Source: Terracoccus sp. 273MFTsu3.1
Lineage (GTDB): Bacteria; Actinomycetota; Actinomycetes; Actinomycetales; Dermatophilaceae
Length of the DNA: 64,000 nt
Direction of reading: 5' to 3'
NCBI RefSeq assembly: GCF_000383675.1
Contig: NZ_KB911821.1
Location: forward strand, 310,001 to 374,000
Shown: piece by piece, positions 1-64,000 of the stretch
Numbering within the stretch: position 1 is the stretch's first letter
Layout: the number at the start of each line of letters is the position of its first letter
Program-made: the position numbers and the translations under genes
The notes under the pieces: generated by a model
What the model saw: only the letters and a program-made list of their open reading frames with translations
Told to the model about the DNA's origin: nothing
The model's database searches: none

Positions 1-33
1 GGTGCGACCCAGCCTAGTGGGAGCCCGAAAGGG

Positions 34-813
34 TCAGCGACGCACGAAGGTGTTGGTCAGCGACCCGATGCCGGCGATCTCGACCGTGACCTGCTGACCC
101 GCCTCGACGAGCCCGACGCCGGCCGGGGTGCCGGTCAGGATGACGTCACCGGGCAGCAGCGTGAACGCCGCCGAGGCGTACTCGATGATCGTCGCGATGC
201 CGTGGATCATGTCGGCGGTCGTGCCGTCCTGCTTCACGTCGCCGTCGAGCGTCGTGACGATCGAGAGGTCGGCGGTGTCGAGCTCGGTCTCGACCCACGG
301 GCCGAGCGGGCAGCTCGTGTCGAAGCCCTTGGCGCGGGCCCACTGGCCGTCGCTGCGCTGCCAGTCCCGGGCCGTGACGTCGTTGGCGATGGTGTAGCCG
401 TAGATGCACTCGGCCGCGTCCTTGGCCTTGACGCCCTTCGTGATCGTCTTGATGACGACCGCGAGCTCGCCCTCGTAGGAGATCTCGCTGCTGCCGGCCG
501 GGAGCACGACCGGGTCGAACGGACCGACGACGGCGGTGTTGGGCTTGAAGAACATCATCGGCTCGGCCGGGGCCTCGCCGCCCATCTCCTTGGCGTGGTC
601 TGCGTAGTTCTTGCCGATCGCCACGATCTTGGAGCGCGGGATGACGGGGGCGAGGAGGCGCACGTCGTCGAGCATGACCGGCGGCTGTCCGCTCGGCTGG
701 AGGCCGATGTAGAGCGGGTCGCCGGCCAGCGGCGTGATCACCTCGCTGCCGGGGTCGCCCTGGACGATGCCGTATGCCGGGTCGTCCCCGGTCGTGAACC
801 TCGCGATGCGCAC
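34..813 (-). CDS. Fumarylacetoacetate hydrolase (FAH) family protein
   Basis: A 259-residue protein of the FAH fold, whose members hydrolyse or decarboxylate small oxo-acid metabolites in the cytoplasm using a divalent metal. The metal-site signature YEGELAVVI is near residue 113, the NDVTARDWQ segment near 144 and the GDVILTGTPAGVG loop near 223. The length suits the short FAH proteins (5-carboxymethyl-2-hydroxymuconate isomerase-like or oxaloacetate decarboxylase-like). The start is a GTG preceded by TAGGGT with exactly six bases between, which suggests a leaderless transcript. No catabolic partner lies next to it, so the substrate cannot be assigned. The family call is firm; the reaction is open. 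Confidence 0.9.
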   Translation of the reverse strand: MRIARFTTGDDPAYGIVQGDPGSEVITPLAGDPLYIGLQPSGQPPVMLDDVRLLAPVIPRSKIVAIGKNYADHAKEMGGEAPAEPMMFFKPNTAVVGPFDPVVLPAGSSEISYEGELAVVIKTITKGVKAKDAAECIYGYTIANDVTARDWQRSDGQWARAKGFDTSCPLGPWVETELDTADLSIVTTLDGDVKQDGTTADMIHGIATIIEYASAAFTLLPGDVILTGTPAGVGLVEAGQQVTVEIAGIGSLTNTFVRR

Positions 814-855
814 GCGCCCACCCTACGACGGGTGAGACTTCCCCGCGGAGGGCGG

Positions 856-2316
856 TCAGCGCGGCCAGACGATGGTGACGTCCGCCGGCGACCCGGGTTG
901 CCCGCTGGGCCGGGTGCGGTACTCCGGGACGCCGACGCACGTCCACAGCAGCCCGGCCACGTCCGTCCCGAGGAGGTGCGCGAGGTCGGAGTCGCGGAAG
1001 GTCATGCCCGACGCGGCCGCGCCCAACGCGTACGCCATGAGGTGGAGGCGACCCTCGGCGAGCCCGGCGAGCAGCTGGGCCTCGCGGTAGGCGTGGTCGT
1101 CGAGGTCGTCCAGGGGCGTGCCGCTCATGGCGACGAAGGCGGCGTCGCGGGCGAGTCCCTGCTCGAGGGCGGCCACGAAGAGCTCGTCGCGGACGGACTG
1201 TTCGTCGAGACGGCGCACGGGCGACGAGATGTCGGGCCACCGGTGGATGCCGGTGGGCACGTCGTCGACGCCGCTGACGCCGACCCAGTGCGGGACGTCG
1301 ATGCCGCGCAGCGAAGCGCTCATCGCGTCGACGAGCACGTGGCGCGGGAGCGACCGGTCGGGGTGGAGCCGACGGATCGACCCCTTGCTCACGACGACGG
1401 CATCGGTGCTGGGTCCTCCCTCGGCGGTGAGCGCGACCGGCGCCCCGCGCTCGAGCTCGGCGCCCAGGGTGCGCTGCTCTCCAGCACGTTGGGCAGCGGT
1501 GACGAGCGGGAACTCGAGACCGTCGGCGTCGTGGTGGCCCGACATCGGGTCGCCCGTCAGGTGCACGGCCGGGTCGCCCGGACCGAGGGCCACGAGGGCG
1601 ACCGGGAACTCGTGCACGCGGTCGGCGCCGACGAGGGCGGACACCTCGGCATCGGGGAAGGTCGTGAAGAGCCGTGCCGTCAGGCCCGCCGCGTCGGCGA
1701 GGGCGAGGGTCTGGGCCAGCATCGTGCCGGCATCCCAGTAGATGTGGCGGAAGCCGCGCTCGCGGTAGCGCCAGCCGGTGCGCCACGGCACCCCCGTCAC
1801 GACGACGGTCACGGCGTCGCCCGACGGCGCGGGGCCGAGGACGACGAGGGCGTGGGCCTCGGGGTCGTACCAGTACAGGCCCGGCTCGAGCCCCTCGACG
1901 TCCGCCCCGCGCGGCACGGCGACGTAGAGCTCGAGCGGGAAGCGGGCCCCGGCCGAGCCGGCGGCGCGGAAGAGCATGACCCCGCCGTCGGGGCGCGTCG
2001 TGCGCCGGGTGACGCCGGACGACAGGAAGAGCAGGCGGGCCAGACCGGGTAGGTCGAGCCGACTCGGCGCGACGGTCGCCGTGCCGGCGAGCACGGCCGT
2101 GGCCGCAGCCGACGACGCGGGGAGGTCGGGCGGCAGGAGGACTCGTCGCAGGTCGTCGTCGTAGCGCTTGTAGGACTGCGGACGCCGCGTCAGGTCGTTG
2201 GGCACGAGGTCCTGCACGAGCCGGTCGTCGTCGGGGACCTCGGTCCACTCGCGCTCCGTCGAGTAGGAGGTCAGGCGGTGCAGCAGGTGGGTGGGTCGCT
2301 CGGCGTCCGGTGCCAT
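856..2316 (-). CDS. SagB/ThcOx-type nitroreductase, tandem two-domain
   Basis: A 486-residue flavoprotein-like protein resembling the SagB/ThcOx branch of the nitroreductase superfamily, FMN enzymes that often oxidise azoline rings in ribosomal peptides. The first half starts with the family-typical HLLHRLTSYS and SYKRYDD segments and carries an LYVAVPRG / GLYWYDP block around residues 165-185. The second half, from about residue 270, repeats a nitroreductase-like domain with VSKGSIRRL and an ALGAAASGMTFRDSDLAHLLG flavin-side segment. There is no YcaO cyclodehydratase, precursor peptide or exporter beside it, so a role in peptide maturation is not supported by context. The start follows CAGGAT plus six bases. 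It is divergent from the glycosylase-like gene. Confidence 0.78.
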   Translation of the reverse strand: MAPDAERPTHLLHRLTSYSTEREWTEVPDDDRLVQDLVPNDLTRRPQSYKRYDDDLRRVLLPPDLPASSAAATAVLAGTATVAPSRLDLPGLARLLFLSSGVTRRTTRPDGGVMLFRAAGSAGARFPLELYVAVPRGADVEGLEPGLYWYDPEAHALVVLGPAPSGDAVTVVVTGVPWRTGWRYRERGFRHIYWDAGTMLAQTLALADAAGLTARLFTTFPDAEVSALVGADRVHEFPVALVALGPGDPAVHLTGDPMSGHHDADGLEFPLVTAAQRAGEQRTLGAELERGAPVALTAEGGPSTDAVVVSKGSIRRLHPDRSLPRHVLVDAMSASLRGIDVPHWVGVSGVDDVPTGIHRWPDISSPVRRLDEQSVRDELFVAALEQGLARDAAFVAMSGTPLDDLDDHAYREAQLLAGLAEGRLHLMAYALGAAASGMTFRDSDLAHLLGTDVAGLLWTCVGVPEYRTRPSGQPGSPADVTIVWPR

Positions 2317-2386
2317 GAGGCCATCCTGCCCTCGCGCCGCCGGTGCGCGGTGGGGTTCGAGGCCGCGACTCGCCTACCCTGCTGGG

Positions 2387-3280
2387 GTGCAGGTGATGAG
2401 CGAGCCGGAGTGGCGCGAGCGGACGGCGGCGCACGAAGCGCGGGTCGACGCCGCCACCTCGGCGCACCTGGCTCGCCGACGCGACCACCGCAAGCACCCG
2501 GTCGAGGACTTCCTCTTCACCTACTACTCCTTCAAGCCCGCGCAGCTGCGCCGCTGGCACCCCGGGGCCGGCACGTCCCTCGTGGGGGCAGCGCGCGCGC
2601 CGCACGTCGACTGGCGCTTCTACGAGGTAGACGACGACGTCGTCCGCGTCGACGTCGACGCCTTCACGTCCGCCCGGAGCGACACGCTGCGCTTCGTCCG
2701 CGAGCTGCTCGTGCGCACGGCTGGACGGCCGGCGCGGTTCGGCTGCTTCGGGCTGCACGAGTGGGCCATGGTCTACCGGCTCGATCCGACCGACGTGCGG
2801 CACTCCGGGTGGCCGCTGCGGCTCGGCGGCCCGGGGACCGATGCCGTGGTCGAGAGCCACCAGATCGCCTGCTCGCACTTCGACGCGTACCGCTTCTTCA
2901 CCCCGGAGGCCGCTCCCCTCAATGCGTTGACGCCGACCCGGGACAGCCAGACGGCCCTCGAGCAGCAGGGGTGCCTCCACGCCGGGATGGACCTCTACAA
3001 GTGGGCGCACAAGCTCGTGCCGGCCGTGTCGAGCGACCTCGTCATGGACTGCTTCGAGCTGGCCCGCGACATCCGCACCCTCGACATGCGCGCGGCACCG
3101 TACGACCTGCGCGAGCTCGGCTACGAGCCGGTGCGCATCGAGACCGCCGAGGGCAAGGCGGAGTATGCCGCCGCGCAGCGCGGCTTCTCGGTGCGCGGTC
3201 AGGCGCTGCGCGCCCGCCTCGTCGACGCCATCGACGCCGTCGACGGCGTGACGGTCGTCGAGGCCGCGCCGCACGCCTGA
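2387..3280 (+). CDS. Conserved actinobacterial protein labelled 3-methyladenine DNA glycosylase
   Basis: A 297-residue soluble protein resembling an actinobacterial family that databases often name 3-methyladenine DNA glycosylase. Recognisable blocks are HPVEDFLFTYYSFKPAQLRRWHPG near residue 35 (split here into its conserved halves HPVEDFLFTYY and KPAQLRRWHPG), CFGLHEWAMVY near 120, ESHQIACSHFDAYRFF near 155 and MDLYKWAHKL near 200. I see no helix-hairpin-helix or classical AlkA/Tag motif, so the glycosylase label rests on family naming rather than on catalytic residues. The GTG at 2387 was chosen because TACCCT stands six bases before it; an ATG at 2396 is the alternative. The gene is divergent from the SagB-type gene. 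Confidence 0.7.
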   Translation: MQVMSEPEWRERTAAHEARVDAATSAHLARRRDHRKHPVEDFLFTYYSFKPAQLRRWHPGAGTSLVGAARAPHVDWRFYEVDDDVVRVDVDAFTSARSDTLRFVRELLVRTAGRPARFGCFGLHEWAMVYRLDPTDVRHSGWPLRLGGPGTDAVVESHQIACSHFDAYRFFTPEAAPLNALTPTRDSQTALEQQGCLHAGMDLYKWAHKLVPAVSSDLVMDCFELARDIRTLDMRAAPYDLRELGYEPVRIETAEGKAEYAAAQRGFSVRGQALRARLVDAIDAVDGVTVVEAAPHA

Positions 3281-3371
3281 CGGTCGCTGAGCACCGCATG
3301 CGGACCCAGGCATTGGCCGGCGCTGGACGGAGAGGACGGGTCCGGAGGCCTCGCTCGCGATTCGGTGAGGG

Positions 3372-3941
3372 TCAGCGGACGATGCGGTCGACGAACGACC
3401 TGTCGCCGAAGGTGACCCGTAGGTGATCGTAGGAGTCCCACCGCGCCTGCACGATCGCTGACTCCGGAACGTCGCCGGACCGACAGAGCACCCGCTTCTG
3501 GGACGACCACGGCGCGGAGCCGGACTGGACGACGACGCAGTCCTCGCCGTCGAGGCCGTCAGCGGCGTGCACGACGAGGGCACGGCCATCCGACGCGGGA
3601 CGTGCCGCGTCTCCCACCACGCTGACCGGGTTCACCACCCCCGCGATCGTGAGGAGGGACGCACCCAACGCCCCGAGCAGGACCGTCTCGGCGCGCACGC
3701 CGGAGCGGATCGTCGCGAACGAGGCTCCGGCGACGACGACGCCCACGACGACGACGTGCTCGCGGACCTGGTGCAGCAGGACCGGTCCCCCCATGCCGTC
3801 GGTCAGCAGAGCGGCAGCCATGACGACAAGGCTCACGACCACCAGCAGGGTCAGCGGGGTCCCCCGTCGAGCCCAAGGCACCGCGCCCAGGTGGGTGGCG
3901 TAGCCCTCGGACCTCACGCCGGCAGGGCCGTCGGGCGACAT
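3372..3941 (-). CDS. Small membrane protein of unknown function
   Basis: A 189-residue protein I do not recognise. Three hydrophobic stretches fit membrane helices: around residues 30-47 (TLLVVVSLVVMAAALL), 61-77 ([16 protein letters not shown]) and 85-104 (TVLLGALGASLLTIAGVV). A soluble C-terminal domain of about 80 residues follows, with two cysteines (DCVVV and LCRSG) that could form a disulphide outside the cell. The ATG start has a purine-rich GGAGG about a dozen bases upstream. It lies between the glycosylase-like gene (convergent) and the HNH gene (same strand, 115 bases upstream) and may be transcribed with the latter. No function is proposed. Confidence 0.7.
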   Translation of the reverse strand: MSPDGPAGVRSEGYATHLGAVPWARRGTPLTLLVVVSLVVMAAALLTDGMGGPVLLHQVREHVVVVGVVVAGASFATIRSGVRAETVLLGALGASLLTIAGVVNPVSVVGDAARPASDGRALVVHAADGLDGEDCVVVQSGSAPWSSQKRVLCRSGDVPESAIVQARWDSYDHLRVTFGDRSFVDRIVR

Positions 3942-4056
3942 GCGTGCACGCTACCTCCTTGTCCCCCGAGCGTGGTCGCACACGAGCCGCGTTCAGCGGA
4001 CGTTGCCACGAGCGGTCGGGGCTGGTGAGCGGACGGCAGCGGTGAGCGGGAGCCGG

Positions 4057-5616
4057 TCAGGCCGCGTCGGTGAGGGCGATGAAGCGCTCGACCTGGCGGA
4101 GCACGTCACCGGCCAGTCGCTCGCGGGTCCCGAGCTGGGGGTCCGCGTCCGGCGCGGTGAGCCCGGGCAGCAGAGGTGGGGCGTGCGAGGTGTACGTGTG
4201 TCCGGTCGGGGTGGTGGTGCGCACTGCGTGAGCCGCGCCGGGTTGTCGAGCTCGAAGGGTCTCGGCGGTGAAGCCGGGGAGCTGCTTGGTGTGGTTGCAC
4301 CGCACGCAGAGGCTCTGGCCGTTGGTGTCGGTGGTGGGTCCGCCGTCGGCGTGGTCGTGGACGTGGTCGAGGTGTCGGGCGGGAGCGTCGCACCAGGGGG
4401 TGCGGCACGAGCCGGCGTCGCGGGTGAGCACGTAGCGGCGCAGTCCGGCCTCGAAGGTCCGGCGGTTGGAGTCCATGGCCACGAGAGTGCCGGTGGCCGG
4501 ATGGCTGAAGAGCCGCCGTCGGAGCCACACCCGCGCCCGGATCGGGTCCTGGGTGAGCTCGTCGGCGAGTGGCGAGCCCAGCAGGTCGCGCGCCCACGCC
4601 GCGGGGACGGTGCCGTAGCCGGGCACCTGCGCCGGCGTGGCGTCACCGGCAAGGAGCGCCCGGTCGGTCATGACGAGCTGCACCTCGACGGGCACCGCGT
4701 CCGCGGTGGTCTGCCCTGTGACCCGGGTGACGAAGATGTCGGCCATGACCTGGCCCTTGCCGCGCTCGTCGCCTGCGGCTCGTGCGGTGTCGGCGGCCGC
4801 GGTGAGAGCCGCATGGGCGGCGACGGCCTGCGCGACGGGGAGCAGCGCCGTGACGTAGGCCATGGTGTCGGGGGCGGGACGGATCGTCACCCGCCGCTCC
4901 GCCTCGGCCTTCGCCGCTCGGGCCATGACGGACGCCGCGTCGAGGCGGCACGCGACCGCCCGGACCCGACGGGCCAGCTCCCGGTCGCCCACGCCCCCGA
5001 CTCGACAGGTCGTCTCGCCCGAGTCAGCCACGGGACCGACGACCTCGGCGTCCACGAGGGATCGCTGCTCGGTCGTCAGCGTCGCGGTCTCGGTGACGAG
5101 GATCTGGGCGCGCCACTCGCTGAGCTCGCCGACCTCGAGCGCGGCCAGGGTGTGCGGCATCTCGTTGGTCAGCGCGAGCGCCAACCGCACGTGCTGCGCG
5201 CCCCGGACCGGGGACTCGCGCCGGGCGAGCGCGACCTGTGCCGCGACCCCGGTCATCCCGGACGCTCGCCGCCGCCCCGATCGCGCCGTCCGTGCCTCGT
5301 CGCCCGTGACACCGTCGTCGAACGACGCGGCCCGGGCCTGCTCCCGCGCGGCGCGCCATCCGTCGAAGTCGCCGGCGTCGGAGCACTCCCGCGCCCGTTC
5401 CAGCCAGGCCTGCGCGACCTGCTCCTGGGAGTCGACGAAGGCCGCCGTGAGCCGCACCTGAGCGGCCGCCACGGCGGCCTTGACCCGCTCGAGCACCGCG
5501 ACCTGGTCGACCCGCACCTGGTCCGGCGTCGACCCGACCTCATGCCCGACCCTCGACAGCGCCGACACGAGAGCCTCGAGGCCCTCGGTCGTCACCGCCT
5601 CCGCGTCATCGAACAT
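4057..5616 (-). CDS. DUF222 / 13E12-family protein with C-terminal HNH nuclease domain
   Basis: A 519-residue protein with the layout of the actinobacterial DUF222 (13E12 repeat) family. A long helical N-terminal region (residues 1-350) includes the family block LAEWRAQ-like SEWRAQILVTET near 180. A C-terminal HNH domain follows, where RHLDHVHDHADGG and SLCVRCNHTKQ near residues 430-465 supply the HNH residues and a zinc-binding Cys pair. These proteins are multicopy in actinobacteria and their biological role is unclear; a DNA-nicking or mobile-intron-like origin has been suggested. A perfect LexA box lies across the start codon, and TATAAT is seven bases upstream of the ATG, so the gene should be induced by DNA damage from a leaderless transcript. 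Confidence 0.92.
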   Translation of the reverse strand: MFDDAEAVTTEGLEALVSALSRVGHEVGSTPDQVRVDQVAVLERVKAAVAAAQVRLTAAFVDSQEQVAQAWLERARECSDAGDFDGWRAAREQARAASFDDGVTGDEARTARSGRRRASGMTGVAAQVALARRESPVRGAQHVRLALALTNEMPHTLAALEVGELSEWRAQILVTETATLTTEQRSLVDAEVVGPVADSGETTCRVGGVGDRELARRVRAVACRLDAASVMARAAKAEAERRVTIRPAPDTMAYVTALLPVAQAVAAHAALTAAADTARAAGDERGKGQVMADIFVTRVTGQTTADAVPVEVQLVMTDRALLAGDATPAQVPGYGTVPAAWARDLLGSPLADELTQDPIRARVWLRRRLFSHPATGTLVAMDSNRRTFEAGLRRYVLTRDAGSCRTPWCDAPARHLDHVHDHADGGPTTDTNGQSLCVRCNHTKQLPGFTAETLRARQPGAAHAVRTTTPTGHTYTSHAPPLLPGLTAPDADPQLGTRERLAGDVLRQVERFIALTDAA

Positions 5617-5629
5617 GTGTTCGATTATA
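5609..5629 (-). promoter_or_regulatory. LexA (SOS) box and consensus -10 over the HNH gene start
   Basis: The sequence TCGAACATGTGTTCGA (5609-5624) matches the actinobacterial SOS box TCGAAC-N4-GTTCGA exactly; with flanking bases the palindrome has 8-bp arms. It covers the ATG at 5616-5614 and touches a perfect TATAAT (5629-5624 on the minus strand). LexA bound here would block both the -10 and the transcription start. DNA-damage control of 13E12-family genes is known from Mycobacterium tuberculosis. Confidence 0.9.
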
Positions 5630-5696
5630 CGTGAACCGTACGCACATCGCCAGACCTACCCACACCCAATTCGGTTCGCGGAGAGCGAAATTCGCC

Positions 5697-6086
5697 TCAG
5701 TCGGAGTCGTCGACATAGAGACAGAAGGGATGGCCGGCGGGATCTAGCAGGACCCGGACGTCCTGCTGGGGCTGGAACTCGGCGAGCTCCGCGCCGACCT
5801 CGACGGCATACGCGACCGCAGCATCCAGGTCGTCCACCTCGAGGTCGAGGTGGAGCATCATGAGTGGCTGCCCCGGCTCGCTGGGCCAGACCGGTCGCAC
5901 GTAGTTCGGCTCGGTCTGGAACGAGAGGTTGTAGCCGTGGGTCTCCGAGGGCGCGAGCGTCGCCCAGCCCGGGGTGTCCTTGTAGAGCGTCCAGCCGAGC
6001 AGACGCTCGTAGAAGTGCGCCAGGGCAGACGCGTCGGGGGCGTCGAGCACGACGCCGAACCAGTGCTTCGTCGTTCGTAGCGGCAT
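5697..6086 (-). CDS. VOC (glyoxalase/bleomycin resistance) superfamily protein
   Basis: A protein of about 129 residues with the paired beta-alpha-beta-beta-beta modules of the vicinal oxygen chelate fold: HWFGVVLDAPDASALAHFYE at the N terminus (catalytic-fold start, FYERLLGW) and HLDLEVDDLDAA followed by LLDPAGHPFCLY in the second module. Family members bind a metal and act on small molecules, or sequester drugs; nothing here fixes the substrate. The start at 6086 (MPLRTTK) is preferred because CATGCT stands six bases upstream. A GTG at 6143 would add 19 residues that do not look like the family. It follows the TetR gene in the same direction, 175 bases away. Confidence 0.85.
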   Translation of the reverse strand: MPLRTTKHWFGVVLDAPDASALAHFYERLLGWTLYKDTPGWATLAPSETHGYNLSFQTEPNYVRPVWPSEPGQPLMMLHLDLEVDDLDAAVAYAVEVGAELAEFQPQQDVRVLLDPAGHPFCLYVDDSD

Positions 6087-6261
6087 CGCACCAGCATGCC
6101 AAGGCGGAGTGCCGTGGAGGGCCATGGAGAAAAAGTCAGGCACGGCGTATCAGGCGTGGCAGCACGTGCTCTGAAGGGTGTCGGCGAAGGTCCAGGCACG
6201 CGCGTCGACGATCTCCACCCTTCAGGGGGTGGTGCTGGGCGGGGCCTGGACCGCCCAGCAC

Positions 6262-6837
6262 TTACGTCGTCCGGAACGCCTGTCGAGGGCCCCCGAGCCC
6301 GCGGACGATGACGGAGAGCCCGACCTCGAAGGCCTTGGCCTCGGTCGTCGCGTCGGGCGTCGGCAGGTCGGGATCGACAGACGCAGCGAGAGCCCGATCC
6401 TGCTGCCCCGCAACGGATCCCAAGATGTGATGCACGACGAGTGCCGCGACCTCGTCCCGCTCGGACGCCGGTGCCCCGGCGTCGTGGACGAGGCGCGCGA
6501 GGTCGCGGAGCGCCCGCGCGGCACTCGGCTCGACGGCATACGCGAGCCCGACGACGTCGGCAGCGTCCGGCACGTGCACGAGCGCGTCGCGCACGGCGAC
6601 GGCCAGACCGACGAGCGCCTCGGCCGGCGGGCGGCCGTCCGCCGGGGGTGGGATCTCGGCGAGGAGCACGTCGGCCACCTCGACGAGCAGCTCCTGCTTG
6701 TTCGCCACGTGCCAGTAGAGGGCCCCGGGCGCGACGCCGAGCTCGCGGGCCAGGCGACGCATCGAGAGGTCGCCGAGCCCGTAGCGGCGCAGCAGGTCGA
6801 CGGCGGTCGCGACGACCTGCTCCCGACTGAGTGCCAC
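6262..6837 (-). CDS. bioQ: TetR-family regulator of biotin synthesis, BioQ-like
   Basis: A 191-residue TetR-family repressor. The N-terminal helix-turn-helix spans roughly residues 8-52 (LSMRRLARELGVAPGALYWHV is its recognition part), followed by a helical ligand/dimer domain. It is divergent from bioBAFD, and the shared intergenic region carries two copies of TGAACACCGTTCA, the motif type bound by BioQ of Corynebacterium and Mycobacterium. It should therefore repress the biotin operon and itself. GTG 6837 is chosen because AGGGGAG precedes it by a few bases; ATG 6858 would add seven residues but lacks a ribosome site and directly abuts a hairpin. Role by context and operator is strong; the ligand cue is unknown. 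Confidence 0.85.
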   Translation of the reverse strand: MALSREQVVATAVDLLRRYGLGDLSMRRLARELGVAPGALYWHVANKQELLVEVADVLLAEIPPPADGRPPAEALVGLAVAVRDALVHVPDAADVVGLAYAVEPSAARALRDLARLVHDAGAPASERDEVAALVVHHILGSVAGQQDRALAASVDPDLPTPDATTEAKAFEVGLSVIVRGLGGPRQAFRTT

Positions 6838-6858
6838 GCGCTCCCCTGCCCTCGGCAT

Positions 6859-6877
6859 GCGGGTCCGGCGGACCCGC
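6859..6877 (-). promoter_or_regulatory. Perfect hairpin in the bioQ 5' leader
   Basis: GCGGGTCC and GGACCCGC form 8-bp arms around a 3-base loop, 22 bases upstream of the GTG start of bioQ and downstream of its TAGGCT -10 (6897-6892). It could stabilise or attenuate the bioQ message. There is no T tract, so it is not a classical terminator. Confidence 0.45.
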
Positions 6878-6878
6878 G

Positions 6879-6954
6879 TTGACAGCCGAGCCTAGCGACT
6901 CGGCATACTGAACACCGTTCAAGTTGAACACCGTTCAACGCCGTGCGCAAGGAG
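6879..6954 (+). promoter_or_regulatory. bioB promoter with two BioQ operators and ribosome site
   Basis: TTGACA (6879-6884) and CATACT (6904-6909) form a promoter with a 19-base spacer. Two identical 13-mers TGAACACCGTTCA lie at 6909-6921 and 6925-6937, 16 bases centre to centre, covering the expected transcription start. They fit the BioQ consensus TGAAC-N3-GTTCA. AAGGAG (6949-6954) stands five bases before the bioB ATG at 6960. A repressor on the tandem sites would also overlap the bioQ promoter reading left. Confidence 0.85.
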
Positions 6955-6959
6955 CCCGC

Positions 6960-8036
6960 ATGACCCGCCGATTCGACGATCTCGCCGATGCCGTCCTCGC
7001 CGGCACCCCCGCGAGCACCGACGACGCCCTCGACGTCCTGCGCGCCACGGACGAGGAGCTGCTGGCCGTGGTGGCGGCCGCGGCACGCCTGCGCCGCAGG
7101 CACTTCGGCAACACCGTCAAGGTCAACTACCTCGTCAACCTCAAGTCGGGCCTCTGCCCCGAGGACTGCCACTACTGCTCGCAGCGGCTCGGCTCGCGGG
7201 CGGACATCCTCAAGTACACCTGGCTCAAGCCCGACGAGGCGATCGAGCAGGCGGCAGCCGGACTGCGCGGCGGCGCGACCCGGATCTGCATGGTCTCGAG
7301 CGGACGCGGCCCCACCGACCGCGATGTCGAACGCGTGGCCGGGATGGTCGGCGCGCTCAAGCAGGAGCACCCTGACGTCGAGGTCTGCGCCTGCCTCGGA
7401 CTGCTCAAGGACGGGCAGGCCGAGCGGCTGCGTGAGGCCGGCGTCGACGCGTACAACCACAACATCAACACGGCCGAGTCCCACCACGACGACATCGTCA
7501 CGAGCCACACGTACGCGGACCGCGTCGACACCGTGACCAAGGCCAAGGATGCCGGCCTGTCACCGTGCTCGGGCCTCATCGCCGGACTCGGCGAGACCGA
7601 CGAGCAGCTCGTCGAGGCCCTCTTCGCCCTCCGCGACCTCGGGTCCGACTCGATCCCCGTCAACTTCCTCATGCCGTTCGACGGCACGCCGCTCGAGGGC
7701 ACGTGGGAGCTCACGCCAGGACGCTGCCTGCGCATCCTCGCGATGGCACGGATCGTGAACCCGGACAAAGAGATCCGCATCGCCGGAGGTCGCGAGATGC
7801 ATCTCCGCTCACTCCAGGGGCTGGCCCTCCACGTCGCCAACTCGATCTTCCTCGGCGACTACCTGACGTCCGAGGGCCAGGCCGCGGAGGCCGACCTCGA
7901 GCTGATCCGCGACCACGGCTTCGTCGTCCTCGGCGCCGACGAGGACACCTCCGCCCCGGGCCGCGTCCCCGGAGCCACGCACGACCCGGCAAAGCGGCGT
8001 CGGGGGGCCGGCACGGACGTTCCCGCCAATGCCTGA
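6960..8036 (+). CDS. bioB: Biotin synthase
   Basis: Radical SAM enzyme of 358 residues that inserts sulphur into dethiobiotin, the last step of biotin synthesis. The SAM cluster motif CPEDCHYC (Cys-x3-Cys-x2-Cys) is near residue 60, and the family blocks [12 protein letters not shown] near 165 and [10 protein letters not shown] near 275 are present. An in-frame TTG at 6924 lies inside the BioQ operator, so the ATG with AAGGAG upstream is the start. First gene of bioBAFD, overlapping bioA by eight bases. The last 25 residues are a basic Pro/Arg-rich tail. BioC, BioH and other pimeloyl-chain genes are absent from the window. Confidence 0.97.
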
Positions 8037-9369
8037 CGCCCCGGGATCGCCCCTCGCCGTCCGTGACGGCGGGCTCGTCTGGCACCCCTACGCTCCGCTC
8101 GACGGACCCGAGCCGTATGCGGTCGAGGGCGCCTCGGGCGTCCGTCTGACCCTCACGGCACCCGACGGGGAACGGTTCGAGGCGGTCGACGCGATGGCCT
8201 CCTGGTGGTGCGCCGTCCACGGCTACCGCAACCCGGTCCTCGACGCCGCCGCCCACGAGCAGGTCGACCGCTTCAGCCACGTCATGTTCGGCGGGCTGAC
8301 GCACGAGCCCGCGGTCCGGCTCGCCGAGCGACTCACGGAGATGGCTCCCGGTCCGATGGCGCACGTCTTCTTCGCCGACTCCGGCTCGGTCTCGGTCGAG
8401 GTCGCGCTCAAGCTGGCCCTGCAGTACCAGGCCGCGCTCGGGCGTCCGAACCGCCAGCGCTTCCTCACCGTGCGCGGCGGCTACCACGGTGACACCTTCG
8501 CGGCGATGAGCGTGTGCGACCCCGTCGACGGCATGCACTCGGCCTTCCCGGGCGCCCTGGCGCGCCAGGTCTTCGCCCCACGCCCTCCGGCCGCGCGGCT
8601 CGTCACGACCCCCACCGGTGAGGACCACTGGGAGACGGACCGGCTCGCGCTCGACGCCTGGGCGGCCGAGGTGCGGCCCCTCGCGCAGACACACACCGAC
8701 GAGCTGGCCGCGGTCGTCGTCGAACCGGTCCTCCAGGGCGCCGGCGGCATGCACGTGTACCACCCCGACTGCCTGCGGGTGCTGCGCGAGGTCGCCGACG
8801 AGCACGGCCTGCTCCTCGTCGTCGACGAGATCGCGACCGGTTTCGGTCGCACCGGTCGCCTCTTCGCCTCGGAGTGGGCCGACGTCGCCCCCGACGTGAT
8901 CTGCGTCGGCAAGGCTCTGACGGGTGGATACCTTTCTCTCGCAGCAGTGCTCATGACCCGCGAGGTCGGCGATGCGATCACCCGGTCGGAGTTCCGCGCC
9001 CTCCTGCACGGCCCGACCTTCATGGCCAACCCGCTCGCCTGCGCCGTGGCCAATGCCTCCGTCGAGCTCGTCGAGACCACCTGGAAGGACCACGTGCCGC
9101 GCGTCGGGCGCCTTCTCGCCGAGCACCTGTCTGCCGCGGCCGCGCTCCCCCACGTCGCCGACGTGCGGACCCTCGGAGCCGTCGGCGTCGTGCAGCTGAC
9201 GTCTCCCGTCGACGTCACCCGCGTCACCCGCGCCGCGCTGCGCCGTGGTGTCTGGGTGCGCCCCTTCCGCGACCTCGTCTACACGATGCCGCCCTACGTC
9301 TGCACGGACGACGAGGTCCGCGTCATCGCCGAAGGGGTCGTCGGCGCGGTGGCGGAGGTCCACGCATGA
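8029..9369 (+). CDS. bioA: Adenosylmethionine-8-amino-7-oxononanoate aminotransferase
   Basis: PLP-dependent class III aminotransferase of 446 residues that converts 8-amino-7-oxononanoate (KAPA) to 7,8-diaminopelargonate (DAPA) with SAM as amino donor. The N-terminal WHPYAPL motif near residue 22 is typical of Bio[12 protein letters not shown] near 265 and the PLP lysine in [12 protein letters not shown] near 293 are intact. The ATG overlaps the end of bioB and its own TGA overlaps the bioF ATG, so the four genes are translationally coupled. Under BioQ control through the bioB promoter. Confidence 0.97.
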
Positions 9370-10664
9370 GCAGCTGGGACGCGTGGCTGGCGGAGCGCTC
9401 CGACCTCCGCGCCGAACGCGGCACCGAGCGCTTCGACCCCGTCCTGCGACTGGGCGGTCCGCGGCGCGGGTCGCGTGACCCGCTCGACCTCGCCTCCAAC
9501 GACTACCTCGGCCTGTCGCGCGACGACCGCGTCGTGGCGGCAGCCCGCGAGGCCCTCGAGCGCTACGGGGCCTCGGCGACGGCCAGCCGGCTCGTCACCG
9601 GGACCCTTCCCGTCCACCGTGACCTCGAGGCCGCCCTGTGCCGGCTCACGGGCCAGCCGAGCGCACTCGCCTTCTCGACGGGGTATGCCGCCAACCTCGG
9701 GGTGCTGACGGCGCTCAGTGGGCGTGGGGCCGAGATTCTCCTCGACGCCCACGCGCACGCCTCCCTCCACGACGCGGCCCGCATGTCGCGGGTGCCCTAC
9801 GCCACGTTCGCCCACAACGACGCCGCTGCCCTCGACCGTGAGCTCGCAGCGCGGCCCGACCGGCGAGTCCTCGTCGCCGTCGAGTCGATCTACTCCGTCC
9901 TCGGCGACGCCGCGCCCCTGCGCGCCCTGGCGGACGTCTGCCACCGTCACGGCGCCCTGCTCGTCGTCGACGAGGCACACGGCATCGGGGTGGCCGGTCA
10001 CGGCCGCGGCCTCGTCCACGAGCTCGGCCTCGTCGAGGCCCGCGACGTCGTCGTGACGCTGACCCTGTCGAAGGCGCTGGGATCCCAAGGGGGTGCCGTG
10101 CTGGGCCCGACCGCGGTGCGCCACCACCTCGTCAACACCGCGCGCAGCTTCATCTTCGACACCGGGCTCGCGCCCGCGTCGGCCGCCGCAGCCTGCGCCG
10201 CCGCGGGCCTCGTCGCGGACGACCCGAGCCTGGCGGCCGCGGTCCGCGCCAACGCCGGCACCATCGCGGCGATCTGCGGCATCGACCAGGCGGCCGGAGC
10301 CGTCCAGTCGCTGCCGATGCCGTCGCCCGCGAGCGCCGTGGCCGCGGCCCTCGAGCTGCGCGCGCAGGGTGTCCTCGTCGGCTGCTTCCGGCCGCCCAGC
10401 GTGCCCGACGGGGTGTCCCGGCTCCGCGTCACGGCTCGGGCGGACCTGTCGGGCGACGACCTCTACGAGGCCGCCCGGCTCGTGTCCCGGGCAGCCGCGA
10501 TTCACGGCGGGGCCCACGACCCCGATACCGTCGAGGGGCCACGGGCAGGGGACGCTCCCTCCCCCGTCCGTGGCCTCCCGTCGGTCGCGGCCGTCGAGGG
10601 TGTGCAGCCACCGGCACCGTCCTCGCCCCTCGGGTCCATCCCCCCGCACGGCGACGATGACTGA
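9366..10664 (+). CDS. bioF: 8-amino-7-oxononanoate synthase with C-terminal extension
   Basis: PLP enzyme of the alpha-oxoamine synthase family that condenses pimeloyl-ACP (or CoA) with alanine to 8-amino-7-oxononanoate (KAPA), which BioA then uses. [12 protein letters not shown] near residue 40, [16 protein letters not shown] near 200 and the PLP lysine in [11 protein letters not shown] near 238 are present. At 432 residues it is about 45 longer than usual: from roughly residue 385 a Pro/Gly/Asp-rich tail without family similarity runs to the stop. The tail coding sequence contains an inverted repeat (GGCCACGG 10537-10544 with CCGTGGCC 10568-10575). ATGA overlap with bioA upstream and an eight-base overlap with bioD downstream. 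Confidence 0.95.
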
Positions 10665-11361
10665 GGTGCACCTGCCCCGCGTCGTCCTCGTCACGGGCAC
10701 CGACACCGACGTGGGCAAGACCGTCGTCTCGGCGGCCGTCGTCGCCACGGCACGGGCCGCAGGACGCAGCGTCACGGCATACAAGCCCACGCAGACCGGG
10801 GTGGCACCCGGCGAGCCGGGAGACATGGCCGAGGTGGAGCGACTGACGGGCGTGGCGACCGTCGAGGGCGTGCGCCTTCGGGCGCCCATGGCGCCGAGGC
10901 CGGCAGCCGCCCTCGAGGGCGCGGTCCTGCCCACCCTGGCCGACCACGTGGCCCGCGTCGCGGACCTGGTCCGCGATCACGACCTCGTCGTCGTCGAGGG
11001 CGCGGGCGGTCTGCTCGTCGAGCTCACCGACGCCGGTGAGACGCTGGCCGACCTCGCGACCGTCCTGCCGGACAGCGGGGTGCTCGTCGTCGCCCGCAGT
11101 GCGCTCGGCACTCTCAACCACACCATGTTGACGCGAGAAGCACTGTCCCACCGAGGAGTCCGGCCGCTCGGCATCGTCATCGGCGCGTGGCCGGACCATC
11201 CCGACGTCATCGAGACGACGAACCGCGACTACCTCGGCGCGCTTCCCGAGGGCCTGGTCGGCGCCGTGCCGCTCGGTGCCCCGCGCCTCGACGCGGCGAT
11301 CTTCACCGCCGACGCTCCCGACTGGCTGCCGGGACTGGCTCAGCGCCTCGGGACACCCTGA
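10657..11361 (+). CDS. bioD: Dethiobiotin synthetase
   Basis: ATP-dependent carboxylase of 234 residues that closes the ureido ring of 7,8-diaminopelargonate to give dethiobiotin for BioB. The P-loop GTDTDVGKTVVSAA is at residues 12-25, VVEGAGGLLVEL near 112 supplies the Mg/ATP contacts, and SALGTLNHTMLTREAL near 150 is family typical. Last gene of bioBAFD. It starts inside the bioF tail and its last 22 bases overlap the end of cimA on the other strand, leaving no room for a separate terminator between the two convergent units. Confidence 0.96.
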   Translation: MTEVHLPRVVLVTGTDTDVGKTVVSAAVVATARAAGRSVTAYKPTQTGVAPGEPGDMAEVERLTGVATVEGVRLRAPMAPRPAAALEGAVLPTLADHVARVADLVRDHDLVVVEGAGGLLVELTDAGETLADLATVLPDSGVLVVARSALGTLNHTMLTREALSHRGVRPLGIVIGAWPDHPDVIETTNRDYLGALPEGLVGAVPLGAPRLDAAIFTADAPDWLPGLAQRLGTP

Positions 11362-12929
11362 CGCAGCAGACCGTGCACGATGCCGTCGGTGAGAGCACGC
11401 CACGACGCGGCGAGGATCGAGCCGGCGACACCGATGGTGTCCCACGACGTCTCACCGTCGGACGTCTCGATGAGCACGCGCGTCACGGCGTCGGTGCCGT
11501 GCGAGGCGTCGAGGATGCGCACCTTGAAGTCGATGAGCTCGATCTTCTCGATCTCGGGGTAGGCGCGGGCCAGGGCCTCGCGCAGCGCGTGGTCGAGCGC
11601 GTTGACCGGACCGTTGCCCTCGCCCGTCGCGATGAGGCGGGCGCCGTCGGCACGCAGCTTGACGGTCGCCTCGGACGTCGCGTCACCCTCGCCCGAGGAG
11701 TCGGTGATGACCCGCCAGGACTCGACCTCGAAGTAGTCGGTGCACCCCGGCTCGAGCGCCTCGCGGAGCATCAGCTCGACCGTCGCGTCTGCGGCGTCGA
11801 ACGTCCAGCCCCGCAGCTCGAGGTCCTTGACCTCGGCGAGCACGGCGGCGACGACGTCGGGTCGGTCGGACAGGTCGAGCCCGGCCTCACGGGCCTTGAG
11901 CTCGATGCTCGCGCGCCCGGCCATGTCGGAGACGAGGGTGCGCATGCCGTTGCCGACGAGCGACGGGTCCATGTGCTGGTAGAGGTCGGGGTCGACCTTG
12001 AGCGCGCTCGCGTGCAGACCCGCCTTGTGCGCGAAGGCGCTGGCGCCGACGTAGGGCTGGCGGCTGTAGGCGGGGACGTTGGTCACCTCGCTGATGGCGT
12101 GCGCGATGTGCATGGCCCGGCGGAACGAGTCGGGCTCCATGGCGTCGAGCCCCAGCTTGAACTGGAGGTTGGCGGCGACCGTGAGCAGGTCGGCGTTGCC
12201 GGTGCGCTCGCCGTAGCCGTTGACGGTGCCCTGGACGTGGGTCGCCCCGGCCCGGACCGCCGCGACGGAGTTGGCGGCCGCGCAGCCGGTGTCGTTGTGG
12301 CAGTGGGCGCCGACGCGAGCACCCGTCGAGGCGATGACGTCAGCGACGACCTCCTCGACCTGGTGCGGGAGCATGCCCCCGTTGGTGTCGCACAGCACGA
12401 CGACCTCGGCGCCGGCGTCGTGCGCGGTGCGCACGACCGAGAGGGCGTAGTCGCGGTCGAGGTGCCAGCCGTCGAAGAAGTGCTCGCAGTCGAGGAAGAC
12501 GCGGCGACCCTGGGCGACGAGGTGCCCGACCGTGTCGCGGACCATCTCGAGGTTCTCCTCGAGCGTCGTGCGCAGGGCCCGTTCGACGTGGCCGGTGTGG
12601 GACTTCGCGACGAGGCACACGACCGACGCCTCGGAGTCGACGAGGGCACGCACGAGGGGGTCCTCCGCCGCGACCCCGCCGGCGCGACGGGTGGCCCCGA
12701 AGGCGGCGAGGGTCGCGTGACGCAGGTCGAGCTCGGTGCGGGCCCGCTCGAAGAACTCGGTGTCCTTCGGGTTGGCCCCGGGCCAGCCGCCCTCGATGAA
12801 GTCGACCCCGAGATCGTCGAGCAGCCCGGCGATGGCGAGCTTGTCCGACACCGAGAGGTTGAGCCCCTCCTGCTGGGCGCCGTCGCGCAGGGTGGTGTCG
12901 TAGACGTGCAGCGCTTCCATGGCCTTCAT
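11340..12929 (-). CDS. cimA: Citramalate synthase
   Basis: A 529-residue HMGL-like acyltransferase of the CimA branch that condenses pyruvate and acetyl-CoA to citramalate, the entry to threonine-independent isoleucine synthesis. YDTTLRDGAQQEG at the N terminus, DFIEGGWPGANPKD near 45, CDTNGGMLPHQVEE near 165 and GAHCHNDTGCAAANS near 193 are the substrate and metal site blocks. A LeuA-like dimer/regulatory domain fills the C terminus from about 390. ATG 12929 has GAGG just upstream; ATG 12920 is an alternative. A leader peptide and attenuator lie 140-240 bases upstream. The 3' end overlaps bioD. Confidence 0.94.
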   Translation of the reverse strand: MKAMEALHVYDTTLRDGAQQEGLNLSVSDKLAIAGLLDDLGVDFIEGGWPGANPKDTEFFERARTELDLRHATLAAFGATRRAGGVAAEDPLVRALVDSEASVVCLVAKSHTGHVERALRTTLEENLEMVRDTVGHLVAQGRRVFLDCEHFFDGWHLDRDYALSVVRTAHDAGAEVVVLCDTNGGMLPHQVEEVVADVIASTGARVGAHCHNDTGCAAANSVAAVRAGATHVQGTVNGYGERTGNADLLTVAANLQFKLGLDAMEPDSFRRAMHIAHAISEVTNVPAYSRQPYVGASAFAHKAGLHASALKVDPDLYQHMDPSLVGNGMRTLVSDMAGRASIELKAREAGLDLSDRPDVVAAVLAEVKDLELRGWTFDAADATVELMLREALEPGCTDYFEVESWRVITDSSGEGDATSEATVKLRADGARLIATGEGNGPVNALDHALREALARAYPEIEKIELIDFKVRILDASHGTDAVTRVLIETSDGETSWDTIGVAGSILAASWRALTDGIVHGLLRQGVPRR

Positions 12930-13071
12930 TGTCCTCGATCTCGGGGGTTCGGCCGACCGCCGGTTCAGGGGCGGGCGACGCGGGTGTGGGAGGCGTTCCG
13001 GTCTCTTCTCGTGGTCGCGGCGGCCGGGGTGGTGGCCTTCGCGGTGTCTCCCTCGGGGTGGTTCGGGAAAC

Positions 13072-13099
13072 AAAAAGACCCCCCAGGGTTGGGAGGTCT
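13072..13099 (-). terminator. Intrinsic terminator (attenuator) in the cimA leader
   Basis: AGACCTCCC and GGGGGGTCT form a 9-bp stem (13076-13099, one G-T pair) followed on the minus strand by TTTTTG. It stands between the short leader peptide and cimA, about 140 bases before the cimA ATG, so it would end transcription early unless an alternative fold forms. Confidence 0.8.
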
Positions 13100-13100
13100 G

Positions 13101-13123
13101 CGCGACGAGGGGTGCTCGTCGCG
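13101..13123 (-). promoter_or_regulatory. Hairpin directly after the cimA leader peptide
   Basis: CGCGACGAG (13101-13109) and CTCGTCGCG (13115-13123) give a perfect 9-bp stem with a 5-base loop. It begins one base after the TAG of the leader peptide, where a stalled ribosome would disrupt it. It is the likely pause or anti-terminator partner of the terminator at 13072-13099. Confidence 0.65.
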
Positions 13124-13168
13124 CTATTCGATAATGAGGGTGCCGGTAGGCACGGGTCGCTTCATCAC
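13124..13168 (-). CDS. cimA leader peptide
   Basis: A 14-codon reading frame (GTG ATG AAG ... CTC ATT ATC GAA TAG) encoding MMKRPVPTGTLIIE if the GTG is used, or 13 residues from the ATG. The last codons before the stop are Leu-Ile-Ile, fitting control by branched-chain aminoacyl-tRNA supply for an isoleucine-pathway gene. TACCGT (13180-13175) is six bases before the GTG, so translation probably starts on a leaderless message. The stop codon is followed immediately by a hairpin and then an intrinsic terminator. It is too short for gene callers. Known parallels are leuA and ilvB leaders; a cimA leader is inferred here. Confidence 0.7.
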   Translation of the reverse strand: MMKRPVPTGTLIIE

Positions 13169-13174
13169 ACGCTC

Positions 13175-13205
13175 ACGGTAGGGCTCGCGAAACATCCGCG
13201 AAACA
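13175..13205 (-). promoter_or_regulatory. Promoter of the cimA leader with a 9-base direct repeat
   Basis: The -10 TACCGT (13180-13175) has TTTCGC (13203-13198) 17 bases upstream. CGCGAAACA occurs at 13186-13194 and again at 13197-13205, 11 bases apart, so both copies face the same side of the helix and one covers the -35. This looks like a transcription-factor site on top of the attenuator. Confidence 0.5.
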
Positions 13206-13218
13206 GCACGTCCGGATC

Positions 13219-13236
13219 GTGGGACCGTCGTCCCAC
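13219..13236. terminator. Candidate terminator hairpin after the amine operon
   Basis: GTGGGAC and GTCCCAC form 7-bp arms with a 4-base loop, 71 bases past the stop of the C26 hydrolase gene. No T tract follows. It would separate the long amine operon from the cimA leader. Confidence 0.45.
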
Positions 13237-13306
13237 TGCGCGGGCCACGGTGATCCCGCCACCCGCCCGGCGTCCGACACGCCTCGACCCGGCGGGACGG
13301 GCAACG

Positions 13307-14020
13307 TCATCGGCTCGTGCCGGCGGCCTCCACGAGGGCCCGGAAGAGGCGCGGGTCCGTGCCCACCTCCGGGTGCCACTGGACGGCGAGCCGGAAGAAG
13401 GCGTCCGGGTCCTCCATCGCCTCCAGCGTGCCGTCGTCAGCCCACGCCGAGGCCTCGTAGCCCGGGTGGGTCAGGACGGACTGGTGGTGGTAGCTCGGCA
13501 CGTCGGCCTCCTCGCCGAGGATCTCGGCCAGCCGGGTCCCCACGACGGTGCGCACCGCGTGGTTGCCGTACGTCGCCGGCGCCGGTGAGTGCTCGTCGTG
13601 GCCGACGCGGTCGGGCACGTGCTGCTCGAGGAGCCCCCCGGCCGCGACCGCCATGACCTGCATCCCCCGGCAGATGCCGAGGACCGGCAGGTCGGTTCCC
13701 GCCGTCGCCCGGGCGATGGCGAGCTCCGTGGAGTCCCGGTCGGGACGCGAGGCCTGGACGGAGGCGTGCCGTTCGTCCGCGTAGAGCTCGGGCGCCACGT
13801 CGACCCCACCGGCGAGGATGACGCCGTCGAGGCGCTCGACGATCTCGAGCGCCGTCCCGTCGTCGAAGTCCGGGCGCGGCGGGATGACGATCGCGATCCC
13901 GCCCGCCTCCTCGACCTGTCGGACGTAGCGGTGCGGCACGAGGGCCCCGGGCACGTCGACCCAGCGACCCCACGACGCACGCTCGACGTAGGCGGTGATC
14001 CCGATGACCGGACGACCCAT
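13307..14020 (-). CDS. Gamma-glutamyl-gamma-aminobutyrate hydrolase family (peptidase C26)
   Basis: A class I glutamine-amidotransferase-fold hydrolase of 237 residues, PuuD-like, expected to cleave gamma-glutamyl amides to glutamate plus a free amino acid. The nucleophile elbow GICRGMQVMAV near residue 115 carries the catalytic Cys, and YHHQSV near 180 and QWHPEV near 215 carry the His and Glu of the triad. The ATG is preceded by GGAGGAGG. It is the last gene of the eight-gene minus-strand operon, 32 bases after the SDR, and would perform the final release step of the gamma-glutamylation route. Confidence 0.9.
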   Translation of the reverse strand: MGRPVIGITAYVERASWGRWVDVPGALVPHRYVRQVEEAGGIAIVIPPRPDFDDGTALEIVERLDGVILAGGVDVAPELYADERHASVQASRPDRDSTELAIARATAGTDLPVLGICRGMQVMAVAAGGLLEQHVPDRVGHDEHSPAPATYGNHAVRTVVGTRLAEILGEEADVPSYHHQSVLTHPGYEASAWADDGTLEAMEDPDAFFRLAVQWHPEVGTDPRLFRALVEAAGTSR

Positions 14021-14052
14021 GACGACCTCCTCCTCCAGCGTCCCACTCGCCC

Positions 14053-14820
14053 TCAGAGCGGCGTGACGTACGCGCCCGAGATGCCGCCGTCGACGAGGAA
14101 GGTCGACGCCGTGATGAAGCTGGACTCGTCGGAGGCGAGGAAGAGCACGGCGTTGGCCATCTCCTCCGGCTCGCCGAACCGGCCCATCGGCACGTGGACG
14201 AGGCGCCGCGCGGCGCGCTCCTCGTCCTTGGCGAAGAGCTCCTGGAGGAGCGGGGTGTTGACCGGACCGGGGCACAGGGCGTTGACGCGGACCCCCTCCC
14301 GGGCGAACTGCACGCCGAGCTCGCGGGACATCGAGAGCACGCCGCCCTTGCTCGCGCTGTAGGAGATCTGCGACGTCGCCGCGCCCATGACGGCGACGAA
14401 CGAGGCCGTGTTGATGATCGAGCCCTTGCCCTGCTCGAGCATGTAGGGCAGGGCGGCCTTGCAGCACAGGTAGACCGACGTGAGGTTGACCTCCTGCACC
14501 CTGCGCCAGGCGTCGAGGTCGGTGTCGAGGATCGAGTCGTCCTCGGGCGGGCTGATGCCGGCGTTGTTGAACGCGATGTCGACCGAGCCGTACGTCTCCT
14601 TGGCCGTGCGGAAGAGCGCGTCGACGTCCTCCTTGCTCACGACGTCGACCCGCACGAACGTGCCGCCGACCTCCTCGGCGATGCGGGTGCCGTTCGCCTC
14701 GTCGAGGTCGCCGATGACGACCTTCGCGCCCTCCTCGGCGAACCGCCGCACGGTCGCGAGACCGATGCCCGAGCACCCGCCCGTGATGACCGCGACCTTG
14801 CCGTCGAGCCTGCCTGCCAT
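14053..14820 (-). CDS. Short-chain dehydrogenase/reductase (SDR)
   Basis: Classical SDR of 255 residues using NAD(P). The cofactor motif TGGCSGIG is at residues 13-20, NNAG near 90, and the catalytic Ser plus YSASKGG (Tyr-x3-Lys) lie near 140-160. The Asp in IGDLDE near 38 suggests preference for NAD. Substrate is not evident from sequence. In the operon it sits between the aldehyde dehydrogenase and the C26 hydrolase, so an alcohol or hydroxy intermediate of the amine route is likely. The E. coli Puu pathway has no SDR, so this is an addition to that scheme. Confidence 0.9.
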   Translation of the reverse strand: MAGRLDGKVAVITGGCSGIGLATVRRFAEEGAKVVIGDLDEANGTRIAEEVGGTFVRVDVVSKEDVDALFRTAKETYGSVDIAFNNAGISPPEDDSILDTDLDAWRRVQEVNLTSVYLCCKAALPYMLEQGKGSIINTASFVAVMGAATSQISYSASKGGVLSMSRELGVQFAREGVRVNALCPGPVNTPLLQELFAKDEERAARRLVHVPMGRFGEPEEMANAVLFLASDESSFITASTFLVDGGISGAYVTPL

Positions 14821-14869
14821 GTGATTCCCTTCCAGCCCAGTGGATCTACGTGTTGGTGTGCGTCGACCG

Positions 14870-16243
14870 TCAGTCGGTCGAGATGAAGACGTTCTTGACC
14901 TCGGAGAACGCGTCGAGCGCGTCGGGGCCGAGCTCGCGGCCGATCCCGCTCTGCTTGAAGCCGCCGAACGGCGTCGAGTAGCGGACGCTGCTGTGCGAGT
15001 TGACGGAGAGGTTGCCGGCCTCGACAGCACGCGCGACCCGCAGGCCGCGACCGATGTCGCGGGTCCAGATGGACCCCGACAGGCCGTATGCCGTGTCGTT
15101 GGCCTTGGCGACCGCGTCGGCCTCGTCGTCGAACGGCATGACCGCGACGACGGGGCCGAAGACCTCCTCCTGCCAGACCCGGTCCGTCGTCGAGCGCGGC
15201 AGGACGACCGTCGCGGGATACCAGTAGCCGCTTCCCTCGGGGGCATCCCCGCGGAAGGCGACGTCGACGTCCTCGGTGGCGTCCTCGACGTAGGAGCGCA
15301 CCGTGTCGCGCTGCCCGGAGCTGATGAGCGGCCCCATCTCGGCGGCCTCGTCGCGAGGGTCGGTGACGACGACGCCGCGCACCGCCGTCTCGAAGTGCTC
15401 CATGAAGGTGTCGAAGGCGCTGCGCTCGACGAGGATGCGGCTGCGCGCGCAGCAGTCCTGGCCGGCGTTGTCGAAGACCCCGTACGGGGCCCGCGCCGCG
15501 GCGAGCTCGAGGTCGGAGTCGGCGAAGACGATGTTGGCGCTCTTGCCGCCGAGCTCGAGGGTGACGCGCTTGACCTGGTCGGCGGCCCCGCGCATGATCC
15601 GCTGGCCGACGGCCGTGGAGCCGGTGAAGCAGACCTTGCGCACGTCGGGATGCGTGACGAAACGCTCCCCGACGACCGTGCCCTTGCCGGGGACGACGGT
15701 GAAGACCCCCTCGGGGATCCCGGCCTCGAGCGCCAGCTCACCGAGGCGGACCGCGGTCAGCGGGGTCAGCTCGGCAGGCTTGAGCACGACCGTGTTCCCG
15801 GCGGCGAGCGCCGGCGCGAATCCCCAGCCGGCGATCGGCATGGGGAAGTTCCACGGGACGATGATGCCGACGACCCCGAGCGGCTCGCGGAACGTGACGT
15901 CGATCCCGCCTGCGACGGGGATCTGCCGGCCGAAGTGCCGCTCGGGCGCCCCGGAGTAGTACGCGAGGACGTCGCGGACGTTGCCCGCCTCCCAGCGTGC
16001 GTTGCCGATCGTGTGGCCGGCGTTCTCGACCTCCAGCTGGGCGAGCTCCTCCTGGTGCTCGCCGACGAGGTCGGAGAAGCGGCGCAGGAGCAGCGACCGG
16101 TCGGCGGGGCTCACGGCGCGCCACGCGGGGCTCGCGGCCGAGGCCCGGGCGATCGCGGCGTCGGTCTGCTCCAGCGAGGCGAGCTCGACGGTGCGGACCA
16201 CCTCCTCGGTGGCCGGGTTGATGACGTCGTGCGTGGTGGTCAC
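14870..16243 (-). CDS. Aldehyde dehydrogenase, PuuC-like
   Basis: NAD(P)-dependent aldehyde dehydrogenase of 457 residues. VPWNFPMPIAGWGFAPALAAGNT near 140 (given here as VPWNFPM and APALAAGNTVVLKPAE) binds cofactor, FTGSTAVGQ near 210 is the Rossmann turn, LELGGKSANIV near 235 holds the general-base Glu, and QDCCARSRI near 270 has the catalytic Cys. Its GTG overlaps the TGA of the glutamine-synthetase-like gene, so the two are co-translated. The predicted job is oxidation of the gamma-glutamylated aminoaldehyde to the acid before hydrolysis. The SDR follows 49 bases downstream. Confidence 0.92.
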   Translation of the reverse strand: MTTTHDVINPATEEVVRTVELASLEQTDAAIARASAASPAWRAVSPADRSLLLRRFSDLVGEHQEELAQLEVENAGHTIGNARWEAGNVRDVLAYYSGAPERHFGRQIPVAGGIDVTFREPLGVVGIIVPWNFPMPIAGWGFAPALAAGNTVVLKPAELTPLTAVRLGELALEAGIPEGVFTVVPGKGTVVGERFVTHPDVRKVCFTGSTAVGQRIMRGAADQVKRVTLELGGKSANIVFADSDLELAAARAPYGVFDNAGQDCCARSRILVERSAFDTFMEHFETAVRGVVVTDPRDEAAEMGPLISSGQRDTVRSYVEDATEDVDVAFRGDAPEGSGYWYPATVVLPRSTTDRVWQEEVFGPVVAVMPFDDEADAVAKANDTAYGLSGSIWTRDIGRGLRVARAVEAGNLSVNSHSSVRYSTPFGGFKQSGIGRELGPDALDAFSEVKNVFISTD

Positions 16244-17607
16244 AGTCGCTCGAATCCTCTCCTGCGCTCCCAGTCGGTGACGGCAGCGTTGAAGGCCGTG
16301 ATCTCGACGTCGGCGGCGTTGACGTAGTGGTCGACGACCTCGTCCCCGAAGGCCTTCCGGGCGATGGCCGACCCCGCGAGCAGGTCACGGGCCTCCTGGA
16401 GCGTCGAGGGCACGCGTGGCTTGTCCGACGTGTAGGCGTTCCCCTCGAGCGCCGGCTCGAGCTCGAGCTCGTGCTCGATGCCGTGGAGGCCCCCGGCGAG
16501 CATGGCCGCGACGGCGAGGTAGGGGTTGAGGTCACCGCCACCGATGCGGTTCTCGACGCGCAGGCCGGCTCCGTGGCCGACGACGCGCAGCGCGCACGTG
16601 CGGTTGTCGCGGCCCCACGCCACCGTCGTCGGGGCGAAGCTCGCCGATGCGAATCGCTTGTACGAGTTGATGTTCGGCGCGTAGAAGTAGGTCAGCTCAC
16701 GCTGCGTCGCGAGGATGCCGGCGAGGAAGTGCTCGAACATCGCGCTGTGCCCGTGCTCGCGCTCCTCGTCGACGAAGACGGTCTCTCCGTCGAGGCCGCG
16801 CAGCGAGAGGTGGATGTGGCACGAGCTGCCCTCGCGCTGGTCGAACTTGGCCATGAAGGTCAGGGACTGGCCGTGGTGGGCCGCGATCTCCTTGGCCGCG
16901 TTGCGGTAGACGACGTGGTTGTCGCAGGTGCGCACCGCCTCGTCGAAGAGGAAGCCGATCTCGTGCTGGCCGTAGTTGCACTCGCCCTTGGCGCTCTCGA
17001 CGACGGCACCGGCGGCATACATCTCGTTGCGAATCTCGCGCAGCAGCGGCTCGACGCGGTCGCCCCCGAGGATCGAGTAGTCGACGTTGTAGCGGTTCGC
17101 CGGGGTCAGGCCCGTGTAGTTCGCGTCCCAGGCCTGCTCGTAGGACTCCTGGAAGACGATGAACTCGAGCTCGGTGCCGCAGTGCGCGGCCATGCCGAGC
17201 CCGGCGGCCCGGTCGACCTGCGCCTTGAGCACCGACCGGGGCGACTGCGCCACGGCGCCGCTGCCGTCGAGCCAGGTCAGGTCGCACTGCACGGTGGCCG
17301 AGTGACGGCTGCCGGGCGTGCGCCGCAGGGTGTCGAGGTCGAGGTCGAAGAACATGTCGCCGTAGCCGCGCTCCCACGAGGAGATGGCATAGCCGTCGAC
17401 GGTGTTCATGTCGACGTCGACGGCGAGGAGGTAGTTGCAGCCCTCGGTGCCGTCCTCGAGCACGTGGTCGAGGAAGTAGTGGCCGTGCAGACGCTTGCCC
17501 TGCAGCCGCCCCTGCATGTCGGTGAAGGCGACGACGACGGTGTCGATGTCGCCGGACTCGATCTCCTCGCGGAGCCGGTCGAGCGTGAGCGTGGGTGTGG
17601 GCGCCAT
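16240..17607 (-). CDS. Glutamine synthetase-like gamma-glutamyl-amine ligase
   Basis: Type I glutamine synthetase fold, 455 residues, resembling PuuA/GlnA3-type ligases that couple glutamate to amines with ATP rather than fixing ammonia. GTELEFIVF near 145, KGECNYGQHEIGF near 205 and SSCHIHLSL near 262 carry the metal and glutamate ligands. APTTVAWGRDNRTCALRVVG near 330 (ending in the Arg-rich phosphate contact) and VENRIGGGDLNPYLA near 365 are conserved. Its company (amine-type permease, FAD oxidase, aldehyde dehydrogenase, C26 hydrolase) supports gamma-glutamylation of an imported amine over nitrogen assimilation. The exact amine is unknown. Confidence 0.88.
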   Translation of the reverse strand: MAPTPTLTLDRLREEIESGDIDTVVVAFTDMQGRLQGKRLHGHYFLDHVLEDGTEGCNYLLAVDVDMNTVDGYAISSWERGYGDMFFDLDLDTLRRTPGSRHSATVQCDLTWLDGSGAVAQSPRSVLKAQVDRAAGLGMAAHCGTELEFIVFQESYEQAWDANYTGLTPANRYNVDYSILGGDRVEPLLREIRNEMYAAGAVVESAKGECNYGQHEIGFLFDEAVRTCDNHVVYRNAAKEIAAHHGQSLTFMAKFDQREGSSCHIHLSLRGLDGETVFVDEEREHGHSAMFEHFLAGILATQRELTYFYAPNINSYKRFASASFAPTTVAWGRDNRTCALRVVGHGAGLRVENRIGGGDLNPYLAVAAMLAGGLHGIEHELELEPALEGNAYTSDKPRVPSTLQEARDLLAGSAIARKAFGDEVVDHYVNAADVEITAFNAAVTDWERRRGFERL

Positions 17608-17626
17608 GTCGTGCCTTCCTGTCGTC

Positions 17627-18355
17627 TCAGCCGATGAGGCCACGGAGCAGCGCGGAGGTGGCATCGCAGTGCTCCTCCATGACCGCCCGGGCGCGTTCCG
17701 CGTTCCCGCCGAGGATGGCCCCGACGATCTGGTGGTGCTGGGCGTTCGAGTGCTCGATGTTGCGTCGGAGCACGGGGATCGCCATGAGCATGTCGTGCAG
17801 GGCCGCCTGCGACCGCGTCACGGCGTCGATGAGCATCGGCGACCCGGAAAGGGTCGCGACGGCCAGGTGCAGGCGCGAGTCGGCGACGCGGTGCGCGGAG
17901 GGGTCGGGGGCGTCGTCGACCTCGGCGAGGCTGTCGGCGAGCCACGCCCGTTGGTCGCCGGCGAGCGACTGGGTCGCCGCGAGCCAGGCGGCCCCGGGCT
18001 CGACGACGCGGCGGAAGGTCAGCGCGTCGCGCATGGCAGCGCCGCTGCGGACGAAGGCGCCGGAGGTGCTCGAGGGCAGCTCGGCGGACTCGGTGACCCA
18101 CGTGCCCCCGCCACGACCTCGTCGGGTCGTCACCAGGCTGGAGTCCCTCAGTGCCGCGATCGCCTCGCGCAGCGTGTTGCGGCTGACGCCGAGCCGTTCG
18201 GCGAGCTCGCGCTCCGGCGGGAGCTGCTCGCCCCGGCTGAAGACGCCGAGCCGGATGGCCGTCGCGAGCTGCTCGACGGTGCCCTCGAAGACGTTGCCGG
18301 TGGCGGGTCGCAGCACGACGTCAGGCAGGGACGGCTGTCGTTCGGCTGCACTCAC
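17627..18355 (-). CDS. GntR-family (FCD/FadR-type) transcriptional regulator
   Basis: Regulator of 242 residues with an N-terminal winged helix (LPPERELAERLGVSRNTLREAI near residues 48-68, core ERLGVSRNTLREA) and an all-helical FCD domain from about residue 100 whose histidines (HRVADSRLH, HHQIVGAI) usually bind a metal or carboxylate ligand. GTG 18355 is chosen because TTGACG-N17-TTGGAT ends six bases before it; ATG 18409 would add 18 residues encoded by the operator region. It is embedded in the amine operon and probably controls it through the AATGGT/ACCATT inverted repeat just upstream. Confidence 0.87.
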   Translation of the reverse strand: MSAAERQPSLPDVVLRPATGNVFEGTVEQLATAIRLGVFSRGEQLPPERELAERLGVSRNTLREAIAALRDSSLVTTRRGRGGGTWVTESAELPSSTSGAFVRSGAAMRDALTFRRVVEPGAAWLAATQSLAGDQRAWLADSLAEVDDAPDPSAHRVADSRLHLAVATLSGSPMLIDAVTRSQAALHDMLMAIPVLRRNIEHSNAQHHQIVGAILGGNAERARAVMEEHCDATSALLRGLIG

Positions 18356-18361
18356 GTGTCG

Positions 18362-18410
18362 ATCCAATACCGTCACCTCCACCTCGTCAATGGTCTGAGA
18401 AAGCACCATT
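18362..18410 (-). promoter_or_regulatory. Internal promoter and operator before the FCD regulator
   Basis: TTGACG (18390-18385) and TTGGAT (18367-18362) form a promoter with a 17-base spacer. AATGGT (18389-18394) and ACCATT (18405-18410) make a perfect 6-bp inverted repeat with a 10-base centre that begins at the -35 edge. The site overlaps the stop codon of the preceding flavoprotein gene. Autoregulation by the adjacent GntR-type protein is the simplest reading. Confidence 0.6.
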
Positions 18411-20880
18411 AGGGCTTGTCGGACCCAGCCTGCCGGAGTCGCAGGCCCTCCGGGTCGAGCGGGGCCCGGAGCCCCACCGTCAGGGGACTTCGGTGGCCCG
18501 CGATGTCGATCTCCCACTCCCCCGTGCGTACCCACTCCGCCGCGGCCCCGCCCGTCCCCCGCTCCCCGACGAGCGCCAGCCCGACGCCGGCCGCCACGGT
18601 CGCCCCCCACGCCGCGCTCGTCACCTGGCCGACGGGTCGACCGTCCCTCAGGACGAGCTCACCGCCCCACGGGTATGCCTCCGGGTCCCCCACGACGAAG
18701 GACACGAGCCGTCGCGGCGGGGTCACGACCTTCGCGGCCTCGACCGCCTTCCGTCCGAGGAAGTCGACGTCCGTGCCGAGCTTGCAGGCGAAGGCCAGCC
18801 CGGCCGCCACGGGACCGGTCTCGGTCGTCAGCTCGCGCCCGAACGCGCGGTAGCCCTTCTCGAGCCGCATCGCCTCGATCGCGTAGTAGCCGGCCGGCAG
18901 CACGCCGAGGTGGGCGCCCGCACGGAAGAGGTCGTCGTAGACCCTGACGGCGAGCTCGGTCGGCACGTAGAGCTCCCACCCGAGCTCACCGACGTACGTG
19001 ATCCGGGTCGCCCGCACGACAGCCGACCCGAGACGCACCTCGCGGCTCGTGCCGAACGGGAAGGACGCGTCGTCGAACGAGTCGTCCGACAGGCCCGACA
19101 GCAGGTCGGCCGAGCGGGGTCCCATGACGCCCAGGACGGCATACGCGCTCGTGACGTCGACGACGCTCGCATCGGCGCCGACGGGGACGTGCCGCCTCAG
19201 CCAGTCGAGGTCGCGCACCGTGGTGGCCGCGCTGCTGACGACGAGGAACTCGCGGTCGGCGGTCCGGGTCACGGTGACGTCGGACTCGTAGGTGCCCCCA
19301 CCGTTGAGGACGCCCGTGTAGACGGTGCGCCCCACGGGGACGGCGACGTCGGCCGTGCAGATCCACTGCAGCGCCCGCTCGGCGTCCGCGCCGACGATGA
19401 GGTACTTCGAGAAGGACGTCTGGTCGAAGACGGCAACCGCCTCGCGCGTGGCCCGCTGCTCCGCGACACACCAGTCCACCCAGGTCGGCCGATCCCACGA
19501 GTAGTCGAGCCGCGGCGACCGCCCTTGCGGCGCAAAGACGTTGGCACGCTCCCAGTGGTTGCGGGTGCCGAACACCGCCCCCTGGGTGACGAGCCGGTCG
19601 TGCACCGGCGAGAGCCGCTGCGCGCGGCCCGTCTCGGGCTCGCGGTTGGGCCACGGCACGGCGTAGTGCAGGCCCAGCACCTCGACGACGCGCTCGTGCA
19701 GCCAGGCGTGGTTGCCGGCGAGCGGCGAGAAGCGACGGATGTCGGCGCTGACGAGGTCGAGCGTCGGACCGCCCTCGACGACCCACTCGGCCAGGGCGCG
19801 TCCGGCACCCCCTGCGCTCGCGATCCCCACCGAGTTGAAGCCCGCCCCGACGAAGAATCCCGGCAGCTCGGGCGCCTCGCCGACGATGAACTGGTTGTCG
19901 GGGGTGAAGCTCTCGGGGCCGTTGTAGAACTTGCGGATCCCCGTCTCGGCCAGCACCGGCAGGCGGTGGATCGCGCTCTCCATGAGCACCTCGAAGTGCT
20001 CCCAGTCCTCGTCGAGGAGCGCGAACTCGAAGGGGTACGGGATCCGGTCGGGCGAGACCCACGGCTTGGCCTCGGGCTCGAAACCGCCGACGAGGAGACC
20101 CCCGACCTCCTCCTTGACGTAGGTCCAGCCGTCGGGGTCGCGCAGCACGGGCAGGTCGCGGTGCACGCCCTCGATCGGCTCGGTCACGACGTAGAAGTGC
20201 TCCGCCGAGTGGAGCGGGACGTTGACCCCGGCCATCGCACCGACCGCCCTCGCCCACTGACCGGCACAGTTGACGACGACGTCGGCCTCGACGTCTCCGT
20301 GGTCGGTGCGCACGCCCGCGGCCCGTCCGTCACGCGTCAGCACGTCCGTGACCCGGACCCGCTCGGTGATGCGCACGCCGAGCTGCCGGGCCCCTTTGGC
20401 GAGGGCCTGGGTGAGGTCGGTCGGGTTGGCCTTGCCGTCACCGGGGAGCCAGATGGCGCCGACGACGTCGTCGACCCGGATGAGCGGGTAGCGCTCGCGC
20501 GCCTGATCGGGCGTCAGCAGCTCGCAGTCGAGGTCGTATGCCGCCGCGCTGGCCGCCGTGCGCCGCAGCGCGACCATGCGCTCGGGGGTGCGGGCCACGG
20601 TCAGGCCGCCGCAGACCCGGTACCCGGTGCCGAGGCCCGTCTCGGCCTCGAGGCGCGAGTAGAGGTCGGTCGAGTACTGCACGAGCCGGGTCCCGGCCTC
20701 GCTCGCCCGCAGCTGGCCGACGAGCCCGGCAGCGTGCCACGTCGTCCCGCAGGAGAGGCTGCCCTGCTCGACGAGGAGCACGTCGGTGCGGCCGAGATGG
20801 GCCAGGTGGTAGGCGACGCTGGCGCCGATGACACCGCCACCGATGACGACGATCTCGGCGCGAGAAGGAAGCTCGGTCAT
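18409..20880 (-). CDS. FAD-dependent oxidoreductase fused to a GcvT (folate-binding) domain
   Basis: An 823-residue protein with the dimethylglycine/sarcosine dehydrogenase layout. The N-terminal DAO domain has the dinucleotide motif VIGGGVIGASVAYHLA (12-27) and TTWHAAG, whose His at about 49 is the covalent FAD site in relatives. The C-terminal aminomethyltransferase domain (about 430-815) keeps SDVTVTR with the Asp that contacts tetrahydrofolate, YVGELGWELY near 640 and RLEKGYRAFGRELT near 685. Relatives oxidise N-methyl amines and pass the methyl carbon to folate. It takes the place of the plain PuuB-type oxidase in this operon, so the substrate may carry N-methyl groups. ATGA overlap with the kinase gene upstream. 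Confidence 0.9.
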   Translation of the reverse strand: MTELPSRAEIVVIGGGVIGASVAYHLAHLGRTDVLLVEQGSLSCGTTWHAAGLVGQLRASEAGTRLVQYSTDLYSRLEAETGLGTGYRVCGGLTVARTPERMVALRRTAASAAAYDLDCELLTPDQARERYPLIRVDDVVGAIWLPGDGKANPTDLTQALAKGARQLGVRITERVRVTDVLTRDGRAAGVRTDHGDVEADVVVNCAGQWARAVGAMAGVNVPLHSAEHFYVVTEPIEGVHRDLPVLRDPDGWTYVKEEVGGLLVGGFEPEAKPWVSPDRIPYPFEFALLDEDWEHFEVLMESAIHRLPVLAETGIRKFYNGPESFTPDNQFIVGEAPELPGFFVGAGFNSVGIASAGGAGRALAEWVVEGGPTLDLVSADIRRFSPLAGNHAWLHERVVEVLGLHYAVPWPNREPETGRAQRLSPVHDRLVTQGAVFGTRNHWERANVFAPQGRSPRLDYSWDRPTWVDWCVAEQRATREAVAVFDQTSFSKYLIVGADAERALQWICTADVAVPVGRTVYTGVLNGGGTYESDVTVTRTADREFLVVSSAATTVRDLDWLRRHVPVGADASVVDVTSAYAVLGVMGPRSADLLSGLSDDSFDDASFPFGTSREVRLGSAVVRATRITYVGELGWELYVPTELAVRVYDDLFRAGAHLGVLPAGYYAIEAMRLEKGYRAFGRELTTETGPVAAGLAFACKLGTDVDFLGRKAVEAAKVVTPPRRLVSFVVGDPEAYPWGGELVLRDGRPVGQVTSAAWGATVAAGVGLALVGERGTGGAAAEWVRTGEWEIDIAGHRSPLTVGLRAPLDPEGLRLRQAGSDKP

Positions 20881-21833
20881 CGGGGTCCTTCGGGGTCGTC
20901 ACCGACGGCCGCACCGACGAGCGAGTCCAGACGCCGACTCGTCAGCAGGGACGCGGCCGGCTCGAAGCGCTCCGTCGCGAAGCCCCAGAAGTCGGCGTCG
21001 AGGTCGGAGACGCCGTGCTGGATCGCACCCCAGAGGGTCCAGGCGTACTGCCCGGCCAGTCCCCAGAGCTCGGCCCGCGCGAGCACTCGGTCGCTGACCC
21101 TGCCGTGGTACGCGTCGACCAGCTCGACGAGGTGGTCGTGACCCAGACGCGACTCGTTGACCAGGTTGCCGAGCTCGAACGACGCTTCGTTGGTGCCGGA
21201 GTACTCGTAGTCGATGATCCGCACGTCCCCGCCGTCGTCGAGGAAGTTCGCGGCGAGCAGGTCGTTGTGGCACGGCACGAGCGGGTCGGGGTGGACCCGC
21301 AGCGCCTGCTCGACGCGGGCCGCCGCGGCCTCGAACCGCCAGTAGCCCTCGGGCACCCGCAGGCCGCGGTCCCGGACGATGCCTGCATACGACCTCTGGA
21401 TGTCGAACATGTCGAACCGCGAGGCGAAGGGCGGACCGGCGTGCAGCCGGCGCAGGGACGCCGCGATGCGGGGCAGGTTGGCACCCACGTCCGTGGCGGC
21501 ATACGTGCGCCCCGGGAGGAACTCGACGACGAGGATGCCTGCCCCGGGCACGTAGTCGACGACCGGGGCACCCACCCCGGCCTCGGCCGCGGCGATCGAG
21601 TTGAGCCACTCGTGCTCGTGGTCGACGGCGAGCAGGGCGCTCGTCGGCGACGACACCCGCACGACGACGTCGAGGTCGCCGGTCCGCACGCGGTAGTTGT
21701 GGTTCGTCAGGCCGCCCGGGAGCTCCGTCACCTCGCTCGGCTGTCCGGCGCGGGACAGCCGAGCGAGGGCGGTGGCGAGCTGGTCGGCCGGACCGGGAGC
21801 GGGGTCCGGCCGGGCCCGCGGCTCCGTGGTCAC
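20877..21833 (-). CDS. Choline/ethanolamine kinase-like phosphotransferase (APH fold)
   Basis: A 318-residue protein of the aminoglycoside phosphotransferase/choline kinase superfamily. LPGGLTNHNYRV near residues 38-49 is the glycine-rich nucleotide loop of choline kinases, the catalytic loop CHNDLLAANF is at 188-197 with the base Asp, and the metal-binding IDYEYSG is at 207-213. All key residues are intact. It is coupled by 4-base overlaps to the permease upstream (GTGA) and the flavoprotein downstream (ATGA), so it belongs to the same pathway. It may phosphorylate choline, ethanolamine or another amino-alcohol after import; the direct substrate is unproven. Confidence 0.87.
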   Translation of the reverse strand: MTTEPRARPDPAPGPADQLATALARLSRAGQPSEVTELPGGLTNHNYRVRTGDLDVVVRVSSPTSALLAVDHEHEWLNSIAAAEAGVGAPVVDYVPGAGILVVEFLPGRTYAATDVGANLPRIAASLRRLHAGPPFASRFDMFDIQRSYAGIVRDRGLRVPEGYWRFEAAAARVEQALRVHPDPLVPCHNDLLAANFLDDGGDVRIIDYEYSGTNEASFELGNLVNESRLGHDHLVELVDAYHGRVSDRVLARAELWGLAGQYAWTLWGAIQHGVSDLDADFWGFATERFEPAASLLTSRRLDSLVGAAVGDDPEGPR

Positions 21834-23422
21834 TCGCTGAACGCGTCGACGACCTCGGGGTCGATGTTGGTCTTCGGACCCTTGAACCAGTGCCGTGCCG
21901 AGACCCGCCACCAGATGGCGAGCACGAGCAGCGACCCCAGTGTGAGGATCGGTGCGTAGTTGACGAACTTCCACTCGAAGCCGTCGGTGAAGGGCACACC
22001 GCCGGGCACGAACGGCAGGATGAAGTAGATCGAGATGATCGCGATCTCGATGACGGCCACGAGGTTCATCCACTTGTACTTCGGCCCGTTGGTCCACGAC
22101 CCGGGCACGAACGCGTCGCCCATCTTCCAGCGGAGCCAGATCGGGATGAGGAAGGCCAGGTAGAGGCCGATGACGGCGACCGAGACGACCGCGTAGAAGG
22201 CGGTCGGCACGATGAGCGGCGCCTCCTCGGTGCCGATGTTGACCTCGACGAGCGCGGGCAGCGTGATGATCGCGCTGACGACGCCGACGAGCATGACGGC
22301 GTTGGCCGGGACCTTCGCCCCGGTCAGTGTCGACCAGAGGCGCGAGCCGGGCACGGCGCCGTCTCGGCTGAAGGCGAACGTCATGCGCGAGGCGCTCGTC
22401 ATGCACGAGGTCGTGCAGAAGAACTGCCCGACCGCCGAGATCGTGAGGATCGCGGCCGCCCACTTCGAGTCCATGGCGTGCGTGAAGATGTAGGCCACGC
22501 CCCCGCCGCCGACGCCGGCGTTGTCCGGCTTGCCGTCGGCGCCGTTGGGGATCGCGAAGAGGAAGCAGAGCAGGAGGATCCAGCCGCCGATGGCGGAGTA
22601 GAAGATCGAGCGCCAGATCCCTTGTGCCGCAGCCTTGGACGCGGCCGAGGTCTCCTCCGACAGGTGCGCGGAGGCGTCGAAGCCGGTGATCGTGTACTGC
22701 GTCAGGAGCAGTCCGAACGGGACGATGAGGAGCCAGTAGGTGGGCGAGCTCGTCGAGCCGTCGGCGTAGCCGGAGTTGTTGAACCTCTCGGTGAAGACGT
22801 AGGAGAAGCTCTGGTGGTTGTCGGGCACGACGATGAGGATGAGGATGATGACGGCGGCCCCGACGACGTGCCACCACACGGAGACGTTGTTCATGACGGC
22901 CATGAGGTGGCCACTGAAGATGTTGAGCACCGCGGCCGCGATGAGCACGACGAGGAAGATCCAGAAGACGCGCGTCAGCGAGTAGCCGTCGGCGTAGTCC
23001 TTGGACCACGTGCTGAGGGCCAGGTCGATGAAGGTCGCGCAGCCGTACGCGACGGACGCGGTGACGGCGACGAGGCCGATGAGGTTGAGCCAGCCGGTGA
23101 AGAAGCCGGCACGCGCGCCGCCCATCTTGTTGGCCCACCAATAGATCCCACCGGAGGTCGGATAGGCCGAGACGAGCTCGGACATCGTCAGACCGATGAC
23201 GAGGATGAAGGCGGCCACGATCGGCCAGCCCCACGAGATCGCGATCGGGCCGCCGTTGTTGAAGCCCTGGCCGAACGTCGTGAAGCAGCCGGCGAGGATC
23301 GAGATGATGGAGAAGGAGATCGCGAAGTTCGAGAAACCCGACCACGAGCGGTCGAGCTCCTGCTTGTAGCCGAGTTCCGCCAGGCGGCGTTCGTCGTCGG
23401 AGAGACCAGTTGCCTGAGCCAT
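21830..23422 (-). CDS. APC-superfamily amino acid/amine permease
   Basis: A membrane transporter of about 530 residues with twelve or so hydrophobic segments. The family start DRSWSGFSNFAISFSIIS, the GCFTTFGQGFNNGGP turn in TM1-2 (shown in parts: SILAGCF and FGQGFNNGG) and SAYPTSGGIYWWANKMGG near residue 95 place it with the bacterial APC group that imports GABA, choline-like amines and polyamines. ATG 23422 is taken because GGGAG lies eight bases upstream; ATG 23437 is also possible. It is the first gene of the amine operon, with TAGCAT at 23464-23459 as the likely -10, and probably provides the substrate to the downstream enzymes. Confidence 0.92.
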   Translation of the reverse strand: MAQATGLSDDERRLAELGYKQELDRSWSGFSNFAISFSIISILAGCFTTFGQGFNNGGPIAISWGWPIVAAFILVIGLTMSELVSAYPTSGGIYWWANKMGGARAGFFTGWLNLIGLVAVTASVAYGCATFIDLALSTWSKDYADGYSLTRVFWIFLVVLIAAAVLNIFSGHLMAVMNNVSVWWHVVGAAVIILILIVVPDNHQSFSYVFTERFNNSGYADGSTSSPTYWLLIVPFGLLLTQYTITGFDASAHLSEETSAASKAAAQGIWRSIFYSAIGGWILLLCFLFAIPNGADGKPDNAGVGGGGVAYIFTHAMDSKWAAAILTISAVGQFFCTTSCMTSASRMTFAFSRDGAVPGSRLWSTLTGAKVPANAVMLVGVVSAIITLPALVEVNIGTEEAPLIVPTAFYAVVSVAVIGLYLAFLIPIWLRWKMGDAFVPGSWTNGPKYKWMNLVAVIEIAIISIYFILPFVPGGVPFTDGFEWKFVNYAPILTLGSLLVLAIWWRVSARHWFKGPKTNIDPEVVDAFSE

Positions 23423-23621
23423 GCCCTGCACTCCCATCTTCGGTATGAAGTTGGACCGATGCTAGCGCCGCGCACCGCAGCCGAACAGACCTCGGAGCGA
23501 CCTCTTCGGTGCTGGGACAGGCAGGTTTCCGATGCGTTTCGGCCGGGTGATCGGGCCAATGGAGCCACAACAGACCATTCGGACACACCGCGCCAGGCTT
23601 GCGGGCGGCGTGCCGCGGGAG

Positions 23622-24449
23622 TCAGAGTCCGAGCGCCCACTCCAGGGTGCGCGCGACGCCGTCCTCGTCGTTGGACGCGCACGTGCGGGACGCGGCGGCG
23701 CGTGCGTCCGGGTGGGCGTTGGCGACGGCCCACCCGACTCCGGCCCACTCGAGCATCGGGATGTCGTTGGGCATGTCGCCGAAGGCCCACACGTCGGCGG
23801 GGCCGATGCCGGCGCGGGCGCACCACCGCACGAGGCCTGCCGCCTTCGTCACGCCCGGGGCCGAGATCTCCGCGAGACCCCCGGCGCCCGAGTGCTGCAC
23901 GAGGGCGCGGTCGCCGAGCACCTCGGCCACGCGCGGGATGACCTCGTCCGCGGGCAGGTGCTCGGTGCGGGCGAGGAGCTTGCCAACGACTGCGTCCGGA
24001 GGGAGATCCTCGATGGGGGCCGGCACGAGGTCGTCCGGCACCCAGCGGGGGTGCAGCTCGGGGTAGTTCGGCTCGGTGTGCACACCGCTGCTCAGCTCGG
24101 CGCTGAAGCCGATGCCCGGCACCGCGGCCCGCAGGTCCGCGACGATCTCGAGCAGCAGGCCACGGTCGAGGGGACAGGACGCGACGACCGTCCGCGTGCG
24201 CACGTCGTAGTCGAAGGCGCCGTTGGCGCTGATGACCGTGCCGTCGCCACCGACGGCGTCGGCGAGCGCGTCGAGCCACCGCGGTGGACGCGCCGTCACG
24301 AAGACGACACCGATGCCGGCGGACTCGGCCGCGCGCAGAGCGGCGGGCGTCCGCGGGGAGATCACCCCGTCGGAGCGCAGCAGCGTCCCGTCGAGGTCGG
24401 TGGCGACGAGGCGCGGCCGACGCAACGGCGCGTCGCCAGCAGGCGCCAC
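23622..24449 (-). CDS. HAD-superfamily hydrolase (Cof/sugar phosphatase type)
   Basis: A 275-residue phosphatase of HAD class IIB. Motif I is ATDLDGTLLRSDG near residues 16-28 with both Asp residues, motif II is FVTARPP near 50, the Lys of motif III is in GVTKAAGLV near 197, and motif IV is WAFGDMPNDIPML near 217. Such enzymes dephosphorylate sugar phosphates or cofactors such as FMN; the substrate is not evident. Its GTG start is eight bases after the ilvE stop, so it is probably co-transcribed with ilvE though functionally unrelated. The upstream neighbour in map order is the amine operon promoter, read in the same direction. Confidence 0.9.
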   Translation of the reverse strand: MAPAGDAPLRRPRLVATDLDGTLLRSDGVISPRTPAALRAAESAGIGVVFVTARPPRWLDALADAVGGDGTVISANGAFDYDVRTRTVVASCPLDRGLLLEIVADLRAAVPGIGFSAELSSGVHTEPNYPELHPRWVPDDLVPAPIEDLPPDAVVGKLLARTEHLPADEVIPRVAEVLGDRALVQHSGAGGLAEISAPGVTKAAGLVRWCARAGIGPADVWAFGDMPNDIPMLEWAGVGWAVANAHPDARAAASRTCASNDEDGVARTLEWALGL

Positions 24450-24457
24450 TCGCGGCC

Positions 24458-25555
24458 TCAGACGAGCCGGGTCAGCCAGCCGTGCGAGTCCTCGGCGCGG
24501 CCGTACTGGATGTCGAGGAGCTTGGCGCGGATGGCCTCGGCGTAGCGGTCCTCGTGGCCCTCACGACGGTGGTCGACGGAGCCGCCGGCCCAACGCAGCT
24601 CGCCGACGGGGGTGACGACGGCGGCGGTGCCGCACGCGAAGATCTCGACGATGTCGCCGCTGGCCGCGCCCTCCTTCCACTCCTCGATCGGGATGCGCCG
24701 CTCCTCGGGCTCGAGGTCGAGCTCCTTGGCGATCTCGAGGATCGAGCTCCGAGTCACGCCCTCGAGGATCGAGCCGGTCAGCTCCGGGGTGACGATGCGG
24801 CCGTCCTTGGTCACGAGGAAGAGGTTCATGCCCCCCAGCTCCTCGATGTACGTGTGCGTCGAGGAGTCGAGGAAGACGGCCTGGTCACAGCCGTGCTCGA
24901 TGCCCTCGAGCTGTCCGGCGAGCGAGCTGGCGTAGTTGCCGCCGCACTTGGCCGCGCCGGTGCCGCCCTCGCCCGCGCGGGCGTAGTCGGTGGAGATCCA
25001 CAGCGTGACGGGCTTGAGGCCGCCGGAGAAGTAGGCGCCGGCCGGGGAGGCGATGACGGAGTAGGTGACCTGCTGGGCCGGCCGCACGCCGAGGAAGGCC
25101 TCGGAGGCGAACATGAAGGGCCGCAGGTAGAGGCTCTTCTCGCCGGCGTCCCCGGCGGGGACCCACGCCTGGTCCACGCCGACGAGCTGGCGCAGCGACT
25201 CGATGAAGTCGGCCTCGGGCAGCTCCGGCAGCGCGAGGCGGCGGGCCGAGCGGGCGAAGCGGGCGGCGTTGGCCTCGGGGCGGAACGTCCAGATCGACCC
25301 GTCGGCGTGACGGTAGGCCTTCATGCCCTCGAAGATCTCCTGGGCGTAGTGCAGCACCGCCGCCGCCGGGTCGAGCTGGAAGGGCCCGTAGGGCTTGACC
25401 TGGGCGTCGCCCCAGCCACCGTCGGCGGTCCACGTCGCGACGACCATGTGGTCGGTGAAGGTCTTGCCGAAGCCGGGGTTCTCGAGGACCTCGGCGATGC
25501 GCTCGGGCGACGTGACGTCGTCGCGGCGTGTGACCGCGAAGGACAGCTGGGACAT
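24458..25555 (-). CDS. ilvE: Branched-chain amino acid aminotransferase
   Basis: Fold-type IV PLP transaminase, 365 residues, that interconverts the branched-chain keto acids with valine, leucine and isoleucine using glutamate. FGKTFTDHMV near residue 30, EIFEGMKAYRH near 92, the PLP lysine in AAKCGGNYASSLAGQ near 200 and EELGGMNLFLV near 240 are diagnostic of the BCAT-II group found in actinobacteria. GGAGG stands six bases before the ATG. It follows leuB on the same strand with a 176-base gap, and is followed by the HAD gene. It works with IlvB/N, IlvC, IlvD and LeuB encoded nearby. Confidence 0.97.
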   Translation of the reverse strand: MSQLSFAVTRRDDVTSPERIAEVLENPGFGKTFTDHMVVATWTADGGWGDAQVKPYGPFQLDPAAAVLHYAQEIFEGMKAYRHADGSIWTFRPEANAARFARSARRLALPELPEADFIESLRQLVGVDQAWVPAGDAGEKSLYLRPFMFASEAFLGVRPAQQVTYSVIASPAGAYFSGGLKPVTLWISTDYARAGEGGTGAAKCGGNYASSLAGQLEGIEHGCDQAVFLDSSTHTYIEELGGMNLFLVTKDGRIVTPELTGSILEGVTRSSILEIAKELDLEPEERRIPIEEWKEGAASGDIVEIFACGTAAVVTPVGELRWAGGSVDHRREGHEDRYAEAIRAKLLDIQYGRAEDSHGWLTRLV

Positions 25556-25731
25556 GACAAACCTCCAGGAGCAAAATCAACGGTGATCCGGTTGTCAGGC
25601 TATCGCCCACATCGTGAGACGACGACGTCGGGCACCGCCCGCGGGCCCGGTCCGGACCCCGCGGCGCACCACGCGTACGGCTCCGTCCCCCCGCGAGACG
25701 CCCGTCGGGCGTATGCCGTGTGGCGTCGCTG

Positions 25732-26796
25732 TCAGAGGCGCGCGACGACGGCGTCGCCGACGGCCGTCGTGCTGCGTACGGCGTCGCCACGCTCAGCCAG
25801 GTCGGCGGCGACGGCCGCGTCCACCCGACCCGCCTCGGCGTCGAGGCCGAGGTGCGCGAGGAGCATGCCGACCGAGAGGATGGCGGCGGTCGGGTCGGCC
25901 TTGGACTGACCGGCGATGTCGGGGGCCGAGCCGTGGACGGGCTCGAACATGCTCGGGGTCGTGCGCGCCGGGTTGATGTTGCCCGACGCGGCGAGCCCGA
26001 TGCCGCCGGCGATCGCCGCGGCGATGTCGGTGAGGATGTCGCCGAAGAGGTTGTCGGTGACGATGACGTCGAAGCGACCGGGGTCGGTCGCCATGAAGAT
26101 CGTCGCGGCGTCGACGTGCTGGTAGGCGGTCTCGACGTCGAGGAACTCGGCTCCGACCTCCTCGACGGTGCGGCGCCAGAGGTGGCCGGCATACGTGAGG
26201 ACGTTGTGCTTGTGCACGAGGGTGAGGTGGCGACGCGGGCGCGCCTGGGCGCGTGAGAAGGCGTCGCGGACGACGCGCTCGACCCCGAAACGGGTGTTGA
26301 CGCTGACCTCGGTCGCGATCTCGGCCGGGGTCCCGACGCGCAGGGCGCCGCCGTTGCCGGTGTAGGGACCCTCCGTGCCCTCGCGGACGACGACGAAGTC
26401 GATGCCGTCGGGGGCGACGCGCGCGACGTCGAGCGGGCTCGCGACCCCGGGAAAGAGCTTGGCGGGGCGCAGGTTGACGTAGTGGTCGAGGGCGAAGCGC
26501 AGCGGCAGCAGCACGCCCCGCTCCAGGAAGCCGCTCGGGACGCTCGGGTCACCGATGGCGCCGAGGAGGATCGCGTCGTGCCCGCGCAGCTCCTCGAGGA
26601 CGGAGTCGGGCAGCGTCTCGCCGGTGGCGTGCCAGCGACGGGCGCCGAGGTCGTACTCGGTCGTCGCGAACTTCGGACCGCTCTCGCCGGTGACCGCGTC
26701 GAGGACCTTGAGGCCCTCCGCGACCACCTCGGGACCGATGCCGTCACCGCCGATCACGGCGATGGAGTAGGCGTCCTTGACCTGCGTCTGTGCCAT
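25732..26796 (-). CDS. leuB: 3-isopropylmalate dehydrogenase
   Basis: NAD-dependent beta-decarboxylating dehydrogenase, 354 residues, third step of leucine synthesis. [17 protein letters not shown] at the N terminus, the substrate loop [19 protein letters not shown] near 92 (core [10 protein letters not shown]), [15 protein letters not shown] near 235 and [12 protein letters not shown] near 290 are typical. The ATG follows TAGGCT by six bases with TTCCAC 16 bases further up, so the message is likely leaderless. Stands alone rather than with leuCD. The upstream terminator at 26853-26890 separates it from the small reading frame. Confidence 0.96.
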
Positions 26797-26802
26797 GTCG
26801 TC

Positions 26803-26830
26803 AGCCTAGAACCCGTCTTGTGATGTGGAA
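26803..26830 (-). promoter_or_regulatory. leuB promoter (leaderless type)
   Basis: TTCCAC (26830-26825), a 16-base spacer and TAGGCT (26808-26803) end six bases before the leuB ATG. Transcription would start at or next to the A of the start codon. Confidence 0.7.
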
Positions 26831-26852
26831 TCTGCGTCTCAATTATTGAACC

Positions 26853-26890
26853 GACGACGGCCCCCGCCCGTGAGGGCAGGGGCCGTCGTC
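26853..26890 (-). terminator. Strong hairpin terminator upstream of leuB
   Basis: GACGACGGCCCC (26853-26864) and GGGGCCGTCGTC (26879-26890) form a perfect 12-bp stem extended by four more inner pairs. On the minus strand it is followed by GGTTCAATAATTG, modestly T-rich. It would end the transcript of the 26-residue frame before leuB. Confidence 0.75.
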
Positions 26891-26930
26891 ACGATGTCGC
26901 GGCTCGACCGCGGACGTCGTCGGGTCCGGC

Positions 26931-27011
26931 TCAGTCTTCGGTGTGACCCTGGTCGCGCAGGTCCATCGACTCCTGCAGGGCCTGACGGGCAGCCTTGGCG
27001 TCTTCGCTCAT
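26931..27011 (-). CDS. Small acidic protein, 26 residues
   Basis: An ATG-started frame of 26 codons encoding MSEDAKAARQALQESMDLRDQ plus five more residues. The composition (Ala, Glu, Asp, Gln, Lys) fits a single amphipathic helix, and third positions are mostly G or C like real genes here. It is followed 40 bases later by a strong terminator and sits in a 519-base region with no longer gene, which favours a real small gene. The ribosome site is weak (AAAGACG). No function is known to me. Too short for routine gene callers. Confidence 0.5.
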   Translation of the reverse strand: MSEDAKAARQALQESMDLRDQGHTED

Positions 27012-27303
27012 GGTGATCACGTCTTTCGAGTTGCGTGCGGTGTGGTGGTCTCAGGTGGCTCCAGCCCGGGTGGGCGAACCGGTCAGCAGAGGGGTGCGCG
27101 GGATCTCCGCGGCGAGGTGCTGACTACCTGGACTCGCCGCGGCTGGGAATAAGTACGACCTGCCGCGTCATGCGTTTCACGGTACGCCCGGCTACCCACG
27201 GGTAAAGGGGGTTTCCACTGGATGAGACGCGGTGTCCGCCATTCGTCCGGGGGCGGGGCCGCGGCACGGGCCGCGCATCCCCCGCTCCCCCCGCTCGGAG
27301 TCG
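27012..27303. other. Intergenic stretch without a recognised gene
   Basis: About 290 bases between the small minus-strand frame and the plus-strand AI-2E-type gene. It must hold the promoter of the small frame reading left. I found no open frame with coding character, tRNA or known riboswitch. Confidence 0.6.
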
Positions 27304-28641
27304 TAGGCTCGCCGCGTGAGCGCCGACCACCCCGACGCGCCTGCCGACCCCTCCACCGGCACCGCTCGCCACCACGCCGACCACCCGGACCACCGGGCCA
27401 CTGCTCCTCGCGTCCGGCACACCAGCCACGCGGTCCCGGGGGTGCCGTTCGACGACGAGGCGCGGTGGATCGCCATCACGCCCGGCAACGCCCGGCGCAT
27501 CATCGTCACGGTGTTCGTCGCCGTCGTCCTGCTCTCCGTGGCGACCTGGGCCTTCCACGCCATGGGCAGCTTCCTCTTCCTGCTGCTGCTCGCCTGGCTG
27601 CTGTCGATCGCCATGGAACCGGTCGTGCTGTGGCTGAGCCAGCGCGGCATGAAGCGGGGCCTCGCCACGGGGATGACGATGCTCGGGATGCTCCTGCTCT
27701 TCGCCGGGCTCGCCGAGCTCTTCGGACAGGTCTTCGTGTCGCAGCTCTCGCAGCTCGGGTCGCAGCTTCCCGGCGCGATCACGTCGGCGATCGACTGGGT
27801 CAACTCCACGTTCGGCACCCAGTTCGACATCGAGCAGATCCAGACCGCCCTGAGCCTGACGCCCGACAAGCTCGGTGAGCTCGCGGGCAAGTACGGCGGC
27901 GGGATCATCGGGGTCTTCGGCTCCGTCGTCACCTTTCTCTTCGACGCCCTGACGATCCTCGTCTTCGCCTACTACTTCTCGGCCGACAGTCCGCGGCTGC
28001 GCCAGACGATCGGCTCGTGGCTCCCCCAGCGCTACCAGCGCGTCTTCATCACGGTGTGGACGATCTCGGTCGAGAAGACCGGCGGCTACGTCGTGTCCAA
28101 GCTCGTCCTGGCCTCGCTCTCGGCCGTCTTCCACGTCGCCTTCTTCTGGTTCATCGACGTGCCGTTCTGGCTGCCCCTCGGCATCTTCGCCGGCATCGTC
28201 GGCCAGTTCATCCCGACGATCGGCACGTACATCGGCGTCGCCCTGCCGGCCCTCTTCGCCCTCCTCGACAAGCCGATCAACGCCCTGTGGATCGCGGTGT
28301 TCGCGACCGTGTACCAGCAGCTCGAGAACTACGTCTTCACGCCGCGGATCAGCCGCCGCACCATGGACGTGCACCCGGCCGTCGCCCTGGGGTCGGTCAT
28401 CGCCGGCGCCGCGCTCTTCGGCCCGATCGGTGCCCTCATCGGGATCCCCATCGCGGCGGTCGCCCTCGCCATCGTCGACACGTTCAGCAAGCGGCACGAG
28501 CTCGTCCCCGAGCTCGCCGACCTCGAGCCGGCCGACGAGAAGGACGACGAGGACGAGGCCGGCGAGCACGAGGCCGGCGAGGACGGGCGCGACGGCGAGA
28601 GGCCGCACCGCGTCGAGACGGACGCCGGCCGACGGAGCTGA
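27304..28641 (+). CDS. AI-2E family transporter (coding region 27316-28641)
   Basis: A 441-residue membrane protein of the AI-2E/UPF0118 exporter family, coding from GTG 27316; the span shown includes its -10 TAGGCT (27304-27309), six bases before the GTG. About eight hydrophobic segments follow a polar His/Asp-rich N terminus of 60 residues. The region around residues 280-350 with PFWLPLGIFAGIVGQFIPTIG (core GIFAGIVGQFIPTIGTYIG) and the ENYVFTPRISRRTMDVHPA segment near 340 are family signatures. A strongly acidic tail of 45 residues rich in Glu/Asp closes the protein. Members export quorum signals or small solutes or exchange sodium and protons; the role here is open. Convergent with serA, 24 bases apart. 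Confidence 0.88.
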
Positions 28642-28665
28642 CCGGCGGACGTGGCCCGCGTCGAC

Positions 28666-30249
28666 TCAGTCCTGCAGGCCGATGACCGAGAAGGTCTTGG
28701 CCTCGATGACCTCGGACAGCTCGGCGGCCATGGCAGCGGGCACGGCGCTGTCGACGTTGAGCACGCCGATGGCCCGGTCGTCCTGGCGTGAGACCTGCAT
28801 GCCGCCGATGTTGATGCCTGCGTCACCGAGGATCCGGCCGACCGCGCCGATGACGCCCGGACGGTCGGAGTACTCGAAGACGAGCATGTGGTCCGAGAGC
28901 GGGACCTCGAGGTCGTAGCCGTTGACACCGACGAGCTTCTCGACCATCTTCGGGCCGGTCAGCGTGCCCGAGACGGAGACGACCGACCCGTCGGCGAGGG
29001 TGCCGCGCAGGGTCGTGACGTTGCGGAAGTCACCGGAGTCGGGATCGGTGACGAGCCGCACGACGCAGCCACGTTGCTCGGCGAGGACGGGGGCGTTGAC
29101 GTAGGTGACGGCGTCCTCCACGACGTCGGTGAACAGTCCCTTGAGCGCGACGAGCTTCCACACGCTGACGTCGTGGGCGGTGATCTCGCCGCGGACGTCC
29201 ACGTCGAGCTGGGCCGGCACGCTGCCGGACACCGCGGTGAAGATGCGACCGAGCTTCTCGACGAGCGGGATGCCCGGGCGGACCTCCTCGGCGATGAAGC
29301 CACTGCTGACGTTGACGGCGTCCGGGACGAGCTCTCCACCGAGCGCGAGACGCACCGACCGGGCGACGGCGATGCCGGCCTTCTCCTGAGCCTCCTCGGT
29401 CGAGGCACCGAGGTGTGGTGTCACGACGACGGAGTCGTGCTCGAAGAGCGGTGACTCGGTGGTCGGCTCGGTGGCGAACACGTCGATGCCGGCGCCGGCG
29501 ACCCGGCCCTCGGCGATGGCGCGCGCCAGGGCGGCCTCGTCGACGATGCCGCCACGGGCGGCGTTGACGATGCGGACCGAGGGCTTGACCTTGGCCAGGG
29601 CCTCCTCCCCGATGAGGCCGAGCGTCTCGGGTGTCTTGGGCAGGTGGATGGTGATGAAGTCGGACTGGGCGAGCAGCTCGTCGAGGCCCACGAGCTGGGC
29701 CCCGAGCTGTCCGGCCTTGGCCGGCGACGCGTAGGGGTCGTAGGCGAGGATCTTCATGCCGAAGCCCTTGAGGCGCTCGGCGACGAGGGCGCCGATGCGG
29801 CCGAGGCCGACGACCCCGACGGTCTTGTCGAGCAGCTCCACGCCGGAGAACTGGCTGCGCTTCCACGCCCCGGCCTTGAGGGCCTGGTTGGCCGGCGCGA
29901 TGTTGCGGGCCGTCGCCAGCAGCAGGGCCACGGCGAGCTCGGCGGCGGAGGTGATGTTGGACGTCGGCGCGTTGACGACCATGACCCCGGCCTGCGTCGC
30001 CGACTGGACGTCGACGTTGTCGAGGCCGACACCGGCGCGGGCGATGACCTTGAGCCGCTTGGCGGCAGCGATGGCCTCGGCGTCCATCCTCGTGGCCGAG
30101 CGGATGAGGATCGCCTCGACGTCGGCGAGCGCCGGCAGGAGCGCCTCACGGTCGGCCCCGTCGACCGAGCGCACCTCGAAGTCCGGTCCCAGTGCCTCGA
30201 TCGTGGCGGGTGACAGCTCTTCGGCGATGAGGACAACGGGCTTGGTCAC
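28666..30249 (-). CDS. serA: D-3-phosphoglycerate dehydrogenase
   Basis: First enzyme of serine synthesis, 527 residues, the long actinobacterial form. The substrate domain holds ARAGVGLDNVD near 72, the NAD motif is VGLGRIGALVAERL near 148, and the catalytic Arg, Glu and His are in NAARGGIVDE near 232 and VTPHLGAST near 280. An intervening domain (about 315-450) and a C-terminal ACT domain (from 455, HMLVFEYSDRPGVIGAVG region, core DRPGVIGAVGRIL) allow serine feedback. GTG start with GGAAGGG eight bases upstream. A -10-like TAGACT (30339-30334) lies about 85 bases upstream. Confidence 0.96.
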   Translation of the reverse strand: MTKPVVLIAEELSPATIEALGPDFEVRSVDGADREALLPALADVEAILIRSATRMDAEAIAAAKRLKVIARAGVGLDNVDVQSATQAGVMVVNAPTSNITSAAELAVALLLATARNIAPANQALKAGAWKRSQFSGVELLDKTVGVVGLGRIGALVAERLKGFGMKILAYDPYASPAKAGQLGAQLVGLDELLAQSDFITIHLPKTPETLGLIGEEALAKVKPSVRIVNAARGGIVDEAALARAIAEGRVAGAGIDVFATEPTTESPLFEHDSVVVTPHLGASTEEAQEKAGIAVARSVRLALGGELVPDAVNVSSGFIAEEVRPGIPLVEKLGRIFTAVSGSVPAQLDVDVRGEITAHDVSVWKLVALKGLFTDVVEDAVTYVNAPVLAEQRGCVVRLVTDPDSGDFRNVTTLRGTLADGSVVSVSGTLTGPKMVEKLVGVNGYDLEVPLSDHMLVFEYSDRPGVIGAVGRILGDAGINIGGMQVSRQDDRAIGVLNVDSAVPAAMAAELSEVIEAKTFSVIGLQD

Positions 30250-30509
30250 AGAGGAACCCTTCCGGACGGGCGGGGCCCTGACGCACGACAGGGGGCGCGG
30301 GCCGTCGGCGGCACCGCGGTGTGCCGTCGGCGAGTCTAGGCCGTCGTCCGCGCAGAATCACGGGCCGTAACCAAGATGTGAACACGGGTCCGAGGGGTGC
30401 CCCGGGGGTTCAGTTGCTGGAACACCGATTCCGTATGCCGGACGCGTCGACGCCGTGGACCACATGCGAGGCATTGCGCCGGCAGGTGCGGGCACGTCAG
30501 GGTGGGGTC

Positions 30510-31274
30510 ATGCGCATCGTCGTGACAGGTGGCGCCGGGGACCTCGGGTCGCGGGTCGTCCGCGAGGTCGTGTCCCGCGGACACCAGGCCGTCCCGGCCA
30601 GCCGGAGGACCGGCGTGGACCTGGCGACCGGCGAGGGTCTCGAGGCCGTCCTGGCGGGCGCCGACGCCGTCGTCCACTGCGCCGACGACACATCTCTGGG
30701 CGACACCGTCACGGTCTACGGGACGCGCCGGCTGGCCGATGCGGCAGCCGCGCACGACGTGCACCTCGTGCACATCTCGATCGTCGGCATCGACGAGCAC
30801 CCCCTGGCCTACTACCGCCGCAAGCTGCGCGCCGAGCAGGGCATCGAGGCTGCAGGCGGGCCGGCCTCGGTGATGCGCGCCACCCAGTTCCATTCCCTCG
30901 CAGCGTTCTTCGCCCGGAAGCTGAGCATCGGCCCGATCACCGTGACCATCGGCGACATGGCCTTCCAACCCGTCGACACCGACTTCGTCGCCGGGCGCCT
31001 GGCCGACCTCGCGCTGGGAGAGCGCCCCACGGCATACGCGAGGGCGACGGACGTCGCGGGTCCCGACGTGCTGACGGTCGGCGAGCTCGCCGGCCTGCTG
31101 CGCGCGCACCGAGGCGGGCGGGCCCCGAAGGTCGTGCGCCTGCCGGCCGTCGGCGGGGTCCTCAAGGCCTTCGCCGAGCGACGCAACGTCCCCTTCCCCG
31201 GTGACGCGCAGACCGGCGGCCACACGTTCGCCGACTGGCTCGCGCCCCAGCCGCAGCGACTCAGCGGTCGGTGA
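30510..31274 (+). CDS. NAD(P)-binding NmrA/SDR-like oxidoreductase
   Basis: A 254-residue atypical SDR with the N-terminal dinucleotide motif MRIVVTGGAGDLGSRVV and a later HISIVGIDEHPLAYYRRK segment near 90 where Tyr and Lys could serve catalysis. The PASVMRATQFHSL block near 118 and the NmrA-like C-terminal half place it among the flavin- or quinone-reductase-like and redox-sensing NmrA group. The ATG was chosen from an open frame that reaches back to 30321 because it starts exactly at the Rossmann strand. Transcribed alone, divergent from serA and convergent with ilvC. Substrate unknown. Confidence 0.85.
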   Translation: MRIVVTGGAGDLGSRVVREVVSRGHQAVPASRRTGVDLATGEGLEAVLAGADAVVHCADDTSLGDTVTVYGTRRLADAAAAHDVHLVHISIVGIDEHPLAYYRRKLRAEQGIEAAGGPASVMRATQFHSLAAFFARKLSIGPITVTIGDMAFQPVDTDFVAGRLADLALGERPTAYARATDVAGPDVLTVGELAGLLRAHRGGRAPKVVRLPAVGGVLKAFAERRNVPFPGDAQTGGHTFADWLAPQPQRLSGR

Positions 31275-31293
31275 CACGTCGCGGTACGCGAAC

Positions 31294-31324
31294 GGCCGGC
31301 GTCCCCACGAACGGGACGCCGGCC
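31294..31324. terminator. Bidirectional terminator hairpin
   Basis: GGCCGGCGTCCC (31294-31305) and GGGACGCCGGCC (31313-31324) form a perfect 12-bp stem with a 7-base loop, between the convergent NmrA-like gene and ilvC. No T tract on either side, as is common in high-GC actinobacteria. Confidence 0.75.
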
Positions 31325-31343
31325 GCCGAGCGGTGCAGGTGCG

Positions 31344-32985
<1,642 letters not shown>

Positions 32986-32987
32986 GC

Positions 32988-34847
32988 TCAGTCCTCCCGC
33001 TCCCAGACCGGCGCCTCGTGGCGCGCCGCCTGGATCATGTCGTTGCTGACACCGGCCGGCACCATCGGCCACACCATGGCGTCCCGGTGCACGATGAAGT
33101 CGATGACGACCGGGCGGTCGTTGGTCTCGAGCGCCTGCTTGATGACGGCGTCGACCTCCTCGGGCGTCTCGGCCCGCAGGCCGAGGCAGCCGTACGCGTC
33201 GGCGAGCTTGACGAAGTCGGGCACGCGCTGGCTCATCGGCTGCAGGTCGGTGTTGGAGTAGCGCTCGTTGTAGAAGAGGGTCTGCCACTGCCGGACCATG
33301 CCGAGCGAGCTGTTGTTGATGATCGCGACCTTGATCGGGATGTTGTTGATGACGCAGGTGGCGAGCTCCTGGTTCGTCATCTGGAAGCAGCCGTCGCCGT
33401 CGATGGCCCAGACCGTGCGCTCGGGCTCGGCGACCTTGGCGCCCATGGCCGCCGGGACCGAGAAGCCCATCGTGCCGAGGCCACCGGAGTTGATCCACGC
33501 GTTCGGGCGTTCGTACTTGACAAACTGCGCGGCCCACATCTGGTGCTGGCCGACACCTGCCACGTAGGTCGCCTCCGGTCCGGTGAGTGCACCGATCCGC
33601 TCGATGACGTACTGCGGCGAGAGCGTGCCGTCCTCACTGTCGGTCCAGCCGAGCGGGAACGTCCGCTTCCAGTCGGCGACCCGATCGCGCCAGTCGGCGT
33701 AGTCCCAGGCATCGGTGTCGTCGTCCGCCGTCGCTCGGTCGAGCGTGATCTGCTCGATGAGGTCCTTGATGACCTCGCCCACGTCCCCGACGATCGGCAC
33801 GTCGGCGATGCGGTTCTTGGAGATCTCGGCGGGGTCGATGTCGGCGTGGATCACCTTGGCGTGCGGGGCGAACGTCGAGAGCTGGCCGGTGACGCGGTCG
33901 TCGAAACGGGCACCGAGCGCGATGAGCAGGTCGGACTTCTGCAGGCCCGTCACCGCGGCGACCGTGCCGTGCATGCCGGGCATGCCGAGGTTGAGCGGCT
34001 CGCTGTCGGGCACCGTGCCACGCGCCATGAGGGTCGTCACGACGGGGATGCCGGTCAGCTCGACGAGCCGGCGCAAGGCGTCGCTGGCGCGGGCGCGCAC
34101 GACGCCGCCGCCGACGTAGAGGACGGGCCGCTTGGCCGCCGCCATGAGGCGCGACGCCTCACGGATCTGCTTGCCGTGCGGACGGAGCACGGGACGGTAG
34201 CCGGGCAGGTCGATCTGCGGCGGCCAGCTGAAGGTCGTCGTCGCCTGGAGCGCGTCCTTGCTGATGTCGACGAGGACCGGGCCGGGGCGGCCCGTGCTCG
34301 CGACGTGGAACGCCTCGGCGATCGCCTGCGGGATCTTCGCCGGGTCGGTCACGAGGTAGTTGTGCTTCGTGATCGGCATCGTGATGCCGCGGATGTCGGC
34401 CTCCTGGAAGGCGTCCGTGCCGATGGCGCCGCTCGCGACCTGACCGGTGATGGCGACGACGGGCACGGAGTCCATGTGCGCGTCGGCGAGCGGCGTCACG
34501 AGGTTCGTCGCGCCGGGCCCCGAGGTCGCCATGCAGACGCCGACCCTGCCGGTCGCCGACGCGTACCCCTCGGCCGCGTGGCCGGCACCCTGCTCGTGGC
34601 GCACGAGGATGTGACGGACCTTCTTGGAGTCGAGCATCGGGTCGTAGGCGGGCAGGATCGCGCCGCCGGGGATCCCGAAGACCGTGTCGCAGCCGATGGC
34701 CTCGAGGGAGAGTACGAGCGCCTGCGCCCCGGTGACCTCACGGGCCGGCGTGACGGGCCCGACGGGCTTGGCCTCCGCCGCGGGTCGGGGACGGGCCAGG
34801 GAGGCCACGTCGGCGGGCGAGGGCGCCTGCTTCGTCGTGTCGCTCAC
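32988..34847 (-). CDS. ilvB: Acetolactate synthase large (catalytic) subunit
   Basis: ThDP-dependent catalytic subunit of 619 residues that makes acetolactate or acetohydroxybutyrate. The Glu of the active site is in [12 protein letters not shown] near 60 and [13 protein letters not shown] near 87, the FAD-binding middle domain contains [11 protein letters not shown] near 310, and the ThDP/Mg motif is [15 protein letters not shown] with the NNSSLGM end near 500. GTG start with GGAAGAG upstream. A leader peptide and attenuator lie 60-190 bases before it. The N terminus has a Pro/Ala-rich extension of about 30 residues, as in other actinobacteria. Confidence 0.97.
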
Positions 34848-34906
34848 GATCTCTTCCTTGTCTCGAGCACTGCATGGTGATGCCGGTTCGGGCTGACTCC
34901 AGCCAC

Positions 34907-34942
34907 AAAAAAACCCTCCGGTCCCGCGGTGGGACGGAAGGG
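34907..34942 (-). terminator. Attenuator terminator of the ilvBN leader
   Basis: CCTTCCGTCCC and GGGACCGGAGG pair (one mismatch, one G-T) around a small loop at 34914-34942, followed on the minus strand by seven T residues (34913-34907). It ends about 60 bases before the ilvB start, downstream of the leader peptide. Confidence 0.88.
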
Positions 34943-34973
34943 AGCGCGCTGACCGTTCGAGCTGGTCGGCGCG
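34943..34973 (-). promoter_or_regulatory. Pause or anti-terminator hairpin of the ilvBN leader
   Basis: Directly after the leader peptide stop, GCGCGC-C-GACC pairs with GGTC-A-GCGCGC around the AGCTCGAAC loop. It is the alternative partner expected between a leader peptide and an attenuator. Confidence 0.6.
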
Positions 34974-35000
34974 CTAGGGAAGTACGAGGAGTCGGGCCAC
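34974..35000 (-). CDS. ilvBN leader peptide
   Basis: Nine codons, GTG GCC CGA CTC CTC GTA CTT CCC TAG, encoding MARLLVLP. Four of eight residues are Leu or Val, as expected for attenuation by branched-chain aminoacyl-tRNA. GACGGT (35012-35007) is six bases upstream of the GTG and a perfect TTGACA 17 bases further, so the leader is itself translated from a leaderless message. An alternative ribosome site AGGAC also lies upstream. A hairpin and a T-tailed terminator follow. Comparable leaders are known before ilvB in Corynebacterium and Streptomyces. Confidence 0.8.
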   Translation of the reverse strand: MARLLVLP

Positions 35001-35006
35001 GTGACA

Positions 35007-35035
35007 ACCGTCCTACCAAGCCCCAGCGGTGTCAA
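35007..35035 (-). promoter_or_regulatory. ilvBN promoter
   Basis: TTGACA (35035-35030), a 17-base spacer and GACGGT (35012-35007), six bases before the leader-peptide GTG. The -35 is a perfect consensus, the -10 weak, consistent with a strong promoter controlled by attenuation. Confidence 0.75.
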
Positions 35036-35170
35036 TCGACCATCTCACGCGTCTCAACATGTGACCTCGTGATCTCACCCACTGTCACCACGAGGCCCGT
35101 GCCCCCAGCCGAGGGCCCGGGCGCGAAAGTCGGTTGTCGTCGGCGCGACCGGCTCGGGACACTGGCCGGC

Positions 35171-35884
35171 ATGACGAGCACCGTGGCCGACCTCCTGCCC
35201 GCCCTCGGCCTGCGGGTCGTCGCCGGACCGGTCGAGCTGCGCGGTCTGGGCGACGACGACCTCGGGACGCTCGCCGACCTCGCGGCCGAGGGCATCCACC
35301 CCGCCGACCGGATGCCCTTCTACCACCCCTGGACCGACACCGACCCGGACACGCTCCGCCGTCGGATGGCTCAGTACCAGTGGCGCTGCCGGGCCGACTT
35401 CTCCCCGGAGAGCTGGGAGCTGAACCTCGGCGTCTGGCACGAGGGCACGCTCGTCGGGACGCAGGGGATCTCGACGCGCGACTACCTCGTGACCCGAACG
35501 GGCGAGACCGGCTCGTGGCTGGGTCTGGCCCACCAGGGCAAGGGCATCGGCACGATGATGCGTCGCGCGATCTGCGCCTTCGCCTTCGACCACCTCGACG
35601 CCGAGGAGGTCACGTCGGGCGCCTTCACGGACAACGCGGCGTCGCTCGCCGTGAGCCGCAAGGTGGGCTACCGGCTCGGCGGCCAGAAGCGGCTGCGCCG
35701 CCGCGAGGGCGAGCTGGCCGTCAACCAGCAGCTCGTGCTGCTGCCCGAGGACCTCGTGCGCGGGGACCATCCCGTGACCGTCGAGGGCCTGCCGGCCTTC
35801 CGCCGCTCGATCGGCCTCGACACCGAGGACTCCCCCGACCGATCCCCCGACCGATCACCCGACTCCACCGAGGAGACCCCATGA
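35171..35884 (+). CDS. GNAT-family N-acetyltransferase
   Basis: A 237-residue acetyltransferase of the RimJ/RimL-like GNAT group that uses acetyl-CoA on a protein N terminus or small amine. VELRGLGDDDLGTLADLA opens the fold, the acetyl-CoA loop GLAHQGKGIGTMMRRA near 117-132 has the Q-x-x-G-x-G pattern, and NAASLAVSRKVGY near 158 is the CoA-facing helix. A repeated SPDRSPD stretch lies in the 20-residue tail. GACACT seven bases before the ATG could be a leaderless -10. Its last bases overlap the next gene (ATGA), so the two are coupled. Substrate unknown. Confidence 0.88.
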   Translation: MTSTVADLLPALGLRVVAGPVELRGLGDDDLGTLADLAAEGIHPADRMPFYHPWTDTDPDTLRRRMAQYQWRCRADFSPESWELNLGVWHEGTLVGTQGISTRDYLVTRTGETGSWLGLAHQGKGIGTMMRRAICAFAFDHLDAEEVTSGAFTDNAASLAVSRKVGYRLGGQKRLRRREGELAVNQQLVLLPEDLVRGDHPVTVEGLPAFRRSIGLDTEDSPDRSPDRSPDSTEETP

Positions 35885-36873
35885 CCACCGAGACGTCGGG
35901 CGACCTGACGCCGCGGACCGGCACGCACCAAGCCGTGCCGCTGCACCTTCCCGAGACCGTCAGCACCCTGACGACCCGCCCGCTGGCGCAGGACGACGCG
36001 GCGGCCGTCACCGCGCTCATGGCCGCGTGCGAGCTGCACGACGTCGGCGAGGTCCTCATCGAGGAGGCTGACATCGTCGGCGACTGGCAGCGCCCCGCCT
36101 TCGACCTCGCCACGCAGTCGGTCGGCGTGCTCGACGGCGACCGGCTCGTCGCGTACGCAGAGGTCTACAAGGGGCGCTGGGCCGACGCGGCCGTCGCACC
36201 GACCCACCGGGGGCTGGGCCTCGGGACTGCTCTGTCGCGCTGGACCCGAGCCGTCGGCGCGCGTGACGGGGGCACCGTCGTCGGCCAGCCGGTGCCCGGC
36301 GACTCGGCGGGCGAGCGCCTCCTCTCGGCCCTCGGCTACCGCACCCTCTGGACGTCGTGGGTGCTCGAGCTGCCGGCCGGGCAGGCGATCGAGCCGCAGC
36401 CCGTCCCGGAGGGGTATGCCGTCCGCGAGCCGCGCGACGAGGACGACCTCCGCGCGACGTGGACGGTCAACGAGGACGCCTTCCTCGAGTGGTCCGAACG
36501 CGAACGCTCGACCTTCGAGGAGTGGACGGCCACCGTCTCCCGACGCCCCGGCTACGAGCCGTGGCAGCTTCGGCTCATGGTCGACGCCTCCGACACCGTC
36601 GTCGGGATGGCCTTCGTCGTCGTGTCGAGCGGCTGCGCCTACGTCGACAAGCTCGCGGTGCGCCGCGACGAGCGCGGCAAGGGTCTGGCCAGGGCGCTGC
36701 TCGTCGACGCGTTCGAGGTCGCCCGTGCGCACGGTGGCGAGCGGTCCGAGCTGTCGACCGATTCCCGCACCGGCGCCCTCGGCCTCTATGAGAAGGTCGG
36801 CATGCAGGTCACGTCGGTGTGGCGCCACTGGGCGGCCGACGTGACACCGGAACCGGGGGCCGCACCAGCCTGA
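35881..36873 (+). CDS. Tandem GNAT acetyltransferase, two domains
   Basis: A 330-residue protein with two GNAT domains, similar in layout to mycothiol synthase but not assignable to it. Domain one (about 30-170) keeps APTHRGLGLGTALSRW near 100-115; domain two (about 180-320) keeps VRRDERGKGLARALLVDAF near 255-273 and GLYEKVGM near 300. Both acetyl-CoA loops look intact (R-G-L-G-L-G and R-G-K-G-L-A). It is translationally coupled to the single GNAT gene upstream and is nine bases before the SRPBCC gene, so three genes form one unit. Acceptor substrate unknown. Confidence 0.85.
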   Translation: MTTETSGDLTPRTGTHQAVPLHLPETVSTLTTRPLAQDDAAAVTALMAACELHDVGEVLIEEADIVGDWQRPAFDLATQSVGVLDGDRLVAYAEVYKGRWADAAVAPTHRGLGLGTALSRWTRAVGARDGGTVVGQPVPGDSAGERLLSALGYRTLWTSWVLELPAGQAIEPQPVPEGYAVREPRDEDDLRATWTVNEDAFLEWSERERSTFEEWTATVSRRPGYEPWQLRLMVDASDTVVGMAFVVVSSGCAYVDKLAVRRDERGKGLARALLVDAFEVARAHGGERSELSTDSRTGALGLYEKVGMQVTSVWRHWAADVTPEPGAAPA

Positions 36874-36882
36874 GGAGACGCC

Positions 36883-37320
36883 GTGGAGCAGCACACGAGC
36901 ATCGACATCGACGCCCCGGTCGCCCGCGTGTGGGCCGTGATGCGCGACGTCGAGCGCTGGCCCGAGTGGACCGCGTCGGTGCGGTCGGTGACGCTGCTGG
37001 ACGACGGGCTGCGGGTCGGGGCGCGGGCCCGCATCGACCAGCCGCGGATCCCGACGACGGTCTGGACCGTCACCGGACTCACCGAGGGGCACGACTTCAC
37101 GTGGGAGGCGGGCGGGCCCGGGACGCTGACGACCGGACGCCACGGCGTCGAGGCGACGGGCCCCGGCACGTGCCGGGCGACGCTCTCGATCACCCAGTCC
37201 GGCTGGCTCGGCGCGGTCGTCGGGCGCGGCTACCGCTCGCTCACCGACCGCTACCTCGCGATGGAGGCCGCGGGTCTCAAGGCGCGCGCCGAGGCGCCGA
37301 CGCCCGGCGAGAACCCCTAG
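36883..37320 (+). CDS. SRPBCC (START-like) family protein
   Basis: A 145-residue small-molecule-binding protein of the polyketide cyclase/START-like fold. IDIDAPVARVWAVMRDVERWPEWT at residues 7-30 (core PVARVWAVMRDVERWPEW) is the usual first strand-helix of the family, and SITQSGWLGAVVGR near 105 leads into the long C-terminal helix. Members bind hydrophobic ligands; some are enzymes, many are unannotated. GTG start, third gene of the GNAT unit. A long inverted repeat follows 21 bases after the stop. Confidence 0.85.
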   Translation: MEQHTSIDIDAPVARVWAVMRDVERWPEWTASVRSVTLLDDGLRVGARARIDQPRIPTTVWTVTGLTEGHDFTWEAGGPGTLTTGRHGVEATGPGTCRATLSITQSGWLGAVVGRGYRSLTDRYLAMEAAGLKARAEAPTPGENP

Positions 37321-37341
37321 CTCCCCGACGCCCCGCGCTGG

Positions 37342-37414
37342 CGCAACGCACCGAGAAGGTCCCGACGCACCGGGATCGGAAGCCGGTGCGTCGTGACCTT
37401 CTCGGTGTGTTGCG
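37342..37414. terminator. Long inverted repeat between convergent genes
   Basis: Two 32-base arms (37342-37373 and 37383-37414) are complementary except at two positions, with a 9-base loop. They fill the gap between the SRPBCC and PhyH-type stops. It would act as a terminator for both strands; the arm length is far beyond what termination needs. Confidence 0.8.
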
Positions 37415-37417
37415 GGG

Positions 37418-38236
37418 TCACGACGTGAGCACGGGGTTCGCGTCCGAGGCCGCGACGTCGCCCGGTGCGAGCCCGGGCAGCCACGAGGCGAGGTCGTTGG
37501 CCTGCGACGAGTTGGCCGGTTCGAGCACCGACAGTCCGTCGGCGAACCAGATGACGGTCATGACCTCCCGCATCCGGTCCGAGGAGTTGCCGAGGGCCTT
37601 GTGCACCGTCCAGCCCGAGTGGAAGGACGCGTCGCCGGCACGCATCGCGACGGGTTCGTCGACGACGAGGCGGCGCTCCGTGAGCAGCCGGTCGAAGTGG
37701 TCCTCCGACGCGTCGGAGATGCCGATGTCGCTGAGCGGCCCGTCGACGTGGCTGCCGGAGGCGAAGGCGAGCCCGCCGTGGGCGGGCGTGATGTCGACGA
37801 GCGGCATCCACATGGTCAGGCACCGCGAGCCGTCCAGCGGCCAGTACATCGCGTCCTGGTGCCAGGGCGTGTAGCCCCCGCCGGGCTCCTTGAAGAGGGC
37901 CTGGTCGTGGTAGAGCCGCACCTTCGGGACGCCGAGCAGGCGGGCTGCCACGCCGGCGAAGCGGGATGCCATGACGAAACGCGCCACGTCCTCGTCGTGC
38001 CGCCAGAGGTTCATCACTTGGAGGAACGCCATGCCGTAGCTGTCGCGCTCGGCGAGCGGCCGGGTCTCGGTGCTGAGGCGCTCGACGGCCGCCGCCACCG
38101 GCACGCGGTAGGCCGCGGCCTCCTCGTAGGTGGCCACCTGCGTCAGCCGAACGTGGCCGTTCGCGCGGTACGCCGCGACGGCATCATCGGAGACGGGGTA
38201 TGCCGTGGTCAGCGCGGGCAGCAGGTCGGTGGGCAT
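37418..38236 (-). CDS. Phytanoyl-CoA dioxygenase (PhyH) family protein
   Basis: A 272-residue non-haem iron, 2-oxoglutarate-dependent oxygenase of the PhyH group. The iron ligands are His126 and Asp128 in PWHQDAMYW and His212 in SGWTVHKALGNSS, with Arg222 positioned to bind 2-oxoglutarate. Relatives hydroxylate diverse small molecules such as phytanoyl-CoA or ectoine; nothing here fixes the substrate. It is divergent from an AraC-type regulator with a sugar-cupin N terminus, a frequent pairing that suggests induction by the substrate or a related metabolite. Confidence 0.9.
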   Translation of the reverse strand: MPTDLLPALTTAYPVSDDAVAAYRANGHVRLTQVATYEEAAAYRVPVAAAVERLSTETRPLAERDSYGMAFLQVMNLWRHDEDVARFVMASRFAGVAARLLGVPKVRLYHDQALFKEPGGGYTPWHQDAMYWPLDGSRCLTMWMPLVDITPAHGGLAFASGSHVDGPLSDIGISDASEDHFDRLLTERRLVVDEPVAMRAGDASFHSGWTVHKALGNSSDRMREVMTVIWFADGLSVLEPANSSQANDLASWLPGLAPGDVAASDANPVLTS

Positions 38237-38363
38237 GTTGCGGCTCGTCCTCCGTGGATCGTGAACGACCCGAGCGGTCGTCGCAGGTCCAAGAACACCA
38301 GTCCACCTCGGGCCAGACCCGGAACATCATGGTCACAGGGGAACGATCTGGTTCGATGACCTC

Positions 38364-39200
38364 ATGGACGAGGGGGCAGCGCACGGCGACGGCGCTCGAC
38401 GCGTGCCGTCCGGCCGGCTCGGGGAGGTGCTCGTGGCCGGACGCATCACGGGCGGCAGCGGGCTACCCGTGGGCACGACGCGGCGTCACCCGACGTGGGG
38501 CCTGACCTTCGTCACCGCGGGCACGGGCCGCTACCGGGACGCGACCCACGACGAGCCCCTGGGCCCCGGCTCCCTCGTCGTCGTGCACCCCGGGCACCCG
38601 CACTGGTACGGCGCCGACCGCGCCGGCTGGGACGAGCTCTTCGTGGTCTTCGACGGGGTCGCGTTCGAGCTGGCTCGGCGACGTGGGGCGCTCACGCCCG
38701 ACCACCCCCTCGTGCACGCTCTGGTGGTCGCCCGGTGGCGCCGCCGGTTCGCGGCCTTCGGCGAGCGAACCCGTCCGACGTCCGTTGCCGGACGAGACGC
38801 CGAGGCCCTCGACCTGCTCACGGCCCTGCTCGAGGCGATCGCGACCGGAGGTGCGGGCAGAGGTCCTCGCGCCCCGGCGAGCAGCGACTGGCTCGATCGC
38901 TCCCTCGAGCTGCTCGACCGCGACCTCGACGAGCCGCTGGACCTGCCGTCCGTGGCCGAGGAGGTCGGGATGGCCTACGGGACGTGGCGCCGCCGGTTCC
39001 GGTCGGAGACCGGCACGAGCCCCTACGCCCACCGCGCCGCACGCCGGCTCGAGGCCGCGACCGACCTGCTCGTCCACACCGGGCTCGGCGTCCGGGACAT
39101 CGCTGCGGCAACCGGTTTCAGCGACGAGCGACACCTCATCCGCCGGTTCCGCGAGCACACCGGGGTGACGCCCCGCGCCTTCCGCGACGCCGGACACTGA
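38364..39200 (+). CDS. AraC-family regulator with N-terminal cupin domain
   Basis: A 278-residue transcription factor. The N-terminal half is a cupin-like ligand domain (TWGLTFVTAGTGRYRDATHD near 45-64, core FVTAGTGRYRD, and VVHPGHPHWYGA near 75). The C-terminal half is a double helix-turn-helix: LPSVAEEVGMAYGTWRRRFR near 195 and VRDIAAATGFSDERHLIRRF near 240 (core AAATGFSDERHL). It is divergent from the PhyH-type gene across a 127-base gap and is its probable regulator. Convergent with ilvD, with an inverted repeat between. The ligand is unknown. Confidence 0.9.
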   Translation: MDEGAAHGDGARRVPSGRLGEVLVAGRITGGSGLPVGTTRRHPTWGLTFVTAGTGRYRDATHDEPLGPGSLVVVHPGHPHWYGADRAGWDELFVVFDGVAFELARRRGALTPDHPLVHALVVARWRRRFAAFGERTRPTSVAGRDAEALDLLTALLEAIATGGAGRGPRAPASSDWLDRSLELLDRDLDEPLDLPSVAEEVGMAYGTWRRRFRSETGTSPYAHRAARRLEAATDLLVHTGLGVRDIAAATGFSDERHLIRRFREHTGVTPRAFRDAGH

Positions 39201-39242
39201 CCCGGCCACCCGGCATACGCCATCGGCCGCCCCACCGAGGGG

Positions 39243-39283
39243 CGAGGTGACGGCGCACCCACCCGGGCGTCGCCGTCACCTCG
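39243..39283. terminator. Inverted repeat between AraC-type gene and ilvD
   Basis: CGAGGTGACGGCG (39243-39255) and CGCCGTCACCTCG (39271-39283) form a perfect 13-bp stem with a 15-base loop, in the middle of a convergent junction. Probable bidirectional terminator. Confidence 0.7.
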
Positions 39284-39296
39284 ACCCGAGCGAGGG

Positions 39297-40997
39297 TCAG
39301 CCGCAGACGGCGCCTCGGCTGGCGCTGCCGACGAGCTTGCGGTACTTCGCGAGCACGCCGCGGGTGTACTTCGGCTCGGGGTGCGTGACGCCGGCCGCGC
39401 GGCGACGCTCCATCTCGTCGTCGTCGACGAGCACGTCCAGCGTGCCGTTCGCGACGTCGAGGCGGATCGTGTCGCCGTCGTGGACGAAGGCGATGGGCCC
39501 GTCGTCGACGGCCTCGGGGGCGATGTGGCCGACGCAGAGTCCGGTCGTGCCGCCGGAGAAGCGACCGTCCGTGAGCAGGAGGACGTCCTTGCCGAGGCCG
39601 GCGCCCTTGATGGCGCCGGTGACGGCGAGCATCTCGCGCATCCCGGGACCACCCTTGGGGCCCTCGTAGCGAATGACGACGACGTCGTTCTTCTCGAGCG
39701 AGCCCTGCTCGACGGCGTCCATCGCAGCGCGCTCGCCGTCGAAGACGCGGGCAGTGCCCTCGAAGACGGACTCGTCGAAGCCCGCCGACTTCACGACGGC
39801 ACCCTCGGGCGCGAGCGACCCGGTGAGGATCGTCAGGCCACCGGTCTTGTGGATCGGCGTCGCCATCTCGCGGATGACACGGCCGTCGATGTGCGGCGGG
39901 TTGATGGCGTCGAGGTTCTCGGCCATCGTGCGGCCCGTCACGGTGAGGCAGTCGCCGTCGAGCAGTCCGGCCTCGAGGAGGGTCTTCATGACGACGGGGA
40001 TGCCGCCGATGTGGTCGATGTCCTTCATGACGAAGCTGCCGAACGGCTTGACGTCGGCCAGGTGCGGCACCTTCGCACCGATGCGCCGGAAGTCCTCGAT
40101 CGTCAGGTCGACCTCGGCCTCGTGGGCGATCGCCAGCAGATGGAGCACGGCGTTCGTCGAGCCCCCGAAGGCCATGACGACGGCGATGGCGTTCTCGAAG
40201 GCCGGCTTCGTCATGATGTCGCGTGCGGTGATGCCCTTGCGGAGCAGCTCGACGACCGCCTCCCCCGACTTGCGGGCGTACATGTCGCGCCGGCGGTCGG
40301 TCGCGGGCGGCGCCGCCGAGCCGGGGATCGACATGCCGATGGCCTCGGCCACGGCAGCCATCGTGTTGGCGGTGTAGAAGCCGCCGCAGGCGCCCTCGCC
40401 CGGGCAGATCGCCCGCTCGATGGCGTCGACGTCCTCGAGCGACATCTTCCCGGCGTTGCACGCCCCGACCGCCTCGAAGGCGTCGATGATCGTGACCTCC
40501 TTCTCGGTGCCGTCGGAGAGCTTGGCGATGCCGGGCAGGATCGTGCCGGCGTAGAGGAAGACCGACGCGAGGTCGAGGCGCGCGGCAGCCATGAGCATGC
40601 CCGGCAGCGACTTGTCGCAGCCGGCGAGCAGCACTGACCCGTCGAGGCGCTCGGCGTTCATGACCGTCTCGACGGAGTCGGCGATGATCTCGCGGGAGAC
40701 GAGGCTGAAGTGCATGCCCTCGTGGCCCATCGAGATGCCGTCGGAGACCGAGATCGTGCCGAACTCGAGCGGGTAGCCACCACCGGCGTGCACGCCGTCC
40801 TTGACCGCCTTGGCCAGCCGGTCGAGCGAGAGGTTGCAGGGCGTGATCTCGTTCCACGAGCTCGCGACGCCGATCTGCGGCTTGACCCAGTCGTCGTCAC
40901 CGAGGCCTACAGCCCGGAGCATCCCCCGCGCGGCGGTCTTCTCGAGACCGTCGGTGACGTCGCGGCTGCGGGGCTTGATGTCAGGCGTCTGCGTCAT
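39297..40997 (-). CDS. ilvD: Dihydroxy-acid dehydratase
   Basis: Iron-sulphur dehydratase of 566 residues that makes the 2-keto acids of valine and isoleucine. The cluster cysteines are in [10 protein letters not shown] near 125, [12 protein letters not shown] near 185 and [15 protein letters not shown] near 200, and [12 protein letters not shown] near 465 and [15 protein letters not shown] near 495 are family blocks. ATG 40997 is chosen (TATGCT lies six bases upstream); an open frame reaches back to 41033. Not in the ilvBNC unit, but with a palindromic site over its promoter it may be separately regulated. Confidence 0.97.
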
Positions 40998-41003
40998 GCG
41001 AGC

Positions 41004-41033
41004 AGCATAGAACCGTGTCCGCTGGGTGGACAC
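41004..41033 (-). promoter_or_regulatory. ilvD promoter with inverted repeat
   Basis: TGTCCA (41032-41027), 17 bases, TATGCT (41009-41004) and six bases to the ATG. GTGTCC (41015-41020) and GGACAC (41028-41033) are inverted arms around seven bases and cover the -35 and spacer, an arrangement typical of a repressor operator. Confidence 0.6.
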
Positions 41034-41079
41034 CGCATCTCACAGCCTGAGCCCGTGCGTGGCCGGGCCGGGGCGCCCC

Positions 41080-41613
41080 TCAGTCCTCGTGGCCACGGCT
41101 GACGTGGAACCGCGCCAGCTCGCACGTGCCGAGGTCGAGGTCGGCCCAGTCCCCCGCGTAGCGCAGGACCGCGAGACCGCTCGTGACGAAGCCCTCCCCG
41201 AGGGCCTCGTGCGCCTCGCGCGAGCCCTCGCCGTCGGTGAGCAGACTCGTCAGCTGCGCCATCGTCGGGTTGTGGCCGACGACGAGGACGGTCGAGGTGT
41301 CACCGGCGTCCTCGCGCACGGTCTCGAGCGTCTGCTCGGAGCCGCCGAGGTAGACGCTGCGACGGAACTCGACGAACTCCGTGTGCGCGCCGCCTCGGCA
41401 CGCCTCCTCCCACGTCTGCCGCGTGCGCTGCGCGGTCGAGCAGATGACCAGGTCGGGCACGAGGCCTTCGGCATGGAGCCACTTGCCCGCCGCCTTGGCG
41501 TCCCGGCGACCTCGGGCCGCGAGCTCGCGGTCGTGGTCGACCTTGCCGGCTCCTTCCTCGGCCTTGGCGTGACGCATGAGGATGAGGGTCTTCTCTCTCG
41601 AGGCGCTGCTCAT
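41080..41613 (-). CDS. sixA: SixA-type phosphohistidine phosphatase
   Basis: Histidine phosphatase superfamily protein, 177 residues. The catalytic motif LILMRHAKAEEG is at the N terminus (His phosphorylated in RHAK), CSTAQRTRQTWEEA near 60 and VVGHNPTMAQL near 120 complete the pocket. SixA members remove phosphate from histidine kinases or phosphotransfer proteins; direct targets in actinobacteria are not established. ATG 41613 is preferred (CATGCT seven bases upstream); ATG 41625 is possible. It is downstream of the YhgE/Pip gene in the same direction, with a 46-base gap. Confidence 0.87.
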   Translation of the reverse strand: MSSASREKTLILMRHAKAEEGAGKVDHDRELAARGRRDAKAAGKWLHAEGLVPDLVICSTAQRTRQTWEEACRGGAHTEFVEFRRSVYLGGSEQTLETVREDAGDTSTVLVVGHNPTMAQLTSLLTDGEGSREAHEALGEGFVTSGLAVLRYAGDWADLDLGTCELARFHVSRGHED

Positions 41614-41659
41614 GACTCCGAGCATGCTCCGGACCGGCCGCGTTGTCAGCCCGGATCGC

Positions 41660-43723
41660 TCAGAGGCTCAGCTCGGGCTTGATCCGCGACGCCGTCCACA
41701 TCCTCGAGCGCCGGGCGGCGACCGTCGACACGGCGAGGGCACCGACGAGGTATGCCGTGAGCACCGCGATGCTGCCCGGCACCGGACCGAGGTCGGCGCC
41801 GTACATGAGCCGGCGGAGCCCGTCGATCGCGTACGTCATCGGTACGACGTGGTGGATGGCCTGGAGCGGCGCGGGCAACGTCTGCCAGGGGAACGTGCCG
41901 CCTGCGCTGACGAGCTGGACGACCATGAGGACGAGGCCGAGGAACTTCCCGACGGCCCCGAGCCGTGCGGCGAGGGCGTGCAGGATCGCGACGAACGTCA
42001 TGGACACGAAGACGAGGAAGAGGAAGGCGAGCACCGGATGGGCGATCCGGATGTCGACGCCCCTGCCGACGACGAGCACGAGTGCCGCGGCCTGGAGCAC
42101 ACCGACGAGCGCCGGTGCGAGCCAGCCGCCGACGGCCGTGCGGACCGATCGCTGGCTCGTCGCGAGGGCACGCGTCGACAGGGGCCGGACGAAGAGGAAG
42201 AGGACGTAGGCGCCGATCCAGAGCGCGAGGCTCATGAAGAACGGCGCGAGCCCGGCGCCGTAGGAGCCCGCCGACGACAGGGAGTCGGACGAGACGCCGA
42301 CGGGGTTGCCGATCGTCTGCGCCATCGCCTTGCGCTGGGCGTCGGAAGGGTCGGGCACGGCGTCACGGCCCTTGACGAGACCGGCGTGCAGGTCCGTGGC
42401 GCCCTTGACGAGCGAGTCGAGCCCCGAGGCGAGGGAGGTCGCGCCCGACGAGAGCTGGTCGGCACCGGTGGAGGCTTTCGTCGCGCCGGACGCGAGCGCG
42501 CTCGACCCGGTCTTGAGCTGGTCGAGACCGGTCGCGAGCGTGCTCGCACCCTCGCGGACCTGGACGGCGCCGGAGTGGGCCGCGGCGATGCCACTCGTCA
42601 GGGCCGGCGTGGCCGAGGCGAGCGTCCGGGCGCCGGTCGCGACCTGGTCGGCGCCCTTGGAGAGTCTGGTCAGGCTGCCCGAGGCCGACTGGATCGTGCT
42701 GTCAGCTGTGTCGACATAGCCGTCGATGACGTCGAGCCGCGACTCGACGACGGCGACCTGGGCGTCGGTGAGGCCCTGGGCGCGCAGGGCCGACAGGAAG
42801 CTCGACCGGTCGGCGGCGACCCGGCTCTTGAGCTGGGTCGACGCGGTCGCGGCCTTGCTGCCGTAGGAGGCGATGGTCCGGTTGCCCGCGGCGACCTGCT
42901 CGGCGCCGTCGGCGAGACGGTCCGTCTGGGCCGGCAGGTTGGCGGTGCGGGACTGCAGCGTGGCGAGCCCGGAGGCGAGTTGGCCGGCGCCCGCCTCGAG
43001 GCTGTCGGCACCGGAGGCCGCCTGGCCCACGCCGGTGTCGAGACGCCTGGCCCCAGAGGCGAGGTCCTCGAGGCCGGTCGCGAGGGTGCGGGCCCCGCTC
43101 GCGAGCTTCTTGGCGCCGTCGTCGGCCTTGACGGCCCCGGCCCGCAGCTGCTCTGAGCCGTCGGCGGCCTTGACGAGCTGGTCGTGGACGTCGCTGAAGC
43201 CGAGGAGCAGCTTGCTGGCCGCGGTCCGGCTCACCTCGCTCGCGACCGATGACGTCACCTGCTTGATGACCTGGTTGCCGATGGTCGAGGTCATGTAGTT
43301 GTTGGCGTCGTTCGTCTCGAGCACGACCGTGGCCTGCCGCGGCCGGAACTCGGCGGTCGACGCCAGGTCGGCCGAGAAGGTCCGAGGGAGGATGACGGCG
43401 AAGGCGTAGGTCCCGTCGTCGACCCCGCGCATCGCCTCCTCGTGCGAGACCCGGTGCCAGTCGAAGGACTTCGAGTCGACGAGCTGGTCGGCGACCTGCC
43501 CGCCGACCTGCAGCTTCTCCCCCGTGCTGAGGGTGGTGCCGGTGTCGTCGCTCACGACGGCCGCAGGCACCTGGGGGAAGCCGCCGTACGGGTCGTGGTT
43601 GGCGTAGAGGTAGAGACCGCCGTAGAGCGTGGGGATGAGCACGAGGGCAGCGAGGGCGAGCCGGGCCAGTCGCGAGCTCGTGAGGCGGCGCAGCTCGGCG
43701 ACCGCGAGGCGGACGGGGTTCAT
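41660..43723 (-). CDS. YhgE/Pip-family membrane protein
   Basis: A 687-residue protein of the YhgE/Pip (phage infection protein) type. One N-terminal membrane helix (about 18-38) leads into a long extracellular region of about 430 residues with short repeats of the kind ASGARTLATGLEDLASGAR (heptad-like, Ala/Gly/Ser/Leu rich), then about five C-terminal helices from residue 490 resembling an ABC-2 permease. Relatives include the phage receptor Pip of Lactococcus and export-like proteins next to type VII secretion genes; no transported substrate is known. Its ATG overlaps the stop of the degenerate ABC-like gene, so they probably form one complex. TetR-type control from the divergent promoter is likely. 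Confidence 0.9.
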   Translation of the reverse strand: MNPVRLAVAELRRLTSSRLARLALAALVLIPTLYGGLYLYANHDPYGGFPQVPAAVVSDDTGTTLSTGEKLQVGGQVADQLVDSKSFDWHRVSHEEAMRGVDDGTYAFAVILPRTFSADLASTAEFRPRQATVVLETNDANNYMTSTIGNQVIKQVTSSVASEVSRTAASKLLLGFSDVHDQLVKAADGSEQLRAGAVKADDGAKKLASGARTLATGLEDLASGARRLDTGVGQAASGADSLEAGAGQLASGLATLQSRTANLPAQTDRLADGAEQVAAGNRTIASYGSKAATASTQLKSRVAADRSSFLSALRAQGLTDAQVAVVESRLDVIDGYVDTADSTIQSASGSLTRLSKGADQVATGARTLASATPALTSGIAAAHSGAVQVREGASTLATGLDQLKTGSSALASGATKASTGADQLSSGATSLASGLDSLVKGATDLHAGLVKGRDAVPDPSDAQRKAMAQTIGNPVGVSSDSLSSAGSYGAGLAPFFMSLALWIGAYVLFLFVRPLSTRALATSQRSVRTAVGGWLAPALVGVLQAAALVLVVGRGVDIRIAHPVLAFLFLVFVSMTFVAILHALAARLGAVGKFLGLVLMVVQLVSAGGTFPWQTLPAPLQAIHHVVPMTYAIDGLRRLMYGADLGPVPGSIAVLTAYLVGALAVSTVAARRSRMWTASRIKPELSL

Positions 43724-44664
43724 GCCGAGGGCTCCTTCGGGGTGGTTGTGGTGACGGCCTGCGGGTCGGGCGTCGTCGCCGGCTCGGTCTCGGTCGACGG
43801 CTCAGTGCCGGTCTCGGGCTCGGTCGGGGACGCCGGCTCGGCCTCGGCCTCGGGCTCGGTCGGGGACGCCGGCTCGGCCTCGGCCTCGGGCTCGGTCGCC
43901 GGGTCGGGCGCCGTCTCGGTTGCCGGTTCTGGCTCGGGTTCTGGCGCGAGCTCTGGGTCGGGATCGGGCTGCCTGGACGCGAGCTCCGGCCGCGGCGCGG
44001 CCTCGGCCTCGGTTTCCATCTCGACCTCGACGGGGGGCGGCAGCGTGGACACGAGGGCAGCTGTCGTCAGGACGATGACGGCGAAGCCCTCCAGGGCGAG
44101 CCGGTGGCAGGTCTGGAGCCAGACGGCGTGGTCCCCGCCGTGTCGCTCGGCACCGGCGAGGACGAGGACGCGTACGTGGGGGTGGAGGGCTCCGAGCTCG
44201 AGCAGCAGGCTCGTGCGCACGCCGGCGGGCAGCTGCTCCCAGGGCACGTCGGAGCGGTCGGCGACGTCGTGGTCGGCCAGGAACGTGGCGACGGCCGAGC
44301 GGGAGGCGGGATGCTCGGCGAGCGCGAGCTCCTCCTGCACGACGGCCCGCACCGTCAAGGAGTCCTCGGGGGCCGTCACGTCGGCGACGTCGACGAGCCG
44401 GGTGCGCAGCTGCAGCTCTGCTCGCTCCGCGACCCCGCCGATGCTGACCCGTCCGCGCAGCAGGGAGACCCTGCCTCCGATCGCGAGGGCGAGTGCGACC
44501 TGGGGGATGCCCGGGTCGGTCGGGACGAAGGTGACGACACCTGCCGGCGCCTCGAAGCTCACGTGCTCGACGAACGGCTCGTGCGTTCCGGCGACGCTGA
44601 CGTCGTCGACGACGACCGTGCGTCGGTCGGGGTCCGTGGGTCGTGCTGAGCTGGAAGTGGTCAC
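43720..44664 (-). CDS. ABC-ATPase-like protein lacking ATP-binding motifs, with acidic Pro-Glu tail
   Basis: A 314-residue protein whose first 205 residues follow the ABC ATPase fold in outline: VVVDDVSVAG and EHVSFEAPAGVV at 17-44, RGRVSIGGVAER at 70-81, a LRTRLVDVADVTAPEDSLTV segment (core VTAPEDSLTVRAVVQEEL) at the Q-loop region, and LVLAGAERHG and AVIVLTT at the end. The Walker A loop is replaced by FVPTDPGIPQ (46-55) with no Lys or Gly-Lys-Ser/Thr, the signature reads LPAGV (145-149) and Walker B lacks the Asp-Glu pair (LVLAGAE). The last 110 residues are a Pro/Glu/Ala/Thr tail with a 12-residue tandem repeat. GTG start after TTGAAT-N17-CATACT-N6. A pseudo-ATPase partner of YhgE/Pip is the best reading. 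Confidence 0.78.
   Translation of the reverse strand: MTTSSSARPTDPDRRTVVVDDVSVAGTHEPFVEHVSFEAPAGVVTFVPTDPGIPQVALALAIGGRVSLLRGRVSIGGVAERAELQLRTRLVDVADVTAPEDSLTVRAVVQEELALAEHPASRSAVATFLADHDVADRSDVPWEQLPAGVRTSLLLELGALHPHVRVLVLAGAERHGGDHAVWLQTCHRLALEGFAVIVLTTAALVSTLPPPVEVEMETEAEAAPRPELASRQPDPDPELAPEPEPEPATETAPDPATEPEAEAEPASPTEPEAEAEPASPTEPETGTEPSTETEPATTPDPQAVTTTTPKEPSA
43815..43886. repeat. Exact 36-base tandem duplication in the acidic tail
   Basis: Two identical 36-base units (43815-43850 and 43851-43886) encode repeats of SPTEPEAEAEPA in the C-terminal tail of the ABC-like protein. Perfect identity at every base points to recent duplication by slippage. Confidence 0.9.
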
Positions 44665-44721
44665 CCCTCGAGTATGCTCCGATACGAGGTTGTATTCAAT
44701 TCGAGGTTGTATCCTTGCCGT
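44665..44721. promoter_or_regulatory. Shared promoter and operator of the ABC-like/YhgE unit and its TetR regulator
   Basis: Leftward: TTGAAT (44699-44694), 17 bases, CATACT (44676-44671), six bases, GTG 44664. Rightward: TATCCT (44710-44715), six bases, ATG 44722. Between and over both lie two copies of CGAGGTTGTAT (44685-44695 and 44702-44712), 17 bases apart, and ATAC-N6-GTAT (44682-44695 region). A TetR-type dimer here would block both promoters. Confidence 0.75.
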
Positions 44722-45342
44722 ATGCCGTCCGCCACAGCACCGTCCACCGCTCCACGCATCAGCGCGCGTCGCCAGGCCACGCGCGACCGCGTCCTCGAGG
44801 CCGCGAGCGAGGTCTTCGCCGAGCGCGGGTTCCACGGCGCCACGGTCGAGGACATCTGCGAGCGCGCCGGCTTCACGCGAGGCGCCTTCTACTCCAACTT
44901 CAGCTCCAAGGACGACCTCGTCGTCGAGCTCTCCCGACGCCACTCGGAGGCGCTCGTCGACCGGATCCGCCGCGCGAGCAAACGCGAGCACGCGAGCGCC
45001 GACGAGGTGCTCCGCGACGTCTTCGCGGCGCTCGCCGACGACAGCCGAGAGCGCTGGCTCGTCCTCACGACCGAGTTCACCCTCCACGCCATCCGTGACC
45101 CCGACGCGCGACGCACCTGGGCTGCTCAGCAGCGTCGGGTCCGCGACGAGCTGGTGTCCGTCGTCGACGAGGCCGTGTCGCGACAGGGGCTCACCCTGCC
45201 CATCCCCACCGACCTCTTTGTCCGCGCCGCGATCGCCCTTGCCCAGGGTTCGATGACCCAGCGGCTCGTCGAACCGCGCTCCCTCGCGGTCGGAGGGCTC
45301 GAGCGCACCGTCCTGCCCGTCCTCCTCGGCGTCGGTCGCTGA
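44722..45342 (+). CDS. TetR-family transcriptional regulator
   Basis: A 206-residue repressor. The DNA-binding domain covers residues 14-60: RVLEAASEVFAERGFHGATVEDICERAGFTRGAFYSNF (core TVEDICERAGFTRGAFYSNF) followed by SSKDDLVVEL. The rest is a helical ligand domain. It is divergent from the ABC-like/YhgE pair and the shared promoter region carries a repeated motif, so local repression is likely. A leaderless start is indicated by TATCCT six bases before the ATG. Convergent with the PKD-type gene across a strong terminator hairpin. Confidence 0.92.
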   Translation: MPSATAPSTAPRISARRQATRDRVLEAASEVFAERGFHGATVEDICERAGFTRGAFYSNFSSKDDLVVELSRRHSEALVDRIRRASKREHASADEVLRDVFAALADDSRERWLVLTTEFTLHAIRDPDARRTWAAQQRRVRDELVSVVDEAVSRQGLTLPIPTDLFVRAAIALAQGSMTQRLVEPRSLAVGGLERTVLPVLLGVGR

Positions 45343-45385
45343 CCACCGCCGGACCGAGGCGGTCGGCCCGAGCCGGCACGAACGA

Positions 45386-45417
45386 CGGTGGCCCCCTCCG
45401 TGGGGAGGGGGCCACCG
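45386..45417. terminator. Bidirectional terminator hairpin
   Basis: CGGTGGCCCCCTCC (45386-45399) and GGAGGGGGCCACCG (45404-45417) form a perfect 14-bp stem with a 4-base loop, between the TetR gene and the convergent PKD-type gene. Confidence 0.85.
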
Positions 45418-45462
45418 CGGGGGTGGACGGCCGGGGGTATCTGCGCCCACCCCGGGGAGGAG

Positions 45463-47598
45463 TCAGTTCAGCCGCACGGTGAACGGGGAGGAGACACCGC
45501 CCAGCTCCGACTCGACGACGACCGTGGCACCCTGGGTCGCGACGGGTCCGGTGGCGGGCCGGATCGAGAACCCACCGGCAGCGTCGACGACCGCTGATCC
45601 GATGACCGTCCCGCTCACCCCACCCAGGTGCGCCGTCACCCGCTGTCCCGCCACGACGCTGCTCGTGCCGTCGATGCGCCACTGGCCCTTGAAGCGCGCC
45701 GTCGTCACGACCACGGTGTCGGAGGTGGGCGTCACCACCACGTCGTCCGTCGACGAGAGGGCCCCCGTGGCGTCGCGCACCGTGAGCCGGAACGTCAGCG
45801 GACCCGCGTTGCCGTCCGAGGCGTGGAAGAGCGGGAAGGTGAACGTCGGTCGGGCGGAGGCGGCGCCGGAGAGCGTCACCGCGGGCCTCGTGGGGCCGGC
45901 CACCTGCGCCCAGGCATAGGTCGCGGCTCCCTGCGACGCCCCACCGTCGAGGGTCACGACGGTCCCTCGCCGCACCGTCTGGTCGGACCCGGCGCTCGCG
46001 ACGACGACCGTCACCGGCGGCGTGACCGTGACGGTGACCGTGGCCCGGTCGCTCGTACCCCCGGGTCCGGTCACGGTGAGGGCGAGCTCGTAGTCGCCCG
46101 GAGCGTCAGGGGCCGTGAAGGACGCCACGGCGCTGTTCGGCGAGGTCAGGGATATGCCTTCGGGGCTCTCCCACGCATACGACAGGATCGTGCCGCGGGA
46201 CGAGGACCCGTCGAGCGTGACGACCTGTCCCGGCTGGACCGTCTGGTCGGGTCCGGCCTGGGCCCTGACCGGGATCGGGTCCGTGGCGGGGCCGGTCACC
46301 GTCACCGGGATCGTGACGGCGCCACCGGCGGCAGAGGTGACCGTGACCGTGACGGGTGGCGCCGCGAGCGGGTCGACGACGAGCGTGCCGCCCACGAGGT
46401 CACCGAGGCCGACGGCCGTGAGAGTCGGGTCGGCGAACGTGTCGCTCGAGCTGGCTCCGACCGACAGCACGTGCCGGCCCGCATCGAAGACGGCGGTGCC
46501 GGACACCCGGTCGACGACGGCGACGGTCTTGCGCGAGGGCGGCACGTCGCCGACGTTCGAGACCTGGACGCGGGTCGGCAGCCCGTCGGCGGCGACCCGG
46601 GCGAAGTACCGCCCGTCGCCCCCGGTCAGGGCCGTGGCGGCGAAGCCGACGACGCTCGAGGCGTCGCCGACCTCGATGGCCTGCAGCTCCCCGGGCTCCG
46701 ACGAGGCGAAGACGTCGACGAGCGAGGCACCGCCGGACGAGCGGGCGTAGGTCGCGGCGTCGGCCGACACGCCGGAGGTCGTCGCCACCTTCCCCTGGAC
46801 GGTGAAGAGGTCCGTCTCGATGCAGTCGGTGACCGGCCCGGCCACGGTCGGGCACGCGTCGGTCGTCGCGGACGGGTTGACGGCCGGCCCCTGGATCCGG
46901 AAGACGTTCGTGCCGTACGGGCTGCCCTTGATCCGGTGGTCGGTGATGCCATCGCCGACGTAGGTGTCGCCCTTGAGCGCGGGGTCCGTCCGCGTGCCGA
47001 ACGTGTCCCACGTCAGGAACGGCCCGATGCGGCCGCCCAGGGCTCCGGAGAAGTCGCCCGGCGCACCGATGCCGATGTCCTCGGTGTCGAAGATCAACCC
47101 GTCGCGGTTGGCCTTGAGGGTCTTGGTCCCCACGGGGGTCGTGAACGTGTAGTCGGTGCCGTTGCGGACGTTCGTCATCTTGATCCGCGTCCGCGCGAAG
47201 ACGACCTGCTCGCCGTCGACGACCGGCCCTGCGGAGAACGCTCCTTCGAGGGCCATGTCGAGGCGCGCGACGCCGGCGCTCGCCGTGTCGACCTGGGCGC
47301 CGGTCAGCGAGTAGAACGCCTCGTCCGGGTAGTTGTCAGGAAAGGCGACGGGCGCCGTCTCGTCTGGCAGGTCGCCTCGAGCGGGGCACAGGGGGTCGGC
47401 GGCGGCGACGCACAGCTCGAGCCGCAGCCCGTTCTTGTCCTTGTACCAGGTGGGGTAGCCGTTGGTCGCGCTCACGGGCCCGACGGCCGCGAGGCCCGGC
47501 CCGGGGGTACCGCCGACGACGGCGGCGGATGCGCTGACACCGATGACGACCGGGAGGCCGATGACTGCGGCGAGCGCCGCTGCGGTTGGACGTCTCAT
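45463..47598 (-). CDS. Secreted protein with PKD/Ig-like domains
   Basis: A 711-residue exported protein. MRRPTAAALAAVIGLPVVIG is a Sec signal peptide with probable cleavage after ASA near residue 25. The N-terminal domain (30-420) has a YPTWYKDKNGLRLELC entry and scattered cysteine pairs (LCVAAADPLC, DACP, DCIE). Two PKD-type beta domains follow (about 455-535 and 545-645, with AQAGPDQTVQPGQ and ASAGSDQTVRRGT as starts and YAWESP and YAWAQV inside), then a final Ig-like domain with FKGQWRIDGTSS. No sortase motif or membrane anchor. Divergent from the multicopper oxidase operon; likely a surface or matrix protein. Function unknown. Confidence 0.83.
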   Translation of the reverse strand: MRRPTAAALAAVIGLPVVIGVSASAAVVGGTPGPGLAAVGPVSATNGYPTWYKDKNGLRLELCVAAADPLCPARGDLPDETAPVAFPDNYPDEAFYSLTGAQVDTASAGVARLDMALEGAFSAGPVVDGEQVVFARTRIKMTNVRNGTDYTFTTPVGTKTLKANRDGLIFDTEDIGIGAPGDFSGALGGRIGPFLTWDTFGTRTDPALKGDTYVGDGITDHRIKGSPYGTNVFRIQGPAVNPSATTDACPTVAGPVTDCIETDLFTVQGKVATTSGVSADAATYARSSGGASLVDVFASSEPGELQAIEVGDASSVVGFAATALTGGDGRYFARVAADGLPTRVQVSNVGDVPPSRKTVAVVDRVSGTAVFDAGRHVLSVGASSSDTFADPTLTAVGLGDLVGGTLVVDPLAAPPVTVTVTSAAGGAVTIPVTVTGPATDPIPVRAQAGPDQTVQPGQVVTLDGSSSRGTILSYAWESPEGISLTSPNSAVASFTAPDAPGDYELALTVTGPGGTSDRATVTVTVTPPVTVVVASAGSDQTVRRGTVVTLDGGASQGAATYAWAQVAGPTRPAVTLSGAASARPTFTFPLFHASDGNAGPLTFRLTVRDATGALSSTDDVVVTPTSDTVVVTTARFKGQWRIDGTSSVVAGQRVTAHLGGVSGTVIGSAVVDAAGGFSIRPATGPVATQGATVVVESELGGVSSPFTVRLN

Positions 47599-47680
47599 GA
47601 CTTGCCTTCTCACGCGTAGGTCCGGTGACGGGCGCCCGGTACGGGCGTTCCCGTCAGGCTGCGCGCGCGGCCTTGCGGAA

Positions 47681-47724
47681 ACCTTGGGCGCCGGCGCACC
47701 TGACCCACAAGGAGATCCCAAGGT
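47681..47724. promoter_or_regulatory. Inverted repeat in the PKD-protein/multicopper oxidase intergenic region
   Basis: ACCTTGGG (47681-47688) and CCCAAGGT (47717-47724) are perfect 8-base inverted arms with 28 bases between, in the 171-base gap of this divergent pair. The spacing fits two sites on the same helical face for a looping or dimeric regulator. A ribosome site GGAGGAA precedes the oxidase ATG. Confidence 0.5.
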
Positions 47725-47769
47725 CGTCCCGCTGTCCTAGAGACCGTCGGAGTCGATCGAGGAGGAACC

Positions 47770-49341
47770 ATGTCACTGTCGCGTCGTGACCTGTTGAAGC
47801 TGGGCGTCGTGGGTGGCGCCGCCCTGGCCCTGCCGCTGGAGCGCACCGTCCGGGCGGGCACGAGCACGCAGAGCCGGCTCGCGAGCAGCCGGCTGCCGAA
47901 GCCGTTCACCCTGCCCTTCCGGGTGCCGCCCGTGCTCCAGCCCAGCCGGGTCGACAGCACGACCGACTACTACAAGGTCTACATGAAGCCGATCATGGCC
48001 GACGTGGTCCCGGGCCTCAAGACGCCGCTGTGGGGCTACAACGGCAGCGTGCCCGGGCCGACGGTCAAGGTCGCGCAGGGCCGCCGCACCGTCATGCGCC
48101 AGGTCAACAACCTGCCGGCGACGCACCCGCTCCTGCGCTACACGCCGTGGACCTCGGTACACCTGCACGGATCGCCGTCGGCCCCGGAGTACGACGGGTA
48201 CGCCAGCGACATCACGAACCCGGGTCAGTACAAGGACTACGTCTACCCGAACACCCCGACGGCCCGGACGCTCTGGTACCACGACCACGGTCTGCACCAC
48301 ACGGCGGAGAACGTCCTCATGGGCCTGGCCGCGCAGTACCACCTCACGGACCCGCTGGAGCAGTCGTTGCCGATCCCCCACGGCGAGTTCGACGTCCCGT
48401 TGATCGTCAGCGACGCGATGTTCGCGACGGACGGGCAGCTCTACTTCGACAACCACGACGAGTCCGGCATGTTCGGCGACGTCGTCCTCGTCAACGGGGT
48501 GCCGTGGCCGGTCATGAAGGTCAAGCGGCGCCGCTACCGCTTCCGGCTGCTCAACGCCTCGATCTCACGGTCCTACCGGTGGTCGCTCGACTCCGGGGAC
48601 CCGTTCGTCGTCATCGCGACGGACGGGGGCCTGATGCCGGAACCCCAGCGGGTCAAGAGCTTCCGGCAGGGCATGGCCGAGCGCTACGAGGTCGTCGTCG
48701 ACTTCAGCCGCTACCCCGTGGGCCGGCGGGTCGTGCTCGGCAACTCGAGCCCGAAGAACAACATCGACTACGACAACACGAACAAGGTCATGGCCTTCGA
48801 CGTCGTCGGCGACGACTTCGACCCGGCCGACAACGCCGTTCCCGACCAGCTCAACCCGACCAACCCGGTCATGGCACTGACGGCCGGTGACGCCGTGCGC
48901 ACCAGGCGGCTCGACCTCGTGCGCAAGAACAGTCAGTGGACGATCAACGGCCACACGTGGGACGACGTCGTGCGCAGCCGGTTCGCACTCGTCGAGGCGA
49001 ACCCGGCGGAGGGGGACGTCGAGGTGTGGGAGATCCGCAACTCGTCGGGCGGCTGGTTCCACCCGGTCCACATCCACCTCGTGGACTTCCGCGTGCTCGA
49101 CCGCAACGGCGTCGCGCCGATGGCCCACGAGCTCGGGCCCAAGGACGTCGTCTACGTCGGCGAGAACGAGACGGTGCGCGTCGTCATGCGCTTCGAGGGG
49201 CGGGGGAAGTACATGATCCACTGCCACAACCTCGTCCACGAGGACCACGACATGATGAGCCAGTTCGAGGTCGTGGCCGGGGAGTCGACCGACCCGATGA
49301 GCGATCCGTGCAGGTCGCTGCCCGAGGACGGTGAGCTGTGA
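47770..49341 (+). CDS. Multicopper oxidase (CotA/bilirubin oxidase-like), Tat-exported
   Basis: A 523-residue laccase-type oxidase with all four copper motifs: HLHG (131-134), WYHDHG (169-174), HPVHIH (about 431-436) and HCHNLVHEDHDMM (about 484-496). The three cupredoxin domains and the DHG-LHHTAENV segment match the CotA/bilirubin oxidase branch, which oxidises phenols, bilirubin, Mn(II) or Cu(I) with oxygen. A twin-arginine signal SRRDLLKLGVVGGAALAL at the start sends it out folded with copper. The ATG has GAGGAGGA upstream. First of three coupled genes with a membrane protein and signal peptidase I. The physiological substrate is unknown. Confidence 0.94.
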   Translation: MSLSRRDLLKLGVVGGAALALPLERTVRAGTSTQSRLASSRLPKPFTLPFRVPPVLQPSRVDSTTDYYKVYMKPIMADVVPGLKTPLWGYNGSVPGPTVKVAQGRRTVMRQVNNLPATHPLLRYTPWTSVHLHGSPSAPEYDGYASDITNPGQYKDYVYPNTPTARTLWYHDHGLHHTAENVLMGLAAQYHLTDPLEQSLPIPHGEFDVPLIVSDAMFATDGQLYFDNHDESGMFGDVVLVNGVPWPVMKVKRRRYRFRLLNASISRSYRWSLDSGDPFVVIATDGGLMPEPQRVKSFRQGMAERYEVVVDFSRYPVGRRVVLGNSSPKNNIDYDNTNKVMAFDVVGDDFDPADNAVPDQLNPTNPVMALTAGDAVRTRRLDLVRKNSQWTINGHTWDDVVRSRFALVEANPAEGDVEVWEIRNSSGGWFHPVHIHLVDFRVLDRNGVAPMAHELGPKDVVYVGENETVRVVMRFEGRGKYMIHCHNLVHEDHDMMSQFEVVAGESTDPMSDPCRSLPEDGEL

Positions 49342-49952
49342 CCGCGACGGCCCGCGAGGGCCTTCCCGCAGCCGCGGTCGACGACGAGGGCGAGCCGCTG
49401 CGGGCACACCGCTGGCGTACGCCGTCGGTCGAGGCCCGCACGGCCGGCGCACTCCTCGGGGTGGCCGGGCTCGTGCACGTGGTCGTGACACCGGAGCACG
49501 TCGACGAGTGGGCACCGGCCGGCGTCTTCTTCGCCGTCGTCGCCACCGCCCAGCTGTGGTTGGGCCAGGCCCTGTGGCGCGGCACCGCGAAGCGGGTCCT
49601 TCCCGCTGCGGTGCTCTCGACGGCCGGCCTCATCGCCCTCTACGTCGTGTCCCGCACCGTGGGACTGCCCTTCCACAGCGACGGTGCGGCCGTGTCCGGT
49701 GGCGGTCACCACGGCCCCCTGCTCGTGCCGGGCGGCCACGGCAACGGGATGCCGGTCATCCCGGGGTCCGAGGGCGGCTCGACCGTCGAGCCCGTGGGAC
49801 TGCTCGATGCCGTCTGCGTCACCGCCGAGTTCGCGGCCCTGGCCCTCCTCGTCGGCCTGATGGCCGTGGCCCAGCGCCGGTCCGTCACCAACCTGCTGCT
49901 CGCGGTCGGCGTCTGTGGCTGGGTCGCCTGGGCCGCGGTCCGGTTCACGTGA
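49338..49952 (+). CDS. Membrane protein with four to five predicted helices
   Basis: A 204-residue integral membrane protein I cannot name. Hydrophobic segments lie around residues 34-52 (TAGALLGVAGLVHVVV), 60-78 (GVFFAVVATAQLWLGQAL), 88-106 (VLPAAVLSTAGLIALYVVS), 154-175 (LLDAVCVTAEFAALALLVGL) and 185-203. A Gly/His-rich loop (GGGHHGPLLVPGGHGNG) near 120-137 could bind metal. The GTG overlaps the stop of the multicopper oxidase and its own TGA overlaps the signal peptidase GTG, so it is part of that unit. A copper-delivery or electron-related role is only a guess from context. Confidence 0.75.
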   Translation: MTATAREGLPAAAVDDEGEPLRAHRWRTPSVEARTAGALLGVAGLVHVVVTPEHVDEWAPAGVFFAVVATAQLWLGQALWRGTAKRVLPAAVLSTAGLIALYVVSRTVGLPFHSDGAAVSGGGHHGPLLVPGGHGNGMPVIPGSEGGSTVEPVGLLDAVCVTAEFAALALLVGLMAVAQRRSVTNLLLAVGVCGWVAWAAVRFT

Positions 49953-50602
49953 GCCGGCCGATGTCCTCGTCGGGACGGCCGCTGAGAGAGGGCGCGTCGG
50001 CAACCGGGACCGTGACTGCCCCCACGACGCCCGAGGTGCCGTCGCCACCGCCAGGTCGTCGTCGTGGCCTCCCACGCGGCTCGCGCCGCGTGGGTCGGAC
50101 GCTCGCCGTGCTCGCCGTCGGTCTCGCCGTCGGCTCCCACTGGGTGGTCGAGCCGATCCGTGTCTCGTCCGACTCGATGAGCCCGACGCTGTCGCCGGGC
50201 GACCACGTGGTCCTGCTCCGCACGCCGTGGGCCGGGACCGTGTCTCGCGGCGACGTGGTCGTCGTCGGCCCCGGGTGGGCCGATCGGGCGGCCGCCACGA
50301 CGAACGCCGGCGCCGCCCAGGTGCCCACCGGCACGTCGTGGGTCAAGCGCGTCGTCGCGGTCGGCGGCGACGTCGTCGGCCTCGAGGACGGGAGGCTCGT
50401 CGTCGACGGCGTCCCGGTGACCGAGCCGTGGGTCGACGAGGAGTCGATGGACGGCGTCTGGTTCGGCCCCGTCGCCGTGCCTGCAGGCGCCGTCTTCCTC
50501 ATGGGCGACGACCGCGCCCGGTCGGTGGACTCCCGGGCCCTCGGGCCGGCGCTCCTCGACGAGCTCGACGGACGCGTCGTCACGCCGTGGCCGCTCTCCT
50601 GA
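49949..50602 (+). CDS. Signal peptidase I
   Basis: An S26A-type signal peptidase of 217 residues. The Pro/Arg-rich N terminus (1-48) is followed by one membrane anchor (50-64). The catalytic Ser76 is in VSSDSMSPTL, the general-base Lys133 in GTSWVKRVVAVGGD, and FLMGDDRARSVDSRALG near 190 is box E. All catalytic residues are present. The GTG at 49949 overlaps the membrane-protein stop; ATG 49961 is the alternative. Its coupling to the multicopper oxidase suggests a dedicated enzyme for local secreted products rather than the housekeeping LepB. Overlaps the SARP gene end by 23 bases. Confidence 0.92.
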   Translation: MSRPMSSSGRPLREGASATGTVTAPTTPEVPSPPPGRRRGLPRGSRRVGRTLAVLAVGLAVGSHWVVEPIRVSSDSMSPTLSPGDHVVLLRTPWAGTVSRGDVVVVGPGWADRAAATTNAGAAQVPTGTSWVKRVVAVGGDVVGLEDGRLVVDGVPVTEPWVDEESMDGVWFGPVAVPAGAVFLMGDDRARSVDSRALGPALLDELDGRVVTPWPLS

Positions 50603-51629
50603 CGCCGTCGGCCGGCCGCCCACCCGGAAGGGCCGCCGCCGGCACCACCTCGCTCGCGGCGCGGAGCAGCGACCGGAGGCGCCGGCAGTCCTCCTCGAGG
50701 GAGGCGAGCGCCTCGGGCCGCGCGACGCCCCGGGCCCCACGACCGCCGGCCTCGGGCGTGACGGGCAGCCGGCCCGCCCCGTGACCGGTCGCCCCGTGGG
50801 CGAGCAGCCGCACGTGCAGGCGCACGACGGCGTCGACGAGGTCGCGCAGCCCGTCGTCGTCCGACGACGTCGCCGCGAGCAGACGCGTGAAGACCGTGCG
50901 CAGTCCCGGTCCCGGGTCGCAGCCCAGCTCCTCGGCGAAGACCGAGCGGCAGGTCTCGTACTCCCTCATCGCCTCGGCCTGGCGTCCCTGGCGCTCCAGC
51001 GACTCGAGCAGCACCTGCCAGGCCGCCTCGACGAGCAGGTCGCGCTCGATCGCGTCCCGGGCCCAGGCCTCGGCGCGGGACGGGTCGCCCTCGTCCAGCG
51101 CCAGCCGCGCGGCGTCGGTGAGGACGCGGAGCACCCGGGAGTGGTGACCGGAGACGTGCTCCTCGAGCCAGGGCAGGTCGCCGTCCACCGGCGCCAGAGG
51201 ACGCTCGACGAGGGCGAGGGCTGCGGCATACGCGTCGAGCGCATCTGTGCCGGACGTGTCGACCGCACGTGCGGCGGCGACGAGCCGGGTGAACTCGACG
51301 ACGTCGACGGGCGCCCCGTCCACGTCCCAGCGGTAGCCGCCCGGGACGGTGACGAGCGGCGTCGCGCCGGGGAACACCGTCGCGAGCCGCTTCCGGAGCA
51401 CACTGACGTACGCCTCCAGCGTGCCGAGTGCACCGGCGGGCGGTCTTCCACCCCAGAGGTACTCGATGAGGCGTCCCTTCGAGACACCCGCACCGGCCTC
51501 GAACAGCAGGGCCATGAGCACCTGACGCGCCTTGGCTCCCCCGACGTCGCGCGGGCCGAGGGTGAGGTCCCCGTCTCCCACGACGAGTCCCCCACACAGG
51601 CGTACGCGCAGCACAGCAGTTCCGTTCAT
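50580..51629 (-). CDS. SARP-type (AfsR/DnrI) transcriptional activator with BTAD domain
   Basis: A 349-residue regulator. The N-terminal OmpR-type winged helix (residues 5-95) contains GGAKARQVLMALLFEAG near 28 and LWGGRPPAGALGTLEAYVSVLRKRL near 60 (core RPPAGALGTLEAYVSVLR). The bacterial transcriptional activator domain (about 100-245) consists of TPR-like helices ending in EAMREYETCRSVFAEELG. The last 100 residues are low-complexity helical sequence. No NB-ARC ATPase domain is present, so it is a short SARP. Neighbours are the oxidase/peptidase unit (convergent) and a NarL-type system (divergent); it may control either. Confidence 0.9.
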   Translation of the reverse strand: MNGTAVLRVRLCGGLVVGDGDLTLGPRDVGGAKARQVLMALLFEAGAGVSKGRLIEYLWGGRPPAGALGTLEAYVSVLRKRLATVFPGATPLVTVPGGYRWDVDGAPVDVVEFTRLVAAARAVDTSGTDALDAYAAALALVERPLAPVDGDLPWLEEHVSGHHSRVLRVLTDAARLALDEGDPSRAEAWARDAIERDLLVEAAWQVLLESLERQGRQAEAMREYETCRSVFAEELGCDPGPGLRTVFTRLLAATSSDDDGLRDLVDAVVRLHVRLLAHGATGHGAGRLPVTPEAGGRGARGVARPEALASLEEDCRRLRSLLRAASEVVPAAALPGGRPADGVRRAATA

Positions 51630-51816
51630 CACGATCCCCCCTTGCAGAACTCCTCCCATGGTGGGCGCGGCCGGACGACGCCGGACCACCCAGCGGCGGG
51701 TGTCCAGACCCCCACTTTTCGAGGGCCGTTTCCCCGCACGCGGGGCCTCCAGCCGTGATACTGGTTCGCGGAGCGGTGCGCCGGGGAGCGCACCGTCCTG
51801 ACGACGAGGGGGCTCG

Positions 51817-52470
51817 ATGTCGTCCCAGCTGATGCGTGTCCTGGTCGTCGACGACCACCGAACGGTCGCCGACGCCCTGTCGCTCGCCGTGTCCGCGCAA
51901 CCGGACATGGAGAGCGTCGGCACCGCGGGCGGGGTGGTCGACGCGCTCGCGATCATCGACCGTGCGCTGCCCGACGCGATCGTCATGGACGTGCACCTCG
52001 ACGACGGTGACGGCATCGAGCTGACCCGCCGCGTCACCGACGACCACCCGCAGGTGCGCGTGGTCGTGCTCACCGCGCACGTGACCCACGCGTTGCTGGC
52101 CCGCGCCGCCGAGGCGGGAGCCTCCGCCCTGCTGCCCAAGGGAGGCCCGCTCGGGGAGCTGATCCAGGCGGTGCGCGAGGCCAGTCGCGAGACCTTCGCC
52201 GTGCACCCGGTGCTGCTGCGGACGCTCGTCGGCAACGGGCCCCGCAGACCGGGCACCCCGGAGCTGCTGACCGCTCGAGAGCAGCAGGTCCTGGCCCTGC
52301 TCGCCCAGGGGCGGGACCCCACGGCCATCGCCCGCACCCTCGGCATCTCGGTGCTCACCTGCCGCGGCTACATCAAGAACATCCTCGTCAAGCTCGACGC
52401 GCACAGCCAGCTCGAGGCCGTCATGATCGCTCTGCGGCGCAAGCTGATCCGGCTCGACGATGAGATCTGA
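51817..52470 (+). CDS. NarL/FixJ-type response regulator
   Basis: A 217-residue response regulator. The receiver domain has the acidic pair VVDDHR at 11-14, the phosphorylated Asp58 in VMDVHLDDGDG, Thr in LTAHV near 85 and Lys in LLPKGG near 107. A LuxR-type helix-turn-helix starts at LLTAREQQVLALLAQGRDPTAIARTLGIS (core TAREQQVLALLAQG) near 150 and ends with the recognition stretch CRGYIKNILVKLDAHSQLEAV. The recognition helix differs somewhat from the common T-V-K-x-H-V pattern (here L-T-C-R-G-Y). Its stop overlaps the start of the histidine kinase gene, so the pair is coupled. Confidence 0.94.
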   Translation: MSSQLMRVLVVDDHRTVADALSLAVSAQPDMESVGTAGGVVDALAIIDRALPDAIVMDVHLDDGDGIELTRRVTDDHPQVRVVVLTAHVTHALLARAAEAGASALLPKGGPLGELIQAVREASRETFAVHPVLLRTLVGNGPRRPGTPELLTAREQQVLALLAQGRDPTAIARTLGISVLTCRGYIKNILVKLDAHSQLEAVMIALRRKLIRLDDEI

Positions 52471-53845
52471 CCTTGCCTCCGGCAGGGCGAGCCGAGGGTC
52501 GCCCCCGCCCGGCCGGTCGACCGTCGTGCGCAGCGCCGTGACCCGGTTCGTGGTCTGGAGCGTGGCGGTGCTGCTCGTCGTCGCCTCGGGCACGCTGCTG
52601 CTGTCCAAGCCCCTGGCCGAGTCCCTCTCCCTCCATGAGGCCGACGTGCGCAGCGTGGCGTTCGCCAACTCGGTCGTGGCACCCCTCGTCGACGAGGGGG
52701 TGCGGGCCGGTCGGCCGGAGGCGATGGCACCCCTCGAGCGCCTCATGCGGGCACGGATGGCCGACGGCTCCATCGCCCACATGAAGATCTGGACCGCGGA
52801 CGGGCTCGTGCTGTGGACCGACGAGGCCGGCATGACCGGCAGGACGTACGACCTCGACCCCGACGTCGCGGCCCTCTTCGGGGGCACCGGAGCGACCGCC
52901 GAGGTGTCCGACCTCGACAAGCCCGAGAACGCCGCCGAGCAGTCCCACGAGGAGCTCATCGAGGTCTACGTCGGCTTCCGCGCCACCGACGGCCATCCCC
53001 TCGTCTTCGAGGCCTACTGGCCCACCGAGCGCATCCAGCACGACGTCGCCGACATCCGCTGGCAGTTCACCGCGCTGGGCCTCGTCTCGCTCCTGCTGCT
53101 CGCCCTCGCCCTGCTCCCGCTCGCCCTGTCCCTCGCCCGCCGCGTCGACCGCGGCCTCGCCGAGCGGGAGGAGATGATGGCCCACGCACTGTCGGCCTCG
53201 GACCTCGAGCGACGCCGCCTCTCGCAGGACCTCCACGACGGACTCGTGCAGGACATCGTGGGGCTCGGGTACGCGTTGCCGACCGTCGCGGCCGCCCTGC
53301 CGGAGGAGGCGACCGCGGAGCGGCGCCTGCTCGAGCAGGCCACGGCCGACCTCGCACGCAGCGCCGCAGGGGCACGCGAGCTGCTCACCGACGTCTACCC
53401 GGCGGACCTGCGCAGCGGGGGCCTCGTGGCCGCGGTCGAGGAGCTGGCAGACCGGCAGCGCCGGCACGGGACCGACGTCGACGTCTCGGTCGACCCCCGG
53501 CTCGACGACTCGCTGGCCGTCGCCCAGCTCACCTTCCGGGTCGTGCGCGAAGGGCTGCGCAACGTCGACAAGCACGCGGACGCGTCGACCGTGGCGGTCT
53601 CGGCCGCCCTCCGGGGCGAGCGCGTTGTCGTCGAGGTGCGCGACGACGGCGTGGGCCCGTCGGCCACGATCGACGAGCCTCCGTCCGGATCGAACCGTGG
53701 GCACCTCGGGCTCCGGCTGCTGCGAGACACCCTGCGGTCGGTGGGTGGTGACCTGACCCTGCGCCACGAGCCCCCGGGCGGGGCGGTGCTGCGGGCCGAC
53801 TTCGCCGTGCTCGGGCCGACGTCCGGGGTGCCGTCAGCCTCCTGA
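52460..53845 (+). CDS. NarL-type sensor histidine kinase
   Basis: A 461-residue membrane kinase. Two membrane helices (about 28-48 and 203-226) enclose an extracytoplasmic sensor of about 150 residues that contains MKIWTADGLVLWTDEAG (sensor-domain core, single-Cache-like). A HAMP-like linker leads to the HisKA_3 domain with the phosphorylated His259 in SQDLHDGLVQDI. The HATPase region has LRNVDKHADAS as N box and VRDDGVGP and GHLGLRLLRD as G boxes. It phosphorylates the regulator encoded just upstream. The signal is unknown; the secreted oxidase and PKD protein nearby are possible targets. Confidence 0.94.
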   Translation: MRSDLASGRASRGSPPPGRSTVVRSAVTRFVVWSVAVLLVVASGTLLLSKPLAESLSLHEADVRSVAFANSVVAPLVDEGVRAGRPEAMAPLERLMRARMADGSIAHMKIWTADGLVLWTDEAGMTGRTYDLDPDVAALFGGTGATAEVSDLDKPENAAEQSHEELIEVYVGFRATDGHPLVFEAYWPTERIQHDVADIRWQFTALGLVSLLLLALALLPLALSLARRVDRGLAEREEMMAHALSASDLERRRLSQDLHDGLVQDIVGLGYALPTVAAALPEEATAERRLLEQATADLARSAAGARELLTDVYPADLRSGGLVAAVEELADRQRRHGTDVDVSVDPRLDDSLAVAQLTFRVVREGLRNVDKHADASTVAVSAALRGERVVVEVRDDGVGPSATIDEPPSGSNRGHLGLRLLRDTLRSVGGDLTLRHEPPGGAVLRADFAVLGPTSGVPSAS

Positions 53846-54130
53846 GACGGCGTTGATGATGTGGACGCGGGCTCCGGCCGGGACCGGTGCGCCGATGCCC
53901 TCGCCGCGCGTGGCGTCCTCGCCGTTGACGAAGACCTTGACGTGCCGACGGATCTGCCCGCGCTCGTCACGCACCTTCCCGTCGAGGATGCGATGACCGG
54001 AGAACGCCCGGTCGAGGAGTTCGGCCACGGTCTGCGACTCGGACGGCGACTCGACCTCGATCTCGGCGACACCGCCGACGAGGTCGCGGAGCATGCCGGG
54101 GAGGATGACGCGGACGGGGGCGGACGGCAT
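53834..54130 (-). CDS. MoaD/ThiS-family ubiquitin-like sulphur-carrier protein
   Basis: A 98-residue beta-grasp protein. RVILPGMLRDLVGG starts the first strand, TVAELLDRAFSGHRILDGKV is the helix region (core VAELLDRAFSG), RRHVKVFVNGED the central strand, and it ends in the di-glycine NAVSGG, the site that is adenylated and thiocarboxylated in MoaD and ThiS. It is directly followed by nothing on its strand and preceded 17 bases upstream by the BNR-repeat gene, a pairing not used for molybdopterin or thiamine. It is a sulphur carrier or protein modifier of unknown pathway. Overlaps the kinase gene end by 12 bases. Confidence 0.88.
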   Translation of the reverse strand: MPSAPVRVILPGMLRDLVGGVAEIEVESPSESQTVAELLDRAFSGHRILDGKVRDERGQIRRHVKVFVNGEDATRGEGIGAPVPAGARVHIINAVSGG

Positions 54131-54147
54131 ACGGAATCCCTTGCGTG

Positions 54148-55230
54148 TCAGGCGAGCTGGGCGGCGCGCACGACGAGCACGTCGGGCAGCTGGGTCGCGA
54201 TGCGCTGGAAGGTCTCACCCTCGTCGGCGGACGCGAAGACGTCGCCGTTGCGCGTGCCGATGTAGATGCCGACGGGGTCGGCCGCGTCGAGCGAGGCGGC
54301 GTCGCGCAGGACGCACGTGTAGCTGTGGTCGGGCAGCCCGCTCGCCTGCTGGCGCCACGTCGCGCCGGCGTCGTCGGACCGCTGGACCTGGAGCTGGGCG
54401 TCCGGCGGGATGCGCTCACCGGAGTCGGCCACGGGCACCACCCAGACGACACCGGGACGGCGCGGGTGCGCGAGCACCGTGAAGCCGAAGTCCGTGGGCA
54501 GCCCCTCGGCGATGGAGTCCCACGTCGCGCCGTTGTCGTGCGAGCGGTAGACACCGTTGTGGTTCTGGGCGAAGAGCTCCCCCTCGCCCTGGCCTCGAGC
54601 CACCTTGTGCACGCACTGGCCGTACTCCGGGTACTCGTTGTCGGGCATGAAGCCGGCCCGGATGCCGGGGTTGCTCGGAGCCCACGTCTGCCCACCGTCG
54701 CCCGAGCGGTAGACGCCGCCCGCGCTCATCGCGACGAGCACCGACTCGGGATGGCCGGGCTCGGGCACGATCGTGTGCACCGCCCCACCGCCGAAACCGG
54801 GCTCCCAGGTCGGGCGGTGCGGGTGGTCCCACAGGCCGCGGACGAGCTCGTAGTGCTCCCCGCGGTCGGTGCTCTTGAAGAGGGCGTGCGGCTCGACCCC
54901 CGCCCACACGACGTCGGCGTCGTTGGGGTCGGGCGTCAGCTGCCAGACGCGCTCGAGCGCGGTGTCGGTGTCGGCCGGGAAGGCCAGCGCCCGCTCGGCG
55001 CTCTCGGTCCACGTGCGGCCACCGTCGGTGGAGGCCTGGACCGTGGGTCCCCAGTGCCACGACTTGACGCCCGCCAGGACGGTCGAGCGCCCCTGGCGGG
55101 TGTCGACGGCCACGGAGGCGACCTCGCTCATGAGGAAGTGCGGACCCTCGAGGGTCCAGTCCTGCCGGTCGGCGCTGCGGGCGATCCAGAGCCCCTTGCG
55201 CGTGCCGATGGCGACGATGGTCTCGGTCAT
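54148..55230 (-). CDS. BNR/Ycf48-like beta-propeller protein
   Basis: A 360-residue protein built from repeated Asp-box or BNR motifs: SADRQDWTL, STDGGRTWTES, STDRGEHYEL, SGDGGQTWAPS, SHDNGATWDSI, SDDAGATWRQQ and SADEGETFQRI, spaced 40-60 residues, which gives a six- to seven-bladed propeller. No signal peptide and no sialidase Arg triad is evident, so the sialidase label often given is doubtful. It is encoded 17 bases before the MoaD-like gene and is likely its functional partner. The ATG follows CACTGTCAAC with no clear ribosome site. Confidence 0.85.
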   Translation of the reverse strand: MTETIVAIGTRKGLWIARSADRQDWTLEGPHFLMSEVASVAVDTRQGRSTVLAGVKSWHWGPTVQASTDGGRTWTESAERALAFPADTDTALERVWQLTPDPNDADVVWAGVEPHALFKSTDRGEHYELVRGLWDHPHRPTWEPGFGGGAVHTIVPEPGHPESVLVAMSAGGVYRSGDGGQTWAPSNPGIRAGFMPDNEYPEYGQCVHKVARGQGEGELFAQNHNGVYRSHDNGATWDSIAEGLPTDFGFTVLAHPRRPGVVWVVPVADSGERIPPDAQLQVQRSDDAGATWRQQASGLPDHSYTCVLRDAASLDAADPVGIYIGTRNGDVFASADEGETFQRIATQLPDVLVVRAAQLA

Positions 55231-55244
55231 GTTGACAGTGTCCA

Positions 55245-56201
55245 CTATGGCCGAGGGGCAGACAAGGGTCCGGCGACGGCGTTGTCGACCGGGTCGCCAG
55301 CGAGCAGCGCCTCGACCTGTCGGCGCACGAGGGCGATGGCGCGCGGCCGCATCGCGTCCGTCGCTCCCCCGACGTGCGGCGTGACGAGGACCCCCGGCGT
55401 CGTCCACAGCGGGTGCTCCTGCGGCAGCGGCTCGGGGTCGGTCACGTCGAGCGCCGCCCGCAGCCGGCCGGAGGCGCACTCGGCCATGAGGGCGTCGGTG
55501 TCGACGACCAGCCCCCGGGCCACGTTGACGAGAAGGGCGCCGTCGCGCATACGGCCGAGCAGCGCCGCGTCGAACAGTCCGCGCGTGGCGTCCGTCAACG
55601 GGACGATGACGACGACGACCTCGTGGTCGGGCAGGAGGTCGGGCAGCTCGTCGATGCCGTGCACGTGCGACACGAGGTCGTCGCCGGCGCGCGCCCGGGA
55701 AGCCACTGCCGTCAGCGTGACCTCGAAGGGGGCGAGGCGCCGCGCGATCGCCCCGCCGATCCGGCCGTAGCCGACGACGAGCACCCGCCGGTCTGCCAGC
55801 GACGAGCGGAGGCGCAGCGGTTCCCAGCGCCCGTGCCGCTGGGAGCCGACGAACTCCGGGATGTCACGGATCGACGCCAGGGTCAGGGTCAGCGCGAGCT
55901 CCGCCGTCGACGCGTCGTGCACCCCCGCGGCGTTGCACAGGGTCACACCGTCGGGGAGCCGGGCCACGAACCGCTCGTAGCCGGCGCTCTGCAGCTGCAC
56001 GACCTCGAGGGCATCGAGCCCGCGGGTGACGTCGGCGAGGTCGAGGCTCGTCATGTACGGCATGACGGCATAGCGGATCTCGGGACCGCGTGGGTGCGAC
56101 CCCTCCATGTCCCACACGACCGTGTCGACGCCGTCGAGGTCGGCGAGCGCGTCGGCGAACTCGGGGTCGGGGACGGACACGACGACGGGTTGGGCGGCCA
56201 T
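55245..56201 (-). CDS. NAD-dependent D-2-hydroxyacid dehydrogenase family protein
   Basis: A 318-residue dehydrogenase of the D-isomer family. The Rossmann motif VVGYGRIGGAIARRL is near 150, the catalytic Arg is in VNVARGLVVDT near 232, the Glu in DVTDPEPLPQEHPLW near 260 and the His in VTPHVGGATD near 285. LQSAGYERFVARLPDG near 68 is the substrate loop. It does not have the extra domains of SerA. Substrate unknown; relatives reduce glyoxylate, hydroxypyruvate or phenylpyruvate. TAGCGT is seven bases before the ATG. Convergent arrangement is absent; it runs into the BNR gene 14 bases downstream. Confidence 0.92.
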   Translation of the reverse strand: MAAQPVVVSVPDPEFADALADLDGVDTVVWDMEGSHPRGPEIRYAVMPYMTSLDLADVTRGLDALEVVQLQSAGYERFVARLPDGVTLCNAAGVHDASTAELALTLTLASIRDIPEFVGSQRHGRWEPLRLRSSLADRRVLVVGYGRIGGAIARRLAPFEVTLTAVASRARAGDDLVSHVHGIDELPDLLPDHEVVVVIVPLTDATRGLFDAALLGRMRDGALLVNVARGLVVDTDALMAECASGRLRAALDVTDPEPLPQEHPLWTTPGVLVTPHVGGATDAMRPRAIALVRRQVEALLAGDPVDNAVAGPLSAPRP

Positions 56202-56302
56202 GAGGCCCACGCTAGTCAGGACGGGCGGAGCGCCCGGGAGGTGACCGGGAACAGGTCGGGGAGGCCCGGACCCGTCCGGCGCCACGCCGCTAGGCTCCCC
56301 GG

Positions 56303-56965
56303 GTGACGAACCACCCCCACGTCCTCGCCCTCGGCTCGGGCCGACGCACCGCCCCCGCGGGCGGCGGCCGACCCACCGCGATCGACAAGCGGTCCGTCGC
56401 GTCGTTCGAGGTGCGCGACCCCGGCCCCAAGCACGGCGGCCTCGGCAGCGGCGTCGTCGGGGACGAGATCGGCAACCCGAAGCACCACGGCGGCGCGCTC
56501 CAGGCGGTCTACGCCTACCCGCGCGAGGACCAGGAGTTCTGGGAGCAGCAGATCGGGCGTGCCATCCCCTCAGGGGGATTCGGCGAGAACATCACGACGC
56601 TCGGCGTGGACACGACACACGCGCTCGTCGGCGAGCAGTGGCGCATCGGGGAGGTCGTGCTCCGGGTCGAGGTGCCGCGCATCCCGTGCAGCACCTTCGC
56701 CGCGCACCTGGGTGAGCCCCGCTGGGTGCGCCGCTTCACGGAGGCCGGGCGCACCGGCGCCTACCTCTCGGTCGTGACCGCCGGCGCCGTGCACGCCGGC
56801 GCGACCATCCAGATCGAACGGCCCGACCACGACATCGACCTGCTCGTGCTCTTCCGCGCCCTCACCGGTGACCTCGCCGCCGCCCGACGGGTCGTCGACG
56901 CCGACGTCGTCCACCCCGAGGTGCGCGACGGGCTCGTCGAGACGCTCGAACGACGCGGCGGCTGA
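56303..56965 (+). CDS. MOSC-domain protein, YiiM-like
   Basis: A 220-residue MOSC protein whose layout matches YiiM, a molybdenum enzyme that reduces N-hydroxylated bases. KHGGALQAVYAYPREDQEFWEQ near 60-81 (core HHGGALQAVYAYPRED), GGFGENITTLGVD near 90, and the molybdenum Cys in VPRIPCSTFAAHL near 125 are conserved; RTGAYLSVVTAGAVHAG near 150 completes the fold. It should bind the molybdenum cofactor. GTG start with TAGGCT six bases upstream. Divergent from the hydroxyacid dehydrogenase, 41 bases before the sugar dehydrogenase gene. Confidence 0.9.
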   Translation: MTNHPHVLALGSGRRTAPAGGGRPTAIDKRSVASFEVRDPGPKHGGLGSGVVGDEIGNPKHHGGALQAVYAYPREDQEFWEQQIGRAIPSGGFGENITTLGVDTTHALVGEQWRIGEVVLRVEVPRIPCSTFAAHLGEPRWVRRFTEAGRTGAYLSVVTAGAVHAGATIQIERPDHDIDLLVLFRALTGDLAAARRVVDADVVHPEVRDGLVETLERRGG

Positions 56966-57005
56966 GACACCGCAGTCCCAGACGCCACGTGGGACACAAT
57001 GAGGT

Positions 57006-58184
57006 ATGCCGCACACCTCCCGACCGACCGGCCGCGCGCTCGTGGGCGGCGTCGTCGTCGCCCTGGTCACGGCCGCGTGCTCGACGGCTGAACCGTCCGC
57101 GCCTGCCACGGGTGCCGGCACGACCGCCTCGGCGACCTCGAGCGCCACCACCGAGACGGGGAGCACCTCGGCGTCGGCGGCCCCCACGACCCCGGCGCGT
57201 CCACCCGCAGCCCAGCCGGCCGGACCTGTGACCCTGATGGGCGGCCTCGACATCGCCTGGTCGGTGGCCGTGCTGCCCGACAGCAGCGCCCTCGTGAGCG
57301 AGCGCAACACCGGGCTCATCCACCACGTGCCCAAGCCCGGCTCCGGGGGCAGGCCTACGGTCGCCGGGAAGCTGCCGATCACCCGCACGGAGGGCGAGGG
57401 CGGACTCCTGGGGCTCGCCGTGCCCGAGGACTTCGACGCCGACCCCGTCTTCTACGCGTACTACTCGACCGAGAGCGACAACCGCATCGCCGCCGTGCCG
57501 TGGCGCGACGGCACGATCGGTGAACCCGTCGTCATCTTCTCCGGCATCCCGCGTGGCCGGAACCACAACGGGGGCCGCATCGCCTTCGGGCCCGACGGCT
57601 ACCTCTACGTCGGCACGGGTGAGGCGGGCGACACCTCGCTCTCGCAGAACCTCGACTCGCTCGGAGGGAAGATCCTGCGCATCACCCCGGACGGCGACCC
57701 GGCCCCGGGCAACCCTTTCGGTGGCTCCCCTATCTGGTCCTACGGACACCGAAACGTCCAGGGGCTGGCCTGGGACAGTCGGAAACGCCTCTGGGCCAGC
57801 GAGTTCGGACAGAACACGTTCGACGAGCTCAACCTCGTCGAGCCCGGCAAGAACTACGGCTGGCCCGAGGTCGAGGGCCGGGCCGACAACCCCGACTACG
57901 TCGACCCCGTCGCCGAGTGGCCGACCTCCGAGATGTCGCCGAGCGGCATCGCCGTCGGCCCCGACGGCGCCGTCTACATGGCAGCCCTGCGCGGGCAGTC
58001 GGTGTGGCGGGTGCCGGTCAACGCCGACGGCTCCGCCGGCACACCGACCCGCCACCTCCAAGGCACCTACGGCCGCATCCGCGACATCCACTTCGTCGGC
58101 CGCCGCGTGTGGATCACGACGAGCAACAACGACGGCGCCGACCGGCTCATCTCGCTGCCCCTGTCCGCGGTCGGAGCCGGCTGA
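57006..58184 (+). CDS. PQQ-dependent sugar dehydrogenase-like lipoprotein
   Basis: A 392-residue beta-propeller of the soluble glucose/aldose dehydrogenase family. The signal peptide with lipobox VTAAC (Cys at about 25) anchors it outside the cell, followed by a Thr/Ala/Ser linker to about 70. GGLDIAWSVAVLPDSSALVSER (core AWSVAVLPDSSALV) starts the propeller, GEGGLLGLAVPEDF near 128, the catalytic-base His in RNHNGGRIAFGPDG near 185, YSYGHRN-like WSYGHRNVQGLAWD near 242 and GPDGAVYMAAL near 325 follow. It probably uses PQQ taken up from outside, since no PQQ synthesis genes are here. CACAAT is five bases before the start. Confidence 0.9.
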   Translation: MPHTSRPTGRALVGGVVVALVTAACSTAEPSAPATGAGTTASATSSATTETGSTSASAAPTTPARPPAAQPAGPVTLMGGLDIAWSVAVLPDSSALVSERNTGLIHHVPKPGSGGRPTVAGKLPITRTEGEGGLLGLAVPEDFDADPVFYAYYSTESDNRIAAVPWRDGTIGEPVVIFSGIPRGRNHNGGRIAFGPDGYLYVGTGEAGDTSLSQNLDSLGGKILRITPDGDPAPGNPFGGSPIWSYGHRNVQGLAWDSRKRLWASEFGQNTFDELNLVEPGKNYGWPEVEGRADNPDYVDPVAEWPTSEMSPSGIAVGPDGAVYMAALRGQSVWRVPVNADGSAGTPTRHLQGTYGRIRDIHFVGRRVWITTSNNDGADRLISLPLSAVGAG

Positions 58185-58295
58185 CCCTCTCGCAGCTCGC
58201 CTCGCAGCGCGCGGGCCCGCCGCCGGCGCCCGGACCTGACTAGCCTGACGATCAGGGGTCGGCACCGGCGCCACCCACGAGCAGGAGGGGCACCC

Positions 58296-58979
58296 ATGGG
58301 TTCGTACGACGAGATCCTCGACCAGGTACCGATCGACCAGCTGGCGGGCCAGCTCGGGGTCGGGAGTGACGAGGTCCGCCAGGCGGCGGAGAGCGCCCTG
58401 CCCGCGCTGCTCGGCGGGCTCCAGGCCAATGCCTCCGACCCGGCCGGCGCCGACTCGCTGCTCACGGCGCTCTCGGACCACCAGGGCACGATCAACGGCC
58501 TCGACGACGTCGACGAGCAGGACGGGAAGGCCATCGTCGGCAACATCTTCGGCGGCAGCACCGACCAGGTCGTCAGCCAGCTCGGCGGCCTCGGCGGGTC
58601 GTCCGGCAGCCTCGTGCAGAAGCTGCTGCCGATCCTCGCCCCGATCGTCATGTCGTGGCTCGCCAACAAGCTGGGCCAGGGCGGCCTGGGCGGCATGCTC
58701 GGCGGCGGGGCGGGCTCGACCGGCACGACCACCACGGCGGGCAGCGGGTCGACGGACGGTGGTCCGCTCTTCCCCGGCGGCGTGGGCGCCGACAGCGGGC
58801 CCGTCCAGGCTCCGGGCAGCGCGACGTCGACGGGCGCCGCGTCCGGCGGCTCGAACCCGCTCCAGGACATCCTCGGCCAGGTGCTCGGTGGCGGCGCCGG
58901 CTCGTCCGGTGGCAGCGGCGGCGCCGGTGACATCCTCGGAGGCCTGCTCGGAGGCCTCCTCGGTGGCGGCAGGCGCTGA
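58296..58979 (+). CDS. DUF937-family protein
   Basis: A 227-residue protein of the DUF937/YidB type. The helical N-terminal half (YDEILDQVPIDQLAGQLG, then AAESALPALLGGLQANA) carries the family pattern, with IVGNIFGGSTDQVV near 80 and KLLPILAPIVMSWLANKLG near 110 (amphipathic or membrane-associated helix). The C-terminal half is a Gly/Ser/Thr-rich low-complexity region that returns to LGQVLGGGAGSS and DILGGLLGGLLGG at the end. Function in the family is unknown. AGGAGG lies before the ATG. Convergent with gatB across a long hairpin. Confidence 0.87.
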   Translation: MGSYDEILDQVPIDQLAGQLGVGSDEVRQAAESALPALLGGLQANASDPAGADSLLTALSDHQGTINGLDDVDEQDGKAIVGNIFGGSTDQVVSQLGGLGGSSGSLVQKLLPILAPIVMSWLANKLGQGGLGGMLGGGAGSTGTTTTAGSGSTDGGPLFPGGVGADSGPVQAPGSATSTGAASGGSNPLQDILGQVLGGGAGSSGGSGGAGDILGGLLGGLLGGGRR

Positions 58980-59005
58980 CCCTCGGCCGACATCCTCGTC
59001 ACGTG

Positions 59006-59072
59006 CGAGAGGCCACGCTCCGGGGGCTCCCGAGGTCACGGACCTCTGGGCCGGCCGGAACGTGGCCTCTCG
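59006..59072. terminator. Long inverted repeat between DUF937 gene and gatB
   Basis: Two 32-base arms (59006-59037 and 59041-59072) pair at 26 of 32 positions with a 3-base loop; the outer 12 pairs are perfect (CGAGAGGCCACG). It fills the convergent gap and probably terminates both transcripts. Confidence 0.75.
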
Positions 59073-59087
59073 ACGGGTGGAGCGGGG

Positions 59088-60635
59088 CTACTGGAGCTTG
59101 GCGAGGATGAGCTCGCGAGCCTTGCCCGCGTCGGCCTGGCCCTTCATCTCCTTCATGACCTGACCGATGAGCGCGCCCGCGGCCGCCACCTTGCCGTCGC
59201 GGATCTTGGCCGCGAGGTCGGGGTTGGCCTCGATGACCTTGTCGACGGCGGCCTCGAGGGCGCCGTCGTCCTGGACGAGCTCGAGACCACGGGCGTCGGC
59301 CACCGCCGTCGGCGTGCCCTCACCGGCGAGCACCCCGTCGAGCACCTGCCGCGCCATCGAGTCGTTGAGGCGCCCGGCTGCGACGAGCCCGTCGAGCTCG
59401 GCGATGTGCGCCGGCGTCAGACCCAACCCGGCGGCGTACGTGACGATGTCCTGACCCTCGGCGTTGGCTCGCCGTGACGGCTCACCGAGCCACCACTTCT
59501 TCGCGGCGCCGGCGCTCGCGCCGGCGGCGACGGTCTCCTCGATGAGCTCGACCGCTCCGGCGTTGACGACGTCGCGCATCTCGAGATCGCTGTAGCCCCA
59601 GTCGGACTGGAGCCGCTTGCGGCGGAGTCCGGGAGGCTCGGGGAGCGTGCCCCGCAGCGTCTCGACGGTCTCACGCGTCGGCGCGACCGGCACGAGGTCC
59701 GGCTCGGGGAAGTAGCGGTAGTCCTCGGCGTCGGACTTGACGCGACCCGAGGTCGTGATGCCGGTGTCCTCGTGCCAGTGCCGGGTCTCCTGGAGGATCG
59801 AGCCCCCACCGTCGAGGATCGCCGCGTGCCGCGAGATCTCGTAGCGCACCGCACGCTCGACGGAGCGAAGCGAGTTGACGTTCTTGGTCTCGGTGCGCGT
59901 GCCGAGCGGCACCGCGAGCTGGGCCTGGTCGAGCGGGTCACCGACGCGCGGACGCAGCGACACGTTGGCGTCGCAGCGCATCGAGCCCTGCTCCATCTTG
60001 ACGTCGCTGACGTCGAGGGCGCGCAGCAGCTCACGAAGCGCGGAGACGTAGGCCTTGGCGACCTCGGGCGCGCGCTCCCCCGCCCCGACCATGGGCTTGG
60101 TGACGATCTCGATGAGCGGGATGCCGGCGCGGTTGTAGTCGACGAGCGAGTGGTCGGCGCCGTGGATGCGACCGGTCGCGCCCCCGATGTGCAGCGACTT
60201 GCCGGTGTCCTCCTCCATGTGCGCGCGCTCGATCTCGACGCGGTAGACGCTGCCGTCCTCGAGCTCGACGTCGAGGTGGCCCTCGAAGGCGATCGGCTCG
60301 TCGTACTGCGACGTCTGGAAGTTCTTCGGCATGTCCGGGTAGAAGTAGTTCTTCCGGGCGAAGCGGCACCACTCGGCGATCTCGCAGTTGAGCGCCAGAC
60401 CGATGCGGATGGCCGACTCGACGGCCTTCTCGTTGACGACGGGCAGTGCGCCGGGCAGGCCGAGGCAGACCGGGCAGACCTGGGAGTTGGGCTCGGCGCC
60501 GAACTCGGTCGGGCAGCCGCAGAACATCTTCGTGGCCGTGTGCAGCTCGACGTGGACCTCGAGACCCATGACCGGGTCGAACTTCGTCATGGCCTCGTCG
60601 TAGTCCATGACGGCATCGGTCGCGACGGTGGTCAT
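59088..60635 (-). CDS. gatB: Aspartyl/glutamyl-tRNA(Asn/Gln) amidotransferase subunit B
   Basis: GatB of 515 residues, the tRNA-binding and kinase-like subunit that activates misacylated Glu-tRNA(Gln) or Asp-tRNA(Asn) for amidation. [12 protein letters not shown] near 20, the zinc cluster CGCPTEFG and [10 protein letters not shown] near 40-60, [19 protein letters not shown] near 92 (core [13 protein letters not shown]) and [10 protein letters not shown] near 205 are diagnostic; the C-terminal YqeY-like tail has [15 protein letters not shown]-type residues [17 protein letters not shown] 60635 follows the gatA stop by one base on the same strand, so gatC-gatA-gatB are one unit. Confidence 0.98.
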
Positions 60636-60636
60636 G

Positions 60637-62172
60637 TCAGGCTCCCTTCGCAGCAGCGGCGCCCAGCACGGGCGCGCGGTCGAGGATCGGACCGCCCCAG
60701 CGGTCGACGAGCGCAGCCTCGAGGGCGGCACCGACGGAGTAGAGACGATCGTCCTTGGTGGCCGGCGCGAGCATCTGGATGCCCGCGGGCAGGCCGTCCT
60801 CGTCGGCGAGGCCGGACGGGATCGACATGCCGGGGACGCCCGCGAGGTTGGCCGGGATGGTGGCGATGTCGTTGAGGTACATCGCCATCGGGTCCTCGAG
60901 CTTGTCGCCGAGCTTGAACGCCGTCGTCGGCGCGGTCGGGCTGACGAGCACGTCGACCTGGGCGTACGCGTTGTCGAAGTCCTGCGCGATGAGCGCGCGG
61001 ACCTTCTGCGCCGAGCCGTAGTAGGCGTCGTAGTAGCCGGAGCTGAGGGCGTAGGTGCCGAGGATGATGCGGCGCTTGACCTCGGGCCCGAAGCCCGCGT
61101 CCCGCGTCGCGGCCATGACCTGTTCGGCGCTCGGCGCGTCGACACCCTCGGGCAGCACGCGCATGCCGTAGCGCATCGCGTCGAACTTGGCGAGGTTGCT
61201 CGAGGCCTCGCTCGGGAGGATGAGGTAGTAGGCCGCGAGGGCGTACTCGAAGTTGGGGCAGCTCACCTCGACGACCTCGGCGCCGAGCTCCTCGAGCAGC
61301 GCGACGGACTCGTCGAAGCGGGCGCGCACGCCGGGCTGGTAGCCCTCGCCGCCGAGCTCCTTGACGACGCCGATGCGCATGCCCTTGACGCTGGCGGCGC
61401 GAGCGGCCTCGACGACGGGCGGGACCGGCGCGTCGATGGACGTCGAGTCCATCGGGTCGTGGCCACCCATGACGGCGTGGAGCAGGGCGGTGTCGAGGAC
61501 CGTGCGACCGCACGGGCCGGCCTGGTCGAGCGAGCTGGCGAGCGCCACGAGGCCGTAGCGCGAGACGCCGCCGTAGGTCGGCTTGGTGCCGACGGTCGCC
61601 GTCACGGCGGCCGGCTGGCGGATCGAGCCGCCGGTGTCGGTGCCGGTCGCGAGCGGCGCCTGGAAGGAGGCGAGCACCGAGCTCGAGCCACCGCCAGAGC
61701 CACCGGGGATGCGGGCGAGGTCCCACGGGTTGTGCGACGGCCCGTAGGCCGAGTGCTCCGTCGAGGAGCCCATGGCGAACTCGTCCATGTTCGTCTTGCC
61801 GAGGATCGGCAGGCCGGCCTCGCGCAGCTTCGACACGACGGTCGCGTCGTAGGGCGGGATCCACCCCTCGAGGATCCTGCTGCCGCACGTCGTCGGCAGC
61901 CCCTTCGTCGTCATGACGTCCTTGACGGCGATCGGCACCCCGGCGAGCGCGCCGAGGGTCTCGCCGGCCTGACGCCGGTCGTCGATCGCCCGCGCCTGGG
62001 CGAGCGCCCCGGCCTCGTCGACGTGGAGGTAGGAGTGCACCTGGCCATCGACGGCGGCGATCCGGTCGAGGTGCGCCTGGGTCACCTCGACGGAGCTGAT
62101 GGCCCCGCTCGCGAGCGCGCCGGCCAGGTCGGCGGCGGTGGCCCTCGTCAGGTCAGTTGGCAGGTCGGTCAC
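60637..62172 (-). CDS. gatA: Aspartyl/glutamyl-tRNA(Asn/Gln) amidotransferase subunit A
   Basis: Amidase-signature subunit of 511 residues that releases ammonia from glutamine. The catalytic triad is Lys in [14 protein letters not shown] near 85, cis-Ser and nucleophile Ser in the stretch [13 protein letters not shown] and [12 protein letters not shown] near 155-180. The substrate loop [12 protein letters not shown] near 200 and the PTAPTTAFK segment near 430 are conserved. The ATG has CGAAGG-type purines upstream. It lies 110 bases after gatC, a gap that contains two GTATGCC/GGCATAC elements. Confidence 0.98.
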
Positions 62173-62282
62173 GTCAGTGCCTTCGGTTCGTAGCTGCGAC
62201 AGGAGTTTTCGTGGTGCCCGTCACGGGCGGGGCGTATGCCGGGTGCTCGGCAGGGGCGGCATACGCAGGCTTGCGTGGTTGC

Positions 62283-62579
62283 TCAGTCCTCGTCGAGGAT
62301 GCGCGGCACCGAGAAGCGCTGCTGCTCGGACTCGGGCGCCCCGGCCAGCACGGCCTCCGCGCCGAGGCTGGGGCGCACGACGTCGGGGCGGGTCACGTTG
62401 GTCAGCGGCATCGGGTGCGACATCGGGGCGACGCCGTCGGTCGGGGCCTGCTGGACCTTGGCGACGGACTCGAGGATGACTCCGAGCTCACCCACCATGC
62501 GGTCGAGCTCGGCGTCCGAGAGCTCGATCCGGGCGAGGCCGGCCAGGTGGGCTACGTCGTCGCGGGACAGGGATGACAT
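62283..62579 (-). CDS. gatC: Aspartyl/glutamyl-tRNA(Asn/Gln) amidotransferase subunit C
   Basis: A 98-residue GatC that tethers GatA and GatB. LSRDDVAHLAGLARIELSDAE at the N terminus (core VAHLAGLARIELS) is the family block, and MSHPMPLTNVTRPDVVRP near 54 wraps GatA. First gene of gatCAB. TAGACT seven bases before the ATG suggests a leaderless message. No glutaminyl- or asparaginyl-tRNA synthetase is in the window, consistent with the indirect route. Confidence 0.97.
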   Translation of the reverse strand: MSSLSRDDVAHLAGLARIELSDAELDRMVGELGVILESVAKVQQAPTDGVAPMSHPMPLTNVTRPDVVRPSLGAEAVLAGAPESEQQRFSVPRILDED

Positions 62580-62758
62580 GCGGGCCAGTCTATGGGGCAG
62601 CCCCTCGGGCCCGGACCACGGTCCGGAGCCCCGCACCGACACCCGCGCGCGCCTCTCGTGCTCCGTGCCCCGGAAGTCGTCGGGGGTCGGGCGTGTCCTG
62701 GCGCCGGTCTCGCTCGTTGACCACGGCGGATCCACGAACCACCCAAGGAGAACCCTCG

Positions 62759-63373
62759 ATGACGAGCCCGGCCAGCCCGACGACCACGACGACCGCGCCC
62801 ACGCAGGACGAGCCGGCGGCTCCCGCCCACGCGACCGAAGCGGCCGACCCGGCCCCGACCGCCTCGGCCGGTCCAGCCCCCACCCCGACGACGACCGAGC
62901 CGTCCGCCGAGACGACGACCGAGACGACGACCGGGACGACCGGTACGACGACCGACGCGCCGTCCGACCGGGCCTCCGCCAAGGCCGAGATGGCCGAGGT
63001 CGCCCCACGGGCGCGCCGGACCCCCGACGTCCGGGCCGGCGCCCGCCGGGCGGCGACCCTCACCGGGGCCGGCATCCGGCGCGTGCGCACCCTGCTCGGC
63101 GAGATCGTGTGGTTCGCCTGCCTGCTCGCCGCCACCGCGCTCCTGCTCGGAGCCGTCCTCGTGCTGCTGGACGCCAACACGAACAACGCCCTCGTGGCGG
63201 CCGTCATGCGCGCCGCCGACTGGGCCGACCTGGGCGTCTTCAGCCGCACCGCCGGCATCAAGCAGTTCACCGGGGACGGCGCCGTCGTCAAGAACACCAT
63301 CACCAACTGGGGTCTCGGCGCCGTTGCGTGGCTCGTCGTCGGCCGCGTCGCCCGCCGCATCCTCACCCCCTGA
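62759..63373 (+). CDS. Small membrane protein with Thr/Pro-rich N terminus
   Basis: A 204-residue protein I do not recognise. The first 80 residues are low-complexity Thr/Pro/Ala/Glu sequence (TTTTTAPTQDEPAAPAHATE type), followed by an Arg/Ala-rich segment and two hydrophobic segments, about 118-140 (IVWFACLLAATALLLGAVLV) and 180-198 (GLGAVAWLVVGRVARR). The ATG has AAGGAGAA before it. It is divergent from gatCAB with a 179-base gap and convergent with the LivM-type gene. The organisation resembles small actinobacterial membrane proteins of unknown role. Confidence 0.75.
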   Translation: MTSPASPTTTTTAPTQDEPAAPAHATEAADPAPTASAGPAPTPTTTEPSAETTTETTTGTTGTTTDAPSDRASAKAEMAEVAPRARRTPDVRAGARRAATLTGAGIRRVRTLLGEIVWFACLLAATALLLGAVLVLLDANTNNALVAAVMRAADWADLGVFSRTAGIKQFTGDGAVVKNTITNWGLGAVAWLVVGRVARRILTP

Positions 63374-63385
63374 CCCCCTCTCCAT

Positions 63386-63443
63386 CCCGCGTTCGATGTG
63401 TTCGCGTCGCCGTCCAGCGGACGCGCACACATCGAACGGCGGG
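63386..63443. terminator. Long inverted repeat before the LivM-type gene
   Basis: CCCGC-GTTCGATGTGTTCGCGTC (63386-63408) pairs with 63420-63443 except for one mismatch and one bulged base; the loop is 11 bases. The site lies in a convergent gap of 86 bases and should terminate both sides. Its GTTCGA elements are not a LexA box (wrong spacing). Confidence 0.75.
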
Positions 63444-63459
63444 AGGCCCGGGGTCGGGG

Positions 63460-64000
63460 TCAGTCGCGGGAGCGCGTGCGGCGGTCGAGGACGTAGCGGC
63501 GCAGGACGTTGCGCGCCGTGCCCCAGATGCCGTGGCGGAAGAGCAGGACGATGACGACGAAGATCGTGCCGGTGATGAGGCCGATGCCCTCGAAGCCGGA
63601 GCTCGCGAGGTAGTCCTCGAGCGTCACGACGACGCCGGCGCCGACGAGGCCGCCCCAGAGCGTGCCGATGCCGCCGAGGACCGTGATGAGCACGACCTTG
63701 CCCGATGTCGTCCACATCAGCTCCTGCAGCGACGCGAACTGGTGGCTGACCGCGAAGACGCCACCGGCGAGGCCGGCCAGGCCGGCCGAGATGATGAACA
63801 CCGTGATCTTGTAGCGCTCGACGTCGTAGCCGAGGGCGCGCGCCCTGGCCGGGTTGTCGCGGACGGCCGTCAGCACCCGGCCGAAGGGCGAGTTGACGAC
63901 GCGCCACGCGACGAGGATGCCGACGAGGATCATCGCGGCGCCGACGTAGTAGAAGTAGAACGGGTCGGTCTCGACGAGCTCGATGCCGAAGAAGTTGCGC
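63460..64000 (-). CDS. livM: Branched-chain amino acid/urea ABC transporter permease, partial
   Basis: The C-terminal 179 residues of a LivM-type (or UrtC-type) membrane subunit; the start lies beyond the window at 64000. PFGRVLTAVRDNPARARALGYDVERYK near the middle (core VRDNPARARALGYDV) is the ATPase-coupling loop of the family, followed by helices with AGLAGLAGGVFAVSHQF and GGIGTLWGGLVGAGVV (EAA-like). It probably pairs with LivH, LivF, LivG and a binding protein encoded to the right. Whether it carries branched-chain amino acids or urea cannot be told from this part. Confidence 0.88.
   Translation of the reverse strand, partial: RNFFGIELVETDPFYFYYVGAAMILVGILVAWRVVNSPFGRVLTAVRDNPARARALGYDVERYKITVFIISAGLAGLAGGVFAVSHQFASLQELMWTTSGKVVLITVLGGIGTLWGGLVGAGVVVTLEDYLASSGFEGIGLITGTIFVVIVLLFRHGIWGTARNVLRRYVLDRRTRSRD

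Follow-up and report, generated by a model that had tools for sequence, protein, structure and literature searches.

Citramalate synthase, the product of cimA, opens the threonine-independent route to isoleucine and serves as a tool enzyme in metabolic engineering. In the window analysed here, a DNA stretch of 64,000 nucleotides, a short reading frame and two hairpins precede cimA on the same strand, and an initial annotation took them for a peptide-controlled attenuator. The locus thus raises three questions: whether these elements belong together and control cimA, which amino acid they would respond to, and how the first hairpin could oppose the second.

The leader before cimA and its sibling before ilvB

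The elements of the cimA locus are, in the order of transcription:

13175–13180, minus strand: −10-like hexamer TACCGT, 6 nt 5′ of the GTG start; probable leaderless promoter
13124–13168, minus strand: frame of the leader peptide VMKRPVPTGTLIIE, followed by the stop; start GTG 13168 or ATG 13165, TAG 13126–13124
13140–13153, minus strand: P0, small hairpin GTGCC-TACC-GGCAC inside the leader frame
13138–13130, minus strand: control codons CTC ATT ATC within the leader frame
13100–13124, minus strand: P1, hairpin GCGCGACGAG-CACCC-CTCGTCGCGC, the proposed starvation-state hairpin, whose first base is the G of TAG
13072–13099, minus strand: T, intrinsic terminator AGACCTCCCA-ACCC-TGGGGGGTCT with U run, predicted from sequence
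11343–12929, minus strand: cimA, citramalate synthase; start ATG 12929 or in-frame ATG 12920

The name given to the downstream gene proved correct, as its product passes the cut-off of the citramalate synthase model TIGR00977 (615 bits against 450). The protein is 99% identical to those of Terrabacter sp. Ter38 and Root85, with a placement in Intrasporangiaceae, Micrococcales, Actinomycetes. The leader frame reads GTG ATG AAG CGA CCC GTG CCT ACC GGC ACC CTC ATT ATC GAA TAG on the minus strand; it has 14 codons from the GTG or 13 from the ATG, and ends in CTC ATT ATC GAA TAG as first described. The first hairpin had also been recognised, but P1 has 10 base pairs (13124–13115 with 13109–13100, loop of 5 nt) and not 9, because the G of TAG pairs. 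The 9-bp version begins on the base immediately after the stop, and not one base past it. T abuts P1 with 0 bases between them. Its stem (13099–13076) is followed by the T run 13076–13072 and a G, which is the second stem with the TTTTTG tail of the initial annotation. The distance from the end of T to ATG 12929 is about 142 nt, where 140 had been given. An N-terminal extension of cimA in frame from TTG 13073 was considered and rejected: that frame is not kept in close relatives, because the distance from T to cimA is 146, 147, 148 and 145 nt in L002–L005.

The arrangement before cimA is not due to chance. The folding energy of positions 13205–13060 is −61.9 kcal/mol, compared with a mean of −42.6 for shuffled sequences (z −5.55; 0 of 200 shuffles as low). 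The pattern TAGCGCG N8–38 CGCGC N14–42 TTTT has two matches in the 4.94-Mb genome, both of them inside the window, one preceding cimA and the other ilvB; the reversed pattern, used as control, has one match. Rfam release 15 gave no match at the gathering score within the window. For T-boxes, the negative result is that of this Rfam scan. In a relaxed search, the best weak match of the cimA leader was Phe_leader, with 21 bits against a gathering score of 55 (E 0.28).

The second match of the pattern belongs to a sibling leader:

34907–35000, minus strand: ilvB sibling leader, with the frame MARLLVLP followed by the stop; start GTG 35000, TAG 34976–34974
34974–34944, minus strand: P1 of the sibling leader, with T reaching to 34914 and the U run at 34913–34907
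33033–34847, minus strand: ilvB, acetolactate synthase large subunit; start GTG 34847, read from the sequence

The ilvB product is recognised by TIGR00118 with 749 bits against a cut-off of 538 (matched place 34733–33033). Its leader scores 24.1 bits with the covariance model R1 presented below. The exchange of Ile for Val/Leu codons within one architecture and one genome amounts to a natural specificity experiment.

Conservation, covariation and spread

Loci found with the CimA protein were examined first for the arrangement; the set consists of the best 80 of 567 loci, 79 of which have upstream sequence (L076 has none). The frame, P1 and T precede cimA in 73 of these 79. A script that required a stop codon, P1, T and a frame, with a gap of −2 to 6 allowed between P1 and T, found the set in 71 of the 80 loci, and the covariance model added L060 and L073. 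The leader is absent in L052, L065, L072, L074, L077 and L081; the last five, of Nocardioides type, were judged by the script and by eye, and not with the model. Carriers include Terrabacter, Humibacillus, Knoellia, Pedococcus, Phycicoccus, Janibacter, Flexivirga, Nostocoides and Nocardioides. In each of the 71 leaders found by the script, P1 and T are separated by 0 or 1 base.

P1 and T covary in the aligned leaders. In an alignment of the window with 49 of the 71 script-found loci (alignment A1, 50 sequences), 97.7% of the pair cells hold standard pairs, against 42–59% for slid structures. Both sides have changed in 9 of the 19 pairs, namely in 6 of the 10 pairs of P1 and in 3 pairs of T, and the four outermost pairs of P1, GCGC with GCGC, are invariant throughout. 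The covariation score is 0.254 and drops to 0.130 upon shuffling, and none of 500 shuffles scored as high; 27 of the 500 reached the value for further pair types, the weakest of the measures. In a second alignment of 92 model matches, aligned by the model (A2), both sides have changed in 13 of the 19 pairs, a figure biased towards the model to which the sequences were fitted. The relatives therefore behave as the initial annotation had anticipated: the short frame and its Ile codons are kept, and compensatory changes are found in both stems.

The covariance model R1 was built from the window and the same number of script-found loci (49 of the 71) with a zero linker, and the statistics on the P1–T linker are for that reason taken from the protein-found sets. 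Within the class, R1 has matches at E 0.01 or better in 227 of 394 genomes, which belong to 97 of 138 genera. Among the 310 of the 394 genomes in which cimA is present, 218 have an R1 match and 92 have none; 9 genomes of the class have a match but no cimA. The downstream gene was checked for 89 matches and is cimA in 84 (the window's own included) and ilvB in 5. The 30 best of these, the window's own among them, all precede cimA, and the remaining 59, spread over families, precede cimA in 54 cases and ilvB in 5. Twenty cimA-bearing genomes without an R1 match were inspected by eye; they were picked among the strongest cimA matches, with one family (f36) contributing half. Eighteen of them show no leader, and two (L221 and L225) have leaders missed by the model. 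In L223, L226 and L228, cimA comes directly after an upstream coding frame, without a leader. L211–L220 and L230, mostly of family f36, are mostly large genomes with a cimA that has no recognisable leader.

In a phylum-wide sample, 51 of 198 genomes have an R1 match at E 0.001. Twenty matches outside the class precede ilvB in 14 cases and cimA in 4, and 2 are unclassifiable. All three elements, frame, P1 and T, can be clearly made out in about 12 of the 20, including two of the four cimA places (L278 and L282); the finder described below was blank for L273, L279 and L280, and the frames are doubtful in L277, L289, L291 and L292. In the upstream regions of ilvB from 40 genomes, found with the IlvB protein, P1, T and a frame were seen in 37, several of them doubtful. 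Judged from these sequences, the leader arrangement is conserved over much of the actinobacteria. L290 has the same architecture with a leucine-rich peptide, MKEISAPTATLLLT, and its contig stops before a nameable gene.

Control codons, ribosome position and the two hairpins

Individual leaders were delimited with a finder that allowed a P1–T linker of −1 to 3 and gave a bonus to −10-like boxes. It yielded 156 rows for cimA and 43 for ilvB, corresponding to 151 and 42 distinct leaders; the rows are not independent, because some leaders are identical and many are related. By eye, several of the ilvB rows appear spurious, L231, L232, L235 and L252 at least. The finder was blank for 7 of 206 sequences: L112, L139, L144 (wrong stretch cut), L205 (cimA), and L249, L258 and L259 (ilvB). 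The window's ilvB leader, L112, is represented among the rows by an entry with a different name. Fifteen leaders outside the stop rule of the script were read separately.

The control window was defined as the codons beginning 3–16 bases 5′ of P1. It contains Ile in 151 of the 156 cimA leaders, and Ile makes up 355 of the 642 control-window codons before cimA. Val occurs in the control windows of 37 of the 156 leaders. Sensing of both isoleucine and leucine charging had been proposed; the isoleucine part stands, whereas leucine sensing is not supported, because Leu is found in the control window of only 45 of the 156. Before ilvB, the control windows hold 67 Val, 57 Leu and 15 Ile among 196 codons (43 rows). 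The proportions are kept when distinct leaders only are counted, with 343 Ile of 621 codons before cimA, and 66 Val, 55 Leu and 14 Ile of 191 before ilvB. The control codons thus follow the pathway, as cimA serves isoleucine and ilvB serves all three branched-chain amino acids. They are often codons that are rare in ordinary genes. ATT accounts for 160 of the 355 leader Ile codons; in the coding sequences of 79 cimA genes its share is 24 of 1292, and in six genes of the window 1 of 108. Before ilvB, GTA is used for 51 of the 67 Val codons, compared with 2 of 348 in the six genes of the window.

Two layouts of the frame were found. The stop codon lies at the foot of P1 in 132 of the 156 cimA leaders, including that of the window, and the frame enters or crosses the 5′ arm of P1 in 24 of the 156 and in 28 of the 43 ilvB rows. 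In leaders of the latter kind (for example L159 and L194), the Ile codons stand, by eye, at about the same distance from P1. The peptide varies in length and outside the Ile codons, and the P1 loops vary in length and sequence. A hairpin of the P0 type, with at least 5 Watson–Crick pairs, is present in 39 of 48 leaders with a long interval between T and cimA (codon-shuffled mean 7.2). Long intervals are those of 95 nt or more, mostly in Intrasporangiaceae, the loci being grouped by distance and not by tree. The loop of P0, NACC, is almost fixed and its stems are exchanged (GTGGC/GCCAC, GCCGC/GCGGC, GTGCC/GGCAC). In the remaining leaders P0 is not above chance (8 of 108, compared with 7.6 in codon shuffles).

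A hexamer with A at position 2 and T at position 6 is found 6–7 nt 5′ of an in-frame start in 140 of the 156 cimA leaders, where shuffled sequences give a mean of 17 and, over 200 runs, a maximum of 31. Among the ilvB rows, 41 of 43 have such a hexamer (4.9 in shuffled sequences). These counts are somewhat flattered, as the choice of the frame favoured −10-like boxes. A P1–T linker of −1 to 1 is found in 149 of the 156 cimA leaders and in 34 of the 43 ilvB rows; for the linker, the search was rerun on the sequences already passed, with a range of −4 to 15 and no linker penalty.

The effect of the ribosome on the hairpins was modelled by letting it cover 16 bases from the first base of the P-site codon. 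Three positions were tried on the 151 cimA leaders that possess an Ile codon. With the first Ile codon in the A site, the predicted pairing of P1 was at least 0.7 in 130 leaders and at most 0.3 in 4. With the last Ile codon in the A site, it was at least 0.7 in none and at most 0.3 in 43, with a median of 0.43. With the stop codon in the A site, it was at most 0.3 in all 151. Before ilvB, P1 was free at the first control codon in 38 of 42 leaders and blocked at the stop in 42 of 42. A switch would work only with the ribosome waiting on the first control codon, the place where uncharged tRNA should hold it. At all three positions, T was predicted with a probability of 0.5 or more in 150 of 151 cimA leaders and 39 of 42 ilvB leaders. 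Equilibrium folding therefore gives no switch, as T is predicted to be folded wherever the ribosome stands; in the model the formation of P1 varies with the position of the ribosome, yet P1 shares no arm with T and does not displace it. Peptide-controlled attenuation of cimA, as initially annotated, is thus supported by the comparison of relatives, but not in its textbook form. No classical shared-strand antiterminator was found by folding or by swap tests, the latter being of low power because many leaders share nearly identical arms.

The mechanism that is proposed starts from features established by comparing the leaders: the frame, its codons, the covarying P1 and T, their short junction, the leaderless spacing of the −10 box and the fit to the positions of the ribosome. 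We consider it likely that they constitute a transcription attenuator mediated by the ribosome, through which the charging of Ile-tRNA would determine cimA expression. Transcription would start at or beside the leader start codon, giving a leaderless mRNA. With charged Ile-tRNA, the ribosome would reach the stop codon and cover the 5′ arm of P1. P1 would then not form, T would fold, and transcription would end before cimA. When Ile-tRNA is short, the ribosome would wait on the first Ile codon, ending just short of P1 or barely inside it, so that P1 could fold before T is made and RNA polymerase would read into cimA. By the logic of feedback, P1 should favour read-through, because in both layouts of the frame a ribosome that finishes translation would hide P1 and a stalled one would spare it. 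The leader probably lets the cell make CimA only when isoleucine is short. We infer that T terminates transcription in the cell and that isoleucine starvation relieves this termination.

Since P1 and T overlap by no more than one or two bases, abutment would be the most likely way in which P1 opposes T. Completion of T in the exit channel of the polymerase would require melting of the base of P1; the almost invariant GCGC clamp at this base would resist melting, and the lower stem of T would be kept from closing. This step of the mechanism is put forward tentatively, at a little under an even chance. If P1 acts by abutment alone, a terminator could be switched without a shared strand, unlike attenuators as they are usually drawn.

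It is unlikely that an alternative helix forms instead between segments of P1 or of the frame and T, as an antiterminator pairing. There is a precedent in the ilvB-II motif of Corynebacterium, for which PMC10272879 proposes pairing of the P1 loop region with the right shoulder of the lower P2. In Terrabacter, the P1 loop and the start of the 3′ arm, ACCCCUC, could by eye pair with GGGGGGU of T. The P1 loop and 3′ arm reach −6 kcal/mol or lower with the 3′ arm of T in 131 of the 156 cimA leaders, with a mean of −9.1, compared with −16.3 for the two arms of T itself. Native pairs were slightly stronger than swapped ones for the frame with the 3′ arm of T, both before cimA (−8.95 against −8.77, sd 0.10) and before ilvB (−7.91 against −7.49, sd 0.21), and for the 5′ arm of P1 with the 3′ arm of T before cimA (−4.40 against −4.23, sd 0.05). 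In this low-power test, the advantage of native over swapped combinations did not exceed about 0.4 kcal/mol for any pairing between an arm of T and P1 or the frame, and before cimA the P1 loop and 3′ arm paired less well with their native T 3′ arm (−9.14) than with swapped ones (−9.78), as did the P1 loop (−5.21 against −5.39). The persistence of T at each ribosome position in 150 of 151 cimA leaders and 39 of 42 ilvB leaders, and the differences between P1 loops in length and sequence, also argue against such a helix.

Because of the low power, and of the 131 leaders that reach a duplex of −6 kcal/mol, a weak or transient alternative between P1 and T may exist. Classical antiterminators drawn by eye, either with the P1 loop or 3′ arm pairing with the 3′ arm of T or with C-rich P1 loops mimicking the 5′ arm of T, were dropped: individual sequences were suggestive, but the loops are variable and the swapped controls were equal or stronger. 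Also left out of the proposal is a possible pairing in Nocardioides between T and the Shine–Dalgarno region of cimA, which by eye have the word CGAGAG in common.

Pause hairpins are normal parts of attenuators, and P1 might be a pause hairpin only, coupling ribosome and polymerase while the Ile codons slow the ribosome, with no antitermination. A pausing role is given to the apex of H1 in the ilvBNC leader of C. glutamicum (PMC11857589). The pause-only reading is improbable for P1, as it offers no step by which starvation would raise read-through, and the junction of 0–1 nt with T, present in every one of the 71 protein-found leaders, is not obviously required for pausing alone.

Antitermination by abutment can be extended to both genes. 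An ancient two-hairpin attenuator of Actinomycetota, set before ilvB with Leu/Val codons and before cimA with Ile codons, would then act by purely abutting antitermination, that is, with a junction of 0–1 nt, no shared arm, and steric or topological exclusion at the polymerase exit channel. This extended reading is plausible, but we lean somewhat against it. For the cimA attenuator itself, a counter-point is the lack of an R1 match in 92 of the 310 cimA-bearing genomes of the class.

Leader-peptide attenuation of ilvB is known or has been predicted for Corynebacterium, Mycobacterium and Streptomyces (PMC1262725, PMC10272879, PMC8079986). The sibling leader is therefore partly known (ilvB-II motif; ilvL of S. 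lividans), and the ilvB results presented here widen that knowledge. The cimA leader is apparently a new, Ile-codon relative of these ilvB attenuators. As in the initial annotation, which knew of none, no described cimA leader was found in full-text literature, which is weak evidence since subscription papers mostly lay outside the search.

In the ilvB-II motif (PMC10272879), P1 is followed by P2, an intrinsic terminator, and a frame with branched-chain codons spans most of P1; a reporter in B. subtilis was high in minimal and low in rich medium. The cimA leader likewise has two stem-loops, the second a predicted terminator, and an upstream frame with branched-chain codons. It differs from that motif, found before ilvB in Corynebacterium, in preceding cimA in a Terrabacter genome and in having Ile codons. 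It also differs in the place of the stop, at the foot of P1 in 132 of the 156 cimA leaders, and in the pairing of the loop with P2 proposed there (PMC10272879), for which the low-power swap test gave no support here.

The nearest described case is ilvBNC of C. glutamicum. Its leader start is one base from the transcription start, a likeness to the leaders here, and its antiterminator and terminator hairpins stand side by side with an overlap of three bases, compared with about 0–1 base for P1 and T (PMC11857589). It differs in having three hairpins, one of them an anti-antiterminator overlapping with the antiterminator, and in using control codons for three amino acids, where those of the cimA leader are for Ile. 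Loss of the ilvB leader start codon in C. glutamicum lowers expression by 80%, an effect opposite to that predicted for the cimA leader (PMC11857589). Substituting possible control codons of S. coelicolor ilvB was reportedly without effect (PMC1262725), and in the ilvB leader of C. ulcerans, replacement of Val by Glu at one of several control codons made no difference (PMC10272879).

The ilvL leader of S. lividans, MRTRILVLGKRVG, comprises a leaderless peptide, hairpins and a U-rich stretch before ilvBHC, and resembles the ilvB leaders here whose frame enters P1; among the eight leader peptides listed in that source, none precedes cimA (PMC8079986). The LEU element before actinobacterial leuA has in common with the cimA leader a short frame with branched-chain codons before the gene of a related synthase. 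It differs by a pseudoknot, the base stem of which pairs the Leu codons with the leuA Shine–Dalgarno box, and it is described without a terminator (PMC1262725), whereas the cimA leader has the predicted terminator T. If the attenuator reading is true, cimA gains a regulator across much of a large class where searches found none described.

Promoter motifs and neighbouring sequences

In five loci that have no leader (L065, L077, L081, L227 and L229), a −10-like box was seen by eye 7–10 nt 5′ of the cimA start; these loci can be regarded as natural deletions or unleadered forms. Since some relatives without a leader carry a similar box at the cimA start, the one 5′ of the leader seems to be the promoter of cimA itself. 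The simplest reading of these sequences would be that the leader was gained or lost between the promoter box and cimA.

A further motif, [TG]A[GC][ACG]AT, is found between T and cimA in 28 of 47 long-interval loci, where 5.4 are expected. It is not enriched in short-interval loci, which are mostly from Nocardioides (1 of 26, with 1.3 expected). In the window, a −10-like motif of the form GACAAT/GAGAAT lies 3′ of T at 12928–12933 (minus strand), in Terrabacter at leaderless spacing before ATG 12920; the same motif is present in 13 loci between L007 and L038, 53–221 nt before the annotated start. It is a possible second promoter of cimA. Part of the transcription of cimA may bypass the attenuator, because this promoter-like motif stands between T and cimA in long-interval loci, and the switch may be bypassed in this way in the window's own family. 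The initial annotation had named cimA transcription from a start 3′ of the terminator as a refutation, and such a start may exist in the long-interval loci.

The motif 3′ of T, together with an upstream gene on the same strand, would also suit a T that terminates the upstream operon (a cluster ending at 13307), with an incidental P1 and a cimA promoter further downstream. This is very improbable, as a −10-like box stands 5′ of T at leaderless spacing in 140 of the 156 leaders, the frame, Ile codons and P1 are kept together with T before cimA, a parallel set with Leu/Val codons precedes ilvB, and the mostly Nocardioides short-interval group shows the motif at no more than the expected frequency. 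That the unit, with its own promoter-like box, frame and terminator, is a free-standing small RNA or micro-peptide gene acting in trans and adjoining cimA by chance is scarcely credible, given a peptide that varies in length and outside its Ile codons, the position of all 89 checked places of the class before cimA or ilvB, and the promoter-like box at cimA itself in some relatives without a leader.

The upstream cluster (13307–20880, minus strand) encodes a gamma-glutamyl-GABA hydrolase-like protein, a weak match with 77 bits against a cut-off of 266, and an SDR dehydrogenase; judged from sequence alone, it also has genes for an aldehyde dehydrogenase, a glutamine synthetase-like enzyme and an FAD oxidase. 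It looks like a cluster for polyamine or amine catabolism. Between this cluster and the leader, CCACGATCCGGAC at 13210–13222 (minus strand), 5′ of the cimA leader, is a possible operator. The one pattern with which such an operator was looked for, CCACNATNYGGAC, has two matches in the genome (one for the reversed control), upstream of the cimA leader and upstream of the frame L271, which we take to resemble an ammonium transporter. Words similar to CCACGATCCGGAC (CCACCATGCGGAC) precede the leaders of several relatives.
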